A stretch of DNA of 64,000 nucleotides from Pseudomonas arsenicoxydans. GTDB taxonomy: Bacteria > Pseudomonadota > Gammaproteobacteria > Pseudomonadales > Pseudomonadaceae. The notes under the pieces were generated by a model. That model was not told the origin of the DNA. It was given only the letters and a program-made list of their open reading frames with translations, and searched no databases. Below are positions 1-64,000 of the stretch, piece by piece; within the stretch, counting starts at the first letter, position 1; each line of letters begins with the position of its first letter. The position numbers and the translations under genes were made by a program. The stretch is from the NCBI RefSeq assembly GCF_900103875.1, contig NZ_LT629705.1, forward strand, positions 4,163,001 to 4,227,000, given 5' to 3'.

Positions 1-832
1 TAATTCCCAGACGGGTCAGGGCCAGTTTCAATGCATCGGCCAGGTTGGCTTTGGTGACTACGCCTTGCAGGTCCAGGCCAAGGTGCACGATGGTCTGGGC
101 GATTTGTGGTCGCACGCCGCTGATGATGCAATCGGCACCCATCAGGCGAATGGCGGTCACGGTTTTGAGCAAATGCTGAGCCACCAGGGTGTCGACGGTC
201 GGCACGCCAGTGATGTCGATAATGGCGATTTCCGAACCGGTATCGACGATCCGCTGCAGCAAGGATTCCATGACCACTTGGGTACGTTGCGAATCGAGGG
301 TGCCGATCATCGGCAGCGCCAGCACGCCGTCCCAGAGCTTGACCACCGGGGTCGAGAGTTCCAGCAATTCTTCCTGCTGGCGCTTGATCACCGCTTCGCG
401 CGATTTCTGGAAGGTGCGGATGGTGTGCATGCCCAACGCGTCGACCAATTCGGAAACTTCCCAGAGCTGCTCGGCGAGCATGGCTGGATTGGCTTCGTAG
501 TGGCGTTGCAACAGACCGAACATCGGGCCTTTGAGCGAGAAAATGAAGCTGGCGGTCTGGTGCGAGTCCTGACCTGTCAGGGCGCGGCTGTGGGAGAGCT
601 TTTCGAGGAATTGACGAATGTCATCCCAGCCCGGCGCGTTGACGTTCGGGCCATTGCCGTTTTCCAGGCCGGCGATCAGCAGTTGCAGAAATTCCGACGT
701 CTGCTGTTTAAGGTCGTGTTCTTTCAAGTTGCGGGTAGCGCCAGTGGCTTCCTGGCTGGTCATCCAATCGCCAACCAGTTGTGTCTGGTTGCTTTTCATC
801 GCATCGAGAGTGCCGATATGCAGTGCTGCCAT
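1..832 (-). CDS. RsbR-type STAS stressosome protein (C-terminus outside window)
   Basis: Read directly on the minus strand: ATG at 832-830 is preceded by AGGAG at good spacing, and the frame stays open to base 1. The N-terminal ~150 residues are a helical RsbR-type sensor region. The C-terminal part is a STAS domain with the segments IGTLDSQRTQ and DITGVPTVDTLVAQ. These closely match B. subtilis RsbRA around its two phosphorylated threonines (GT-[IL]-D and VDT), and both threonines are present. In the known family, RsbR and RsbS form a stressosome that holds the RsbT kinase. Any rsbS/rsbT partner would lie left of the window and is not visible. The last residues are missing here. Confidence 0.85.
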   Translation of the reverse strand, partial: MAALHIGTLDAMKSNQTQLVGDWMTSQEATGATRNLKEHDLKQQTSEFLQLLIAGLENGNGPNVNAPGWDDIRQFLEKLSHSRALTGQDSHQTASFIFSLKGPMFGLLQRHYEANPAMLAEQLWEVSELVDALGMHTIRTFQKSREAVIKRQQEELLELSTPVVKLWDGVLALPMIGTLDSQRTQVVMESLLQRIVDTGSEIAIIDITGVPTVDTLVAQHLLKTVTAIRLMGADCIISGVRPQIAQTIVHLGLDLQGVVTKANLADALKLALTRLGI

Positions 833-1113
833 GTGTCTGAGCTCCTGAAAAAATTCTGTGCCGATTCCCCAAAAAAACACCGGCGTGAATCAATGACAAT
901 TGCCGTACGCAATAGTTAGCCGTGCGCGTGGATTATTTTATCCCCGCAACAGTTGCCGCTAACTCTAGTAGGTACCCACGTCCACGGCGATTTAATGACG
1001 ACTCTCTAGTCAGGCGCTGTTTTATTGGATGGAACCCCTGACGCTGTATGACTTCGAACTTTCAAGGCCTCGGTGTTTCGAGGTGCGGGCTTGCCTATAT
1101 GAGCGAGGTACGT

Positions 1114-1389
1114 ATGAAAGACGAAACGACACAACGACAGGATCAATCGGGTGCACCGATCGATCGCAATGACCCGGCGATTGATCCGCAAATGCCGGGC
1201 GACGAGGGAGCAGGTGCTCAACGTCAACAATCATCCACCGGTTCTGCGCAAAGCGCTGATGCGGCGGTCGATCAGAAAAACCTCCACGATGACAACGACA
1301 ACGAATTCAGCCCGGGTTTCAAACCCCATCCCGACCGGCCAAAGCCCAGTGATGAGACCGACGCCGACATCGATACCGATGGCGGCTAG
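1114..1389 (+). CDS. Small acidic, disordered hypothetical protein (91 aa)
   Basis: The frame is open from 1048, but ATG 1114 has GAGG 6 nt upstream and is the best start; ATG 1099 is the alternative. The product is very hydrophilic, rich in Asp, Gln, Pro and Ser, with no hydrophobic segment and an acidic end (DETDADIDTDGG). It is probably unstructured and cytoplasmic. I do not recognise a family. It is followed at once by a strong terminator shared with the convergent DUF4142 gene. Its setting among small stress-type proteins and an RsbR homologue suggests a general stress role, which is inference only. Confidence 0.65.
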   Translation: MKDETTQRQDQSGAPIDRNDPAIDPQMPGDEGAGAQRQQSSTGSAQSADAAVDQKNLHDDNDNEFSPGFKPHPDRPKPSDETDADIDTDGG

Positions 1390-1402
1390 TTCGTCCAGCC
1401 GT

Positions 1403-1436
1403 AAAAAAGGCCGCATCAATCGATGCGGCCTTTTTT
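1403..1436. terminator. Bidirectional rho-independent terminator
   Basis: GGCCGCATC / GATGCGGCC stem with a 4 nt AATC-type loop, flanked by AAAAAA on the left and TTTTTT on the right. It therefore works for the plus-strand gene ending at 1389 and the minus-strand gene ending at 1446. Confidence 0.9.
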
Positions 1437-1445
1437 ATGGACGTT

Positions 1446-1967
1446 TTATTTGCTGGGGTGAGCAGCCTGGAGTTTTTTCGCCATCTCCAAATGTTTTTCC
1501 AGCGCCGGCAACATCTTTTGCGCGAACCCTTTGAGTTCTGTGGCGCCCTTGACCTTATCGTCTGTCACGGTATCGGCTTCTTTTTTGAATCGCGCGATGG
1601 TTTCTTCGTGCGCTTTCACCTGATTGTTGGCGTAGGCGGCGTCGAACGATTCATCGCGCATATCGAGAATTTTTTCCTTGGCTTGCTTCACCAGCGTGGT
1701 GTCGTCCGGCACCTTGATGTCGTTCTTTTTCGCCAACGCCGCCAATTCTTCATTGGCCTTGGTGTGATCGGTGATCATCATGTTGGCGAATGCCTTGACG
1801 TCCGCCGATGAGCTTTTTTCCAGGGCCAGTTTGCTGGTTTCGACTTCTGCGATCCCGCCGGCCGCGGCGTCATCGACGAAGTCATTGGAGGTCGCGGCAA
1901 ACGCAACACCCATGCTGGAACTCAAGGCTACGGCCAAGGCAAGGTGGCGCAGGGTAAATCCGTCCAT
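1446..1967 (-). CDS. DUF4142 exported protein
   Basis: 173 aa. An N-terminal signal peptide (about residues 1-25, ending ...VAFA-ATS) is followed by a helical DUF4142 domain containing FVDDAAAGGIAEVETSKLA and the segment MMITDHTKANEEL with its conserved histidine. DUF4142 proteins are periplasmic or outer-membrane-associated ferritin-like four-helix proteins, often stress induced, with no settled biochemical activity. The gene ends at the shared terminator and is divergent from the YdcH-like gene at 2182. The family call is firm; the function is unknown. Confidence 0.85.
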   Translation of the reverse strand: MDGFTLRHLALAVALSSSMGVAFAATSNDFVDDAAAGGIAEVETSKLALEKSSSADVKAFANMMITDHTKANEELAALAKKNDIKVPDDTTLVKQAKEKILDMRDESFDAAYANNQVKAHEETIARFKKEADTVTDDKVKGATELKGFAQKMLPALEKHLEMAKKLQAAHPSK

Positions 1968-2181
1968 TGGTTATTCTCCACACAGTTTTGAAGACGATCC
2001 GCTGATCGTTATTCAATGGAGGTCGGCGCTCGGACAAAGGTTTTATCGCGTTTGCGACAGGACGACGAACGGACACCGCTGGTCTGATAGACGGTCGACA
2101 GAACACGGTAACCGAGGCCATTCTGATAGTTGGTAAACGCAATAAATCGCGTTTGCTGCCGATCAATAACGGAGGTGTTCC

Positions 2182-2424
2182 ATGCCGGTACCACACGACC
2201 TTTATCAGGACCTGAAACTTTCAAAGGAAGATATCCAGCAAAAACGCTCCAAGGATCCAGTACTGAATTCACTGATCGACAAGTATTCGCAAGCGGACGC
2301 CGAGGTAGTCAAGGCTGAAACCGCAAAATCAGATGCGCCCAGCGATGACGTATTGAAAAAGCTCAAGGAGGCGCGCGTGCAGGTCAAGGACAAGATCGTC
2401 AAACAACTCCAGTCTTCTTCCTGA
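2182..2424 (+). CDS. YdcH-like (DUF465-type) small protein
   Basis: 80 aa, preceded by AACGGAGGTGTTCC, a strong ribosome binding site. The protein is a charged helical hairpin. It has an N-terminal segment ending ...PVLNSLIDKYSQADAEVVKAE, a short D/S-rich turn, and a second helix DVLKKLKEARVQVKDKIVKQL. This is the layout of YdcH/DUF465 proteins (a short coiled-coil hairpin with a conserved L-K--R---KD--). The biochemical role of that family is not established. It sits in the stretch of small stress-type genes. Confidence 0.65.
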   Translation: MPVPHDLYQDLKLSKEDIQQKRSKDPVLNSLIDKYSQADAEVVKAETAKSDAPSDDVLKKLKEARVQVKDKIVKQLQSSS

Positions 2425-2535
2425 CCCGCGACGGCAAGCCACCGACGACCGGTGACCGAAAAATTGGAACGGGAGTAAATACCGGCACCTCGAAAGATCA
2501 GAGTCCGACCTTTTCGACTCCCTGCGAGGTGCCTT

Positions 2536-2778
2536 ATGCCCGATCCAAAATTCCCCAGTGAAGAGCAGGGTGGATACGACCCGATTCCCACCCGTCCCGA
2601 GCCTCTGAGCCCCGGCCGCACGGCGGTCAACCCCGAAGACGAACCCGGCATCGACGAGCTGCCTGCCAATGAAGGCGTGCGCCCCCTGAATGAGGACGAC
2701 ACCACCGCGATGGACCCTGAGCGGGTGCTGGAAGAAACGGAAAACGCCGTGCGAGATAAAGAGAGCGATCCGCGGTAA
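2536..2778 (+). CDS. Small Pro/Glu-rich hypothetical protein (80 aa)
   Basis: ATG 2536 follows TGCGAGGTGCCTT, a good ribosome binding site. The product is hydrophilic and likely disordered, rich in Pro, Glu and Asp, without membrane or signal segments. I do not recognise a domain. Codon use is ordinary for the GC-rich neighbours. It closes the plus-strand run of small genes and is followed by a GC-rich hairpin at 2794. Function unknown. Confidence 0.6.
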   Translation: MPDPKFPSEEQGGYDPIPTRPEPLSPGRTAVNPEDEPGIDELPANEGVRPLNEDDTTAMDPERVLEETENAVRDKESDPR

Positions 2779-2793
2779 TTCAGCTCACATCCC

Positions 2794-2815
2794 CTGTGGG
2801 AGCTCACTCCCACAG
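2794..2815 (+). terminator. Hairpin after the 80-aa gene, resembling half a REP
   Basis: CTGTGGGAG-CTCA-CTCCCACAG followed by TTTGATT. A perfect 9 bp stem. The sequence resembles the GTGGGAG core of the REP elements elsewhere in the window, so it may be a REP remnant that acts as a transcript end between convergent genes. Confidence 0.55.
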
Positions 2816-2826
2816 TTTGATTGAGG

Positions 2827-3918
2827 TTACTTCTGCAGGGCAGTGCTTAACGGCAATCGCGCCATGTTGTTGGCCTTCAGAGACCCCAGATACAGCCAGT
2901 CCCCGTACTCGCGCACCGTGGTAATCGGCGAGTAATTGCCATTGTTCGCATCCTGCAAATTGGCGATGACCTTGCCATCGACGTCCAGCCCCAGCGCAAA
3001 CGCGCGTTTCTCCACCGGCTTGGGCAGCAGCATCAACGCCCGCACGATCATCTTGCGTACAAAGGGGTGTTGCGCCGTGGCGTCGAGCAACGCACTACGC
3101 GGTGCATAGAGCGCCACCCAGAACCGGTCGCGACCGTTGAACGCGAGGTTGTCCGGCAGCCCCGGCAAATTGTCGATGAACAGGTCATGGGTGCCGGCTT
3201 TCGGTCCGCTCAGCCAATAACGGCTGATGCGGTAGGCACCGGTTTCGTTGACCAGCACAAAGCTGTCATCCGGCCCCAGGGTCACGCCGTTGGCAAACTC
3301 CAGCTTATCGAGGAGGACCGTGGTTTTTCCGGACTGAAAGTCATAGCGCAACAACCGACCGTCACCGCCATGCTCGATGATCGCCTCGCCATCCTTGCCC
3401 AGGCCCCAACGACTGGAAGCGTCGCTGAAATAGGCGTAATGCCCCGATTTATCGATGACCACGTCGTCGGTAAAGCCGAAGGGTACGCCGCCAGCCTCTG
3501 TGGTCAACGCCGACAATCGGCCATGAGCATCCAGCGACAGCAAGCCTTTGACGCCGTCGGCAATCACCAATAACCCACTGGGGTGCCGCGCCATGCCCAA
3601 AGGCCGGCCGCCGGTAACGGCCAGAATCTGAGTGTCCTTGCCGTCGAGGCTGGTACGAATCACTCGTCCGTTGTGCAGTCCGGTGATCAGCACGTTTTCT
3701 TCCAGCAACAGCGCCTCGGGTCCTTCAATGCCCGCAGGGCCGACACGCTCCGCGCCTTTGAGGCGTTGATTGTCGGCATACACGCCGACGGTGAGAGAGG
3801 GCGCCGGTGCCGGAGTCCAGGCTACAGGCCGGACTTTGGTCGGGAACAACAGTAAAAAGACGCCAAGGGCAATGATCAATAACAACAGTAGATTGCTAAA
3901 CCTGAAGGCTCTTCTCAC
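2827..3918 (-). CDS. SMP-30 / strictosidine-synthase-like beta-propeller protein, membrane anchored
   Basis: 363 aa. Residues about 9-26 form an N-terminal membrane anchor (LLLLLIIALGVFLLLFP). The rest is a six-bladed propeller with SMP-30/strictosidine synthase-like signatures: GPEALL, RPLGMARHPSG, GFTDDVVIDKSGHYAYFSDAS, EFANGVTLGPDD and GLPDNLAFNGRDRFWVAL. Family members are lactonases or esterases, and the substrate here cannot be told. Its start overlaps the end of the upstream fatty acid hydroxylase gene by 4 bp (ATGA), so the two are translationally coupled and probably act on related lipophilic compounds (inference). Confidence 0.8.
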   Translation of the reverse strand: MRRAFRFSNLLLLLIIALGVFLLLFPTKVRPVAWTPAPAPSLTVGVYADNQRLKGAERVGPAGIEGPEALLLEENVLITGLHNGRVIRTSLDGKDTQILAVTGGRPLGMARHPSGLLVIADGVKGLLSLDAHGRLSALTTEAGGVPFGFTDDVVIDKSGHYAYFSDASSRWGLGKDGEAIIEHGGDGRLLRYDFQSGKTTVLLDKLEFANGVTLGPDDSFVLVNETGAYRISRYWLSGPKAGTHDLFIDNLPGLPDNLAFNGRDRFWVALYAPRSALLDATAQHPFVRKMIVRALMLLPKPVEKRAFALGLDVDGKVIANLQDANNGNYSPITTVREYGDWLYLGSLKANNMARLPLSTALQK

Positions 3919-5069
3919 GCGGTGGCTCCTGCCGGGTTCAAGTGTTTTTGCGCCATGTCCCGCAGCGCCAGCATCGATGCCGAGGATTCGCGCTCGATGC
4001 GCCGCTTGAGCAGCAGTCGATTGGCGATACGCATCGCCAGTCCGGCGAACTGATAGTCCAGAGTGCGGATAAACCGGGTGTGATCGCCCTCAGCCTCGCA
4101 CTCGTAAGTCACCACCAGCGACAGCCCGTGATCGCCCCGCGCCCAGGCGCTCCAGCGCCGTCCGGGCAGGTATTCGTTGACCTCCCAACTCAAGTGGCCG
4201 TCACGCCCGCCGGCGCGGATGTCTTCTTCGAACCGCGCGCCGGCATGCAAGGGGCCACTTTGCCCCTCGACCTTGAGGGAGGACGGATGCCACTCCGGCC
4301 AACGGGTCACGGTGCTGGCGTAGGCGAGCACATCCATTGGATTGCCGGCGATAGCGATCTGGTGCTGCATGCGGGTCATGGCCGTTCTCGTCAGGGGCTG
4401 AGTGTCGTGCTCCGGCTCCCAATACAGGGTGCCGAACAGGTAATCCATCAGCGGAAACACGATATTGAAATTGCGTTCCTGCATCAGCTCGCGACGGTGA
4501 TGCAATTCATGCAGGCGACGCATCTGGCGAATCCACGGCAGCCGTGTGACCGGGTTGCTCGGTGGCAGGTGCTCGCAGGCATGAAACACCTCATAGGTCA
4601 GGTATCCGAGCACCAGGCAGCCAGCCGACAATCCGGCGACGTTGCTATCGAAGCGCCCCATCAGCCACCAGAGGGGCAGGGTGATGACGACGGTGTGCAG
4701 CACGATCAGCCAGGCTGGAAACAGAATCACCCGCCAGTCCCGGGCGCTGTCGTAGGTCATGTGGCCGGGGGCAAAAAAACTGTGGTGGTCGCCTGCATGG
4801 CGGGCGTAGAACATCCGCGCGAAGCTCTTTTTGTGATGCCCCAGATGCCGATGCACCACGTACACGCCGAAGTTGAAGAACAGCAGCGTCAGCGGCACCG
4901 CCAGCCATTCCAGCGGCTGGACTTGATGCACGGTGCTCCAGAATCCGCCGATGGCCAGTAAGCCGAACAGCAACACGAAAGCGCCGTGCAGCCAAGGGTT
5001 GTAGCGCGGATGAATGGCGGCTCGATAGCGGTCACGGAATGCCTGGGTGGTCTGCCTCACTGCGCTCAC
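3915..5069 (-). CDS. Fatty acid hydroxylase superfamily membrane protein fused to an SRPBCC domain
   Basis: 384 aa. Residues about 1-220 carry several membrane helices and the histidine boxes of the di-iron hydroxylase/desaturase superfamily: HRHLGHH, HAGDHH, HACEH and HELHHRR. From about residue 230 a soluble SRPBCC-type (START/polyketide cyclase-like) ligand-binding domain follows, with VTRWPEWHPSSLKVEG and GARFEEDI. Family knowledge suggests hydroxylation of a lipid or sterol-like substrate, with the SRPBCC part perhaps holding it. The start is GTG 5069; an internal GTG at 5060 after AGGTG is an alternative. An inverted repeat, GGTTAT(N4)ATAACC at 5073-5088, lies just upstream and could be an operator. 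Confidence 0.8.
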   Translation of the reverse strand: MSAVRQTTQAFRDRYRAAIHPRYNPWLHGAFVLLFGLLAIGGFWSTVHQVQPLEWLAVPLTLLFFNFGVYVVHRHLGHHKKSFARMFYARHAGDHHSFFAPGHMTYDSARDWRVILFPAWLIVLHTVVITLPLWWLMGRFDSNVAGLSAGCLVLGYLTYEVFHACEHLPPSNPVTRLPWIRQMRRLHELHHRRELMQERNFNIVFPLMDYLFGTLYWEPEHDTQPLTRTAMTRMQHQIAIAGNPMDVLAYASTVTRWPEWHPSSLKVEGQSGPLHAGARFEEDIRAGGRDGHLSWEVNEYLPGRRWSAWARGDHGLSLVVTYECEAEGDHTRFIRTLDYQFAGLAMRIANRLLLKRRIERESSASMLALRDMAQKHLNPAGATA

Positions 5070-5157
5070 CTGTGGTTATTGTTATAACCGCAGATTAGCT
5101 GATCTGCCCGTCGAGGCTGGAACAACCTCAAGGACACAAGCGCCATGATCCGGTATG

Positions 5158-6021
5158 TCAGGTCAGCGGATTCCAGCGCTGGGACCAGTCGTCGTCGGTC
5201 TTGATGACTTCACGCAACAAATCGAAGGCTCGTTGCAGGGTCGCCGAGTCGCGATCACGGGAATAGACCAGGTAGGTCGGGTAGCTGAATTCGGGCGCCT
5301 TGGGCACGGGCTCCAGCACGCCGCTTTCCAGGTAACTCTGGACCACGCGCGTGCGAAAGTAGCCGCTGCCGCCGTTTTCCAGAATGTACTGCAGAGCGAG
5401 TGGGCCGAGGTTGAAGCTCAAGGCAGCCTTGGCTTTTTCCGGCAGGGCTGCATCGTGCTGGCGGCGGAAGTCCGGGCCCCAGTCAATGTACACGTAAGGA
5501 TCGGGACGCCCGGTGAGGCGAACGAGGATGAGTTTTTCTTCGAGGATCTGCTCGACTTGCAGGCGCGGCCAGTACTCTGGCTGATAGACCAGCGCTGCGT
5601 CCAACACTCCCAGTTCCAGTTGCCGCAACAGGGTTTCGCCATCGCGGATTTCCATGCGCAGGGCGTGGCTGGGGATCTTCTCGCGCAGTTCGCCGGCCCA
5701 ACTGAGCATCAGTGGGTTGCACAGGCTGACTTCACCGCCGATGTGCAACACGTCGCGGTAGCCTTCTGGCAATGGCAGATCCCGCCGCGCGGCTTCCCAG
5801 GTCTGGACCAGTTGGTTGGCGTATACCACAAAGGCTTCGCCGTTGGGCGTCAGGCGCGCGCCGGCGCGGTTGCGCACAAACAGTGTGCTGCCGAGCTGGC
5901 TTTCGAGTTTCTGCACGCGGGCGGTGATTGCGGTCTGGGTGACGTGGAGTTTTTCTGCCGCGGCGGCGAGGCTGCCGTGGCGGACGATTTCCAGAAAGGT
6001 GCGCGCGAGATCGATGTCCAT
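5158..6021 (-). CDS. LysR-family transcriptional regulator
   Basis: 287 aa from ATG 6021 (MDIDLARTFLEIV); an in-frame extension to 6069 is unlikely because LysR proteins begin at this helix. The N-terminal winged HTH covers about residues 2-60 (GSLAAAAEKLHVTQTAITARVQKLESQLG), followed by the effector-binding domain. No divergent target gene lies next to it: upstream is the 6.1-6.4 kb inverted repeat and then a same-strand amidohydrolase. The target is therefore unclear; the hydroxylase gene downstream on the same strand is a candidate. The family call is secure. Confidence 0.88.
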   Translation of the reverse strand: MDIDLARTFLEIVRHGSLAAAAEKLHVTQTAITARVQKLESQLGSTLFVRNRAGARLTPNGEAFVVYANQLVQTWEAARRDLPLPEGYRDVLHIGGEVSLCNPLMLSWAGELREKIPSHALRMEIRDGETLLRQLELGVLDAALVYQPEYWPRLQVEQILEEKLILVRLTGRPDPYVYIDWGPDFRRQHDAALPEKAKAALSFNLGPLALQYILENGGSGYFRTRVVQSYLESGVLEPVPKAPEFSYPTYLVYSRDRDSATLQRAFDLLREVIKTDDDWSQRWNPLT

Positions 6022-6127
6022 GGGGTGGCCGGTGCGGGAAGTGTGGGGATTGTAAACGGATCCTGCCAATCTCGTTCATATGGCTGTTGCCTAGTTCCCT
6101 GTGGGGGTTGGCGTAATGCCATTCATA

Positions 6128-6382
6128 GGGTTGGGGGCATATCCGTTTCTGCGGTCACGGCGACTATTGGTTCCGCCCTGACGGCGGGTTACTTGGAAGA
6201 GCGCCAAGTAACCAAGCGCCAGCGCCCCTGACGTACGGTGCCGAGCCTTAGCTAGGCACCGAACGTCAGGGGCAAAAGCGCTTGGTTACTTGGCGCTCTT
6301 CCAAGTGACCCGCTGTAAAAGCGGAACCAATATCCGCCGTAACCGCAGAAACGGATATGTACCCAAATCCAACCCCAACCCC
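6128..6382. repeat. Long imperfect inverted repeat (~255 bp)
   Basis: Two arms of ~115 bp pair across a centre near 6247. The outer parts are GGGTTGGGG...CATATCCGTTTCTGCGG on the left and CCGCAGAAACGGATATG...CCAACCCC on the right; the inner parts are GCGCCCCTGACGT and ACGTCAGGGGC. Each arm also holds its own smaller palindrome (TTACTTGG...CCAAGTAA), so the folded form would be branched. It fills the gap between the LysR gene start (6021) and the amidohydrolase end (6430), and I see no other gene there. Similar long palindromes are scattered through P. fluorescens-group genomes. Confidence 0.85.
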
Positions 6383-6429
6383 AAAACTTCCTTAAGCGAA
6401 CAGCACTAGGGTATTAGCGAGGTCTCTAT

Positions 6430-8388
6430 TCAAAACGCAAAACACGAACAACCGAACGCCCCCCAGAACCCTTGAAAGTCACTGACCGGTGCCGAAGACA
6501 ACCGAGCCCGTTCATGACTGTGCGCATGCACCGCACAAGCGCCCGCACAGTGATGAGCCTGCGCTGTCAACGGCGCCATGGGTTTCCAGTGCCCCGGCAC
6601 CTTGGCCACGGGCGACCACTCAGGCACCACAGGAATCGGCGGCGGCCCGAGTTTTTCGAACTCTTGACTGCCATAGACAATCTTGCCGTCAACGATGGTC
6701 AACACCGAGTCGATCCATTTGATCGCTTCATCCTCGATGTGAAAGTAGTCCGCCGACAGCGCAATCAAATCAGCCAGTTGCCCAACCTTGATCTGGCCTT
6801 TCTTGCCCTGTTCGGAAGAAAACCAGGCACTGCCGTGGGTATAGAGCTCCAGCGCCGTATCGCGGCTCAAGCCTTGCGGATACAGCTCCAGACCCCCGAC
6901 GGTACGACCGCTGACCAGCCAGTACAGCGAAGTCCAAGGGTTATAGCTGGACACGCGCGTGGCGTCGGTGCCGGCTCCCACCGGAATGCCTTCAGCCAGC
7001 ATGCGCGCGATCGGTGGCGTGTGTTCGGCGGCTTTGGCGCCATAGCGGTCGACAAAGTACTCACCCTGGAACGCCATGCGGTCCTGGATCGCGATGCCGC
7101 CACCCAGGGCTTTCACCCGTTCGATATTCTGCGGGGTGATGGTTTCGGCATGATCGAAAAACCACGGCAAACCATCGAACGGAATGTCGCGATTGACCTT
7201 CTCGAACACGTCGAGCATGCGACTGATGGACTCGTTGTACGTCGCGTGCAGGCGGAATGGCCAGCGCTGTTCCACCAGATGGCGCACCACCGGCTCCAGT
7301 TCCTGCTCCATGGTTTGCGGCAGGTCCGGGCGCGGTTCGAGGAAGTCTTCGAAGTCGGCCGCCGAAAACACCAGCATTTCCCCGGCGCCGTTGTGCCGCA
7401 GGAAGTCGTCACCCTGGCCGTATTGGGAGGTACTGGTCCAATTCTTGAAATCGGTCAGCTCTTCCTTGGGTTTCTGGGTGAACAGGTTATAGGCGATGCG
7501 CACGGTCAGCTGTTGGTCTTTGGCCAGTTGCTGGATGACCTGATAGTCGTCCGGGTAGTTCTGGTAACCACCGCCGGCGTCGATGGCGCTGGTCAGGCCC
7601 AGACGATTGAGTTCACGCATGAATTGGCGAGTGGAATTGACCTGATACTCAAGCGGCAGCTTCGGTCCCTTGGCCAGCGTCGAGTAGAGAATCATCGCGT
7701 TCGGGCGGGCGATCAGCATACCCGTGGGGTCGCCGTTGGCATCACGCTGGATTTCCCCGCCCGGCGGGTTTGGCGTGTCGCGGGTGTAGCCGACCACTTT
7801 CAGCGCCGCGCGATTGAGCAGGGCGCGGTCATAGAGGTGCAGCACGAATACCGGTGTGTCGGGCGCAGCCTTGTTCAGTTCATCAAGCGTTGGCAGGCGT
7901 TTTTCGGCGAACTGGAATTCACTCCAGCCACCGACCACGCGCACCCATTGCGGCGTTGGCGTGCGATCCGCCTGGTCCTTGAGCATGCGCAGGGCATCGA
8001 CCAGTGACGGCACGCCTTCCCAGCGCAGTTCGAGGTTGTAGTTCAAGCCGCCACGGATCAGATGCAGGTGCGAGTCGTTGAGGCCGGGAATCACCGTGCG
8101 GCCGTGCAGGTCGATGATTTTGGTGGCGGGGCCTTGCAGCGCCATGGCTTGAGCGTCGCTGCCGACCACCACGAAGCGGCCGTCCTTGATGGCGACGGCA
8201 CTGGCCTGGGGTTTCTTGCGGTCGACGGTGTGCAGGCGTCCGTTGTACAGAATGAGGTCGGCGGGGGTGTCGGGCATGGTTTTACTCCCTGCGATTAGCG
8301 GGCTGATCCAGGCACCAACGGCACCTGCCGAAAGGCCTTGCAATACACGTCGGCGATCGAAGCCGTTGTGGACGTCAGGTGGGCTCAT
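6430..8388 (-). CDS. YtcJ-like amidohydrolase with Tat-type signal
   Basis: 652 aa from ATG 8388, chosen because it has GGAG upstream and because the next residues (DRRRVLQGLSAGA) make a twin-arginine-like export signal. The open frame extends to 8472, and a start without signal (MPDTPADLIL, 8277) is possible. The amidohydrolase-3 family is shown by NGRLHTVDRKKPQA, the metal site SHLHL, further histidines in FRLHATYNES and FFDHAETIT, and the aspartate in GAGTDATR. These enzymes hydrolyse C-N bonds of varied substrates; the substrate is unknown. The C-terminal ~50 residues are rich in Cys, His and Ala and look like a non-conserved tail. Confidence 0.82.
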   Translation of the reverse strand: MSPPDVHNGFDRRRVLQGLSAGAVGAWISPLIAGSKTMPDTPADLILYNGRLHTVDRKKPQASAVAIKDGRFVVVGSDAQAMALQGPATKIIDLHGRTVIPGLNDSHLHLIRGGLNYNLELRWEGVPSLVDALRMLKDQADRTPTPQWVRVVGGWSEFQFAEKRLPTLDELNKAAPDTPVFVLHLYDRALLNRAALKVVGYTRDTPNPPGGEIQRDANGDPTGMLIARPNAMILYSTLAKGPKLPLEYQVNSTRQFMRELNRLGLTSAIDAGGGYQNYPDDYQVIQQLAKDQQLTVRIAYNLFTQKPKEELTDFKNWTSTSQYGQGDDFLRHNGAGEMLVFSAADFEDFLEPRPDLPQTMEQELEPVVRHLVEQRWPFRLHATYNESISRMLDVFEKVNRDIPFDGLPWFFDHAETITPQNIERVKALGGGIAIQDRMAFQGEYFVDRYGAKAAEHTPPIARMLAEGIPVGAGTDATRVSSYNPWTSLYWLVSGRTVGGLELYPQGLSRDTALELYTHGSAWFSSEQGKKGQIKVGQLADLIALSADYFHIEDEAIKWIDSVLTIVDGKIVYGSQEFEKLGPPPIPVVPEWSPVAKVPGHWKPMAPLTAQAHHCAGACAVHAHSHERARLSSAPVSDFQGFWGAFGCSCFAF

Positions 8389-8492
8389 GGCGGCGCGCTC
8401 CGTCAATTGATCGGGGGCAAACGGCCGATGCCTGGCGCAAGCGGCCAGAAGGAATATAGACCGCAAATCCACGGGCGGCCGTTTCTAGAGGG

Positions 8493-8529
8493 CAAAAACG
8501 ACGAATCCCGCCTCGGGGGCGGGATTCGT
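8493..8529 (-). terminator. Rho-independent terminator of the SCP2 gene
   Basis: Stem ACGAATCCCGCC / GGCGGGATTCGT with a 5 nt loop. On the minus strand it is followed by a short T run (AAAAA at 8494-8498 on the plus strand). It separates the SCP2 gene from the amidohydrolase gene. Confidence 0.8.
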
Positions 8530-8569
8530 TTGCAGCCAAAGGTGCTTCCGGAAGCCGGAAGCTGCCGTC

Positions 8570-8884
8570 TTAGCTAGGGAACAGCTCGGACAATTTCATG
8601 GCCAGCATCATGTCGCCTTCAGCGCGCAGTTTGCCGCCCATGAACGCCTGCATGCCATCGGTCGAACCGTCAACGATGCCTTGCAGGGTTTCGCCGTCCA
8701 TGACCAGAGTGACCTGGGCGTCAGGGTTTTCGCCTTCTTTCAGCTCGCAGGTGCTGTCTTTGACGATCAGCGAGAAGTTCTTGGTGTCGTCGATGCGGAA
8801 ACCGAATACCAGGTCCAGACCGGCAGCAGCGGCTGGGTTGAACTTGGCTTTCATTGCTTGTACGGCATCAGCTACGGAGGTCAT
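8570..8884 (-). CDS. SCP2 sterol-binding domain protein
   Basis: 104 aa, one complete SCP2 domain: an N-terminal helix AVQAMKAKFNPAAAAG, a strand region LVFGFRIDD, DAQVTLVMDGETLQGIVDG and the C-terminal helices AFMGGKLRAEGDMMLAMKL. SCP2 domains bind lipids in a hydrophobic tunnel. In bacteria the stand-alone form is often next to fatty-acid or acyl-CoA genes, but the exact ligand is unknown. The gene lies just downstream of a same-strand histidine phosphatase, has its own ribosome binding site (AAAGGATC) and its own terminator. Confidence 0.88.
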   Translation of the reverse strand: MTSVADAVQAMKAKFNPAAAAGLDLVFGFRIDDTKNFSLIVKDSTCELKEGENPDAQVTLVMDGETLQGIVDGSTDGMQAFMGGKLRAEGDMMLAMKLSELFPS

Positions 8885-8961
8885 GGTTTGATCCTTTCTT
8901 GGGTAATAAGAGCAGAGTAATTACAGCCGGTGATTACAGCCAGGGTCACAATAGTCCGGAC

Positions 8962-9672
8962 TCAACGAAACGTAATGAGTTCCGGGGCCTTCAGCAGTTG
9001 CAAGTGCGCATGACTGTTGAAGGAAGCCAGAGCCACCTCACGTCCCCGAAACTTCAGGAGGTTGAGCGAGGTGTTGACGATTTGCCAGTTCAGCTCAAAC
9101 GCCTGCCTTGCAGGCATTTGGGTAATCAGATGGAGCAGGGCAGTGATGGTGCCGCCGGAGGTGAACACGGCGATTTTCTGGGTGGGGTCGGCGTTTTCGA
9201 GGAGGCGGTGAAGACCGGCCTGTACGCGTTCGACAAAGCCCAACCAGCTTTCAAGGCCCGGAGTGTCATAAGTGCCGGCGAGCCAGCGTTCGATGATCAG
9301 GGCAAAGATGCGTTGGAATTCGCCACGGTTTTGCGCGGCGTTGCGCAGAATGTCCAGTGCATGCGGCTCGTCCTGCAGCATGGCCGGCAGCAACGCGCGG
9401 ATGACCGCGTCGGCGTCGAATTCGTTGAACGCGCTATCGATTTCCAGGGTCGGCACCGGCAGGCCCACGGCAGCGAACTGCTCCAGCGCGCTGTTGGCCG
9501 TGTGCTGCTGACGGCGCAGGTCGCCCGACAGGCAGCGATCAAAGCAGACACCGAGTTCAGCGAGGTGCTGGCCCAGGACTTCTGCCTGACGGATACCGGT
9601 CGGCGACAGGACGTCATAGTCGTCTGCACCAAAGGAGGCCTGGCCATGTCGAATCAAATAGATACTGCCCAC
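8962..9672 (-). CDS. Histidine phosphatase family protein
   Basis: 236 aa from GTG 9672 (VGSIYLIRHGQASFG). The RHG motif carrying the phospho-accepting histidine lies near the N-terminus, and the second conserved histidine region (AVFTSGGTITALLHL) is degenerate compared with classical phosphoglycerate mutases. Between them is a helical lid. The open frame runs far upstream to 10650, but that part is antisense to sohB. The substrate is unknown. The gene is divergent from sohB with about 200 bp between the starts and is followed by the SCP2 gene. Confidence 0.82.
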   Translation of the reverse strand: MGSIYLIRHGQASFGADDYDVLSPTGIRQAEVLGQHLAELGVCFDRCLSGDLRRQQHTANSALEQFAAVGLPVPTLEIDSAFNEFDADAVIRALLPAMLQDEPHALDILRNAAQNRGEFQRIFALIIERWLAGTYDTPGLESWLGFVERVQAGLHRLLENADPTQKIAVFTSGGTITALLHLITQMPARQAFELNWQIVNTSLNLLKFRGREVALASFNSHAHLQLLKAPELITFR

Positions 9673-9876
9673 GTCCGCGTCATCCCGGTACGTTGAAGGT
9701 TTGGCGAGGTTATGAGGATGGCGGTGAGCTGTCAATGAAAAAACATACGCTTGTTTGAAATGCCCGTTACAGGCCTGTTGCCAGAGGTTTCCCGACTGGT
9801 CGTCGGCGCAGCGCATGGGTATGCTGGAGGCATCCCGCGCGTGTTTCAAGCCGCGCTTCGTATTGAAGGAGTCACT

Positions 9877-10899
9877 GTGGAGTTTTTGTCCGAGTACGCC
9901 AGTTTTCTGGCCAAGACCGTGACACTGGTGATCGCCATTCTGGTGGTCCTGGCCAGTATCGCGGCGCTGCGCAGCAAAGGTCGGCGCAAGGCGGCCGGCC
10001 AGTTGCAAGTCAGCAAACTGAATGATTTCTACAAAGGCCTGCGCGAACGCCTGGAGCAAACCTTGCTCGACAAGGACCAGCTCAAGGCCCTGCGCAAGTC
10101 CCAGACCAAGTCCGAGAAAAAGCAAAAGAAGAAGCCCGAGGCCAAACCCCGGGTGTTCGTGCTGGATTTTGATGGCGACATCAAGGCATCGGCCACTGAA
10201 AGCCTGCGTCACGAGATCACCGCGTTGCTGACGCTGGCCACGCCCAAGGATGAAGTCGTGTTGCGCCTGGAAAGCGGAGGCGGCATGGTTCACAGCTACG
10301 GCCTGGCGTCCTCGCAACTGGCGCGCATTCGCGATGCCGGCGTGCCGCTGACCGTTTGTATCGACAAAGTTGCGGCCAGTGGCGGCTACATGATGGCCTG
10401 CATCGGTGAGAAGATCATCAGCGCGCCGTTCGCGATCCTCGGTTCGATCGGGGTGGTGGCCCAGTTGCCGAACATCAACCGCCTGCTGAAAAAGCACGAC
10501 ATCGATTTTGAAGTCCTGACTGCCGGTGAGTACAAACGCACCCTGACTGTGTTTGGCGAAAACACCGAGAAAGGCCGCGAGAAGTTTCAGGAAGACCTGG
10601 ACATCACCCATCAATTGTTCAAGAACTTCGTCTCGCGTTATCGCCCGCAACTGGACATCGACGAGGTCGCCACTGGCGAAATCTGGCTAGGCATCGCGGC
10701 GCTGGACAAACAGCTGGTCGACGAACTGAAGACCAGCGACGAATACCTCGCTGAACGGGCGAAGAAGTCCGAGCTTTACCACTTGCATTACGCCGAACGC
10801 AAAAGCCTGCAAGAGCGTATCGGCATGGCGGCCAGTAGCTCGGTTGATCGCGTATTGCTGAGCTGGTGGAGCCGGTTGACCCAGCAACGCTTCTGGTAA
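9877..10899 (+). CDS. sohB: SohB-type inner membrane S49 peptidase
   Basis: 340 aa from GTG 9877, which has GAAGGAG 5 nt upstream; a longer in-frame start at 9751 is unlikely. One N-terminal membrane helix (residues about 9-27) is followed by a Lys/Gln-rich linker and the S49 (SppA-like) protease core. The predicted catalytic dyad is Ser168 in VAASGGYMMAC and Lys220 in AGEYKRTL. SohB is a proposed periplasm-facing protease. A strong terminator follows directly, so this is a single-gene unit. Confidence 0.9.
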   Translation: MEFLSEYASFLAKTVTLVIAILVVLASIAALRSKGRRKAAGQLQVSKLNDFYKGLRERLEQTLLDKDQLKALRKSQTKSEKKQKKKPEAKPRVFVLDFDGDIKASATESLRHEITALLTLATPKDEVVLRLESGGGMVHSYGLASSQLARIRDAGVPLTVCIDKVAASGGYMMACIGEKIISAPFAILGSIGVVAQLPNINRLLKKHDIDFEVLTAGEYKRTLTVFGENTEKGREKFQEDLDITHQLFKNFVSRYRPQLDIDEVATGEIWLGIAALDKQLVDELKTSDEYLAERAKKSELYHLHYAERKSLQERIGMAASSSVDRVLLSWWSRLTQQRFW

Positions 10900-10913
10900 G
10901 TCTCCTTTAAAAG

Positions 10914-10955
10914 CGAGCCCTTTCATTGCCTGGCAATGGAAGGGCTTTTTTTTGT
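10914..10955 (+). terminator. Rho-independent terminator after sohB
   Basis: AGCCCTTTCATTGCC / GGCAATGGAAGGGCT stem followed by TTTTTTTT. Confidence 0.9.
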
Positions 10956-11031
10956 GGCGGTATATAGGTAACACCTGAAAAAAAAGCGGCTCGATAGGCT
11001 GGAGGCTCTTGTCAGTTACGAGTGATCAGCC

Positions 11032-14000
11032 ATGTCTCTTCAGCCCACCCATCAACCCATTCCAGCCTTGAGGCCAGAGCAACAGAGCATTTTTTTTGAT
11101 CTGGTTAAAAGCAATACCCCTGCCTGGCTTCTGGCTGCATCAGCCCCATTGCGAGCTGAGCTGTATGAAAGCCTCAATGCCAGCCATCGCTCACGCAGCG
11201 AGGTGTCTAGCCTCCTCAAAACCCTTCAATCCCCTGAAGATTTCTGTACTCCGTTACTGGCCAAAGCCATGTCCGACAAGCTGGGCGCGCCGCTGGAAGT
11301 GGCGGGTGTGGTCTTTCAGCACGTACGGTCGACCTCAAGCCTGCTGGGCCTTCGTCGAAAACTGGTGCTGCCGATTGACCGTGATTTACTGTCCGCTGCC
11401 TGTGAAAATTTTGAACTCAGCGAAACGTTGCCGGGAAACTACAACGACACTTCGTTGCTATACATTCCTGAAAAAATCACCGGGCACGCCGCCAAAAAAC
11501 TGTCGATAAAGCCCCATGAGTTTGCCGGATTGTGCCGGACACTGGATTTAGGAAAGCAATACCAGACTCATCTTAAGAACCTGTTTGAACCTGTATCCGA
11601 GCGTCACGAACTACGCGACAAATACATTGCACATGCCCGGAACAGTTTTGAAGTCAGCAGGCATGCGGCGTTCATGCAAAAACATATCAGTGCGCAAGTG
11701 CATCAAGCGTTGAAGGCGGTGACGAGCCGGCAACCTGTCACGCTGGGTAATAACACGCTGGGATATCAGGCTTTGAAGCTGTTTGGTGTGACGCTCAATG
11801 GCGCGATGTTCATCGGCCCCGTCAAAAAGCATGACGATGACGATAACCGGTGCGTCGTGTATCTGCCGGGTGACCCGCTGCATCCGCTGAAAGAATTCGC
11901 ATCGTTCACCGATTTCGAAGTCGAGTTGAGTCGGCGATTGCGACACGACGGGTATCGTCGATGGTTCATGCGCTACATCAAGCTCGCCGAACGTTCGGCT
12001 TTCCTGAAAAACCTTGATGAAAAATTACTCTCGCCAAACACCTCGCCGCTTCCTCGCCATACGGTGTATGTGTCGTTATCCGGTGACGACATTACGGGCG
12101 ATATTTTCCAACAGACCTTTCGCCAGTATTCGGACCAGGTCATGGCGGATGCCCGAATTCTGATTGTTCCAACGGATGATGAAGACGAAAAGTCCCGTCT
12201 TGAGAGGCTGCAGACCTATGCGTCCATCGGCATCAACCTGGTGCTGTTTGGCGCATCTTTTTTGCCTGTTGTAGGCGAGGTCCTGTTGACGGTGACTGCT
12301 GTGCAACTGCTGTCGCAGGTGTATGAAGGTATTGCCAGCTGGTCGAGGGGCGAGATGGAGGAGGCCACGGATTACCTGTTCGATACCGTCGAGAACCTGA
12401 TTTTGATGGCGGCATTTGCGGCAGGTACGGCCGCCGCCGCAAGTGCGTACAGAACCATCCGGGCGTCCCTGTTCATCGAGGGGTTGAGAAAGGTCACGTG
12501 CGCTGACTCGCGTAGCCGCTTGTGGAAGCCTGATCTGTCGCCTTATCAACAGAGCCGGAAGTTGCCGCGAGGGTCAGCACCTGATACCAGAGGGCTGCAC
12601 TGGGCTGACGGGCAAGCTTATCTTCCAATCGACACCGCAGTTTATGCAGTGCGCCCCAAAACCGGAACGGATTTGTGGGAGGTACTGGCGCCGCAGGGTG
12701 CCGGGGAGACCTACAACCCCGTGCTTGAAACCAACGATGTGGGGGCCTGGCGCCACGACTCGGAGCTGCTACAGGAATGGGATCGGCTGAAACTGTTTCG
12801 TCGGTTCGGTTATTCCCGTGATGACGTGCCTGATAACACCGCTGCGCAGATTATTGCCGTCTGCGGGATCGAGGACGCTGTGCTGCGCCAGGCTCACATT
12901 TCCCGAAGCCATCCACCGGCATTGCTGGTCGATACGGTGCATCGGTTTCGGGCAGATGCGGCGGTCACGCGTTTTATCGAGCAAATGAAGGAACCCTCGT
13001 CAGCCTCCTTGGCGGACCCTGACCTGCAATTGCATCTGCTGACAACCTCTGAAAGGTGGCCTGGCAACGCCGCCATCAAGGTTGTCAATGCAGCAGGTGG
13101 ACGCGTCAGTTTCCATGGCGCAGCCAACGCGCAGGCCGGGGAAACCCTCAGCCTCAATCAGGACGCGCTGGATAAAGGGCGGTTGCATACCTCGTTATTG
13201 TCAGCCTTGAGCAGCGGTCAGTGTGAGCACCTGTTGAACACGAAAACCACGGATGTGGCCGCTCAAGGCAAGGCCCTGACAACGATCATTGCCGAACAAG
13301 CCGAACGCAACAGGCCTGGGCTGTTTACGCGGATCTATCAACGCACCGAAGCCCCGAACAATGCCCGTGTAGCCGTATTGATGAAAAGGTTTGAGGGGTT
13401 GCCTGCGGCTGTCGCCGACGAGTTGGTCAGGCATGCCGAATCCGGGGAATGGGACGAACTCGATGATGACAAAGTCCCCCTGAGGCTCGCGGAGGAGGCC
13501 AGTCGCTTTTTGCAGCAGGTACGTGTCAGCCGGGCATACGAAGGGTTATATCTGAGTGCCGCGGGAGGTTCCTATACGGACCGTTTGGTACTCGACACCC
13601 TTGAGCAACTGCCAGGTTGGACCGGCAATGTCCGGGTTCAGATAGGGGAGTCGTCAGGTCACCACAACACATCGACCAGCATCGGAGTGGCGAACGCTGC
13701 GGAGAAAGTACAAGTCAACGTTCACGCTGATCGATACAGCGTGTTTGTCGACACCACAACACCCTCGACCACCTTCTCCCAGCGAACCCGCGATCATTAT
13801 TTCCAGGCTCTTTGGCATGGTCTCTCGGCCAGGCGCAAGACCTTGCTGGGCGTACATGCAGACGATGCCGGGGCTGCGTTGCGAGCGAAAATCACGGAGC
13901 GTGCCCTGCAGCGACGACAGGCTGTAGCGCAACTCATGGATGACCAGCCATCGCGGCCGGGCTACACCTCGCCCATGAGGTTGGCAGACAGGCCATTGGC

Positions 14001-15900
14001 GATGCCTTCGACGGGGCACTCCAACAGCCTCGCGATCATCGCCAGCCATGACGTGCTGGTGCGTCGTGCGCTGGAGCTATATCCATTGCATTCTCCCAGG
14101 CAAATCCACGCCCTGCTTAACGTTATGGGGACGAACGTGATTTTGGCGCTGAAGAAGCTGGAGGCAATGAGGCAGGAGTTCCTGGCAATCAGGGAAAACT
14201 TGAGTCGCTGGGTGAACCGTCAGACTTGGCATCAGGCTCCCGATGGCCCAAGGCTGGAGGTGCCGAAACTCAGCAAGTCTAGCGCGGCTCAGGCGATCAT
14301 TCGCAGCTGGCGCAAGGAACCCGAGGTCATCCAATCAGGCGAGCACCTTCTTGGCACACTCACGTTTTCCGCCCAGCCTTTGGGAGAGTTACCGGTCATT
14401 ATTGGAGATTTCAGCCATATAGGCCGGCTGGTGATGGACCGCGTGGGAGCTAGCGCAGGGTTGAACCACTTTCTGAAAAATTTCGATAATCTTCGAACCC
14501 TGTCTCTGCGAGGCAACCATCTGACAAGGTTGCCGCAGGCATTGACCACCATGTCCCGATTGGTTGATCTGGACCTGAGCAACAACCTGATTCAGCTGAC
14601 CCCGGCCTCGCAGGCTCAGCTGGCCGGGATGACCAGTCTGCAATCGATGAACCTGGCTTTCAATCCGAGCCTGACTCGGGCACCCGATGTCAGCCGGATG
14701 CAGCACTTGGAAAGGCTGAACCTGCAGGGCGCGGGGATAAATCAATGGCCTGCGGGCGCCTTGGATCTGCCGAGGTTGCGTGAGCTTGATTTGCGTGACA
14801 ATCGAATCGATACACTTCCAGATGAGGTCCTCAAGGGCAATCCATTGCCTAACAAGGGAACCAATCTTCATGGCAACCCGTTATCGCCCGACACCCTCAA
14901 GGGGATCTCTTCGTATCAGCAAAGGACCGGCGTCAGTCTTGGAATCATCGCCTCAGAGTATCGTCGGCTGAACACGCATTCTGTTACTGACGCGACTCAG
15001 GTCGCACCGTGGCTGACCGGGCTCGACGTCGCCAAGGCTCAGACCCGGCGGGGGTTGTGGGCGTCTTTGCAGGCCTATCCGGATTCGAGGGGTTTTTTCA
15101 ATGTGATCGCGCGTTTGTCCGACATCGCCGATTACAAACGACTGTATTCCGACTTCAGTCAGCGAATCTGGAACGTTCTGGAGGCCGCGGGCGAAGATGA
15201 CCGCTTGCGACGTGCATTGTTTCGGCTGGCTCGTCTCGGGCGGGTCAGCGCCGATGGCTATTCGGCCTCATTCAGTGAGATGGAAGTGCTGGTGTTGTGC
15301 TACCGGGCCAATACCGCCGCCGCCACCGGAGCTGCGTCCCTGGAGCAGCAACTCATCGGGCTGCTCAGGGGCTTGTTCCGCCTGCAGGAGGTCGAGCGCT
15401 TTGCGCTGGCTGACATCAACACCCGTAGCGGATCCCAACAGAAAAGCTACGAGCATGCATTGGAAATCAGTCTGGCTTATCGCGTCGGGCTGTCAGAGCG
15501 CCTTGGCTTGCCGTCCCAGCCACGGACCATGACATCGCCCTGGAATGTCGAGGTCACGCCCGCGATGCTGGAGCGGGGTTGTCAGGCGGTCCTGACGACT
15601 GAGCGCAGCAGTGCATTGCTGGAGTGGATCATCGATCAAAGGTTTTGGGTGGAGTATCTGGAGTCGGCCCATCAAGACCAGTTCTTCGCTATCTCGGATC
15701 GGTCAGCGCAGGCGTTTGCCCAACTCGAGGGGCAGTTCGAACTTACCCGCGAAGTCGCCAGCGCGCGAATGAATGCTCTCATCGACAACTTCAAGAATGA
15801 GCGTCGGGATCTACTCAGGCAACTGACTGCCCCGGCATTGGCGCGCCATCGCGCACCTGAAGTTCCGAGTACCAGTTCGAGCTCGGGAGTATCCCGATGA
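11032..15900 (+). CDS. Giant DUF6543 / leucine-rich repeat protein with degenerate NEL ubiquitin-ligase domain
   Basis: 1622 aa, no signal peptide. The N-terminal ~480 residues match the DUF6543 (dermonecrotic-toxin-like) type, with CVVYLPGDPLHPLKEFA and two hydrophobic stretches (about 397-420 and 455-475). A long helical middle leads to five LRRs (about 1148-1283, e.g. LVDLDLSNNLIQ). Residues ~1330-1580 align with the NEL domain of IpaH/SspH/SlrP E3 ligases (FFNVIARLSD..., LLRGLFRLQEVERFALADI, LLEWIIDQRFWVEYL). In those enzymes the catalytic site reads SCEDR. Here the matching stretch is ASFSEMEV, so the cysteine position is Ser1415 and the aspartate is lost. No secretion genes lie nearby. 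The stop overlaps the start of the next, related gene. Confidence 0.85.
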   Translation: MSLQPTHQPIPALRPEQQSIFFDLVKSNTPAWLLAASAPLRAELYESLNASHRSRSEVSSLLKTLQSPEDFCTPLLAKAMSDKLGAPLEVAGVVFQHVRSTSSLLGLRRKLVLPIDRDLLSAACENFELSETLPGNYNDTSLLYIPEKITGHAAKKLSIKPHEFAGLCRTLDLGKQYQTHLKNLFEPVSERHELRDKYIAHARNSFEVSRHAAFMQKHISAQVHQALKAVTSRQPVTLGNNTLGYQALKLFGVTLNGAMFIGPVKKHDDDDNRCVVYLPGDPLHPLKEFASFTDFEVELSRRLRHDGYRRWFMRYIKLAERSAFLKNLDEKLLSPNTSPLPRHTVYVSLSGDDITGDIFQQTFRQYSDQVMADARILIVPTDDEDEKSRLERLQTYASIGINLVLFGASFLPVVGEVLLTVTAVQLLSQVYEGIASWSRGEMEEATDYLFDTVENLILMAAFAAGTAAAASAYRTIRASLFIEGLRKVTCADSRSRLWKPDLSPYQQSRKLPRGSAPDTRGLHWADGQAYLPIDTAVYAVRPKTGTDLWEVLAPQGAGETYNPVLETNDVGAWRHDSELLQEWDRLKLFRRFGYSRDDVPDNTAAQIIAVCGIEDAVLRQAHISRSHPPALLVDTVHRFRADAAVTRFIEQMKEPSSASLADPDLQLHLLTTSERWPGNAAIKVVNAAGGRVSFHGAANAQAGETLSLNQDALDKGRLHTSLLSALSSGQCEHLLNTKTTDVAAQGKALTTIIAEQAERNRPGLFTRIYQRTEAPNNARVAVLMKRFEGLPAAVADELVRHAESGEWDELDDDKVPLRLAEEASRFLQQVRVSRAYEGLYLSAAGGSYTDRLVLDTLEQLPGWTGNVRVQIGESSGHHNTSTSIGVANAAEKVQVNVHADRYSVFVDTTTPSTTFSQRTRDHYFQALWHGLSARRKTLLGVHADDAGAALRAKITERALQRRQAVAQLMDDQPSRPGYTSPMRLADRPLAMPSTGHSNSLAIIASHDVLVRRALELYPLHSPRQIHALLNVMGTNVILALKKLEAMRQEFLAIRENLSRWVNRQTWHQAPDGPRLEVPKLSKSSAAQAIIRSWRKEPEVIQSGEHLLGTLTFSAQPLGELPVIIGDFSHIGRLVMDRVGASAGLNHFLKNFDNLRTLSLRGNHLTRLPQALTTMSRLVDLDLSNNLIQLTPASQAQLAGMTSLQSMNLAFNPSLTRAPDVSRMQHLERLNLQGAGINQWPAGALDLPRLRELDLRDNRIDTLPDEVLKGNPLPNKGTNLHGNPLSPDTLKGISSYQQRTGVSLGIIASEYRRLNTHSVTDATQVAPWLTGLDVAKAQTRRGLWASLQAYPDSRGFFNVIARLSDIADYKRLYSDFSQRIWNVLEAAGEDDRLRRALFRLARLGRVSADGYSASFSEMEVLVLCYRANTAAATGAASLEQQLIGLLRGLFRLQEVERFALADINTRSGSQQKSYEHALEISLAYRVGLSERLGLPSQPRTMTSPWNVEVTPAMLERGCQAVLTTERSSALLEWIIDQRFWVEYLESAHQDQFFAISDRSAQAFAQLEGQFELTREVASARMNALIDNFKNERRDLLRQLTAPALARHRAPEVPSTSSSSGVSR

Positions 15901-18900
15901 ACGAATATTCTCACGATGATGTAGTCGGGCCGGTTCCATCGCCGATGCCCAAAATGCACGAGAAACTGAAAACGCTAGTGGACATCGCGCTGCCGCAAAC
16001 CCCCGGCCAGTTTGGCGAGCATTTGATCAAGGAAAAATGGGGGCAGGATATCGACCCACAGACCACGATTCTGGTCACGCTCGACTACAACTTCAAAGGC
16101 CATCCTGCACAGGACGGTGTCGAGCAGGGGCGGGTGGCGAGCGCTCGTTCGTTGCTGCAAGCGCTGCTGTCCAACTACCAGACAGTTGGCGACGGGCGCT
16201 TCGCTGAAACCGCATTCGGTCTGTACACACCGCCGGATGTCGGGCCAACGGTACGGATAGTCGATAACGTCGACGAATTCGCCGATCACGGCAGCGGTAA
16301 CCACCACACATATGAAGGCATTTATCGCCAAACCTCACCGCAAACGTATGGACCGCTGACACAGCTCGCCCTGAGACCCGCAGATTTCAAGAAATGGGCC
16401 TGGGAATTGAATTTGAAGGGCTTGTACCAAGCGTATCTCGACCAGGCGTGGCCGTCCGATGAGGTGCTTCTTGCACCCACGCCTTACGCCTTGAGAACGT
16501 CGGTCAAAGCAGCGTTTGTCGTGGCGGCATGGTTGCAGTTGCAAGAGCAGCGCCTGACTCAAAAGGGTCTGGAACTGACGATGCAGGCGGCAGGCCTTCC
16601 AACCGATCAGACGTGGCAAACCCTGACCATCGAGCAACTGAAAACACCCGCTCGCATTCCTTCAACGATCAGGTTCGGCTTGCTGAAACTGTACCGCTAC
16701 ACCGCGACGGATATCTGGGCCTGGCGTGATACCTCCAGTCCTCGCGTGCTGCTGTACATCCCGGGTAATTCATCCCCGTTGCACGAATTCGCCGATGCCA
16801 CGCAATTGCAGCAATGGATGGTCGCGCAGGGCCGGTCCACCGCGACAAAAGAGGCGTTGGCGGCGCATTTCGCTGAAGACGATCGTGAGGACGGTACGTT
16901 CCACGCCGGCGTCCTGACCGCGTTGGACGGCATGGCGCTTTATCCTGCCAGGCACCGGCTGACTGCCAGCGCCGGTTTCTTCAACGATGACGGCTACTGG
17001 GACCCTGCCGAGTACATCGGCTTTGACGATCCGGCGCTCGCCACCGATCCCTTTGCCCGGCTGGTGCTGACGATGAAGCAAGCTGCAGTGGCAGGCGTCC
17101 AGACCATTCGCGACGATGCGCAGGTCAACCGGGACCAGTTGAGTGCCGTCGTCGAACCGGTGGTGCAATGGATCAACCGTTTTGGACCGCTCGCCGTGTT
17201 CTTCCCCGGAGGCGAGGGACTGCTGGCCTTGGCCGGGCTGATTGACGCCGGTTATGGCCTGAATCAGGCGGTCAACGGTAAAACGCCCAACCAACGCACT
17301 GAAGGACTGACGCGCACAGTGTTTGGCTTGCTGAACGCGTTGCCGATGATCGGTGGCGCGTCGGTGCTCAAGGGTGAAACCGCGCAAGCCGAGCACCTGG
17401 CGGAGCCCGGCCCGGAACCCGAGGTTGATCCGCAAGCGACGGAGGTGCGGACGGCACCGACCGTTGCGCCAATGCCCGATCCTGCGCTTGGCCAGATTGG
17501 GCTCCTGCGCGGAGTCGGCCCCCCGGTGGCTTCCTTCAGCGATGAAGTGCTGGCGCAGATCGGCACCGTCAGCGCAGTGGACGACGACATGCTGCGGTTG
17601 ATGCAGACGGGCCGAGCGCCGACGCCGTTATTGGCGGACACGATCAGTCGCTTCAAGATCGATCAGGACCTCGGTCCGGCCGGGGACCTTGCGCTCTTCA
17701 ACCGGCGTTATCAGGCGCTTCAGCACTCGGAGCATGAATGGGTTCAACTGTTCCAGCGCGAATATCCTGGTTTTCCCAAAAGCGCCATCGAGCAAATGCT
17801 CGAGCGCTCTGGAGTTGACCTCCAGGCGTTGCCCGACGCTACCGAGGCTAGCCAGGTGCTTGCGCGCCTGGACAGCAAGGCGCGGCAATACCAGCAACAT
17901 GTAAGGCTCAATCGAGCCTATGAAGGCCTTTACCTGCGCTCGGTGGCTAACCCCGAGTCGGACGCACTGGCCTTGCACTCGCTCGCCCGGCAACCAGGCT
18001 GGCCCAGGCACCTTCGCATCGACGTGCTGGATCAGACCATTGTCGGTCGGGTCCTGGACCGCAGCGGTCCACTCGATGCGAGCGAAGTCCGGCGCCTGAT
18101 CAAGGAGGAACATGGTTACCGGTATCAGGACCGGCAAACGGATTTCTATACAGCGCTTGTGAGTCTGCTTTCGGACGACGAGCGTTTGGCGCTGCACCTC
18201 GATTCAGTCGATCCGGCAGGTCAGTTGCGGCTGAACATCGGCCGTCAGGCGTTACCCCGCACCGAGTTCATGCACGGCCTTCAGAGAACGGATTCCGGAT
18301 TGCCTTTCGAGGCGTCCGGACTCAGAGGCGGTGGTTTTCCGGGGACGCCGCAGGCCGAAGCACTGACGCATCAGATGATGAGGTTGCAGCTCAAAGACAT
18401 CCATCCGGACTTCACCGATGCCCAGGCCGATGCATTGCTACGGCGCGAAGGCGCAGCGGCACAGGCGCACATCGATGGGCTCAAGCAACAATTGCAGCAA
18501 CTCAACACTGACCTCTTCGGCTGGATTGATCAGGTGGCGGATGACATCCATGACATGGGTGTTCCCCAGTTGGCCGCCGGCGATCCCGAGGCGGCAGGGC
18601 TGAACCCTGTGCAGCTCCAAGCCCATAACGTCCAGCTGATGCTGACACACATGCACTATGAGCGAGTCACCCGTCAGGAACTGGCCGAGGAACTGGTCGC
18701 CATCTGGCAACAGCGCGGGCCACAGCAGCATCTGCTTCTGACCGGCGAACACGTGCGCGGCGTCAGGCTTGATCTCGACTTCGAGGATTACCACCGGTTA
18801 CCCGTATTGAATGTGCGGCTCAACACGGTTCTGGAATTATCGATGCGCGGATTCCACGTGACCGAAGAGGACAGCCTGAACAGCTTTCTTGAGAGCTTTC

Positions 18901-19763
18901 CCAACCTGGAAACCCTGAACCTGGAAAGTGTCGATCTGAGTCACTTTAGCGCCGACGGCGAGGCTGGACGCGCACTGCCTTCTGCGATCAGCCAGCTGCG
19001 TCAACTGACGACGCTGAACTTGCGGTCGACCCGCCTGACGTTCAGTCAACGCAGCGCTTCGCAGCTCACGGAATTGACTCGCCTGCACACGCTGGACCTG
19101 AGCAACAACCCGCTGGAGGGCCCGCCGCTGCTGCTGGGGATGAACGACTTGCGCCAGCTCAATTTGAGCGATACGCGGATCACCACATGCCCGGTCGGGA
19201 TCATGGAACAGCCCTATCTGACGTCCCTGGACTTGCGTAATAACCGTATAACCCGCGTCCCACAGACGGTGCTCAACCAGGCCATCGCCAGGGACCGTGT
19301 CAGGCTGCAGGGCAATCCGTTGACGGATGAGGACACGTTGTTGCGCATCGTGGAGCATCGTCGGCGAACGGGCATCAACCTGTGGTTGAGCGAGGCTCAT
19401 GCTGACGATGGCAACGGCATCGAGTGGTTGCGTGAAGGCGATGAGACGCTGCGGGAGGCGCGACGATTGATCTGGCAGCGGCTGGCAGCCAGGCCATTGG
19501 GGATTCGGTTCTTGCGGGTCATGGGTGGCATGGCCGTGACGGCCGACTTTCGGGTCGACTACCTGAGCTTGCAGGCGAGGGTGTGGCGGCTTCTCGGCGA
19601 TGCCGACGCCTCAGAGGTTTTGTGGGCTCGACTGGTGCAGGACGTGGAAGCGGCGCAGGTTGATGATGACAACCCTTTCACGCTGTTTACAGAGCTTGAG
19701 GCACAGGCTGTGTTTTATCGGAATTGGGAGGCCATGGGGCGACCGTTTTCGATCGGCTCATAG
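15897..19763 (+). CDS. Second DUF6543 / LRR protein, NEL domain degenerate and truncated
   Basis: 1288 aa; ATG 15897 overlaps the upstream stop (ATGA), indicating translational coupling. The architecture repeats the upstream protein: a DUF6543-like N-terminus (VLLYIPGNSSPLHEFAD, DGYWDPAEYIGF), a hydrophobic stretch around 420-445, a helical middle, and LRRs at about 973-1150 (LHTLDLSNNPLEG, LTSLDLRNNRITR). The C-terminus enters a NEL-like region (RFLRVMGGMAVTADFRVDYLSLQARVW) but ends at residue 1288. That is about 20 residues after the catalytic position, which is Thr1265 (LFTELEAQ) instead of Cys. The later NEL helices are absent. Two stop codons (TAG TAA) and a run of ten G follow. Role unknown; a non-ligase effector or toxin-like protein is plausible. 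Confidence 0.85.
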   Translation: MNEYSHDDVVGPVPSPMPKMHEKLKTLVDIALPQTPGQFGEHLIKEKWGQDIDPQTTILVTLDYNFKGHPAQDGVEQGRVASARSLLQALLSNYQTVGDGRFAETAFGLYTPPDVGPTVRIVDNVDEFADHGSGNHHTYEGIYRQTSPQTYGPLTQLALRPADFKKWAWELNLKGLYQAYLDQAWPSDEVLLAPTPYALRTSVKAAFVVAAWLQLQEQRLTQKGLELTMQAAGLPTDQTWQTLTIEQLKTPARIPSTIRFGLLKLYRYTATDIWAWRDTSSPRVLLYIPGNSSPLHEFADATQLQQWMVAQGRSTATKEALAAHFAEDDREDGTFHAGVLTALDGMALYPARHRLTASAGFFNDDGYWDPAEYIGFDDPALATDPFARLVLTMKQAAVAGVQTIRDDAQVNRDQLSAVVEPVVQWINRFGPLAVFFPGGEGLLALAGLIDAGYGLNQAVNGKTPNQRTEGLTRTVFGLLNALPMIGGASVLKGETAQAEHLAEPGPEPEVDPQATEVRTAPTVAPMPDPALGQIGLLRGVGPPVASFSDEVLAQIGTVSAVDDDMLRLMQTGRAPTPLLADTISRFKIDQDLGPAGDLALFNRRYQALQHSEHEWVQLFQREYPGFPKSAIEQMLERSGVDLQALPDATEASQVLARLDSKARQYQQHVRLNRAYEGLYLRSVANPESDALALHSLARQPGWPRHLRIDVLDQTIVGRVLDRSGPLDASEVRRLIKEEHGYRYQDRQTDFYTALVSLLSDDERLALHLDSVDPAGQLRLNIGRQALPRTEFMHGLQRTDSGLPFEASGLRGGGFPGTPQAEALTHQMMRLQLKDIHPDFTDAQADALLRREGAAAQAHIDGLKQQLQQLNTDLFGWIDQVADDIHDMGVPQLAAGDPEAAGLNPVQLQAHNVQLMLTHMHYERVTRQELAEELVAIWQQRGPQQHLLLTGEHVRGVRLDLDFEDYHRLPVLNVRLNTVLELSMRGFHVTEEDSLNSFLESFPNLETLNLESVDLSHFSADGEAGRALPSAISQLRQLTTLNLRSTRLTFSQRSASQLTELTRLHTLDLSNNPLEGPPLLLGMNDLRQLNLSDTRITTCPVGIMEQPYLTSLDLRNNRITRVPQTVLNQAIARDRVRLQGNPLTDEDTLLRIVEHRRRTGINLWLSEAHADDGNGIEWLREGDETLREARRLIWQRLAARPLGIRFLRVMGGMAVTADFRVDYLSLQARVWRLLGDADASEVLWARLVQDVEAAQVDDDNPFTLFTELEAQAVFYRNWEAMGRPFSIGS

Positions 19764-19780
19764 TAAGGGGGGGGGGAGAG

Positions 19781-19806
19781 CCTTGAACCCCGAATGGGGT
19801 TCAAGG
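19781..19806. terminator. Hairpin between convergent genes
   Basis: CCTTGAACCCC-GAAT-GGGGTTCAAGG, a perfect 11 bp stem followed by TTTG. Likely transcript end for the LRR genes. The other side lacks a good T run for the DUF934 gene. Confidence 0.7.
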
Positions 19807-19814
19807 TTTGACGA

Positions 19815-20309
19815 TCAGCGGCGACGGAACAGCGGCAGCGGTTCGTCAGTGGCGGCCTGATAGGTCACCGAGAAGTCCTTGAGACCTTCCAGGGCTTCAT
19901 ACGGGTCTTTATCGGCGCGAATGGCGAACGCGTCGAAGCCGCAACGGTGCATGTAGAACAGCTGGTCGCGCAGCACATCGCCAATTGCCCGCAGTTCGCC
20001 TTTGAAACCATAACGGTCGCGCAGCAGGCGGGCGTTGGAGTAGTTGCGGCCATCGGTGAAGGCCGGGAAGTTCAGGGCGATGACCTGGAAATTCGCCACG
20101 TCTTCACCGATTTCTTCCGCTTCTTCGTCGGCATCCAGCCACACACCCAGGCCGCCATCGCGGGCCTTGAGCATACGGCCGTGTTCGCGCCACAGGCTCA
20201 ACGGGACGATCAGATCGTCGCAGTTGCTGATCTCGTCGATGTTGAAGTCCTTGGGCAACAGGTGCCAGGTTTCGTCGACGACCTCGTTGTTCTTAATTAT
20301 TCGCTGCAT
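19815..20309 (-). CDS. DUF934 protein partnered with sulfite reductase
   Basis: 164 aa from ATG 20309 (MQRIIKNNEVVDETW). The upstream in-frame extension to 20339 lies inside cysI. The sequence shows typical DUF934 features: WHLLPKD near the start, LIVPLSLW, GLGVWLDADEEAE, FPAFTDGRNYSNARLLRDRYGFKGELRA, and GDVLRDQLFYMHRCGFDAF. DUF934 genes are consistently next to ferredoxin-type sulfite reductases in proteobacteria, but their biochemical role is not settled. The gene start overlaps the end of cysI by 17 bp, so they form one operon. Confidence 0.88.
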   Translation of the reverse strand: MQRIIKNNEVVDETWHLLPKDFNIDEISNCDDLIVPLSLWREHGRMLKARDGGLGVWLDADEEAEEIGEDVANFQVIALNFPAFTDGRNYSNARLLRDRYGFKGELRAIGDVLRDQLFYMHRCGFDAFAIRADKDPYEALEGLKDFSVTYQAATDEPLPLFRRR

Positions 20310-21951
20310 AGACGCGCTCCTTGAAGAGGTCGATGCCAATACGCTGATAGGTGTCGATGAAACGCTCGTCTTCGGTACGTTGTTCGATGTACACGTCGAT
20401 CAGTTTCTCGATCACGTCAGGCATGGCTTCCTGGGCGAAAGACGGGCCGAGGATCTTGCCCAGGCTGGCGTCGCGACTTGCGCTGCCACCCAGGGAGACC
20501 TGGTAGAACTCTTCGCCTTTCTTGTCCACCCCGAGGATGCCGATGTGGCCCACGTGGTGGTGACCGCAAGCGTTCATGCAACCGGAGATGTTCAGGTCCA
20601 GCTCGCCGATGTCGAACAGGTAGTCCAGGTCTTCGAAGCGACGCTGGATCGATTCGGCAATCGGGATCGATTTGGCGTTGGCCAGCGAGCAGAAATCACC
20701 ACCAGGGCAGCAGATGATGTCGGTCAGCAAGCCGATGTTCGGCGTGGCGAAACCTTGCTCGCGCAACTCGCCCCACATCGCGAACAGTTGGGACTGCTCG
20801 ACGTCGGCCAGAATGATGTTCTGTTCGTGGGAGGTGCGCAGTTGACCGAAGCTGTAACGGTCGGCCAGATCGGCTACCGCGTCGAGCTGCTTGTCGGTGA
20901 TGTCGCCCGGTGCAACGCCGGTCGGCTTCAGGGACAGGGTGACCGCCACATAACCCGGCTTTTTGTGGGCCAGGGTATTGCGGGTGCGCCAGCGCGCGAA
21001 GCCCGGGTGTTGCTTGTCGAGCTCGGCCAGTTCGGCGGTCTGGTTGTCCAGCGCCTTATAGTCCGGATCGACGAAGTGTTTGGCGACGCGATGCACTTCG
21101 GATTCGGTCAACGTGGTCTGGCCACCGCGAAGGTGTTCCATTTCCGCATCGACTTTTTGTGCGAAGACTTCAGGCGTCAGGGCCTTGACCAGAATCTTGA
21201 TCCGCGCCTTGTACTTGTTGTCGCGACGGCCATAGCGGTTGTAGACACGCAGGATGGCGTCGAGGTAGCTCAACAGGTCTTGCCACGGCAGGAATTCATT
21301 GATGAACGCGCCCACCACCGGCGTACGGCCCAGGCCACCACCGACCAGCACCCGGAAGCCCAGCTCGCCAGCGGCGTTGTGCACCGGCTCAAGGCCGATG
21401 TCATGGACTTCGATGGCGGCACGGTCGGAGGTCGAACCGTTGATGGCGATCTTGAACTTGCGCGGCAGGTAGGCGAATTCCGGGTGGAACGTCGTCCACT
21501 GACGAACGATCTCGCACCATGGGCGCGGATCGATCAGCTCATCGGCAGCGACACCGGCGAACTGGTCGGTGGTGACGTTGCGCAGGCAGTTGCCGCTGGT
21601 CTGGATCGCGTGCATCTGCACGGTAGCCAGCTCGGCGAGGATGTCCGGAATGTCTTCCAGCGCCGGCCAGTTGAACTGCACGTTCTGCCGGGTACTGATG
21701 TGGGCATAGCCCTTGTCGTAGTCGCGGGCGATCTTGGCCATCATTCGCGTCTGGCGCGAAGTCAGTTGGCCGTAAGGCACCGCCACTCGCAACATCGGCG
21801 CGAAGCGTTGGATATAAAGCCCGTTTTGCAGGCGCAGAGGGCGGAATTCTTCTTCGCTCAGCTCGCCTGCCAGATAGCGTCGGGTCTGATCACGGAACTG
21901 CTTGACGCGGTCCTCGATGATCCGCTGATCGTACTCGTCGTATACGTACAT
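20293..21951 (-). CDS. cysI: Assimilatory nitrite/sulfite reductase, hemoprotein type
   Basis: 552 aa from ATG 21951 with AGGAC upstream; an in-frame extension to 22074 is non-coding. It contains two ferredoxin-like/sirohaem halves. Near the C-terminus are the cluster ligands C-x5-C (CPGGDFC) and C-x3-C (CMNAC) that bridge the 4Fe-4S cluster to sirohaem. It reduces sulfite to sulfide for cysteine synthesis. No flavoprotein subunit (CysJ) is nearby, consistent with the single-subunit form used in pseudomonads. Coupled to the DUF934 gene. Confidence 0.93.
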   Translation of the reverse strand: MYVYDEYDQRIIEDRVKQFRDQTRRYLAGELSEEEFRPLRLQNGLYIQRFAPMLRVAVPYGQLTSRQTRMMAKIARDYDKGYAHISTRQNVQFNWPALEDIPDILAELATVQMHAIQTSGNCLRNVTTDQFAGVAADELIDPRPWCEIVRQWTTFHPEFAYLPRKFKIAINGSTSDRAAIEVHDIGLEPVHNAAGELGFRVLVGGGLGRTPVVGAFINEFLPWQDLLSYLDAILRVYNRYGRRDNKYKARIKILVKALTPEVFAQKVDAEMEHLRGGQTTLTESEVHRVAKHFVDPDYKALDNQTAELAELDKQHPGFARWRTRNTLAHKKPGYVAVTLSLKPTGVAPGDITDKQLDAVADLADRYSFGQLRTSHEQNIILADVEQSQLFAMWGELREQGFATPNIGLLTDIICCPGGDFCSLANAKSIPIAESIQRRFEDLDYLFDIGELDLNISGCMNACGHHHVGHIGILGVDKKGEEFYQVSLGGSASRDASLGKILGPSFAQEAMPDVIEKLIDVYIEQRTEDERFIDTYQRIGIDLFKERVYAANN

Positions 21952-22245
21952 ATAAGTCCTGTTCTCAGGCTTGGGCCGGTCGGATCCAGTTGCGTTTTTC
22001 GCTTGCTGAAGTATCCGATAGTGCCTCGGCAATTCTGCGCGCACGGCCGCGCACTCCCTACGGAGCCGGGGCAAGATACCAGTTTGCAGTTATGCGCAAA
22101 AGTGATGTTTGAGTATATGTAAAGAACCAAAACGACTAACGAGAACTGTTGTTGGTAAACCCGCATTTGTCGTGCGGGCAATCGTCGTCTTTACTGTGAT
22201 CGAGTCTTTATGCAATCACCGATAAAACCGACAAGAGGCGATGCA

Positions 22246-22359
22246 ATGAGCAACCCTACGAAAGCGACAAAACCCGATAGCACGGTTGATGCTTGGGCGA
22301 TTCTGTTTTTGATCATTCTGGTCGTGGGCACCGCAGTATTCTGGGTCAGTCATCAATAA
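22246..22359 (+). CDS. Small single-pass membrane protein (37 aa)
   Basis: Read directly: ATG 22246 follows AGAGGCG and the frame closes with TAA 22359. A short hydrophilic N-terminus (SNPTKATKPDSTVDAW) is followed by a 17-residue hydrophobic helix (AILFLIILVVGTAVFWV) and the tail SHQ. I do not recognise a family. It has a weak terminator-like hairpin downstream (CGGCG-CAATAAA-CGCCG-TTTT, 22401-22421). The ribosome binding site and the clean membrane helix support a real gene; function unknown. Confidence 0.6.
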   Translation: MSNPTKATKPDSTVDAWAILFLIILVVGTAVFWVSHQ

Positions 22360-22437
22360 TCGGCCCCGCCCGGGCCCTGTATCGACGATTGTCGGACAAT
22401 CGGCGCAATAAACGCCGTTTTCCGGGATTTCGCTGGC

Positions 22438-22443
22438 TATAAT
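22438..22443 (+). promoter_or_regulatory. Probable -10 element of the binding-protein gene
   Basis: A perfect TATAAT lies 34 bp before ATG 22477, followed by the palindrome AATGCGC-G-GCGCATT (22441-22455). No good -35 hexamer is present at 16-18 bp, so an activator may be needed or the match may be chance. Confidence 0.4.
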
Positions 22444-22476
22444 GCGCGGCGCATTTTCCGGGGTTCGGGCGATCTA

Positions 22477-23550
22477 ATGTTGAAGTTTTTCTACACCTTC
22501 CTGCTGATGCTGGGCGCGATTTACGGCCCTGTCGCGCGCGGGGAATCGGTGTTGTTCCTCAATCCCGGAAAGACTGATGAAGCTTTCTGGGTCAGCTATG
22601 CGCAATTCATGCAGGCGGCTGCCACGGACCTGGGCATTGACCTGCGGATTCTCTACGCCCAACGCATGCCGGAACTCACGGTGGCGCAAGCTCGTCTGGT
22701 GCTGCAAGGCCCCGAGCGCCCGGACTATCTGGTTTTCGTCAATGAACAGTACGTCGCCCCGCAAATCCTGCGTCTGGCCGAAGGCAGTGGCGTGAAGCTG
22801 TTTATGGTCAACGCGTCGTTGACGGCCAATCAAATCAGCCTGCTGGGCGAGCGCGCTGATCTTCTGGGCAGCCTGGTGCCGAACGACGAGGAGGGCGGTT
22901 ACCTGATGCTCAAGGAGCTTATTCGCCAGCATGGCCCCGCAGCACCCGGCCAAGTCATTGAGTTGTTGGCGTTCTCCGGCCTGAAAATCACCCCGTCGTC
23001 GCAACTGCGTGAGCAAGGCATGATGCGCGCCTTGGCCGAACACCCTGAAGTGCGCTTGCGTCAGCTGGTGTACGGCGGATGGAACCGGGATCGGGCCTAT
23101 GAGCAGGCGAAGTTGCTGTTGCGGCGTTATCCGAAGGTGTCGCTGGTATGGTCAGCCAATGACGAAATGGCTTTCGGCGCCATGCAGGCGTATTCGGAAA
23201 CCGGCGGCGTGCCCGGCAAGGATGCATTGTTCAGCGCGATCAACACCTCGCCGGCCGCGCTGCATGCGAAGGTAGACGGGCGCTTGAGCGTTTTGTTGGG
23301 CGGGCACTTCACCTTGGGTGGCTGGGCGCTGGTCGAGTTGCACGATATAGAGAAGGGCGTGGATCTCAGTCATTACGGCGGCCGAGACCGGCGAATCCCG
23401 TTGCTGCAGATTATCGACAAGGCACAGGCCCAGCGAATGCTGGACATGGGAGCATCGCCAGCCTACGGCGTAGATTTCCGCCGATTGTCCGCCAAAGGCA
23501 GGCCGACGTCTTATCGATACCCGTTCAGCCTGCAAACCCTGATGCGCTAA
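22477..23550 (+). CDS. Orphan periplasmic type-1 substrate-binding protein
   Basis: 357 aa with a signal peptide (about residues 1-22, ...GPVARG-ES). The mature protein has the LacI/RbsB-like periplasmic fold: NPGKTDEAFWVSYAQFMQAAATDLGID, EQYVAPQILRLAEGSGV, then SLVWSANDEMAFGAMQAYSETG and LLGGHFTLGGWALVELHD. Such proteins bind sugars or autoinducer-like ligands for an ABC transporter or a sensor kinase. No permease, ATPase or sensor is adjacent, so it works with a distant partner or signals alone. The ligand cannot be told from sequence. Confidence 0.8.
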   Translation: MLKFFYTFLLMLGAIYGPVARGESVLFLNPGKTDEAFWVSYAQFMQAAATDLGIDLRILYAQRMPELTVAQARLVLQGPERPDYLVFVNEQYVAPQILRLAEGSGVKLFMVNASLTANQISLLGERADLLGSLVPNDEEGGYLMLKELIRQHGPAAPGQVIELLAFSGLKITPSSQLREQGMMRALAEHPEVRLRQLVYGGWNRDRAYEQAKLLLRRYPKVSLVWSANDEMAFGAMQAYSETGGVPGKDALFSAINTSPAALHAKVDGRLSVLLGGHFTLGGWALVELHDIEKGVDLSHYGGRDRRIPLLQIIDKAQAQRMLDMGASPAYGVDFRRLSAKGRPTSYRYPFSLQTLMR

Positions 23551-23765
23551 ACCCCGGCCAGGTGCAACACCAGCTGCACGATGCCGTACAGCGCCAGTGC
23601 AAACACCGCCGTGAACAAAATCCCCAGAATCACGAAATGACTGGGCTTGCCATGGGTAAAGTCCCGGGCCCGATTCTTTCCGCTCTGCACCCCGAACGCC
23701 GCGGCCATGACGCTGTGCAGCATCTGCCAGAACGTTGGTGGCTTGTTGTCGACCGGGTCGTCCAT
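23547..23765 (-). CDS. DUF2970 small membrane protein
   Basis: 72 aa from ATG 23765 (MDDPVDNKPPTFWQMLHSV). The longer open frame continues into the REP doublet and is not coding. The features fit DUF2970: an N-terminal WQMLHSVMAAAFGVQSGKNRARDF segment and one C-terminal membrane helix (FVILGILFTAVFALALYGIVQL). Function unknown. It is convergent with the binding-protein gene, overlapping its stop by 4 bp. Confidence 0.78.
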   Translation of the reverse strand: MDDPVDNKPPTFWQMLHSVMAAAFGVQSGKNRARDFTHGKPSHFVILGILFTAVFALALYGIVQLVLHLAGV

Positions 23766-23826
23766 AAATCCCTCGTCATGCCTGTGTGAGCTATAAGCAT
23801 AGCCAATCCACGACAGGCACAACGCA

Positions 23827-23920
23827 AATGTGGGAGCGAGCCTGCTCGCGATGGCGGCCTGAACAGTCACAGTGATGTCGACTGTCATGGCCTCATCGCG
23901 AGCAGGCTCGCTCCCACATT
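23827..23920. repeat. REP doublet (inverted pair)
   Basis: AATGTGGGAGCGAGCCTGCTCGCGAT and its inverse ATCGCGAGCAGGCTCGCTCCCACATT flank a ~40 bp spacer. It lies between metH and the DUF2970 gene. Confidence 0.9.
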
Positions 23921-23961
23921 GGATCTCTGTTGGCCACAGCGTCGTGGCCAATTCGAGCGGC

Positions 23962-27672
<3,711 letters not shown>

Positions 27673-27826
27673 TTGGACTACTCGGAAAGACCATGACGAA
27701 GGGACGCGATAATAGCAAACCTGTGCGGTTTTGGAGCATGTCCCGGTTTTGCATGAATATCGTTCATGTTGGTGCGGGTGCCGGACCGGTAGAATTCCGG
27801 CGTTTTTCACGATCAGGACCAGGGAC

Positions 27827-30124
27827 ATGTCGTATCGCGTCATCACCAGCATTATTTTGCTGCTATTAAGCTGGGACGCGACTGCGCAAGGTCCGGCGAT
27901 TTCTACGGCTCTTTCCTATACCCGCGACATCCAACCGATCTTCACCGAAAAGTGCGTGGCCTGCCATGCCTGCTACGACTCCGCCTGTCAGCTCAATCTG
28001 GGCAGCGGCGAAGGGGCGGCCCGTGGCGCGACCAAGGTCACTGTCTATGATGGCGAGCGCAGTCAGGCTGCCGCGCCGACCCGCCTGTTTTACGATGCGT
28101 TTGGCAAACGCGCCTGGCAGCAAAAGGGCTTTTATTCGGTGCTCGACGCCCAAGGCAGTCAGGCGGCGTTGATGGCGCGGATGCTTGAGTTGGGCCATAA
28201 AACCCCGCTGCAACCCAACGCCAGGTTGCCTGAAGAGATCGTCCTGGGCCTTAACCGGGAAAACAGCTGCGCCATGCCGGCCGAATTCGACGGCTATGCC
28301 GGTACACATCCTAAAGAAGGCATGCCGCTGGCGGTCACCGGCCTGACCGATCAGCAGTACCAGACGTTGCAACGCTGGCTGGCCTCCGGTGCGCCAATCG
28401 ATGAACAGGGCCTGGTGCCGAGTGCGAACGAGGCCTTGCAGGTGGTGCAGTGGGAAAACCTGCTCAATTCGCCAGGCGCCCGGGAAAGTCTGGTGGGGCG
28501 CTGGTTGTTCGAGCATTGGTTTCTCGCGCATCTGTACTTCAAGGACGGTGAGCCTGGGCACTTCTTCCAGTGGGTGCGTTCGCGCACTCCGACCGGCCAG
28601 CCGATCGACCTGATCAACACCCGTCGCCCGAACGACGACCCCGGCACCCAAGTGTATTACCGCCTATGGCCGGTGCAGGGCGTGATCGTGCTCAAGACCC
28701 ACATCACCTATCCGCTGAGCGCGGCGAAGATGGCGCGGATCAAAAGCCTGTTTTACAACGGCACTTGGCAGGTCAATGCCTTGCCGGGTTATGGCCCGGA
28801 GCGTCGAGCCAATCCGTTCACCACCTTTGAAGCGATTCCGGCGCAGGCGCGTTATCAGTTCATGCTCGATAACGCCGAATACTTTGTGCGCACCTTCATT
28901 CGCGGCCCGGTCTGCCGCGGGCAAATCGCCACGGATGTGATTCGCGACAACTTCTGGGCGCTGTTCCAGGCGCCGGAGCACGATCTGTACATCACCGACC
29001 CGAACTACCGAGGCCAGGCCACGCCATTGCTGGCCATGCCGGGCCAGAACGACGACGTCGGCAGTGTCCTGAGCCTGTGGCACGACTACCGCGACAAACG
29101 CAACGAGTACGAGGCACTGCGCCGGGATAATTACGCCGATGCGCCGGCACCGAGCTGGTCGACCTTGTGGGCCGGCAACGACAATGCGCTGCTGAGTATC
29201 TTTCGGCACTTCGACAGTGCGTCGGTGAACAAGGGCCTGATCGGCGATGTGCCGCAAACCATCTGGCTGTTCGACTTTCCACTGCTGGAACGCACCTACT
29301 ATCAACTGGCGGTCAACTTCGATGTGTTCGGCAATGTGTCCCATCAAGCGCAAACGCGGCTGTATTTCGACCTCATCCGCAACGGTGCCGAGCAGAATTT
29401 CCTGCGCCTGATGCCGGCCGACTCGCGAACCGCGTACCTGGACGATTGGTACCAGAACAGCGGCAGACTCAAGATGTGGCTCGATTACGAGGCCATCGAC
29501 AACGACAAGCCGACGGCACTCAAACTCGACGAGAAAGACCCGAAACGCGACTTTGCGATGCAACTGCTGGCTCGTTACGGCGAACTCAACGCCAAGCCTG
29601 ATCCGATCAACCGGTGCGACGGCGCTTACTGCTCACGGCCGAACATCGACCCGGCGCTGCAAAATGCCGAACAAGCCTTGAGTCGCCTGGTTTCGCGCCC
29701 GGCGGCGGGTCTGAAGGTCATCGACCAGCTGCCGGAAGCGACGATGCTGCGCATTGAAACCGCGAGCGGCAAACGTGAGATGTACAGCCTGTTGCGCAAC
29801 CGCGCCCACAGCAATGTGGCGTTCCTGCTCGGCGAATCACTGCGCTATCAGCCAGGCCTCGACACCCTGACCATTTTCCCGGGCGTGCTCAGCAGCTACC
29901 CGAACTTCATGTTCAATATCCCGGCGGAGCAGGTGCCGGCGTTCGTGGACGCGATGGAAAATGCCAGGGACGCGAGCAGCTTCGAGAAAATCGTCGAGCG
30001 TTGGGGCATTCGCCGCAGTCATCCGCAGTTCTGGTTTTACTTCCATGACCTGAGTCTCTACATCCACGAGACCGACCCGGTGGAAGAGGGCGTGCTCGAC
30101 ATGAACCGCTACGAGAATCTTTGA
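27827..30124 (+). CDS. cti: Periplasmic fatty acid cis/trans isomerase
   Basis: 765 aa from ATG 27827 with CAGGGAC upstream. Signal peptide at residues 1-21 ([14 protein letters not shown]). The mature N-terminus carries a cytochrome c-type haem motif, CVACH, in a cysteine-rich stretch ([12 protein letters not shown]), as known for Cti. Cti converts cis to trans unsaturated acyl chains in membrane phospholipids during solvent or heat stress, with no energy cost. The length (~766 aa) matches the family. It is divergent from metH. Confidence 0.95.
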
Positions 30125-30221
30125 TCGACCTTTGAGGATGGGCTGGTGTCGGATTTCATAGGCACCACCCACCCCTTGTGGGATCTGCGGTGGGTTGCCG
30201 ATTGCGATCAGAGGGCCATCC

Positions 30222-31256
30222 ATGTTGATTTCAGTACAAGCCCTGCGCGCCATCGCTGCCTGGGCGGTGGTCTGCCACCATTTCATGCAGATTTTCTTCG
30301 ACTTCCAGGCCCGTGGCCCGGTGGGGCAGATGTTCATCGATAAGGGCGCGGCGGGTGTCGACGTATTCTTTGTCATCAGTGGGCTGGTGATCTTCCTCTC
30401 GACCGAAGGCAAGTCTCTGCCACCGACGCGATTTCTGTTGTATCGACTGTTTCGGATCGTCCCGGCGTATTGGCTGTACACCGCGTTGATGGCGCTGGTG
30501 GTGGTGTTTGCCCGCCCGGTATTGCCGGATCAAAGCGTCGACTGGTCGCATTTCCTGCTGTCGTTGTTGTTCATTCCTACGCAGAATCCCGGCGGCTACG
30601 GGATTTATCCGACCCTCAACGTCGGCTGGACCCTCAACTACGAAATGCTCTTCTACCTGCTGTTCGGCTGGGCGTTGCTGTTCCGCTTGCAGTTGCGGCT
30701 ATTGGTTGTCGCGGCACTGCTGTTTGCGGTGTGCCAGGCCTGGACCGGTTATGGCTGGGTCAGCGAGTTCTACCGATCGGACATCGTTTATGAGTTCTTG
30801 CTCGGGATCGCCATTGGCATGATTTACCGTCGTGGCTGGATCAAGCCGGGTTTGTGGCTGCCGTTGCTGGGGGTTGGTGGCGCGCTGCTGGCCATTTATC
30901 ACTGGGCGCCAGCGCCGCGTTTCCTGGCCTGGGGCGTGCCAAGTGCGGTATTGGTGATGGCGTGCATCTCGCTGGAGCGTTATGTCGAGAACAACCGGGT
31001 GTTTGAACTGCTGGGTAATTGTTCCTACTCGGTGTACCTGATGCACGTGCTGGTGCTGTCTGCCGGTGGATTTGTCGCACAGCGTTATGGTGTAAATCCC
31101 TACGTGATGTTCGTCGTTTGCGCGGCGACTATCGGTCTGGCGTCTTGGGCAAGTTACGAATGGGTGGAAAAACGCAGCTATCGGTGGCTTAAAGAGCGGA
31201 TTGACGGCGAACCGGCGGTTGAAGGGGGGCCGGCTCTTTCCCGACAAAAATACTAG
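30222..31256 (+). CDS. Acyltransferase 3 family membrane protein
   Basis: 344 aa from ATG 30222 (MLISVQALRAIAAWAVVCHHF), preceded by GAGGG; an upstream TTG extension is not needed. About ten membrane helices are present. Conserved acyltransferase-3 features are the RAIA start with catalytic-type HH, GVDVFFVISGLVIF, the RLFRIVPAYW segment, and CSYSVYLMHVLVL near the C-terminus. Family members O-acylate surface sugars or exopolysaccharide. There is no polysaccharide operon nearby, so the substrate is unknown. It lies between cti and nfuA on the same strand. Confidence 0.88.
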   Translation: MLISVQALRAIAAWAVVCHHFMQIFFDFQARGPVGQMFIDKGAAGVDVFFVISGLVIFLSTEGKSLPPTRFLLYRLFRIVPAYWLYTALMALVVVFARPVLPDQSVDWSHFLLSLLFIPTQNPGGYGIYPTLNVGWTLNYEMLFYLLFGWALLFRLQLRLLVVAALLFAVCQAWTGYGWVSEFYRSDIVYEFLLGIAIGMIYRRGWIKPGLWLPLLGVGGALLAIYHWAPAPRFLAWGVPSAVLVMACISLERYVENNRVFELLGNCSYSVYLMHVLVLSAGGFVAQRYGVNPYVMFVVCAATIGLASWASYEWVEKRSYRWLKERIDGEPAVEGGPALSRQKY

Positions 31257-31898
<642 letters not shown>

Positions 31899-31921
31899 GT
31901 AAGGTGTTCGCTGCGGACATA

Positions 31922-31954
31922 AAAAAAACGGCGCCCCGTGAGCGCCGTTTTTTT
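31922..31954 (+). terminator. Rho-independent terminator after nfuA
   Basis: AAACGGCGC-CCCGTGA-GCGCCGTTT stem flanked by A and T runs (TTTTTTT), so it may work in both directions. Confidence 0.9.
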
Positions 31955-31975
31955 ATGGGTGATCGATGTGTTCGT

Positions 31976-32084
31976 TGATCGTTCCCACGCTCTGCGTGGG
32001 AATGCCTCAATGGACGCTCTGCGTCCGCTGTTGGGACGCGGAGCGTCCCGGGCTGCATTCCCACGTAGAGCGTGGGAACGATCA
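31976..32084. repeat. Palindromic repeat, family TGATCGTTCCCACGC, copy 1
   Basis: TGATCGTTCCCACGCTCTG...CGTGGGAACGATCA, about 109 bp, with an inner pair GGACGCTCTGCGTCC...GGACGCGGAGCGTCC. Lies between nfuA and cobM. Copies 2 and 3 are at 34643 and 52603. Confidence 0.9.
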
Positions 32085-32086
32085 CT

Positions 32087-32833
32087 TCAGGGCCGATACA
32101 AATGCGCATGCCCGGCGCGGTACAGCGATGACTCACTGAAGTGATCACTGCCCAACACCCGACCCACCAGAATCAACGCCGTGCGGCGAAATCCCTTGGC
32201 GTGGACCTTCTCTGCAATATCCGCCAGCGTCCCCACGACCCAATCCTGATCCGGCCAGGTCGCCCGGTGAATCACCGCAATCGGGCAGTCTGCGCCGTAA
32301 TGCGGCAGCAATTCGACGAGGATTTTCTCCAGGTGATTGACCCCCAGATGAATCGCCATCGTGGCCCCGTGCTGCGCCAGACTGCCCAGTTCCTCACCGG
32401 CCGGCATCGCGGTTTTGTCGGCGTAGCGGGTCAGGATCACGCTTTGCGAGATGTCCGGTAACGTCAGCTCGGCCCCCAGCAGCGCCGCGCAGGCAGCCGT
32501 CGCCGTGACGCCAGGAATGATTTCAAACGCAATGCCGAGTTCACGCAGGTAACGGATCTGCTCGCCAATCGCGCCATACAGACTTGGATCACCCGAATGC
32601 ACCCGCGCCACGTCCTGGCCGTTGGCATGGGCGGTCTTGATCAGTTCGATAATCTGTTCCAGGTGAAGTTCGGCGCTGTTGACCACTTGTTCGGCGCAAT
32701 GGCCTTCGAGGACGGCGGCGGGCACCAGAGAGCCGGCATAGATGATCACCGGGCAACTGCGAATCAGTCGTTGGCCTTTGACGGTGATCAGTTCCGGGTC
32801 GCCGGGACCTGCGCCAATGAAATAGACGGTCAT
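32087..32833 (-). CDS. cobM: Precorrin-4 C11-methyltransferase
   Basis: 248 aa. A SAM-dependent tetrapyrrole methyltransferase with the N-terminal loop GAGPGDPELITVKGQ, the VHSGDPSLYGAIGEQIRYL motif, EIIPGVTATAACAALLGAELTLP, and VIHRATWPDQDWVVGTL typical of CobM/CbiF. It methylates C-11 of precorrin-4 in the aerobic cobalamin pathway. It is the last gene of the leftward B12 operon (cbtB, cbtA, cobE, cobM). Confidence 0.92.
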   Translation of the reverse strand: MTVYFIGAGPGDPELITVKGQRLIRSCPVIIYAGSLVPAAVLEGHCAEQVVNSAELHLEQIIELIKTAHANGQDVARVHSGDPSLYGAIGEQIRYLRELGIAFEIIPGVTATAACAALLGAELTLPDISQSVILTRYADKTAMPAGEELGSLAQHGATMAIHLGVNHLEKILVELLPHYGADCPIAVIHRATWPDQDWVVGTLADIAEKVHAKGFRRTALILVGRVLGSDHFSESSLYRAGHAHLYRP

Positions 32834-32915
32834 CGTCGGTTCCTGTCAAAAAAGGGGCTGGGCAAGGCTTCAGATGAAGATTGCTCATGATCGGGGGCGG
32901 GGATTATCGGGGATT

Positions 32916-33329
32916 TTACGCAGTGCAGGCTAATGCCAGGGTTGCCTGGGCGTATTTTTGTCGCGAAATCAGCAACTTTGCAGGGGACTGGGCCAGTTGT
33001 TCGGCCAGGGCCAGTGCGGCACTTTCCGCTACGCCGTAACAGCCGGTGCGTTCGAACGCGATGTCCGAATGATGGCTGAGTTGCGCTTTATAAACGTCCA
33101 GTTCTTTACTGCTGAAATACATCAGTGGCAACGCAAGTTGTTCGGCGAGTTCGAGCAGGCCAGGTTCTCCGCGCTTCAAGTCGATGCTGGCCAAGGCCTT
33201 GATCTGGTGAAGTGCGATGTTATGCGCCTGTAATGCCTGATCGAGCAACGCGCGCAGCGTGCTGACGGGGCAGCCGCGCTGGCAGCCCAGGCCGACCACT
33301 AGAGTCGGCGCTGTGCTGGTATCCGTCAT
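32916..33329 (-). CDS. cobE: CobE / CbiG C-terminal domain protein
   Basis: 137 aa from ATG 33329; the longer frame to 33599 overlaps cbtA. The sequence is a single CbiG-C/CobE domain: LVVGLGCQRGCPVSTL near the start, IKALASIDLKRGEPGLLELAEQLALPL, FSSKELDVYKAQLSHHSDIAFERTGCYGVAESAAL. In the aerobic pathway CobE accompanies cobalamin synthesis; its exact role is less clear than that of CbiG. The ATG overlaps the cbtA stop by 4 bp (ATGA), so the two are coupled. Confidence 0.9.
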   Translation of the reverse strand: MTDTSTAPTLVVGLGCQRGCPVSTLRALLDQALQAHNIALHQIKALASIDLKRGEPGLLELAEQLALPLMYFSSKELDVYKAQLSHHSDIAFERTGCYGVAESAALALAEQLAQSPAKLLISRQKYAQATLALACTA

Positions 33330-34030
33330 GCGTGGTATTGGCCATCGCTTTTGCGACGGAACAACCAGGCGCTGATCAGGCCCAAGGCCAGCCAGAATCC
33401 CAGGTTGGTCAGCTGCGAAGCGATTTTGAATTGGGTTTCCAGGGCTTGCGGAGCGAGCATCGAATGCACTTCCGGTTGCGGCGCGCCGATCACGTGTGGA
33501 ACCACCAGAATGGCCACGCCGAGGATCTTCATCAGCCAGTGGCGGCTGAACACGATCAACGCAATGCCAACAGCGGTAGAGGCGGCCGTGCCGATCCACC
33601 AGATTTGCCGTTGCGCCAGATCGGCAGCGGCGGTGCCTGGCAGTTCAGGCGGCAGGCCGAGGGTCGGCGCCAGCACGAACGTCGCGTAACCGGCCAGGCC
33701 CCAAAGCAGGCCTTGAGCGGTTTTGGTCGGTGCACGCAAGGTATAGAGACCGGCCAGCATCAGGGCGAAACCAACGGCCACCACCAGATTCCCGCCGGTG
33801 GTCGACAGCACGCGCTGCCAGCCATCTTGTGGCTCCCAGGCTTCGGCATCGTGGGTGTGCGCGGCGACACCGGCGGCATGTTCGTGAACTTCAACCGCAG
33901 CCGGTTCGGATTTTTCGTACGTCTCGGCCTGCAGAATCAGCGGAGCCACCCAGAAGCTTTGCAGCAGGGTCAGCAGCAACGCGGCCAGTAGCCCGGTAAA
34001 ACCCGCGGTTTGCGCAATACGCTTGATCAT
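33326..34030 (-). CDS. cbtA: Cobalt transporter subunit CbtA
   Basis: 234 aa from ATG 34030 (MIKRIAQTAGFTG); an upstream in-frame start at 34051 would overlap cbtB. Five or so membrane helices. Between the first two is a histidine/acid-rich loop (VEVHEHAAGVAAHTHDAEAW) suited to metal capture. CbtA with CbtB is a predicted cobalt importer found under B12 riboswitch control. Downstream of cbtB and coupled to cobE. Confidence 0.92.
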   Translation of the reverse strand: MIKRIAQTAGFTGLLAALLLTLLQSFWVAPLILQAETYEKSEPAAVEVHEHAAGVAAHTHDAEAWEPQDGWQRVLSTTGGNLVVAVGFALMLAGLYTLRAPTKTAQGLLWGLAGYATFVLAPTLGLPPELPGTAAADLAQRQIWWIGTAASTAVGIALIVFSRHWLMKILGVAILVVPHVIGAPQPEVHSMLAPQALETQFKIASQLTNLGFWLALGLISAWLFRRKSDGQYHA

Positions 34031-34041
34031 CTCGGCTGGCC

Positions 34042-34245
34042 TCAATGGCACGGGAACGCGGAGCTGTGTCGGGTATCGTGCGCGGCGTTGTGCACCGCTT
34101 CAATGTGCGAGAAACCGGCGAAATAAACCAGGCTCGCACCCAGGATCGACGCACACACGGCGGCGGTCAGGCGTTGAGTCAGGGTCGTGGTGGTGCTGGC
34201 GGTGCTCTTGTCGGCGTGGCTGCCGGTGCTGCTGATAATCGACAT
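34042..34245 (-). CDS. cbtB: Cobalt transporter subunit CbtB
   Basis: 67 aa from ATG 34245. A short Thr-rich N-terminus, a single membrane helix (LTAAVCASILGASLVYFAGF) and the CbtB histidine tail H-N-A-A-H-D-T-R-H...PCH, which likely binds cobalt. First gene of the operon cbtB-cbtA-cobE-cobM, about 140 bp downstream of a cobalamin riboswitch on the same strand. Confidence 0.93.
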   Translation of the reverse strand: MSIISSTGSHADKSTASTTTTLTQRLTAAVCASILGASLVYFAGFSHIEAVHNAAHDTRHSSAFPCH

Positions 34246-34383
34246 GGCGCATCCCTCTGGTCTTGTCAGTGGGTGAATAGAGCGCATCGAAGACCCCTGC
34301 GAACGGGCACGCAGAGGTTCAAACAGCGCCCGCCCACCGCGGGTTTGTTATTCAGTGATCGTAATGGTCACTTTGTGTTGCGG

Positions 34384-34578
34384 GCCGGTCTCCGGGCTCA
34401 CGAGGGGTCAAGGCTTGCGCCTGAACCTGCAAGCATCACCTTCCCATGCCGAACTGCTGGCACAGTGGATCTGACGCTTCGCTCGCTTACCGTTGCGGGG
34501 GCAGCACCGGACTGACATGGCTTTGAGTAAAGCACATGATTCACCGGTTTCCCGTTTCACCCTGTGAAGGGCACCCGT
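34384..34578 (-). promoter_or_regulatory. Cobalamin riboswitch controlling cbtB-cbtA-cobE-cobM
   Basis: Read 5' to 3' on the minus strand: GGTGCCC near 34575, GGGAAACCGGTG, then the conserved core GCTGCCCCCGCAACGG (34489-34506 region), CCACTGTGCC (B12 box-like), CATGGGAAGGTG, and the closing GAGCCCGGAGACCGGCC (34384-34400). The order and spacing are those of the cobalamin element. High cobalamin is expected to shut the operon off. Confidence 0.9.
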
Positions 34579-34642
34579 AACAAGGCGTGTAGGAGAGCAT
34601 GGGCGGGGCGGGGGAGTCAATTGGCATGGGTTCTCGTTTGGT

Positions 34643-34754
34643 TGATCGTTCCCATGCTCTGCGTGGGAATGCCTCAACGGACGCTCCGCGTTCGGCTGCG
34701 AAGGGCCGCAGAGCGTCCCGGGCTGCATTCCCACGCAGAGCGTGGGAACGATCA
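34643..34754. repeat. Palindromic repeat, family TGATCGTTCCCACGC, copy 2
   Basis: TGATCGTTCCCATGCTCTG...CGTGGGAACGATCA, 112 bp, between the two divergent cobalamin riboswitches. Its stem loops may insulate the two leader transcripts. Confidence 0.9.
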
Positions 34755-34807
34755 TCAGGCAGGTCACGATTGACCCGCCCCCACACGATGCGTAGCCTTG
34801 CGCATTC

Positions 34808-34995
34808 GAGGTTCTTCGGCGTTTGCCGAAGCTAAGAAGGGAACGCGGTCGATGCCGCGGCTGCCCCCGCAACTGTGAACGGTGATGTTCGCTGCCACGC
34901 CACTGCAAACCCTGCACAACGGGTTCGCGGGAAGGCGCAGCGAATGCCAGTCTGCCATTGGCACACCGTCAGCCAGGAGACCTGCCTCGACACAG
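34808..34995 (+). promoter_or_regulatory. Cobalamin riboswitch controlling cobW-cobN-chelatase
   Basis: Plus strand: GAGGTTCTTCGG start, AGAAGGGAACGCGGT, core GGCTGCCCCCGCAACTG (34858-34874), B12 box GCCACGCCACTGC (34893-34905), GCGGGAAGGCG, and closing GTCAGCCAGGAGACCTGCC. It ends about 110 nt before ATG 35105 of cobW. The region 34246-35104 holds no gene, only this element, its divergent twin and one repeat. Confidence 0.93.
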
Positions 34996-35104
34996 ATTCT
35001 CACTTTCAACCGGGCGGGGTGATCCGGTGGCGAACTCTTCCGCGCGCGCATCCGTCGCAGCGATTGTCGTCCCGTATGCCCGCCACCTTGCCAAAGGGCA
35101 TCCG

Positions 35105-36166
35105 ATGAAAACACTGGCCAAACTTCCCGTCACCATCGTTACCGGCTTCCTCGGCTCGGGCAAAACCACCTTGCTGCGGCACATGCTCGACAACGCTCAG
35201 GGCCGCCGCATTGCGGTGATCGTCAACGAATTCGGCGAGCTGGGCATCGACGGCGAAATCCTCAAGCAGTGTTCCATCGGCTGCACTGAAGAAGAAGCCA
35301 ACGGCCGCGTTTATGAGTTGGCCAACGGCTGCCTGTGCTGCACCGTCCAGGAAGAGTTCTTCCCGGTGATGCGCGAACTGGTGGCGCGTCGCGGCGACCT
35401 CGACCACATCCTCATCGAAACCTCGGGTCTGGCACTGCCAAAGCCTCTGGTTCAAGCCTTCCAGTGGCCGGAAATCCGCAGCGCCTGCACCGTTGACGCG
35501 GTGATTACCGTGGTCGACAGCCCGGCCGTTGCTGCCGGCACCTTCGCCGCCTTCCCGGACCAGGTCGATGCCCAACGCAAACTCGACCCGAACCTGGATC
35601 ACGAATCGCCATTGCACGAGCTGTTCGCCGACCAACTGGCCAGCGCCGACCTGGTGATCCTCAACAAGGCCGACCTGATCAGCCCTGAAGACCTGGCCCG
35701 GGTGCGTCTGGAAGTCGCCGAAGAACTGCCGCCAGCCGTCAAAGTCATCGAAGCCAGCAGCGGTCGCGTGCCACTGGACGTGCTGATCGGCCTTGGCGCC
35801 GGCTCCGAAGAACACATCGACAGCCGTCACAGTCATCACGATCACCACCATGAAGGCGAAGACGATCACGACCACGATGCGTTCGATTCGATCTCCATCG
35901 AACTGCCGCAAGCCGACGAAAGCCTGCTGCTGGACGCGCTGACCCAGCTGGTGGTCCAGCACGGCATTCTGCGCGTCAAAGGTTTCGCTGCCATCCCGAA
36001 CAAACCGATGCGCCTGCTGATCCAGGGCGTGGGCACGCGTTTCGACAAGCATTTCGACCGTCAGTGGGGCGCCGCTGAAGCGCGCACCACGCGTCTGGTG
36101 CTGATCGGCCAGGAACTCGACGCCGTCCTGCTTGAAGCGCAATTGCGCGCCGCGCTCAGCGTGTAA
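35105..36166 (+). CDS. cobW: Cobalamin biosynthesis GTPase CobW
   Basis: 353 aa from ATG 35105 (MKTLAKLPVTIVTG); the frame is open further upstream but that part is riboswitch. G3E-family P-loop GTPase: Walker A GFLGSGKTT, the metal-binding C-x-C-C in NGCLCCTVQ, NKADL, and a histidine-rich loop (HSHHDHHHEGEDDHDHD). The C-terminal CobW domain follows. It is thought to deliver cobalt to the CobNST chelatase. First gene after the riboswitch, 3 bp before cobN. Confidence 0.95.
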   Translation: MKTLAKLPVTIVTGFLGSGKTTLLRHMLDNAQGRRIAVIVNEFGELGIDGEILKQCSIGCTEEEANGRVYELANGCLCCTVQEEFFPVMRELVARRGDLDHILIETSGLALPKPLVQAFQWPEIRSACTVDAVITVVDSPAVAAGTFAAFPDQVDAQRKLDPNLDHESPLHELFADQLASADLVILNKADLISPEDLARVRLEVAEELPPAVKVIEASSGRVPLDVLIGLGAGSEEHIDSRHSHHDHHHEGEDDHDHDAFDSISIELPQADESLLLDALTQLVVQHGILRVKGFAAIPNKPMRLLIQGVGTRFDKHFDRQWGAAEARTTRLVLIGQELDAVLLEAQLRAALSV

Positions 36167-36169
36167 GCC

Positions 36170-39100
36170 ATGCACCTGCTCAGGACCCAGCCCGGCGGTT
36201 TCGTGTCGGATGACAACATCGCCGACCTTGGACAAACCCCCGCCGAGCTGGTGATCCTGTGCAGCGGCGATTCCAGCCTCGCGCTGCTCGCCGAAGCAGC
36301 GCAGCAACTGCCGGACGATTACCCCAGCGTGCGCCTGGCCAACCCGATGCAGGTGCAGAATCACGCGTCGGTCGATTTGTACGTTGACGAAGTGCTGCGC
36401 CACGCCAAGGTGATTCTGATTTCACTGCACGGTGGCATCGCCTATTGGCGCTACGGCGTCGAACGGCTGGTGCAGCTCGCGGAGCAGGGTGTGCAGCTGA
36501 TTCTGGTGCCCGGCGATGATCGCCCGGACCCGGAACTCAGCGACCTGAGCACCGTTCCCGCGCAAGACCGCGATCGTCTCTGGCAGTTTTTGCGTCAGGG
36601 CGGCATGAACAACGCTATGGATTTTTTCCGCTGCCTGGCCAATCGCTGGCTGGCGCGCGATTACGTGTGGGCCGAGCCGCAAACCCTGCCGCGCACAGCG
36701 ATTTACCACCCACAAAAAAGCCCCGCCGACCTTGAAGATTGGCAAGCCGAGTGGCGAGCCGATCAGCCAGTGGCAGCGGTGCTGTTTTACCGCTCGCATT
36801 TACAGGCAGCGAACACCGCTTTTATCGATGTGTTCTGCCAGCGTTTGCAGGCAGCGGGGTTGAACCCGTTGCCCATTGCCGTGGCCAGTTTGAAAGAACC
36901 CGGCTGCCTGACGGTGGTCGAGGACCTGCTGGACCACGTCGAGGCAGGGGTGATTCTCAACACCACCGGCTTCGCCCAGTCCAGCCCCGAAGCCCCGCAC
37001 CTGCGACCGTTTCGCCGCAACATCCCGGTGATTCAAGCGATCTGCGCTCAGGACAACGAGCCGGGTTGGCGTGCCAGTGAACAAGGCCTCGGTCCGCGTG
37101 ACCTGGCCATGCACATCGCGCTGCCGGAGCTGGATGGTCGGATCATCAGCCGGCCGATCAGCTTCAAGGACCTGGCGTGGCGCAGTGAGCGCAGTCAGTC
37201 GGACGTGGTCTGCTATCGCGCGCAGCCTGAACGCATGGATTTTGTCGCCGAACTGGCGCGGCGCTGGATCGATCTGGCACGGCTGCCAAACAGTGAAAAA
37301 CGCGTCGCGCTGATCCTTGCCAACTACCCGACCCGCGATGGGCGCATCGGCAATGGCGTCGGTCTCGACACCCCGGCCGCCGCGCTGAACATCCTGCGCG
37401 CGCTGCATCAGGAAGGTTATCCGCTGCCGGCCGACTTGCCGGACAGCGGCACCGCGCTGATCCAGCAATTGCTCGGCGGCGTCAGCAACGACCTCGATAC
37501 CCTCGACCAACGTCCGTGTCATCAAAGCCTGGCGCTGGACGATTACAACCGGATGTTCGACGCCTTGCCCGAGACCAATCGGCAAGCGGTGCTGGAGCGC
37601 TGGGGTTCGCCCGACAACGACCCGATGTTCCGTGGCGGGCGGATGATGATCGCCGGACTGCGTTTGGGCCTGACCTTCGTCGGCATCCAGCCGGCGCGCG
37701 GTTATCAGGTTGATCCGAGCGCGGTGTACCACGACCCGGACCTGGTGCCACCCCACGGCTACCTGGCGTTCTATTTCTGGCTGCGCAATACCTACGGCGC
37801 GCATGGCGTGATTCACGTCGGCAAGCACGGCAACCTCGAATGGCTGCCGGGCAAAGGCGTCGGGCTGTCGGAAAACTGCTGGCCGGACGCGTTGCTCGGG
37901 CCACTGCCGAATATCTATCCGTTTATCGTCAATGACCCGGGTGAGGGCGCCCAGGCCAAGCGCCGCACACAAGCGGTGATCATCGATCACTTGATGCCAC
38001 CGCTGACCCGCGCTGAAACCTACGGTCCGCTGCGCAACCTCGAACTGCTGGCCGACGAGTATTACGAAGCGCAACTGCTCGATCCGCGCCGTGCCCGGGA
38101 ATTGCAGCGCGACATCCTGCAACTGGTGCGCGACACCCACATCGATCGCGAACTGCAACTGGACGAGAAGCTCGACAGCGATGCCGATGCAGCGATCTGG
38201 CTGCCGCGTCTGGACACATACTTATGTGACTTGAAAGAGTCGCAGATCCGCGATGGCCTGCACATTTTTGGCGAATCGCCGACCGGGCGGTTGCGCATCG
38301 ATACATTGCTGGCGTTGCTGCGCATTCCCCGTGGCGATGGCCGTGGCGCGCAATCAAGTTTGTTGCGGGCGTTGGCCAAGGACTTCGCGCTGGGCTTCGA
38401 TCCGCTGGATTGTGCGCTGGCCGAGCCCTGGACCGGACCGCGCCCGATGGAACTGCAAACCCTCAGTGATGAAGCCTGGCGTACCGCCGGCGATACCCGT
38501 GAACGCCTTGAGCTGTTCGCCGCTCAACTGATCTCGCAGACATTGGACCAACCTCAAGCCAAATCGGGTCCCTGTGAAAGCGACGTCAGCGCCATCATCG
38601 ACAGCCTGCGCGACGTCGTCGCCCCGCGCCTGGACGCTTGCGGCCCGGCGGAAATGCGCGGCTTGCTGGATGCCCTGAGCGGTCGTTTCGTCCCGGCCGG
38701 TCCCAGTGGCGCACCGAGTCGCGGTCGACTGGATGTGTTGCCGACCGGACGCAATTTCTATTCGGTGGACGTGCGCAACCTGCCGACCACCACCGCGTGG
38801 CGTATCGGTTTCCAGTCCGCCAACCTGATTCTCGAGCGACATTTGCAAGACCACGGCGATCACTTGCGCCAGCTCGGCCTGTCAGTCTGGGGCACCGCGA
38901 CCATGCGCACCGGCGGTGACGACATTGCCCAGGCGATGGCGCTGATGGGTGTACGTCCGGTCTGGGCTACGGGCAGCCAGCGAGTCGATGATTTCGAAAT
39001 CCTGCCATTGAGCTTGCTTGATCGCCCGCGCGTGGACGTGACCTTGCGCGTCTCGGGATTCTTTCGCGATGCCTTTGCCAACCTGATTCGTCTGTTCGAC

Positions 39101-39940
39101 GCAGCGGTGCAAGCGGTCGCCGCCCTCGATGAGCCAGACGACCTCAACCCGCTGGCCGCCAAAGTGCGTGCCGAGCGTGAAGCGTTGATGCAATCAGGTC
39201 TGGATGAAGAGGCGGCCAAACGGCAGGCCGGTTGGCGCATCTTCGGCGCCAAGCCCGGTGCTTATGGCGCAGGCGTGCAGGGCGCCATCGACGGTCGGTT
39301 GTGGCAAAGCCGCGAGGATCTGGCCGAGGTTTACCTCAATTGGGGCGGTTACGCTTACGGCGGCTCCGATGAAGGCACCGCCGCCCGGACACAATTCGCC
39401 CAGCGCCTGAGTCAGGTTCAGGCCGTGCTGCAGAACCAGGACAATCGCGAGCACGACTTGCTCGATTCCAACGACTATTACCAGTTCCAGGGTGGCATGC
39501 TCGCCGCCGTGGAAAGCCTCAGCGGCGAAACAGCGGCCAGTTATCACGGCGATCACAGCCAGCCGGACTTGCCGAAGATTCGCACGCTCAAAGAAGAGTT
39601 GAACCGGGTGATTCGCTCCCGTGCTGCCAACCCCAAGTGGATCGATGGCGTGAAGCGTCACGGCTACAAAGGGGCCTTTGAACTGGCGGCGACGGTCGAT
39701 AACCTGTTCGCCTTCGATGCGACGACGCAACTGATCGACGATCATCAATATGCGTTGCTGGCGGATGCCTATTTGCTCGATCCGGCGACTCGGGACTTTG
39801 TGCGTGAACATAATCCGGCTGCATTGCGCGACATGACCGAGCGCATGCTCGAGGCGCAGCAGCGGGGGATGTGGAAGGCGCCGGGCGAGTACCGCGAGGC
39901 GCTGGAGAATTTGTTGCTGGATATAGAAGAAGACAGCTGA
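36170..39940 (+). CDS. cobN: Cobaltochelatase large subunit CobN
   Basis: 1256 aa, full length for the CobN/BchH family. Typical segments are ILISLHGGIAYWRYG, AVLFYRSHLQAANTAFID, HVGKHGNLEWLPGKGVGLS, NDPGEGAQAKRRTQAVIIDHLMPPL, GGDDIAQAMALMGVRPVW and the C-terminal LNWGGYAYGG. It binds the hydrogenobyrinic acid a,c-diamide ring and inserts cobalt with ATP-driven CobS/T-like or ChlI/D-like partners. The chelatase ATPase gene downstream is the obvious partner, since no cobS or cobT is in view. Confidence 0.95.
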   Translation: MHLLRTQPGGFVSDDNIADLGQTPAELVILCSGDSSLALLAEAAQQLPDDYPSVRLANPMQVQNHASVDLYVDEVLRHAKVILISLHGGIAYWRYGVERLVQLAEQGVQLILVPGDDRPDPELSDLSTVPAQDRDRLWQFLRQGGMNNAMDFFRCLANRWLARDYVWAEPQTLPRTAIYHPQKSPADLEDWQAEWRADQPVAAVLFYRSHLQAANTAFIDVFCQRLQAAGLNPLPIAVASLKEPGCLTVVEDLLDHVEAGVILNTTGFAQSSPEAPHLRPFRRNIPVIQAICAQDNEPGWRASEQGLGPRDLAMHIALPELDGRIISRPISFKDLAWRSERSQSDVVCYRAQPERMDFVAELARRWIDLARLPNSEKRVALILANYPTRDGRIGNGVGLDTPAAALNILRALHQEGYPLPADLPDSGTALIQQLLGGVSNDLDTLDQRPCHQSLALDDYNRMFDALPETNRQAVLERWGSPDNDPMFRGGRMMIAGLRLGLTFVGIQPARGYQVDPSAVYHDPDLVPPHGYLAFYFWLRNTYGAHGVIHVGKHGNLEWLPGKGVGLSENCWPDALLGPLPNIYPFIVNDPGEGAQAKRRTQAVIIDHLMPPLTRAETYGPLRNLELLADEYYEAQLLDPRRARELQRDILQLVRDTHIDRELQLDEKLDSDADAAIWLPRLDTYLCDLKESQIRDGLHIFGESPTGRLRIDTLLALLRIPRGDGRGAQSSLLRALAKDFALGFDPLDCALAEPWTGPRPMELQTLSDEAWRTAGDTRERLELFAAQLISQTLDQPQAKSGPCESDVSAIIDSLRDVVAPRLDACGPAEMRGLLDALSGRFVPAGPSGAPSRGRLDVLPTGRNFYSVDVRNLPTTTAWRIGFQSANLILERHLQDHGDHLRQLGLSVWGTATMRTGGDDIAQAMALMGVRPVWATGSQRVDDFEILPLSLLDRPRVDVTLRVSGFFRDAFANLIRLFDAAVQAVAALDEPDDLNPLAAKVRAEREALMQSGLDEEAAKRQAGWRIFGAKPGAYGAGVQGAIDGRLWQSREDLAEVYLNWGGYAYGGSDEGTAARTQFAQRLSQVQAVLQNQDNREHDLLDSNDYYQFQGGMLAAVESLSGETAASYHGDHSQPDLPKIRTLKEELNRVIRSRAANPKWIDGVKRHGYKGAFELAATVDNLFAFDATTQLIDDHQYALLADAYLLDPATRDFVREHNPAALRDMTERMLEAQQRGMWKAPGEYREALENLLLDIEEDS

Positions 39941-39950
39941 CGCGCTTGAA

Positions 39951-40045
39951 CCTGTGGGAGCGGGCTTGCCCGCGAAGAGGCCGTGTCAGTCGCCATCCAT
40001 GTGAATGAAATATCGCTATCGCGGGCAAGCCCGCTCCCACAGGGG
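39951..40045. repeat. REP doublet (inverted pair) between cobN and chelatase gene
   Basis: CCTGTGGGAGCGGGCTTGCCCGC at the left and GCGGGCAAGCCCGCTCCCACAGG at the right, about 50 bp apart. It sits inside the presumed operon, so it may form an mRNA structure between cobN and the ATPase gene. Confidence 0.9.
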
Positions 40046-40098
40046 TACAAGTGCCTCTGACATTTTGATGATGGATCAGCGACCGTGACCGAGATTTA

Positions 40099-41106
40099 AT
40101 GATGACCGACACCCCGCATTTCCCGCTCTGTGCCGTGGTCGGCGCCGATGACTTGAAGCTCGCCTTGTGCCTGACCGCCATCGACCCGAAAATCGGCGGC
40201 GTGCTGATCGAGGGGCCGCGCGGCATGGCCAAATCGACCCTGGCTCGCGGCCTCGCGGACCTGCTCGCCAGCGGCCAATTTGTCACCTTGCCCCTGGGCG
40301 CCACCGAAGAACGGCTGGTCGGCACCCTCGACCTCGACGCCGCCTTGAGCGAAGGACGGGCGCAATTTTCCCCCGGCGTATTGGCCAAGGCTGACGGCGG
40401 CGTGTTGTACGTCGATGAAGTCAATTTGCTGCCCGATCACCTCGTGGACCTGTTGCTCGATGTGGCCGCCAGCGGCACCAACCTGATCGAACGCGATGGC
40501 ATTTCCCATCGGCATTCGGCGAAATTCGTCCTGATCGGCACCATGAACCCGGAAGAGGGTGAACTACGTCCACAATTGCTCGACCGTTTCGGCTTGAACG
40601 TCGCCCTAGGCGGCCACACCGCACCTGCAGAACGTGGCCAGATCATCCGTCGACGGCTGGATTTCGACAGCGATCCGCAAGCGTTCTGTGCGCAGTGGGA
40701 AAGCCAGCAGCAATCGCTGCGCGAACGTTGCCAGACGGCGCGTGACACGCTGATGAGCATCCCGCTGGACGATGAGACGCTGGCGCAGATTACCGAGCGC
40801 TGCTTTGCCGCCGGCGTCGATGGTTTGCGTGCCGATCTGGTCTGGTTGCGCGCTGCCCGGGCCCATGCCGCATGGCGCGGGGCACACACCATCGCCGAAG
40901 AAGATATCGACGCCGTCGCCGAGTTTGCCTTGCGGCATCGCCGTCGTGAGCATTCACCTCCGGCACCGCAAAACAATCAGCCTCCCTCCGCACAAGCGTC
41001 CAACCCCAGCCCCAGCGAAGGCCAGGGCCAATGGGGCGAAATGCCCGCCCAGGCGCTGCCGGTCGGCGCGCGACGTGAAGTGCCGAGCTGGCCAAAAAAG
41101 CCCTAG
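40099..41106 (+). CDS. ChlI/BchI-like chelatase AAA+ ATPase with ChlD-type linker (zero-frame product)
   Basis: 335 aa (ATG ATG start). AAA+ core: Walker A-like GPRGMAKST, Walker B GVLYVDEVNLL, sensor-type GTMNPEEGELRPQLLDRFG. Residues ~290-335 are a Pro/Gln/Ser-rich linker (HSPPAPQNNQPPSAQ...) like the one joining the ATPase and VWA parts of ChlD/BchD. The frame stops at TAG 41104 directly after A AAA AAG (41094-41100), a -1 frameshift heptamer. The zero-frame product would be a ChlI-like subunit; the shifted product (~557 aa) a ChlD-like subunit. Together with CobN they would form a three-part cobalt chelatase. Confidence 0.9.
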   Translation: MMTDTPHFPLCAVVGADDLKLALCLTAIDPKIGGVLIEGPRGMAKSTLARGLADLLASGQFVTLPLGATEERLVGTLDLDAALSEGRAQFSPGVLAKADGGVLYVDEVNLLPDHLVDLLLDVAASGTNLIERDGISHRHSAKFVLIGTMNPEEGELRPQLLDRFGLNVALGGHTAPAERGQIIRRRLDFDSDPQAFCAQWESQQQSLRERCQTARDTLMSIPLDDETLAQITERCFAAGVDGLRADLVWLRAARAHAAWRGAHTIAEEDIDAVAEFALRHRRREHSPPAPQNNQPPSAQASNPSPSEGQGQWGEMPAQALPVGARREVPSWPKKP

Positions 41107-41141
41107 GCATTCGCCCTCGATCTGACGCGGGGGCGAATGCC
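41094..41141 (+). promoter_or_regulatory. Predicted -1 programmed ribosomal frameshift signal
   Basis: Slippery heptamer A AAA AAG at 41094-41100, in the correct phase for the ATPase frame (CCA AAA AAG CCC TAG). Then a 5 nt spacer (41101-41105) and an 11 bp perfect stem: GGCATTCGCCC (41106-41116) pairs with GGGCGAATGCC (41131-41141) across a 14 nt loop. The zero-frame TAG begins 3 nt after the heptamer. These are the elements of the E. coli dnaX type of -1 shift. Confidence 0.85.
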
Positions 41142-41771
41142 AGACCCCGCGCAGGACGGCTGGCCAATGGTAAGCAGGGCAAGCGTCACGCCGCGCGCAG
41201 CGGCACGATCGATTGGCCTGGCACCTTGCTCAAGGGGCGTCCGCGTCAGCATAAAGATCTGCTGTTCCATCAACGCACGCGGTTCCCCCATGAACTGTGG
41301 TTGGTGATCGTCGACGCCTCGGCCTCGACCCGGCGCCATCAAGCGTTGAGCGATGCCAAGGGCCTGCTCGCGCAACTGTTCGACGACGCTTACCGCCAGC
41401 GCGCACGTCTGGCGTTGCTCACCGCCAGTGGCAACGTACCGACATGGCAGGTGCAAGGCTTGAAAGCATCGACGAGCCTGCGCGCCTGGCTGGATGGCTT
41501 GGGCGCGGGCGGTGGTACGCCGTTGCTGGCGGCGCTGGGGGAGGCGGGGAATTGGCTGGCGACACGGCAGAAGCGCTTCCCGGCAGAGCAGCAAAGGCTG
41601 GTGCTGGTGACCGATGGACGGGTGAAAGAATGGCCCGTGCTGTCGGTGTTGGAGTGTCCGGGGCTGCTGATTGATATTGAGCGAGGGCCGATCCGGCTCG
41701 GTCGGGCGAAACAGCTGGCGGCGGAGCTGGAAGCGGATTATCGGCACATCGATGAACTGATCTCAGTCTGA
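41100..41771 (+). CDS. VWA (ChlD/BchD C-terminal) part reached by -1 frameshift
   Basis: 223 codons in the -1 frame. It starts with a basic stretch (KRHAARSGTIDWPGTLLKG) like the ChlD region before the VWA domain, then a VWA domain with the MIDAS motif D-A-S-A-S (VIVDASASTRR), GGGTPLLAAL and VLVTDGRVKEW. The frame has no ATG anywhere. The only near-start codon, TTG 41226, has no ribosome binding site and would cut off the conserved basic stretch. So the part is very probably made only as a fusion with the ATPase at 40099. A frameshift mutation is the alternative, but the intact MIDAS and open frame argue against decay. Confidence 0.85.
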   Translation, partial: ALGIRPRSDAGANARPRAGRLANGKQGKRHAARSGTIDWPGTLLKGRPRQHKDLLFHQRTRFPHELWLVIVDASASTRRHQALSDAKGLLAQLFDDAYRQRARLALLTASGNVPTWQVQGLKASTSLRAWLDGLGAGGGTPLLAALGEAGNWLATRQKRFPAEQQRLVLVTDGRVKEWPVLSVLECPGLLIDIERGPIRLGRAKQLAAELEADYRHIDELISV

Positions 41772-41835
41772 GATCGGCTTGTTTGTTTGCAAGGCCCTCA
41801 TCGCGAGCGAAATCGCGAAGAGGGCGACGTATTAT

Positions 41836-43560
41836 TCAGCGAAACCAATTAGTCCGCGCCAGCTCGATCACCTCATCCCCACGCCCGCTCATGACCGCTT
41901 TGAGCATGTACAAACTGAAGCCCTTGGCCTGTTCCAGCTTGATGGTCGGGGGCATCGCCAGTTCCTGAGTCGCCGTCACCACGTCGACCAGCACGGGGCC
42001 GTCATGGGCCAGCGCCCGGCGCAATGCCGGTTCTAGCGCCTCGGATTCTTCGACACGAATCCCCAGAATGCCCATGGCGTTGGCCATCGCGGCGAAGTCC
42101 GGATTATGAAGATCCGTGCCGGTGTCGAGCAGCCCGCTGGATTTCATTTCCATGGCGACGAAGCCCAGCGAGGCATTGTCGTAGACGATGATTTTCACCG
42201 GCAGCTTCAACTGCGCCAACGAAATGAAGTCACCCATCAACATGCTGAAACCACCATCGCCGGACAGTGAAATAACCTGCCGGTCCGGGAACGCCGCTTG
42301 CGCACCAATCGCCTGGGGCATGGCGTTGGCCATCGAGCCGTGATTGAACGAGCCCAGCAGTCGGCGCTTGCCATTCATTTTCAGATAACGCGCGGCCCAG
42401 ACAGTTGGCGTACCGACGTCAGCGGTAAAGATCGCATCGTCATCGGCCAGTTCGCTGAGCAAACGCGTGAGGTATTGCGGATGAATCGGCCGACCCGGCG
42501 ATGAGGGTTGTGCCAGGTCATCAAGACCCTGGCGAGCCTTTTCGTAATGCTTGAGCGAGGATTCGAGAAAACTCCGGTCGCCCCGATAAGGCAGGCGAGG
42601 GAGCAGCGCGGCAAGGGTTTCGCCGACATCCGCAGCGATACCCAAATCCAGCGCGGTGCGGCGCCCCAGGACTTGCGGGTCGTGATCGATCTGAATGATG
42701 GTCGCGTCTGTCGGGTAGAACTGACGATAGGGAAAGTCAGTGCCGAGCATCACCAGCGTGTCGCAGTTGAGCATCGCGTGATAGCCGGAGCTGAAACCGA
42801 TCAATCCGGTCATGCCGACGTCGAACGGGTTGTCCCACTCGACGTGCTCCTTGCCGCGCAATGCGTGCACCACCGGTGCGCCGAGCGCGTCAGCCAACGC
42901 CACCACTTGATCGTGAGCGCCTGCGCAACCGGCGCCGCACATCAGCGTCACGGCTTTGCTTTGGCTCAACAATTCGACCAGCCGATCGAGGTCCTGAGGC
43001 GCAGGCAAGGTGCGCGGTTTGGACAGCGCTGGCCAGGGTTTGAGATTGTCTTCGACTTCTTGCAGGGCGACGTCACCGGGAATCACCACCACCGCGACGC
43101 CGCGATTGAGAATCGCGCTACGCATCGCCCGGTGCAGCACGTGGGGCATCTGCGCGGGGCTGCTCACCAGTTCAACGAAGTGACTGCACTCCTTGAACAA
43201 TTCCTGCGGGTGAGTTTCCTGAAAGTAATTCAGGCCGACTTCCGATGAAGGAATCTGCGCCGCGATCGCCAACACCGGCACATGGTTCTTGTGGCAATCG
43301 AACAGCCCATTGATTAAATGCAAATTGCCCGGCCCGCAACTGCCGGCACACACCGCCAGTTCCCCGGTGACTGCCGCGTCGGCACCGGCGGCAAACGCCG
43401 CGACTTCTTCGTGGCGCACGTGCATCCACTCGATGCTGTCCATGGTCCGCAGGGCTTCAGTCAGGCCGTTGAGGCTGTCGCCTGTCAGGCCCCAGATGCG
43501 TTTGACGCCGGCCTGTCCAAGGGTGGTTGCCAGTTGCTGGGCAATGGTGATTTTCGCCAT
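41836..43560 (-). CDS. poxB: Pyruvate dehydrogenase (quinone) / pyruvate oxidase, ThDP-dependent
   Basis: 574 aa, matching E. coli PoxB (572). Three ThDP-enzyme domains: the N-terminal PYR domain with the active-site glutamate in [14 protein letters not shown], a central FAD-binding domain ([23 protein letters not shown]), and the C-terminal PP domain with [12 protein letters not shown] and the metal-binding YDNASLGF. The C-terminus ([23 protein letters not shown]) resembles the lipid-activated membrane-binding tail of PoxB. It oxidises pyruvate to acetate and CO2, passing electrons to ubiquinone. Single gene, convergent with the chelatase gene. Confidence 0.9.
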
Positions 43561-43644
43561 GGGGTGCTCCAGTGATCAGATGAATTGTCCTCGGAATAAG
43601 AAGAGGACAACCCAACGGCGACCATGACTCACCCTGATTTGCTT

Positions 43645-44868
43645 TTACTTGCCCATCGCCTGTCGGTACTGGCGCGTACGCCAGGCGATGTACAAGCGAT
43701 CAAGGATCAGTGCCCAGACTGCCGAAACGTCAGGTCGAGGCTTGCGTCCGCGGCTCAGGCGTTGCAGCTGGAACTTCACCACGGCCAAGCTCGCCAGCGC
43801 GGCCAGCGGTTTGCGTTTCCAGCGGATCGGCGGCAATTGCGGATGGCTGTTTTGACCTTTGCGCCAGTGTTTGACCAACTGCGGTTCGAGGGCCAGCGCG
43901 GTGCCGATCCCGGCCATGGCGATGCCGCTGTCGAGCACCTGTTCGACGATGGCCAGGCGCCGGATGCCGCCGGTGACCATGACCGGCATCCGCGCCACGG
44001 TGGCCAGTTCGCCGGCCATCTCCAGAAAGTAGGCCTCTCGCGCCAACGTCCTGCCGTCACGGGCTTCGCCCTGCATGGCCGGAGCTTCGTAGCTGCCGCC
44101 TGAAAGCTCCAGCAAATCGATGGGCTGATCGTTGAGCCACTGGATCACTTGGCGGGCGTCGTCGGCATCGAAACCGCCACGTTGGAAGTCCGCGGAATTG
44201 AGTTTGACCGCCACGCAAAACTGCGGCGACACGGCTAGGCGCACGGCGCTGACCACCGCCAGCAACAGGCGTGCACGATTTTCCAGGGTGCCACCCCAGC
44301 GGTCAGTGCGGCGGTTGGTCAGGGGGGAGAGGAACTGGCTGATCAGGTAACCGTGCGCCGCATGGATTTGCACCCCGGTGAACCCGGCCTTTTCTGCCAG
44401 GGCCGCGCTGATGGCGAAGCGTTGGATGACCTCGGCAATGTCGCTTTCAGACATCGGTCTGGGCTCGGCGAACATCTTGGAAAACGAACCCAGGTCGAGC
44501 GCCACCGCCGACGGTGCCAACGCTTGTTGCCCCAGGTTGGCCATGGTCTGGCGCCCGGGGTGATTGAGCTGCATCCAGAACTGCGCGCCACCGGAGCGGC
44601 CGATGGTTGCCCACTCACGGAACCGTGCCAAATCGCGCTCGTCCTCCAGCACCACACCGCCGGGGCCGGTCATGGCGCGGCGGTCAATCATCACGTTGCC
44701 GGTCAGCAGCAGTCCCGCTTCGCCCTCGGCCCAGGCCTGATACAGCTGAAACAGCGCCTTGGACGGTGCTTGACGGGCATCGGCGAGGTTCTCTTCCATC
44801 GCGGCTTTGGCGATGCGATTGCCGAGGGTCTGGCCGTTGGGCAGATTCAACGATTGGAAGGGCGACAT
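43645..44868 (-). CDS. NADH:flavin oxidoreductase, Old Yellow Enzyme family
   Basis: 407 aa. FMN TIM barrel with NRIAKAAMEENLADARQAPS near the start, the family signature HAAHGYLISQFLSPLTNRRTD, and a C-terminal phosphate-binding part (MVTGGIRRLAIVEQVLDSG). It probably reduces activated alkenes such as enones or quinones. Divergent from a MerR regulator with a MerR-type promoter between them (44896-44926), so it is probably induced by its own class of electrophilic substrates. Confidence 0.88.
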   Translation of the reverse strand: MSPFQSLNLPNGQTLGNRIAKAAMEENLADARQAPSKALFQLYQAWAEGEAGLLLTGNVMIDRRAMTGPGGVVLEDERDLARFREWATIGRSGGAQFWMQLNHPGRQTMANLGQQALAPSAVALDLGSFSKMFAEPRPMSESDIAEVIQRFAISAALAEKAGFTGVQIHAAHGYLISQFLSPLTNRRTDRWGGTLENRARLLLAVVSAVRLAVSPQFCVAVKLNSADFQRGGFDADDARQVIQWLNDQPIDLLELSGGSYEAPAMQGEARDGRTLAREAYFLEMAGELATVARMPVMVTGGIRRLAIVEQVLDSGIAMAGIGTALALEPQLVKHWRKGQNSHPQLPPIRWKRKPLAALASLAVVKFQLQRLSRGRKPRPDVSAVWALILDRLYIAWRTRQYRQAMGK

Positions 44869-44895
44869 GCTTGACTCCTCATCAGTAAAGCGAAG

Positions 44896-44926
44896 AGGCT
44901 AAGCTTAAAGTTAACTTTAATGTCAA
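44896..44926 (-). promoter_or_regulatory. MerR-type promoter with 19 bp spacer for the Old Yellow Enzyme gene
   Basis: On the minus strand: -35 TTGACA (44926-44921), exactly 19 nt, then -10 TAGCCT (44901-44896). The spacer carries the perfect palindrome TTAAAGTTAACTTTAA (44905-44920). Long-spacer promoters with a central dyad are the hallmark of MerR-family control. Confidence 0.8.
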
Positions 44927-44945
44927 GCAGTCAAATGAGGCCGTG

Positions 44946-45350
44946 ATGAAGATTGGTGAATTGGCGCGGTTGAGCGGGTTGAACGCATCGCGCATTCGGT
45001 TCTACGAGGTTCAGGGCTTGATTCCACAAGTAGAGCGCTTGCCCAATGGTTATCGGCGTTACCCACCGCAAGTGTTGCAAACCCTGAAGATCATTCAGTG
45101 CGCGCAGCAGGCCGGGTTCAGCCTCGATGAGCTGAAGCTGCTGTTGCCGGACAGGGTGACGGGCGCGTTCGATCACGATGAACTGGTGGCAAGCCTGGGA
45201 CGCAAAGTCGAACAGATTGAAGCGATGCAACTGCACCTGGCCCAAAGCAAGGCGCAGTTGCTGGGGTTGATCGAAAACATCAAGGCGCGACCCGAAGGGA
45301 TGGCCTGCGATGCGAATGCCGAGCGGGTGTTGGCGTCGCTCAAGCATTAG
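44946..45350 (+). CDS. MerR-family transcriptional regulator
   Basis: 134 aa from ATG 44946 (MKIGELARLSGLNASRIRFYE); GTG 44943 adds one residue. N-terminal MerR winged HTH with GYRRY, then a dimerisation coiled coil (EQIEAMQLHLAQSKAQLLGLIENI) and a short C-terminal part with one cysteine (GMACDAN). It lacks the SoxR cysteine cluster and the metal-binding cysteines of MerR/ZntR, so it likely senses an organic ligand or works through one Cys. It should activate the divergent Old Yellow Enzyme gene. Confidence 0.88.
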   Translation: MKIGELARLSGLNASRIRFYEVQGLIPQVERLPNGYRRYPPQVLQTLKIIQCAQQAGFSLDELKLLLPDRVTGAFDHDELVASLGRKVEQIEAMQLHLAQSKAQLLGLIENIKARPEGMACDANAERVLASLKH

Positions 45351-45604
45351 TTCTGATCGATGCAGCTGTCGCCATAGGCTTGGTAACGCAAGGTGTGGGT
45401 GACGTTGCTGGTGTCGATGTAGGTCATCTCCCGGGTGCCGATGCCGCAATAATCGCCGTTGGTCATCTTGACGACTTTGGCGATCTTCAGAGGGGTCGAA
45501 TAGGTGTAGTCCTCGACGTTCGGCGCGCTGGCTTTGTCGACGGAAGCAGCGGCCGCAACGCCACTCAGGGTCATCAGGAACAGGGCGGGCAGAAGGCTTT
45601 TCAT
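45347..45604 (-). CDS. DUF2790 exported small protein
   Basis: 85 aa. Signal peptide about 1-20 (...LSGVAAAA-SVD). The mature part has the DUF2790 pattern: Y-T-Y-S-T-P-L-K-I-A-K-V, CGIGTREMTYIDTSN, LRYQAYGDSCIDQN, with two cysteines that can pair in the periplasm. This family is multi-copy in Pseudomonas and its function is unknown. It overlaps the merR stop by 4 bp on the opposite strand. Confidence 0.82.
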   Translation of the reverse strand: MKSLLPALFLMTLSGVAAAASVDKASAPNVEDYTYSTPLKIAKVVKMTNGDYCGIGTREMTYIDTSNVTHTLRYQAYGDSCIDQN

Positions 45605-45667
45605 GATGGGGCTCTCGTGGTGGCTACTGAACGATTTCAGTGGCAGTACGACGAGCCCCGTTTTGGT

Positions 45668-47206
45668 TTATTCCAGGCTCAGGGCAGTATTTTTCTGTGC
45701 AGGAATCGGGTTGCGCATCAACGTGCCCACCACCAATGCCCCCAGTAATGCCAGCAAACCGGCGACCAGAAGCAGCAAGCTGAAACCGCCGACGAACGCC
45801 TGGCGCGCCAACGGCTCGACCAGTGGGCGTGCCGCTTGCGGCAGCATGTTCATGGCGGCGCTCATGTCCCCGGCGACCACCCGCGAGGCAATGCCTTGTG
45901 TTTGACTGAGCCATTGCGCGCCCTGCGTCGACAGGCTCGTGCGCAGCAACAGCTCGGTATGGCTGGACAGCAACGCGCCGAACACGCCAATGGCCAGCAC
46001 GATCGCGCTGAAACGCATGGTGGTGCTCATGCCCGACGCCATCCCTGTGCGTTCGCGGGGCACGCAAGCCATGATGTTTTTTTGCGTGTCGCCGTTTAAA
46101 AGGCCGGCGCCGGCGCCTGTCACGGCAATCGCCAGTGCGAAGGGCGCGTAGCCGCCGCTGCTGACGGCCCAGGCGCTTAGCAGATTGCCGCTTCCTACCA
46201 GGGTCAAACCGGCCGCCATCAATGTCGCGGGCTCATAGTGATGGGCGAGCCGAGCGCCGATTCGCGGGCACAACAGCATCGTCGCGGCAAACGGCAACAT
46301 TCCCAGCCCCGACGCGATGGCCGAGAAACCCAATCCGTTTTGCAGGTAGAACGGCAGCAACGTCATCATCACCTGGGCGCAACCGGCGTAGGCGAACATG
46401 CCGAGCAGGGCGCCGATGAAGCGCGGATGCCTGAACAATTGCAGGTCGACCATTGGCCTCCGCTGCATCCGTTCAATCAGCACAAACACCCCCATCAGCA
46501 CCGCGCCGCCCAAAAGCCGGGCGTAGGTGGTCGGGTTGCTCCAGCCGATCCGGTTGGCCTCGATCAAGCCCCAGATCAGGCACAGCAAGCTCGCGCTGAA
46601 CGCCAGGCTCCCCCAAGGGTCGAGGCGCGCTGACTGCGGGTCACGAGACTCCGGCACCGCGCGCCAGACCATGACCATTAAAAACACGCCCACCGGCAGG
46701 TTGAGGTAGAAAATCCAGCGCCAACCCACGTATTCGGTAATCAGGCCGCCGATGGTCGGCGCGGCGGTCATCGCCACGCCCATGCACGCGCCCCAGAACG
46801 CCCAGGCCTTGGCCCGTTCCACTTCATCGTGAAAGGTGTGGCCAATGGAGGCGAGCGCCGAGGTCAGCAACAATGCCGCGCCGACGCCCTTGATCGCCCG
46901 CGCGATGTCGAGGAACAACGCCGTGGGCGCCGCGCCGCAACCGATGGAGGCGAGGATGAAAATGCCCAGGCCACAAAGCAGGGTTTTCTGTCGGCCAAAA
47001 CGATCGGCGAGGCTGCCCGCCGGTAGCAATAGCGCGGCGAAGGCCAGCATGTAGGCGCTCACCACCCATTCAATGTCGGCAAAGTTGGCGCCCAGGTCAC
47101 GCGCGATGGTCGGCAGGGTGACGGCGACGATGTTGGTGTCGAGGACGATCAGGGAACAGACACCGGAGGCCGTCAGTAGCGTCAGGCGCGGACTGACCCG
47201 GTTCAT
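45668..47206 (-). CDS. MFS drug efflux transporter, DHA2 (EmrB/QacA) type
   Basis: 512 aa with about 14 membrane helices. Motifs of the DHA2 family are LDTNIVAVTLPTIARDLGA, the loop 2-3 motif GSLADRFGRQKTL, and GAALLLTSALASIGHTF. It exports hydrophobic drugs or metabolites by proton antiport. No membrane-fusion subunit (EmrA-like) is adjacent. Divergent from a LysR regulator with two LysR-type boxes in the shared 164 bp gap, so substrate-inducible expression is likely. Confidence 0.9.
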   Translation of the reverse strand: MNRVSPRLTLLTASGVCSLIVLDTNIVAVTLPTIARDLGANFADIEWVVSAYMLAFAALLLPAGSLADRFGRQKTLLCGLGIFILASIGCGAAPTALFLDIARAIKGVGAALLLTSALASIGHTFHDEVERAKAWAFWGACMGVAMTAAPTIGGLITEYVGWRWIFYLNLPVGVFLMVMVWRAVPESRDPQSARLDPWGSLAFSASLLCLIWGLIEANRIGWSNPTTYARLLGGAVLMGVFVLIERMQRRPMVDLQLFRHPRFIGALLGMFAYAGCAQVMMTLLPFYLQNGLGFSAIASGLGMLPFAATMLLCPRIGARLAHHYEPATLMAAGLTLVGSGNLLSAWAVSSGGYAPFALAIAVTGAGAGLLNGDTQKNIMACVPRERTGMASGMSTTMRFSAIVLAIGVFGALLSSHTELLLRTSLSTQGAQWLSQTQGIASRVVAGDMSAAMNMLPQAARPLVEPLARQAFVGGFSLLLLVAGLLALLGALVVGTLMRNPIPAQKNTALSLE

Positions 47207-47288
47207 GATGCGATTGCCTGTTGGGCAAGGCTGTTGACTGCAACAGCGGCGAGGGGTTTGACGTGCATGGCGTTGGCTCTCTACTGTG

Positions 47289-47364
47289 ATTACCTACGAG
47301 CTTATCGCGGTCGATTGCCGGCTTTATTAGCCTGGCATCGGGACTTCATTACCTTTGAGCTAAT
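47289..47364. promoter_or_regulatory. Two LysR-type boxes between MFS and lysR genes
   Basis: ATTACCTACGAGCTTAT (47289-47305) and ATTACCTTTGAGCTAAT (47348-47364) share ATTACCT-N2-GAGCT and fit the T-N11-A pattern; the second is ATTA-N9-TAAT. They lie 59 bp apart in phase and the second is 6 bp before the lysR ATG, suitable for autoregulation. Confidence 0.65.
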
Positions 47365-47370
47365 GCAACC

Positions 47371-48237
47371 ATGGACATACGGCATTTCCGCTACTTTCTG
47401 GCCGTTGCCCGGCATGGCAACTTCACCCGCGCCGCCGAACAACTGGGCATCGCGCCGCCCACCTTGACTCGACAGATCCAGGACATGGAGAGCGAACTCG
47501 GCACGCGGCTGTTCGTACGCCAGACCCGTGAAGTCAGCCTGACCGAAGCCGGCGCCGCCCTGGTGATCGAAGCCGAGGCGACGGTGCGGCAATTCGAATA
47601 CGCCCAGCACAATGCCCAACGGGCCGGACGCGGCGATATCGGCCATATCGAACTGGGTTACGTGGCGTCGGCGGTGTACTCCGGTTTGCTGCAAAAACAG
47701 GTGCAGGCCTTCAGTCGCGAGTATCCCGACGTGAGCCTGAATGTTCGGGAAAGCCCCATGGTGTCGTTACCGGCAATGGTGGCGGAGGGGCGATTCGATA
47801 TTGGTTATGTCCGCTCACCCATGACCCTGCCTGATGGCCTGGATGCCACTCGCCTGGATGCAGAAGGCTTTGTGTTGGCGCTGTCGACCGAGTCCTGGCT
47901 GTGTCGACTGCCGGAGATCGCTCCCGAGCATTTGCAGAGCGAGACGTTCATCCTGCCGGAACAAATCAGCGGCACCTTGCAAGTCGCCGCCGAGGGCGGA
48001 TTTGCGCCGAAACTGGGGGCACAGCCGGGCGGGCTGGTGGCGGTGATCGCCCTGGTGTCATTGGGACAGGGCGTGGCGGTGGTGCCGGAGTCGGTGGTCG
48101 GGCATGTCGGATTGCCCGGCGTGGTGTACCGGACCATCAAAGGCTGCACGGCGACGTCGTGGTTGTCGCTGATTTATCGGCGGTTCGAGAAATCGGCGGC
48201 GGTGGCCAGGTACATCGAGCAGTCCAGGAAGCCTTGA
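47371..48237 (+). CDS. LysR-family regulator, divergent from MFS pump
   Basis: 288 aa. HTH at residues ~2-58 (FLAVARHGNFTRAAEQLGIAPPTLTRQIQDMESELG), then the periplasmic-binding-fold effector domain (HIELGYVASAVYSGLL, FDIGYVRSPMTLP). The divergent arrangement and boxes point to control of the DHA2 transporter and of itself. The effector is unknown. Confidence 0.92.
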   Translation: MDIRHFRYFLAVARHGNFTRAAEQLGIAPPTLTRQIQDMESELGTRLFVRQTREVSLTEAGAALVIEAEATVRQFEYAQHNAQRAGRGDIGHIELGYVASAVYSGLLQKQVQAFSREYPDVSLNVRESPMVSLPAMVAEGRFDIGYVRSPMTLPDGLDATRLDAEGFVLALSTESWLCRLPEIAPEHLQSETFILPEQISGTLQVAAEGGFAPKLGAQPGGLVAVIALVSLGQGVAVVPESVVGHVGLPGVVYRTIKGCTATSWLSLIYRRFEKSAAVARYIEQSRKP

Positions 48238-48330
48238 GAGCAAAAGCTTCACCAACGACACGACCCGATCCACGGTGGGAGCGAGCCTGCTATCGATAGC
48301 GATCTGTCCAATCACAACAAATGCCACGGA

Positions 48331-48774
48331 CTACCGCCAAGTCCCGCGGCTCAATTGCGACGTGGCACGAGGCACAGTGCACAACCGGCGCAACGTCTGG
48401 CGCAACCACACCAGGTCATGCCGCGGTTTGCGCTTCACCGCTGGCGGTTTCACCTTGCCAATGTGCAAGGCGAAATCTTGCGCCAAGGTGTCCTCGGTGC
48501 CGATCCCCTTGAGTTTCTTCAGCAGCTTCCCTTCTATATAAAACAGCACGGTCGGTGAGCCAGTGACGCACGGATGCCGGGGGCACTCGCCGATGTCCAG
48601 CATATAGATGTGCGCGAAATGCCGATAAGCCTCGGCGATCATGCGAAAAATTGGCCCGGCCATTTCGCAGGCGGGACAGTGTTGACTGCCAAAATAAAGG
48701 ATCACCGGACGCCAGGTTCTCAGGGCCTTGCGATAGACCGGCGCCAGGGTGGTTTGGGCGGGAATCGAGCTCAT
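48331..48774 (-). CDS. Thioredoxin-like protein with CPAC motif and basic tail
   Basis: 147 aa from ATG 48774, preceded by AAAGGAGATTTTCA. Residues ~1-100 form a thioredoxin fold: VILYFGSQHCPACEMAGP carries the redox pair Cys33/Cys36 (CPAC instead of CGPC), and the cis-Pro region is SPTVLFYIEGKLLKKLKG. The last ~40 residues are Arg/Lys-rich (KRKPRHDLVWLRQTLRRL) and atypical for thioredoxins. No signal peptide. It might be a thiol reductase for a particular partner. Single gene. Confidence 0.75.
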   Translation of the reverse strand: MSSIPAQTTLAPVYRKALRTWRPVILYFGSQHCPACEMAGPIFRMIAEAYRHFAHIYMLDIGECPRHPCVTGSPTVLFYIEGKLLKKLKGIGTEDTLAQDFALHIGKVKPPAVKRKPRHDLVWLRQTLRRLCTVPRATSQLSRGTWR

Positions 48775-49055
48775 TGAAAATCTCCTTTTCACAACGACGT
48801 CGAGGGTTCGTAGACGGTAAAGGAGTGCGCAGGGGTGGGTCTACTGTCAGAAATTACAGGTAGCGGTCTGCTTCATTTTGAATCGCTATGCCCCGACTGT
48901 GGTGCAAGTACCCGTGCATTGTGGCCAACGGTAGCGATTTTTGAAGGTTGCGTTTGGTAACGTCAATTGGTTGGTTGAAGCCATCCTTTTGATTCAAAAC
49001 ACTTTTCAATCCCCCCTACATTCCCCCCACAACCTGTGGCACACTTTCTGCTGTC

Positions 49056-49095
49056 TATTCCGTTGTTACACACCTACGTCCGGTATAACGGAATA
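49056..49095 (+). promoter_or_regulatory. Inverted repeat over the ABC transporter promoter (candidate IclR operator)
   Basis: TATTCCGTT (49056-49064) and AACGGAATA (49087-49095) are perfect complements 22 bp apart. TATAAC (49084-49089) overlaps the right arm and TTGTTA (49063-49068) the left arm, so a bound protein would cover the promoter. The rest of the gap 48775-49118 shows no other feature. The IclR regulator at 52.7 kb is the obvious candidate (inference). Confidence 0.5.
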
Positions 49096-49118
49096 CACAT
49101 CACCCTGGAGTGCTTGCC

Positions 49119-49967
49119 ATGCATCGCCGACTTTCCTTGTTAAAAGCGTGTGTTTTTGTTCTCGCGGCTTCTGCCGCTGCCATGGGTATGGCCCAGGCGG
49201 CGGACAGCAAGCTCGATAGCGTGCTGGCCCGCGGCAAATTGATTGTGGGCACGGGCAGTACCAATGCGCCGTGGCATTTCCAGGGAGCGGATGGCAAGTT
49301 GCAGGGGTTCGATATCGACATCGGGCGCATGATCGCCAAGGGGTTGTTCAACGATCCGACCAAGGTTGAGTTCGTGGTGCAGTCTTCCGATGCGCGGATC
49401 CCCAACCTGCTGACCGACAAAGTCGACATCAGTTGCCAGTTCATCACCGTCACCGCCAGCCGCGCCCAGCAAGTGGCGTTCACGCTGCCGTATTACCGCG
49501 AAGGCGTCGGCCTGTTGTTGCCGGCCAACAGCAAGTACAAGGAAATCGAAGACCTCAAGGCCGCCAACGACAGCGTGACCGTGGCGGTGTTGCAGAACGT
49601 GTACGCCGAGGAACTGGTGCATCAGGCGCTGCCCAAGGCGAAGGTCGATCAGTACGACAGCGTCGATTTGATGTACCAGGCCGTGAACTCCGGCCGTGCG
49701 GACGCAGCGGCTACCGATCAGTCGTCGGTGAAATACCTGATGGTGCAGAACCCTGGTCGCTATCGCAGCCCGGCCTACGCCTGGAGCCCGCAAACCTACG
49801 CCTGCGCGGTTAAACGCGGCGATCAGGATTGGCTGAATTTCGTTAACACCACCCTGCATGAAGCCATGACCGGCGTTGAGTTCCCGACCTACGCGGCGTC
49901 CTTCAAACAGTGGTTCGGCGTTGAACTGCCTACCCCAGCCATCGGTTTCCCTGTCGAATTCAAATGA
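49119..49967 (+). CDS. Amino-acid-type ABC transporter, periplasmic binding protein
   Basis: 282 aa from ATG 49119 with CTGGAG upstream. Signal peptide about 1-27 (...MGMAQA-AD). SBP_bac_3 fold: LDSVLARGKLIVGTGSTNAPWHFQGADGKLQGFDIDIGR and RIPNLLTDKVDISCQFITVT. It binds a polar amino acid or amino sugar acid. First gene of a unit with two permeases and an ATPase. Confidence 0.92.
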   Translation: MHRRLSLLKACVFVLAASAAAMGMAQAADSKLDSVLARGKLIVGTGSTNAPWHFQGADGKLQGFDIDIGRMIAKGLFNDPTKVEFVVQSSDARIPNLLTDKVDISCQFITVTASRAQQVAFTLPYYREGVGLLLPANSKYKEIEDLKAANDSVTVAVLQNVYAEELVHQALPKAKVDQYDSVDLMYQAVNSGRADAAATDQSSVKYLMVQNPGRYRSPAYAWSPQTYACAVKRGDQDWLNFVNTTLHEAMTGVEFPTYAASFKQWFGVELPTPAIGFPVEFK

Positions 49968-50019
49968 TCCCGTGAGAGCAGGGCGATGCTGAGTCGCCCC
50001 GCTCAAGGTACTGCTGACC

Positions 50020-50682
50020 ATGAACTATCAGTTGAACTTTGCCGCCGTATGGCGCGATTTCGACACTTTGCTGGCGGGGCTCGGCTTAGGCCTTGAACTG
50101 GCACTGGTGTCGATCGCCATCGGCTGCGTGATCGGCCTGATGATGGCGTTTGCTTTGCTTTCAAAGCACCGCGCATTGCGGGTGCTGGCGTCGGTGTATG
50201 TGACGGTGATCCGTAATACGCCGATTCTGGTGTTGATTCTGTTGATCTACTTTGCCTTGCCGAGCCTGGGCATACGCCTGGACAAGATCCCGTCGTTCAT
50301 CATCACCCTGTCGCTGTATGCCGGGGCGTACCTGACCGAAGTGTTCCGGGGTGGCTTGTTGAGTATTCCCAAGGGCCAGCGTGAAGCCGGACTCGCCATC
50401 GGGCTCGGCGAGTGGCAGGTCAAGGCGTACGTCACCGTCCCGGTGATGCTGCGCAACGTGCTGCCAGCCTTGTCGAACAACTTCATTTCGCTGTTCAAGG
50501 ACACCTCGCTGGCGGCGGCGATTGCCGTGCCGGAGCTGACCTATTACGCGCGCAAGATCAATGTCGAAAGCTACCGGGTGATTGAAACCTGGCTGGTGAC
50601 CACAGCGCTCTATGTTGCGGCCTGTTACCTCATTGCCATGATGCTGCGTTACCTCGAGCAGCGTCTGGCGATCCGCCGATAG
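50020..50682 (+). CDS. Amino-acid-type ABC transporter permease 1
   Basis: 220 aa, HisMQ-type permease with about five membrane helices. Conserved TVIRNTPILVLILLIYF, the coupling (EAA-like) loop GQREAGLAIGLGEWQVKAYVTVP, and PALSNNFISLFKDTSLAAAI. Pairs with the next permease. Confidence 0.93.
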   Translation: MNYQLNFAAVWRDFDTLLAGLGLGLELALVSIAIGCVIGLMMAFALLSKHRALRVLASVYVTVIRNTPILVLILLIYFALPSLGIRLDKIPSFIITLSLYAGAYLTEVFRGGLLSIPKGQREAGLAIGLGEWQVKAYVTVPVMLRNVLPALSNNFISLFKDTSLAAAIAVPELTYYARKINVESYRVIETWLVTTALYVAACYLIAMMLRYLEQRLAIRR

Positions 50683-50691
50683 GAGGCCCCC

Positions 50692-51354
50692 ATGTACGAA
50701 TCACCCAGTTGGCTGCATGAATTATGGGTTGCCCGCGAAGTGCTGTGGCAAGGCTTTTTGACCAGTGTGCAGGTCTCGGCGCTGGCGATATTGCTGGGCA
50801 CGCTGGTCGGCATTGTCACCGGTCTGGTGCTGACCTACGGCAATGTCTGGATGCGCGCGCCATTCCGCTTTTACGTCGACATCATTCGTGGCACGCCGGT
50901 GTTTGTGCTGGTGCTGGCCTGCTTCTATATGGCGCCGGCGCTGGGCTGGCAGATCAGTGCGTTTCAGGCCGGTGCCCTGGGGCTGACATTGTTTTGCGGC
51001 TCTCACGTCGCCGAGATCGTGCGCGGCGCGTTGCAGGCATTGCCCAGCGGCCAGATGGAAGCGAGCAAGGCCATCGGCCTGACGTTTTATCAGTCGCTCG
51101 GTTACGTGCTGTTGCCTCAGGCGCTGCGGCAGATCCTGCCGACGTGGGTCAACTCGTCGACCGAGATCGTCAAGGCCTCGACTTTGCTGTCGGTGATCGG
51201 TGTGGCCGAGTTGCTGCTCAGCACGCAGCAGATCATTGCCCGCACGTTCATGACCCTGGAGTTTTACCTGTTCGCCGGATTTCTGTTTTTCGTCATCAAC
51301 TACGCCATCGAATTACTCGGCCGGCACATTGAAAAGCGGGTGGCCTTGCCATGA
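50692..51354 (+). CDS. Amino-acid-type ABC transporter permease 2
   Basis: 220 aa, ribosome binding site TAGGAGG. HisMQ-type: [19 protein letters not shown], the EAA-like loop [23 protein letters not shown], and [20 protein letters not shown]. Its stop overlaps the ATPase start by 4 bp. Confidence 0.93.
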
Positions 51355-52157
51355 CTCAACCTTCGCTCTCTAACGCAAAAGATCCTCAAAACGGTCAGGC
51401 CCTGCTGGACATTCGCGGCCTGCACAAACAATACGGCAAGCTCGAAGTGCTCAAGGGCGTCGACTTGACCATGCAGCGCGGCAACGTGGTCACGCTGATC
51501 GGTTCCAGCGGCTCGGGCAAGACCACGCTGCTGCGCTGCGTGAACATGCTCGAAGAGTTTCAAGGCGGGCAGATCATGCTCGATGGCGAATCCATCGGCT
51601 ATGACGAGGTCAACGGCAAACGCGTGCGGCACCCGGAAAAGGTCATTGCCCGGCATCGCGCGATGACCGGCATGGCATTTCAGCAATTCAACCTGTTCCC
51701 GCACCTCACGGCATTGCAGAACGTCACCCTGGGTTTGCTCAAGGTCAAGAAACTGCACAAGGACGAGGCCGTTGCCCTGGCAGAAAAATGGCTGGAACGC
51801 GTCGGCCTGTTGGAACGGCGCGATCACTACCCGGGCCAGTTGTCCGGCGGTCAGCAACAGCGCGTGGCGATTGCCCGGGCGATTGCGATGAATCCCAGCC
51901 TGATGCTGTTCGACGAAGTCACCTCGGCCCTCGACCCGGAACTGGTTGGCGAGGTGCTGAACGTGATCAAGGGACTGGCCGAGGATGGCATGACCATGCT
52001 GCTGGTGACCCACGAAATGCGCTTTGCGTTTGAGGTCTCGGACAAGATCGTTTTCATGAATCAGGGGCGGATCGAAGAGCAGGGGCCTCCCAAGGAACTG
52101 TTCGAACGCCCGCAATCACCGCGTCTGGCAGAGTTTCTCAAGAACACGCGGTTCTGA
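51351..52157 (+). CDS. Amino-acid-type ABC transporter ATP-binding protein
   Basis: 268 aa. Walker [11 protein letters not shown]-loop [11 protein letters not shown], signature [14 protein letters not shown], Walker [14 protein letters not shown], switch VTHEM. GlnQ/HisP family. A weak terminator-like hairpin overlaps its end. Confidence 0.95.
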
Positions 52158-52166
52158 TTTTTTTTC
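52142..52166 (+). terminator. Weak terminator-like hairpin at the end of the ABC ATPase gene
   Basis: AGAAC-ACGCG-GTTCT followed by GA and eight T. The stem is only 5 bp, so it may lower rather than stop transcription into ridA, 37 bp on. Confidence 0.4.
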
Positions 52167-52202
52167 AAAAGCATTTTCACGATTCAATCAGGAGAAACAC
52201 TC

Positions 52203-52592
52203 ATGAGCATTACTCGTTACGGCACCGGCAGCACCGCCGCTGGCGGTCAGCCTCGCCCTTTCGCCCGCGCCGTTGAAGCCGATGGCTGGCTGCACGTTTC
52301 CGGGCAGGTGCCGGCATTGGATGGCGAGATCATTACCGGTGGCATCGTCGAGCAGACCCACCAGACCATGAAGAACCTGATCGCGATTCTCGAAGAGGCC
52401 GGTTATGGCCTGGAAGATGTGGTGCGTGCTGGCGTATGGCTGGAGGACCCGAGGGATTTCACCAGTTTCAACAAGGTCTTTTCCGAATACTTCAAACCCG
52501 AACACGCCCCGGCGCGGGCCTGCGTGCAGGCGATCATGATGGTTGATTGCAAGGTCGAGATCGACTGCATCGCTTACAAGAAAAAGGCCTGA
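52203..52592 (+). CDS. RidA-family enamine/imine deaminase
   Basis: 129 aa, RBS CAGGAGAAACACTC. YjgF/RidA fold: RPFARAVEADGWLHVSGQVP, TGGIVEQTHQTMKNLIAILEEAGYGLEDVVRAGVWL, and the carboxylate-binding arginine in APARACVQA. RidA proteins hydrolyse 2-aminoacrylate and related enamines released by PLP dehydratases. That fits the PLP enzyme two genes downstream. Confidence 0.93.
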   Translation: MSITRYGTGSTAAGGQPRPFARAVEADGWLHVSGQVPALDGEIITGGIVEQTHQTMKNLIAILEEAGYGLEDVVRAGVWLEDPRDFTSFNKVFSEYFKPEHAPARACVQAIMMVDCKVEIDCIAYKKKA

Positions 52593-52602
52593 GGCTGAGC
52601 AC

Positions 52603-52684
52603 TGATCGTTCCCACGCTCCGTGTGGGAATGCAGCCAGGGACGCTCTGCGTCCCAGAAGCGGACGCAAAGCGTGGGAACGATCA
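52603..52684. repeat. Palindromic repeat, family TGATCGTTCCCACGC, copy 3
   Basis: TGATCGTTCCCACGCTCCG...CGTGGGAACGATCA, 82 bp, a shorter copy between ridA and the iclR gene. Confidence 0.88.
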
Positions 52685-52727
52685 ATAGCGGTAAACTCCC
52701 CGGCGAATTTGTATGGGAACCACAGAA

Positions 52728-53492
52728 ATGACCGAAGACACCATCAAGCGCCGGGCACGCGGTCTGGACCGGGCGTTCGATATCCTCGATTTCCTCAAGG
52801 AAGTCGGCAAACCGCTGCGCCCCAATGAAATCGCCAGCGGCATTGGCAGCCCGAAATCCACGGTCTACGAACTGGTCGCCTCGCTGCTGGAACGACGGAT
52901 TCTGGAGCCTGTGGGCAAGGACGGTCATGTTTACCTCGGCCGTCAGCTGTACTTCCTAGGGCAGGCGCACCTGCGTCATTTCGACCTGACCCGCGAGGCC
53001 GATCATGCCTTGCAGGAGATTGTCAGCCAGACCCATGAGACCGCCCAGATGTGCCTGCTCAACGGGCGTAAATACACCGTGGCGCTGATGAAGGAGGGCG
53101 AGCGGCATTTCCGCATTTCCTCCGATATCGGCGAGAATGCGCCGATACCCTGGACCGCTTCCGGGCGCCTGTTGCTGGCGCACTTGAGCGATCAGGAAAT
53201 CATCGACCTGATCGATCACGACGACTTCATCCTGCCCAATGGCGAACGCCTGCCGCTGGAGCAATTTCTCGGTGAAATCCGTCAGGCGCATATCGATGGC
53301 TTTTTCTCCTTCGATAGCGTTGCCGACACCTTTACCCATTGTTTCGCCGCCCCGGTCAAAGACCCGAGCGGCGTGGCCATTGCGACCCTGTGCATCGTCG
53401 CCCCGCGCGCCGATGCGAAAAACAATTACAACGACTATCGCCGGGTGCTGATCGACAGCGCCAATAGCCTCGCCCGGCGCATCAACGAATAA
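52728..53492 (+). CDS. IclR-family transcriptional regulator
   Basis: 254 aa from ATG 52728 (MTEDTIKRRARGLDRAFDILDFL); ATG 52713 would add five residues. N-terminal winged HTH (~15-75: LRPNEIASGIGSPKSTVYELVASLLE), then the IclR effector domain (MCLLNGRKYTVALMKEG, PWTASGRLLLAHL). It sits in the middle of the transport/catabolism cluster and is its likely repressor; see the inverted repeat at 49056. Confidence 0.9.
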   Translation: MTEDTIKRRARGLDRAFDILDFLKEVGKPLRPNEIASGIGSPKSTVYELVASLLERRILEPVGKDGHVYLGRQLYFLGQAHLRHFDLTREADHALQEIVSQTHETAQMCLLNGRKYTVALMKEGERHFRISSDIGENAPIPWTASGRLLLAHLSDQEIIDLIDHDDFILPNGERLPLEQFLGEIRQAHIDGFFSFDSVADTFTHCFAAPVKDPSGVAIATLCIVAPRADAKNNYNDYRRVLIDSANSLARRINE

Positions 53493-53531
53493 CCGCGGCT
53501 GCCTGCGGCCGCGAATGTGAGGAGTTCGACC

Positions 53532-54749
53532 ATGTCTACTGCCCAAAATACTGCCGCTGTGGAAAAGGGCTTTGCCCAGACCGGCGCCAGCCTAGTACGC
53601 GATGTCAGCCTGCCTGCATTGGTGCTGCACCGCGAGGCGCTGGAGCACAACATTCGCTGGATGCAGGCGTTTGTCAGCAACAGCGGCGCCGAACTGGCGC
53701 CTCACGGCAAGACCAGCATGACGCCGGCATTGTTCCGCCGCCAACTGGACGCCGGCGCCTGGGGCATCACCCTGGCCAGCGCCACGCAAACCCGTGCCGC
53801 GTATGCCCACGGCGTGCGCCGGGTGCTGATGGCCAACCAACTGGTCGGTACGCCGAACATGGCGCTGATCGCCGACCTGCTGGCCGACCCGACATTCGAA
53901 TTCCACTGCATGGTCGATCACCCGGACAACGTCGCTGACCTCGGCGCGTATTTCGCGTCCCGCGGTGTGCGCTTGAACGTGATGATCGAGTACGGCGTGG
54001 TCGGCGGACGTTGCGGTTGCCGCACCGAAGACGAAGTGATCGCGCTGGCCAAGGCCATCGGCGCTCAGCCAGCGTTGGCACTGACCGGTATCGAAGGCTA
54101 TGAAGGTGTGATCCACGGTGATCATGCGGTCTCGGGCATCCGTGCCTTCGCCGGGTCGTTGGTGCGCCTGGCGGTGCAGTTGCAGGACAGCGGCGCTTTT
54201 GCGATTCCCAAGCCGATCATCACGGCATCCGGGTCGGCCTGGTATGACTTGATTGCCGAAGAGTTCGAAGCGCAGAACGCCAGCGGACGCTTCCTCAGCG
54301 TGTTGCGCCCCGGCAGCTATGTCGCGCACGACCATGGCATCTACAAAGAAGCTCAATGCTGCGTGCTCGATCGTCGCAGTGATCTGCACGAGGGGCTGCG
54401 CCCGGCGCTGGAAGTCTGGGCCCATGTGCAGTCATTGCCTGAGCCGGGCTTTGCGGTGATTGCCCTGGGTAAACGTGACGTCGCCTACGACGCTGGGTTG
54501 CCGGTGCCGCTGCTGCGTTACAAGGCCGGTGTCGTGCCGGCGAGCGGCGACGATGTCAGCGCGTGCAAGGTAACGGCGGTGATGGACCAGCACGCGTTCA
54601 TGACCGTGGCGCCGGGGATTGAGTTGCGCGTGGGGGACATCATTTCGTTTGGCACTTCCCACCCGTGCCTGACGTTCGACAAATGGCGCACCGGGTGTCT
54701 GGTGGATGAGCAATTGAATGTCATCGAAACCATGGAAACCTGTTTCTAA
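53532..54749 (+). CDS. DSD1-family PLP enzyme (D-amino acid / amino sugar acid dehydratase or aldolase)
   Basis: 405 aa from ATG 53532 with GAGGAG upstream. Alanine-racemase-fold, D-threonine aldolase/D-serine dehydratase-like family. The PLP lysine is Lys60 in LAPHGKTSMTP. The C-terminal beta domain carries the metal-site pattern DQHAFMTV...GTSHPCLTFDKW (His and Cys ligands). The neighbours (amino-acid ABC importer, RidA, KDG kinase) favour D-glucosaminate ammonia-lyase, giving 2-keto-3-deoxygluconate, over D-threonine aldolase. That assignment is inference from context. Confidence 0.85.
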   Translation: MSTAQNTAAVEKGFAQTGASLVRDVSLPALVLHREALEHNIRWMQAFVSNSGAELAPHGKTSMTPALFRRQLDAGAWGITLASATQTRAAYAHGVRRVLMANQLVGTPNMALIADLLADPTFEFHCMVDHPDNVADLGAYFASRGVRLNVMIEYGVVGGRCGCRTEDEVIALAKAIGAQPALALTGIEGYEGVIHGDHAVSGIRAFAGSLVRLAVQLQDSGAFAIPKPIITASGSAWYDLIAEEFEAQNASGRFLSVLRPGSYVAHDHGIYKEAQCCVLDRRSDLHEGLRPALEVWAHVQSLPEPGFAVIALGKRDVAYDAGLPVPLLRYKAGVVPASGDDVSACKVTAVMDQHAFMTVAPGIELRVGDIISFGTSHPCLTFDKWRTGCLVDEQLNVIETMETCF

Positions 54750-54770
54750 GAATGAAACCGAGGTGGCCCC

Positions 54771-54860
54771 ATCGCGGGCAAGCCCGCTCCCACAGGGATT
54801 TGTGAGCTGCCATAAATTGCAGCCACGCAAAAAATTTGTGGGAGCGGGCTTGCCCGCGAT
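54771..54860. repeat. REP doublet (inverted pair)
   Basis: ATCGCGGGCAAGCCCGCTCC...GGAGCGGGCTTGCCCGCGAT, between the PLP enzyme and kinase genes. Confidence 0.92.
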
Positions 54861-54904
54861 GAGGTCCGACCAGACAACAAAGATCCACTAGAGACACCAT
54901 CACA

Positions 54905-55837
54905 ATGACCAGCATCAGCACCCTCGGCCCCCACACGCCGCGCATCGCCCTGATCGGCGAGTGCATGATCGAACTGCAACAGCGCGCCGACGGCAGCCTG
55001 CAACAAAGCTTCGGCGGCGATACCTTGAACACTGCGGTCTACTTGTCCCGGGAACTGGGCTCAAGCGGTGTCGTCGATTACATCACCGCCCTGGGCGATG
55101 ACAGTTTCAGCGATGCCATGTGCCAGAGCTGGGCGAGCGAAAACGTCGGGCTGGGCATGGTCCAGCGCCTGCCCGGGCGATTGCCTGGTTTGTACTGCAT
55201 TCAAACCGATGCCGCCGGCGAACGACGTTTCCTGTATTGGCGCAATGAAGCGGCCGTGCGCGATTGCTTCACCACGCCGGCCGCCGCACCGATCCTGGCG
55301 GCACTGCCGGATTACGACGTGCTTTATTTCAGCGGCATCACCCTGGCGGTGCTCGGCGCGCAAGGCCGGGAGAAGTTGCTGGAAACCCTGATCGAAGCCC
55401 GACAGCGCGATGCGCGGATTGTGTTCGACAACAACTACCGACCACGTTTGTGGGCCTCGGTTGAAGAGGCACGAGCGGCGTATCGCAGCGTCCTGCCTTA
55501 TATCGACCTGGCATTGTTGACCGTTGATGACGAGCAAGCGCTGTTTCACTTTTCCGATTGCGCGGCGGTGTTTGCCGCCTACGAGCAGATCGGCACGCCG
55601 GAAGTGGTGCTCAAGCGCGGCGCAGAGGCCTGTTTGATTCGGTGTGATGGCGAGTCGTTCGAGGTGCCTGCGCAGAAGGTCGAGCGAGTGGTCGACACCA
55701 CGGCGGCGGGGGATTCGTTCAGTGCGGCGTATCTGGCCAGTCGGCTCAAGGGCGGCAGCCCGGTGGAAGCGGCCGAGGCCGGGCATCGCTTGGCGAGCCG
55801 GGTGATTCAGGTGCCGGGGGCATTGATCCCCCGATAA
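54905..55837 (+). CDS. kdgK: PfkB-family sugar kinase, probable 2-dehydro-3-deoxygluconokinase
   Basis: 310 aa. Ribokinase fold: N-terminal ALIGECMIELQQ and GGDTLNTAVYLSREL, and the C-terminal PfkB signature DTTAAGDSFSAAYLA with catalytic Asp270. GECMIEL and YWRNEAAVRD are typical of KdgK. It would phosphorylate KDG to KDPG for the Entner-Doudoroff aldolase. Last gene of the cluster. Confidence 0.88.
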   Translation: MTSISTLGPHTPRIALIGECMIELQQRADGSLQQSFGGDTLNTAVYLSRELGSSGVVDYITALGDDSFSDAMCQSWASENVGLGMVQRLPGRLPGLYCIQTDAAGERRFLYWRNEAAVRDCFTTPAAAPILAALPDYDVLYFSGITLAVLGAQGREKLLETLIEARQRDARIVFDNNYRPRLWASVEEARAAYRSVLPYIDLALLTVDDEQALFHFSDCAAVFAAYEQIGTPEVVLKRGAEACLIRCDGESFEVPAQKVERVVDTTAAGDSFSAAYLASRLKGGSPVEAAEAGHRLASRVIQVPGALIPR

Positions 55838-55867
55838 ATGGAGACTGGCCGATTGCTGCGCAATCGG

Positions 55868-55942
55868 ATCGCGGGCAAGCCCGCTCCCACAGGGGATTTG
55901 TGTGCACCGCAGATCTAATGTGGGAGCGGGCTTGCCCGCGAT
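55868..55942. repeat. REP doublet (inverted pair)
   Basis: ATCGCGGGCAAGCCCGCTCC...GGAGCGGGCTTGCCCGCGAT between convergent kdgK and the parvulin gene. A small hairpin CCGATTGC-TGC-GCAATCGG lies just before it. Confidence 0.92.
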
Positions 55943-55964
55943 GAGGCCCTAAAGCCAACCCCCA

Positions 55965-56240
55965 TCAATCCCGGTAAAACACCTGCACCAGGTGATACCC
56001 GAATTTGCTCTTGATCGGCCCATGCACCACCCGCAGTGGTTTTTTGAAGATCACTGCATCGATCACCCCGACCATTTGCCCGGGGCGTACTTCGCCCAGG
56101 TCGCCGCCGCGTTTGCCGGATGGGCAGGTGGAGTACTTCTTGGCCAGCACATCGAAGGCTTCGCCCTTGGCGATGCGTTGTTTGAGCTGCTCGGCTTCTT
56201 CCGAGGTTTTCACCAGAATATGGCGGGCTTGAGCTTTCAT
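55965..56240 (-). CDS. ppiC: Parvulin-type peptidyl-prolyl isomerase
   Basis: 91 aa, a single PpiC domain without signal peptide: ARHILVKTSEEAEQLKQRI, STCPSGKRGGDLGEV, KPLRVVHGPIKSKFGYHLVQV. Same size as E. coli PpiC (93). Cytoplasmic prolyl isomerase. Downstream of the hybrid kinase gene on the same strand. Confidence 0.92.
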   Translation of the reverse strand: MKAQARHILVKTSEEAEQLKQRIAKGEAFDVLAKKYSTCPSGKRGGDLGEVRPGQMVGVIDAVIFKKPLRVVHGPIKSKFGYHLVQVFYRD

Positions 56241-56306
56241 TGGCAGTACCTTGCAACGGTGATGGCTATGTTGGTGCCAGCGTGGGGCGCGCGATTATGC
56301 CTCAAC

Positions 56307-58844
56307 TCACTTCGGTTGGCCGATCATCGTGCGAATCTTGTTGGCCAACAGATCGATGGAAAAGGGCTTGGCGACCATGTCCATGCCTTCTTCCAGGAAG
56401 CCCTGGCGTTCCGCCGCCTTCTGCGCATAACCGGTCATGAACAACACTTTGAGTGCCGGGCGATGCTGGCGAGCGATTTCCGCCAGTTGTCGACCGTTCA
56501 TTCCCGGCAGGCCGACGTCGGTCACCAGCAGATCGACCCGCAGGTCGGATTCAAGCAAGGGCAGGGCGGCCTTCGCATCTTCGGCTTCGTGGGCGTGATA
56601 ACCCAGCTCGTTGAGTAGATTGAGCACCAGCATGCGCACCGCCGGGTCATCTTCCACCAACACCACGGTTTCACCGGCAATCGCCGGCGGCGCCTCGCCA
56701 GTCGATGGCATCAGAACGTTTTGCGGTTCCAGGACGTGTAGCCGTGGCAAGTACAACCGCACGCTGGTGCCTTGGCCCGGCACGCTGAACAGGCTGACAT
56801 GACCGCCTGATTGCTGGGCGAAACCGTAGATCATCGACAACCCCAGGCCCGTGCCCTGGCCGATGGGTTTGGTGGTGAAGAACGGGTCGAAGGCCTTGGC
56901 CAGCACCGAAGGCGTCATGCCGGTGCCGTTATCGCTGACGGCAATCATCACGTAATCCCCGGCCTTGACCGGTTCCAGGGTAGTGATGTCAGTGCCGTCG
57001 AGGTACATGTTGGCGGTTTCAATCAGCAATTCACCGCCGTCGGGCATGGCGTCCCGGGCGTTGATCACCAGGTTGAGCAAGGCGTTTTCCAGTTGGCTGA
57101 CGTCGGTGCTGATCGGCCACACCTCGTCGGCCAATTGCAGTTTGAGCTCAATGTGATCGCCTTTGGTGCGACTGAGCAGATCTTCCAGCGAATGCACCAG
57201 TTCGTTGGCGTTCAGCGGTTTGCGATCCAGCGACTGGCGCCGGGAAAACGCCAGCAGACGATGGGTCAATGCGGCCGCGCGATTGGCCGAAGACACCGCG
57301 GCTTCGGTGAAGCGCCCAATTTCGGCGGCGCGCCCGTCTGCGATGTAGCGCTGCATCAGGTCGAGGCTACCGATGATCCCGGTGAGCATGTTATTGAAGT
57401 CGTGGGCGATGCCGCCTGTGAGTTGGCCGACCGCCTCCATTTTCTGTGCGTGGCGCAACGCTTCTTCCGCGCGCTCGCGTTCGACCATTTCGTTTTGCAG
57501 TTTCTGGTTGGCCTCGGCCAGTTGCCGGGTACGCGCGCCGACCCGTTCCTCAAGGGTTTCGTTGAGGTTGCGCAGGGCTTCTTCGGTTTGTTTGCGCTCG
57601 GTTTCATCGATCACAAAAATGTAGAAGCCGTTCACGGCGCCGTCCGGACCATGGCGCGGCAGGTAGTTCATCAACGCATGGCGCTGACTTCCGTCGCGGT
57701 GCGGCGTACTGATGCTGAAACAGCAAGGCTTGCCGGACAGTGCCTGGGCGACGTAGTCGGCGCGCAAGGCGTAGGCTTCTTCGCCCAGCACTTCACGGAT
57801 GGTTTTGCCATACAGCTCCTGGGGCGTCAGCCCGTACCAGTCGAGGTAGGCGGCGTTGTTCAGGCGAAAGCGTTCTTCGCTGTCCACGTAGCTGATCAGG
57901 ATCGGCATGGCGTTTATGATCAGTTGAAGCTCGGTCTGGCTCTGACGCAAGGCCTGTTCGGTGTGTTTACGCTCGGTCAGATCCAGCGCGGCGCCGAGGA
58001 AACGGATCGGCCGGCCATGGTGGTCCTTGTAGCAACGACCTCGGGCAAACACCCAACGCTGCTGCCCATCGGGCTGCAACAAGCGATATTCCTCGGCGTA
58101 CTCGGTGCCATGGGTGATGCAATGTTTGATGCTGCGGGCAATCATCCCCCGGTCCTCCGGGTGCACACCCTGAAGGTATTCAGTGATCGGCAATTGACCG
58201 GCCAGCGCTGGATCGACGCCGTGCAACTGGGCGAAATGCGCGTCGGCGATGAAGCGGTCCTCGCCAATGTCCCAATCCCAAGTGCCCACGGCATCGGTCG
58301 CGGCCAGCGCCAGTTGCAGGCGCTGTTCGGTTTCTTGCTGGGCCTTGAGGCTGGCGGCCGAGCGTTGTTCGAGCTCCAGGGCGATGCGTCGGCGTTCGTT
58401 GGTTTCGATGGCCGTGACCAGAATCCCGGCAACCTCGGCGCTTTCATCGCGGATCGGACTGTAGGTCAGGTCGAGCCAGAAGTCCGAATCCTGCCCGTCG
58501 CGTTGCAGGGTAAAGCGTTGTTCGCTGTAGGTTCGCACCTGGCCTTGTAGGACGGCGCTGTAAATAGGGTCGGTAAAGTCTTTGAGTTCTGGCCAGATCT
58601 GGTGCGTCGGTTGTCCGAAAGCGTGCGGATGCTTGCTGCCAGCGAGCAGTGCGAAGCCGTCGTTATAGATCTGCGTAAGCTGCGGGCCCCACAGCAACAA
58701 CATCGGCATCGGCGAATGAATCACGATGTCCACGGCAGTGCGCAGGCTCTGTGGCCAGGTACTGGCAGCGCCCAGCGGGGTGCTTGTCCAGTCCGTTCTG
58801 GCAATCAAGGCCTGGGCATCGCTGCCCGTCGGTGATGCGTTCAT
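56307..58844 (-). CDS. PAS-domain hybrid sensor histidine kinase with receiver
   Basis: 845 aa from ATG 58844 (AGGAC upstream; GTG 58859 is the alternative). No membrane helix is seen, so it is a cytoplasmic sensor. Three PAS-like domains (about 30-160, 170-295, 305-425), a coiled coil, HisKA with His481 in [13 protein letters not shown], HATPase ([18 protein letters not shown]), and a C-terminal receiver with Asp776 in [10 protein letters not shown]. No separate response regulator is adjacent, so output must go through a distant partner. The signal is unknown. Confidence 0.9.
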
Positions 58845-58966
58845 CAAATTGTCCTGCACTTAAGTCGGTGTGGCGGCGTCTACTATCCTTGCAGGGCGGT
58901 AGACGCTGGATGACCCGCTTCAGGTCATTACTTTTTTCATTGAATGCTTCGCGGGTGTTTTTTGCC

Positions 58967-60064
58967 ATGGAAATCGATGTGTTGTTACGGATACTGGCCC
59001 ATCAGGACGGATCCGATCTTTACCTGTCCACCGGTGCGCCACCTAGCGCGAGGTTCGACGGTGTGCTCAAGCCGCTGGCCGATCAGCCTTTCAAACCGGG
59101 GGAGGTCGCGGCCATTGCCGAGTCCATCATGGACGCCGAACAGCGTCTGGAGTTCGATCGTGAACTGGAAATGAACCTGGCCATTTCTCTGCCGGGCATC
59201 GGCCGCTTTCGGGTCAACATCTTCAAGCAGCGCAACGATGTATCAATTGTGGCGCGCAACATCAAACTCGACATTCCACGCTTCGAAGACCTCAAGCTGC
59301 CAGCGGTGTTACTCGAAACCATCATGCTCAAGCAAGGACTGATGCTGTTCGTCGGGGCTACCGCCTCGGGCAAATCCACGTCGCTGGCGGCCCTGATCGA
59401 TTACCGCAACCGTCACAGCAGTGGCCATATCGTCACCATCGAAGACCCGATCGAATACATCCATCGTCACAAGCGTTCGATCATCAACCAGCGTGAAGTC
59501 GGGGTCGATACCCGCAGCTTTCATGCTGCGTTGAAAAATACCCTGCGCCAGGCCCCGGATGTGGTGCTGATCGGCGAAATCCGTGACCGGGAAACCATGG
59601 AGCACGCACTGGCGTTCGCCGATACCGGCCATCTGGTGATTTCCACCTTGCATGCGCACAACGCCCATCAGGCGCTGGATCGCATTATCAATTTTTTTCC
59701 CGAAGAACGCCGTGCGCAACTGCTGCATGACCTTGGTAATAACCTCAAGGCATTCGTCTCCCAACGGCTGGTTCGCACCCGCGACGGGCAACGCCGGGCT
59801 GCGGTGGAAGTGATGTTGGGCACACCGACGATTGCCGACCTGATTCGCAGCAACGAGTTTGCCGATCTCAAGGGGATCATGGAGAAGTCGGTGGAACTGG
59901 GGATGCAGACATTTGACGCAGCGCTGTATGGGTTGGTGGTCGAAGGGGCAATCAGCGAGGAAGAAGCGCTCAAGCATGCGGATTCGGTGAACAACCTGCG
60001 CCTGCGGCTGAAGTTGCATGCCGATGCGGCGCCATCCTCCGGCGAATGGGGCCTCATGGACTGA
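58967..60064 (+). CDS. PilT/PilU-family type IV pilus retraction ATPase
   Basis: 365 aa from ATG 58967 (MEIDVLLRILAHQDGSDLYL). Walker A GATASGKST, Asp-box IVTIEDPIEYIH, Walker B DVVLIGEIRDRETM and the His-box GHLVISTLHAHNA. PilT/PilU family; the length and C-terminus look nearer to PilU. No pilus genes are adjacent, so it is a dispersed copy. Divergent from the sensor kinase gene and ending at a long inverted repeat. Confidence 0.9.
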   Translation: MEIDVLLRILAHQDGSDLYLSTGAPPSARFDGVLKPLADQPFKPGEVAAIAESIMDAEQRLEFDRELEMNLAISLPGIGRFRVNIFKQRNDVSIVARNIKLDIPRFEDLKLPAVLLETIMLKQGLMLFVGATASGKSTSLAALIDYRNRHSSGHIVTIEDPIEYIHRHKRSIINQREVGVDTRSFHAALKNTLRQAPDVVLIGEIRDRETMEHALAFADTGHLVISTLHAHNAHQALDRIINFFPEERRAQLLHDLGNNLKAFVSQRLVRTRDGQRRAAVEVMLGTPTIADLIRSNEFADLKGIMEKSVELGMQTFDAALYGLVVEGAISEEEALKHADSVNNLRLRLKLHADAAPSSGEWGLMD

Positions 60065-60075
60065 CACGCCCCCAG

Positions 60076-60172
60076 TAGGAGCTGTCGAGTGAAACGAGGC
60101 TGCGATCTTTTGATCTTGTTTTAAAAAATCAAAGTCAAAAGATCGCAGCCTCGTTTCACTCGACAGCTCCTA
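60076..60172. repeat. Long inverted repeat between convergent genes
   Basis: TAGGAGCTGTCGAGTGAAAC...AAGATCGCAGCC...CGACAGCTCCTA: two ~42 bp nearly perfect arms around an AT-rich centre (TTTTAAAAAATCA). It can terminate transcripts from both sides. The GGCTGCGATCTTTTGATCTT core is common in this genus. Confidence 0.9.
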
Positions 60173-60196
60173 CATTGTTTCTTCAGAGGAGGTGGT

Positions 60197-62152
60197 TCAC
60201 TCCTGGAGTTCCGGGCGGTTGCGGAATTGTTCGAGCGCTTCGGGATTGGCCAGCGCATCGGTATTTTTTACCTTTTGCCCATGCACCACATTGCGCACCG
60301 CCAACTCGACCACCTTGCCGCTGATGGTTCGTGGGATGTCCGTCACCGCGACAATCTTCGTCGGTATATGCCGGGGCGTGGTGTTGGCGCGGATGACGTC
60401 GCGGATCTTTTGTTGCAGCGCTTCATCGAGTTCGGCATCGTCGCGCAATCGCACGAACAGCACCACCCGCACGTCGTCCTGCCATTGCTGACCGATGGCC
60501 ACGCTGTCCAACACCTGCGGGACCTTCTCCACCTGGCGGTAGATTTCTGCCGTGCCGATGCGCACGCCGCCGGGGTTGAGCACGGCGTCCGAACGCCCGT
60601 GGATCATCATCGCGCCGTGGGGCAGTTGCTCGGCATAGTCGCCCTGAGCCCACACACCGGGGAACTGACTGAAATAGGAAGCGTGCAGTTTTTCCTGCTG
60701 CGGGTCATTCCAGAAGCCGATGGGCATGGCCGGGAAGTGCCGGGTGCAGACCAGCTCACCTTTCTCACCTATGACCGGTCGACCGTCGTCGTTCCAGACT
60801 TCGACCGACATGCCCAGGCTCTTGCCCTGAATTTCGCCGCGACGCACAGGCTCAAACGGGTTGCTGTTCACAAAGCACGAAACGATGTCAGTGCCGCCGG
60901 ACATCGACGCCAGGCACAGGTCAGTCTTGAAATCGCGGTAGACGTAATCGTAGCTCTGCGGTGACAGCGCGGAGCCGGTGCAGAGCAGGGTTTTCAGGCT
61001 GCTCAGGTCATGGCTTTCGCGCGGCTTGACGCCGTTGCTTTCCAGGGTCGCCAGGTATTTCGGGCTGGTGCCGAAAACGCTGATGCGTTCATCGTCGATC
61101 AGGTCGATCAATCGCTCCGGGTTCGGATAAAACGGTGACCCGTCGTACAGCACCACGGCACTGCCCACGGCCAGCGCCGAGACCAGCCAGTTCCACATCA
61201 TCCAGCCGCAAGTGGTGTAGTAGAACAAACGGTCACCGGGGCCGAGGTCGCAATGCAGGCCATGTTCCTTGACGTGCTGCAGCAACACGCCGCCGGTGCT
61301 GTGGATGATGCATTTGGGCACGCCGGTGGTGCCACTGGAATAGAGGATGTACAGCGGGTGCGCGAAGGGCACGGGCACGAAGTCCGGTTCGCCGCCGACG
61401 TCGTAGAAATCATCCCATAGCGTCACATTGGCCCGAGTGTGGAAGTGTTCGATGCGTGCTTGCGGGCAGGCATAAGGCACCACGATCAACTGCTGCAAGG
61501 ATGGCAGGCGTTCGAGGATTTCATTGACCTTGGCACGCTGGTCGATGTCTTTCCCTGCGTAGCGATAACCGGCGCAGGTGATCAGCACCTTTGGCTCGAT
61601 CTGGCCGAAACGGTCGATCACGCCCTGGGTGCCGAAGTCCGGTGACGAGCAGGACCAGATCGCCCCCAGGCTGGAGGTGGCAAGCATCGCCACCAGGGTT
61701 TGCCAGGTATTGGGCATGCACGCGGCGACACGGTCGCCGAGGCCGACGCCGGCGGCGATCAAACTGTGTTGAAAACCGGCGACATGCTCGGCCAGTTCGG
61801 CCCAGGTCAGGTGTTCACGCTGGCCGTTCTCGCCAATCGCAATCACCGCCACGGCATCGTCGCGACGGCGCAGCAGATGCTCGGCAAAGTTCAGGGTCGC
61901 ACCGGGGAACCATTGGGCGCTGGGCATCTGCGCGCCCTCGACCAGCACTGCGTCCGGTTGATCGTGGAAGCGGATATCGAAAAAGTCGACGATCGCCTGC
62001 CAGAACGCTTCGCGCTGGTCGATGGACCATTGGTGCAGGGCAGCGTAATCGTCGAGGTGAATGTGGTGGCGCGCAATGACGAAGCGCCGAAAGGCTTCCA
62101 TGCGGGTCTTGCTGATGCGCTGGGCGTCGGGTTGCCAGAGGATGTCGGACAT
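60197..62152 (-). CDS. aacS: Acetoacetyl-CoA synthetase
   Basis: 651 aa from ATG 62152 (MSDILWQPDAQRISKT) with GAGG upstream; the longer frame to 62497 runs into a REP doublet and bdhA. ANL-superfamily ligase: N-terminal ACAS_N domain, LYSSGTTGVPKCIIHS, YTTCGWMMWNW, GGTDIVSCF, and the C-terminal catalytic lysine region PRTISGKVVELAV. It activates acetoacetate with CoA and ATP. With the upstream dehydrogenase and permease it makes a 3-hydroxybutyrate/acetoacetate utilisation operon. Confidence 0.95.
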   Translation of the reverse strand: MSDILWQPDAQRISKTRMEAFRRFVIARHHIHLDDYAALHQWSIDQREAFWQAIVDFFDIRFHDQPDAVLVEGAQMPSAQWFPGATLNFAEHLLRRRDDAVAVIAIGENGQREHLTWAELAEHVAGFQHSLIAAGVGLGDRVAACMPNTWQTLVAMLATSSLGAIWSCSSPDFGTQGVIDRFGQIEPKVLITCAGYRYAGKDIDQRAKVNEILERLPSLQQLIVVPYACPQARIEHFHTRANVTLWDDFYDVGGEPDFVPVPFAHPLYILYSSGTTGVPKCIIHSTGGVLLQHVKEHGLHCDLGPGDRLFYYTTCGWMMWNWLVSALAVGSAVVLYDGSPFYPNPERLIDLIDDERISVFGTSPKYLATLESNGVKPRESHDLSSLKTLLCTGSALSPQSYDYVYRDFKTDLCLASMSGGTDIVSCFVNSNPFEPVRRGEIQGKSLGMSVEVWNDDGRPVIGEKGELVCTRHFPAMPIGFWNDPQQEKLHASYFSQFPGVWAQGDYAEQLPHGAMMIHGRSDAVLNPGGVRIGTAEIYRQVEKVPQVLDSVAIGQQWQDDVRVVLFVRLRDDAELDEALQQKIRDVIRANTTPRHIPTKIVAVTDIPRTISGKVVELAVRNVVHGQKVKNTDALANPEALEQFRNRPELQE

Positions 62153-62189
62153 GATTTGCCTCTTCTTGTTGACGAGTGCTTCGCACTCG

Positions 62190-62280
62190 ATCGCGGGCAA
62201 GCCACGCTCCCACAGGTTTTTTGGTTGTCGCCGAATGTGTGGTTCGACGCAAGACCTGTGGGAGCGGGCTTGCCCGCGAT
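62190..62280. repeat. REP doublet (inverted pair) between bdhA and aacS
   Basis: ATCGCGGGCAAGCCACGCTCCCACAGG at left (with one extra AC) and CCTGTGGGAGCGGGCTTGCCCGCGAT at right, inside the presumed operon. Confidence 0.88.
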
Positions 62281-62306
62281 GAACGATAACGCGGTCCAGC
62301 GGTTGC

Positions 62307-63080
62307 TTACTGCGCCAACCACCCACCATCAATATTCCACGCTGCGCCCCGCACCTGGCTACCCGCTTCGCTGCACAGGAACAGCACCAGCTCACCCAGT
62401 TGCGGCGGGGTGACGAACTCCAGCGACGGCTGTTTCTCGGCCAGCAAATCATGTTGCGCCTGTTGCGGATCGATCCCCGTGGCGATCCGATCATCAATCT
62501 GCTTCTGCACCAGTGGCGTCAACACCCAGCCAGGGCAAATGGCGTTGCAGGTGACGTGCGTGGTGGCCGTTTCCAGCCCGACCACCTTGGTCAAGCCAAT
62601 CACGCCATGCTTGGCGGCCACGTACGCTGCCTTGCCGACCGAGCCGACCTGGCCATGCACCGAGGCGATGTTGATGATCCGGCCCCAGTTCTTGGCTCGC
62701 ATTTGCGGCAGGCACAGGCGGGTGCTGTGAAACACCGAGGACAGGTTGATCGCGATGATCGAGTCCCAACGCTCCACGGGAAAATCTTCCACCGAGGCCA
62801 CGTGCTGGATCCCGGCATTGTTGACCAGGATGTCGATGCCGCCGAACTCGCGCTCGGCATAGGCAACCATGTCGGCAATCTGCGCCGGGTCGCTGACATC
62901 GGCCGGGTGATGGCCAACCTTGCCGCCGTATTGCTGGACCTCGGCGATCACCGCAGAGGCATCGCCGAAACCGTTGAGGACCACGTTGGCGCCAGCCTTG
63001 GCCAGGCTGAGGGCGATCCCCAAGCCGATGCCGCTGGTGGAACCGGTAACCAGCGCGGTCTTGCCCGAAAGAGTCGTCAT
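62307..63080 (-). CDS. bdhA: 3-hydroxybutyrate dehydrogenase
   Basis: 257 aa from ATG 63080 with GAGG upstream. Short-chain dehydrogenase: TGSTSGIGLGIA cofactor loop, NNAGIQH, the catalytic Ser/Tyr/Lys set with YVAAKHGVIGLTK, and a long C-terminal helix with QQAQHDLLAEKQPS typical of HBDH. It oxidises D-3-hydroxybutyrate to acetoacetate. 7 bp downstream of the permease stop. Confidence 0.95.
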   Translation of the reverse strand: MTTLSGKTALVTGSTSGIGLGIALSLAKAGANVVLNGFGDASAVIAEVQQYGGKVGHHPADVSDPAQIADMVAYAEREFGGIDILVNNAGIQHVASVEDFPVERWDSIIAINLSSVFHSTRLCLPQMRAKNWGRIINIASVHGQVGSVGKAAYVAAKHGVIGLTKVVGLETATTHVTCNAICPGWVLTPLVQKQIDDRIATGIDPQQAQHDLLAEKQPSLEFVTPPQLGELVLFLCSEAGSQVRGAAWNIDGGWLAQ

Positions 63081-63087
63081 GAATACC

Positions 63088-64000
63088 TCACACAATGCCA
63101 GTGGCGTAGAAAGTGCCGATCACCACAAAAACCGCCAGGGTCTTGATCAGCGTAATACAGAAAATGTCTTTGTAGGCCTCGCGGTGGGTCAGGCCGGTGA
63201 CCGCCAGCAAGGTGATCACCGCGCCGTTGTGCGGCAAGGTGTCCATGCCGCCGCTGGCCATCGCGGCCACCCGGTGCAACACCTCCTGCGGGATGTTGGC
63301 GGCATGGGCCGCGGCGATGAAGTCATTGGCCATGGCCGCCAGCGCGATGCTCATGCCGCCCGACGCAGAACCGGTGATACCGGCCAGCAAGGTCACGGTC
63401 ACGGCTTCGTTGACCAGCGGGTTAGGGATGCTTTTGAGCCAGTCAGCCAGCACCAGGAAGCCTGGCAAGGAAGCGATGACCGCGCCAAAACCGTATTCCG
63501 ACGCGGTGTTCATCGCTGCCAGCAACGACCCGCTGACCGCGGCGCGACTGCCCTCGGCCAACTTGCCGCGAATCGCCTGGAAACCGAACACCAGCACCAT
63601 GACGATGCCGACCAGCAAGGCCGCCTGAACCGCCCAGATCGCCGTGAGTTTGGCGATGTCGGTGGTCACCGGCGTGGCCATGCCCGGCAGCGCGAGGCTG
63701 TGGGTCTTGCCGTACCACTGCGGAATCCACTGGGTGAACAGCAGGTTCATGATGCCCACGGCCAGCAGCGGCGACAGCGCGATCCACGGATTTGGCAGCT
63801 TGATGTCGGCCGCGGTTTCCGGTTCGTTGCGCAGTTCGGTGCCATAGCCTTCACCCGCGGCATGAGCCTTGTTGCGCTGGCGCTGAAGAAACAGCATGCC
63901 GACGCAGAATACGAAAATCGCACCGATCACACCCAGCCACGGCGCCGCCCAGGCGGTGGTGTTGAAGAAGGTGCTGGGGATGATGTTCTGGATCTGCGGG
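63088..64000 (-). CDS. GntP-family permease, N-terminus outside window
   Basis: At least 303 residues, open to the window edge (the frame continues upstream of GTG 63930 as ...STFFNTTAWAAPWLG). Many membrane helices. GntP features are AVSGSLLAAMNTASEYGFGAVIASLPGF, GITGSASGGMSIALAAM, and VAAMASGGMDTLPHNGAVITLL. Placement with bdhA and aacS indicates 3-hydroxybutyrate or acetoacetate as substrate (inference). Confidence 0.9.
   Translation of the reverse strand, partial: PQIQNIIPSTFFNTTAWAAPWLGVIGAIFVFCVGMLFLQRQRNKAHAAGEGYGTELRNEPETAADIKLPNPWIALSPLLAVGIMNLLFTQWIPQWYGKTHSLALPGMATPVTTDIAKLTAIWAVQAALLVGIVMVLVFGFQAIRGKLAEGSRAAVSGSLLAAMNTASEYGFGAVIASLPGFLVLADWLKSIPNPLVNEAVTVTLLAGITGSASGGMSIALAAMANDFIAAAHAANIPQEVLHRVAAMASGGMDTLPHNGAVITLLAVTGLTHREAYKDIFCITLIKTLAVFVVIGTFYATGIV

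Follow-up and report, generated by a model that had tools for sequence, protein, structure and literature searches.

A candidate −1 programmed frameshift linking the ATPase and VWA parts of a cobaltochelatase gene in Pseudomonas

The fs-chlD locus and its surroundings

The gene analyzed here lies in a stretch of 64,000 nucleotides of Pseudomonas arsenicoxydans DNA, termed the window, and consists of two reading frames on the forward strand (Table 1). The zero frame encodes a ChlI-like ATPase containing the sequence GPRGMAKST, which we take to be the Walker A motif, while the −1 frame encodes a basic linker and a VWA domain containing DASAS, presumably the MIDAS motif (DxSxS). A first-pass annotation, made from the letters of the window, had proposed that these parts are joined by −1 programmed frameshifting. 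Its reading of the frames was largely borne out: the VWA frame is exactly −1 relative to the ATPase frame and, as read from the sequence, is open from 41079 to 41768 following a stop codon at 41076, and the joined product of 557 amino acids (aa) has the order ATPase, basic linker and VWA with DASAS. The ATPase frame ends with the codons CCA AAA AAG CCC TAG; the TAG had been described as standing right after the heptamer in the correct phase, and this was correct for the phase but not for the adjacency, as one CCC codon intervenes. A further claim, that the VWA frame lacks an ATG, held for the usable open stretch (41079 to 41768), in which none was present, but not for the whole frame, whose sole ATG, at 41031, is useless because the stop at 41076 comes after it.

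The A_AAA_AAG heptamer is followed, after a spacer of 5 nt, by a predicted hairpin with the stem GGCATTCGCCC / GGGCGAATGCC. The perfect stem of 11 bp already noted at this distance was found and extends to 14 pairs with the inclusion of one U-G pair; the first base of the stem is the last base of the TAG codon. A fold energy of −29.3 kcal/mol was predicted for positions 41101 to 41145. Counting both strands, AAAAAAG is found at 11 places in the window, one of them the site itself. Upstream of the heptamer, no Shine-Dalgarno-like stimulator was evident by eye.

The gene is the third of a cobW-cobN-chlD series preceded by a cobalamin riboswitch, with cobN directly upstream. The start of cobW was placed at the ATG at 35105 from the sequence, while the mechanical open reading frame (ORF) call begins at a TTG at 34958. 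A second, divergent cobalamin riboswitch points towards cbtA, a cobalt transporter gene, and cobM. This setting of cobN, cobW and riboswitches indicates a role in B12 rather than chlorophyll synthesis. The metH gene for the B12-dependent methionine synthase (23962 to 27852, reverse strand) was also present in this window of B12 genes. A long inverted repeat, REP/REPIN-like in appearance, occupies positions 39951 to 40043 between cobN and chlD, and its 20-nt core recurs, on either strand, near 54.8, 55.9 and 62.3 kb.

Table 1. Features of the fs-chlD locus and its upstream region (positions in the window)
Feature	Position	Strand	Evidence
Second cobalamin riboswitch, towards cbtA and cobM	34366..34593	−	
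Cobalamin riboswitch ahead of cobW-cobN-chlD	34792..35003	+	RF00174, 103.6 bits
cobW	35105..36166	+	TIGR02475, 533 bits, above cut-off
cobN, large cobaltochelatase subunit	36170..39940	+	TIGR02257, 1747 bits, above cut-off
ATPase (ChlI-like) ORF, zero frame; short product, 335 aa	40099..41106	+	ATG 40099, TAG 41104-41106
GPRGMAKST (presumed Walker A motif)	40213..40239	+	translation
Slippery heptamer A_AAA_AAG, zero-frame phase	41094..41100	+	sequence
−1 frame (basic linker, VWA domain), contributing 223 aa downstream of the slip	41100..41768	+	stop 41769-41771
Spacer CCCTA, 5 nt	41101..41105	+	sequence
Hairpin 5′ arm, 14 pairs with the 3′ arm, first 11 perfect	41106..41119	+	fold, covariation
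Hairpin 3′ arm	41128..41141	+	fold, covariation
DASAS (presumed MIDAS motif, DxSxS)	41313..41327	+	translation

Profile searches placed both parts in the chelatase families. The ATPase part scored 414 bits against TIGR02442 (putative cobaltochelatase) and 338 bits against TIGR02030 (ChlI), each under its cut-off, and its relatives in the PDB were ChlI (6l8d and 8osf) and the 38-kDa subunit of Mg-chelatase (1g8p). The VWA part matched the VWA region of TIGR02442 (68 bits), Pfam VWA_2 (2.3e-9) and, in the PDB, the 60-kDa subunit of Mg-chelatase (2x31, 6.9e-8). For the joined protein of 557 aa, TIGR02442 was by far the best family (477.8 bits, cut-off of 779.45 not reached); the score against the Mg-chelatase ChlD/BchD family, TIGR02031, was 290.3 bits (cut-off of 499.55 not reached), and the ChlI cut-off was likewise not reached.

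The genome of this strain was then considered as a whole. CobS and CobT profiles had no match at an E value of ≤0.001, and a CobNST-type cobaltochelatase was rejected on this basis. The ChlI profile matched this gene and three others weakly (≤27.5 bits), so that no second strong ChlI-like gene was found with it. With cobN present and no cobS, cobT or separate chlI, the genome fits stage 8 fs-chlD (aerobic cobalt chelatase). The operon context, the riboswitch and these whole-genome family searches agree with the first-pass proposal of a cobalt chelatase without CobS and CobT encoded beside cobN. Two tRNA-Lys genes, both with the anticodon UUU, were found by a pattern search, which might overlook a tRNA-Lys(CUU) whose T-arm differs.

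Conservation of the split and constraint on the signal

A scan of named genomes was performed in which the best 80 of 590 relatives were kept, giving 81 loci with the P. arsenicoxydans copy. Both parts were present in 76 of these; a VWA match was lacking in four loci cut by contig ends (L046, L062, L063 and L066) and in one masked locus (L073). Among the 76 loci, the frame relation was −1 in 67 and in frame in 9, the latter all from genera other than Pseudomonas. The −1 set comprised 64 Pseudomonas-like loci, two of them labelled otherwise (L047, Paucimonas; L057, Pantoea), and three Caballeronia loci (L074, L076 and L078), which have a run of seven A and a different downstream sequence in the same gene. 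Every Pseudomonas-like locus with both parts (64/64) was thus split at −1. Where cobN ended at most 1.5 kb upstream, 61 of 62 loci were −1, while six of the other 14 were −1, all six with cobN 1.8 to 2.7 kb upstream; this pattern largely follows phylogeny.

With further genus genomes added, an in-phase A_AAA_AAG was present in all 113 Pseudomonas-like −1 loci, a count in which some genomes figure twice, as the genome sets overlap. The ATPase was detected at an E value of ≤1e-60 in 280 of 298 genus genomes. A 20-nt junction pattern, TGGNNAAAAAAGNNNTRRGC, matched 258 of the 298 and its reversed control 6, the matches not being systematically placed at the gene and some listed ones lying elsewhere. 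The pattern was missing from the gene in 24 genus genomes that have the ATPase (no match anywhere in 23, a match elsewhere in G084). The −1 A_AAA_AAG arrangement was nevertheless retained in 19 of the 24, flanked by different letters; one locus was cut, and four (L115, L122, L135 and L136) had an altered shift site. A sequencing error is likely for L135, because the ATPase frame is also broken elsewhere in its genome. In L116 and L129, the TAG beside the heptamer is replaced by CAG, so that the short product would run on to a TGA within the hairpin loop; the heptamer and stem are retained. These counts indicated that conservation of the putative shift site is far beyond chance.

Two other departures were observed in the genus. 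In L128 (genome G176), cobN and the ATPase read as one frame of 1,582 codons (ORF 543 to 5288) with no separating stop, possibly due to an assembly error, and the usual −1 site follows the joined frame. Six genomes in which the ATPase was not detected at an E value of ≤1e-60 (G060, G082, G180, G185, G242 and G260) had a divergent CobN-like frame of about 1,400 to 1,490 codons that scored under the cut-off.

Comparison of the signal with synonymous drift among orthologues, as the first-pass annotation had suggested, was performed at the codon level with 92 Pseudomonas-like loci (those up to L111, without L070). Codons for Met and Trp were excluded, and a codon was counted as conserved when its residue was kept in at least 90% of the 92 loci. 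Of 213 such codons in the ATPase, only the last three, the CCA, AAA and AAG that carry the heptamer, were free of synonymous change. The Pro at CCA was kept in 86 of 92 loci and the Lys at AAA and at AAG in all 92, while two other conserved Lys sites were divided between AAA and AAG at ratios of 49 to 43 and 38 to 54. Among 93 conserved codons of the VWA part, the only invariant one was the GCG at position 12, a codon within the 3′ arm of the stem.

Covariation in the stem was analyzed with 57 of 65 distinct junctions, after removal of loci in reverse orientation and of Caballeronia. Eight junctions (L043, L044, L047, L049, L060, L064, L070 and L134) were left out because most of them differ in loop length or stem layout. 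Stem cells were paired in 94.6% of cases, compared with 34 to 53% when the partner was slid. The covariation score was reached by none of 500 shuffles; weaker measures, namely pairs with change on both sides and further pair types, were reached by 16 and 40 of 500, respectively. The slid control and two-sided change weigh more than these shuffles, because kinship alone can beat such shuffles without structure. One stem pair was UA in 26 junctions, CG in 21 and UG in 10. The mean fold energy of the junction was −28.3 kcal/mol (n = 115), compared with −16.0 kcal/mol (standard deviation, 4.7) for a control set of 960 50-mers drawn from these gene regions. Judged from these alignments, the predicted hairpin is under compensatory change in the genus.

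Proposed mechanism, alternatives and known systems

The proposal of −1 programmed frameshifting was supported by the conservation in the genus of heptamer, phase, spacer and stem, by the constraint on the heptamer codons and by the compensatory change in the stem. We consider it highly probable (roughly 0.9) that fs-chlD yields, by this mechanism, both a ChlI-like subunit of 335 aa and a ChlD-like subunit of 557 aa for the CobN cobaltochelatase. Ribosomes remaining in frame would stop at the TAG at 41104 and release the short ChlI/CobS-like ATPase subunit. A fraction of ribosomes would be paused by the hairpin (41106 to 41141) while AAA occupies the P site and AAG the A site, and would slip back by one base on A_AAA_AAG, both tRNA-Lys re-pairing with AAA. 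Reading in the −1 frame would then continue into the ATPase-linker-VWA protein, a medium subunit of the ChlD/CobT type. A single cistron would in this way supply both partners of CobN in a fixed ratio, and the three proteins would make up the cobaltochelatase of the aerobic B12 pathway. We infer slippage in vivo with its efficiency, the assembly of both products with CobN and a need for the short product. A frameshifted chlD would explain how pseudomonads can do without cobS and cobT and still have a cobaltochelatase, and why gene callers report two genes in place of one.

The frames could also be joined by transcriptional slippage, with RNA polymerase adding or dropping an A on the A-run to generate mixed mRNAs, but the run here is only six A, which is short for slippage of this type, and the conservation of the codon phase, of the following G and of a covarying downstream RNA hairpin fits ribosomes and not polymerase. 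We regard this explanation as very unlikely, even though longer A-runs are found in the same gene of other lineages, with A7 in Caballeronia and 7 to 11 A in the cassettes described in the available portion of Antonov et al. 2013 (PMC3711429), which cites n > 7 for transcriptional slippage. Little credence can likewise be given to a separate VWA protein made by internal or coupled initiation without any joined product. The earliest ATG, GTG or TTG within the open VWA stretch is a TTG at 41226, in frame ahead of the MIDAS motif, and at least one GTG, TTG or ATG precedes DxSxS in 92 of 92 loci. An ATG is present in just 10 of the 92, at scattered positions, and inspection of 41226 by eye revealed no ribosome-binding site. 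Separate initiation would moreover leave the frozen CCA-AAA-AAG unexplained, and the two parts form one ORF in 9 loci of other genera.

That the split merely reflects a sequencing error or a decayed gene is scarcely credible. Assembly errors may occur, as suggested by the four genus loci with altered sites and by the ATPase frame of L135, which is broken elsewhere too; yet the same split in every one of the 64 Pseudomonas-like loci that have both parts, the frozen heptamer codons and the presence of DxSxS in 92 of 92 loci mean that, at the level of sequence comparison, this reading is already refuted by conservation.

The first-pass annotation had judged the mechanism probably not to be new, and frameshifting in chlD is indeed already known from publications that name the genus Pseudomonas. 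A 2020 paper by Antonov in MBE is reportedly also devoted to fs-chlD and the magnesium chelatase frameshift cluster. In the text available of Antonov et al. 2013 (PMC3711429), this cluster comprises 23 genes with a −1 shift, with Pseudomonas among six genera, and the gene callers are stated to split its genes in two. Shifting in Escherichia coli was 63, 40 and 10% for cassettes of 11, 9 and 7 A, respectively, efficiency thus falling with the length of the A-run. The idea that one gene provides two subunits is set out by Kuznetsov et al. 2022 (PMC9227772), citing work from 2020. Excerpts of the review by Atkins et al. 2016 (PMC5009743) name Pseudomonas, describe A_AAA_AAR as being under purifying selection, print the hairpin of P. 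protegens and tie the shift of E. coli dnaX to a sole tRNA-Lys. Loss of aerobic B12 synthesis was reported for a cobN mutant of P. aeruginosa PAO1 (PMC5962746); the main text of that paper mentions neither cobS nor chlD and does not use the word chelatase.

Compared with what those sources present of the fs-chlD cluster (PMC3711429 and PMC9227772), the locus described here differs in nothing of kind. The cassettes measured in the available part of PMC3711429 have 7 to 11 A, while the A6G type of this locus is not among them. The P. protegens site printed in PMC5009743 is orthologous by its letters, a hairpin with a GGCATCCGCCCC/GGGGCGGATGCC core being common to both. The corresponding passage of the review considers the sequence of the structure not to be strongly conserved and suggests a triplex, whereas in the present comparison the stem appeared conserved in the genus with compensatory change. 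The likeness to E. coli dnaX, as outlined there, extends to A_AAA_AAG, the hairpin that follows it and the tRNA-Lys of the host, for which no anticodon other than UUU was found; shifting yields the shorter product of dnaX but the longer product of this gene. The genus-wide data form a clean set for measuring the action of the heptamer and stem.

Single-frame relatives and the need for the short product

A single in-frame ORF was present in 10 of the best 80 of 590 relatives, namely the nine with a VWA match and L073, in which the VWA is masked. CobN was matched in all 10 of these genomes, nine times over the cut-off and once as a contig-end fragment; in G300 the match was in two pieces. No second ATPase was detected in the 10 genomes at an E value of ≤1e-20. 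A search for CobS detected a strong CobS-like gene in five (390 to 552 bits, under the cut-off of 558.55), one of these genes having an internal TGA, but none in the other five. The expectation that a genome without the frameshift would have a separate small subunit therefore held in five of the 10 genomes and failed in five, which suggests that the enzyme may not depend on a separate small subunit. The five genomes with CobN and one in-frame ATPase-VWA gene but no small subunit detected were G298, G300, G301, G303 and G305 (loci L068, L071, L072, L075 and L079).

By their gene content, some organisms thus seem to make do with a single fused protein beside CobN, and what the short product supplies in Pseudomonas may be a subunit ratio or a means of control, not a missing part. 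In its strongest form, this alternative would hold that the short ATPase is not needed, that CobN and the long protein suffice and that the frameshift is a hairpin-tuned valve on the amount of chelatase or the ratio of its subunits, possibly acting via metal ions; we consider this unlikely. Under the preferred reading, in which frameshifting supplies two subunits to CobN, the in-frame relatives with CobN and no detected small subunit make the need for the short subunit directly testable.

A reversed, dnaX-like signal, by which a fused gene could itself give a short product, was sought in the stretch between ATPase and VWA of the 10 ORFs, one of which (L073) was masked. In-phase heptamers were detected in three of nine testable ORFs (L068, L071 and L079), compared with 2.9 expected by codon shuffling, and were therefore at chance level; this candidate was rejected. 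All three came from among the five genomes in which no small subunit was detected, a number too small to weigh. In Caballeronia, the frameshifted gene was accompanied in three of three genomes by a CobS-like gene scoring under the curated cut-off.
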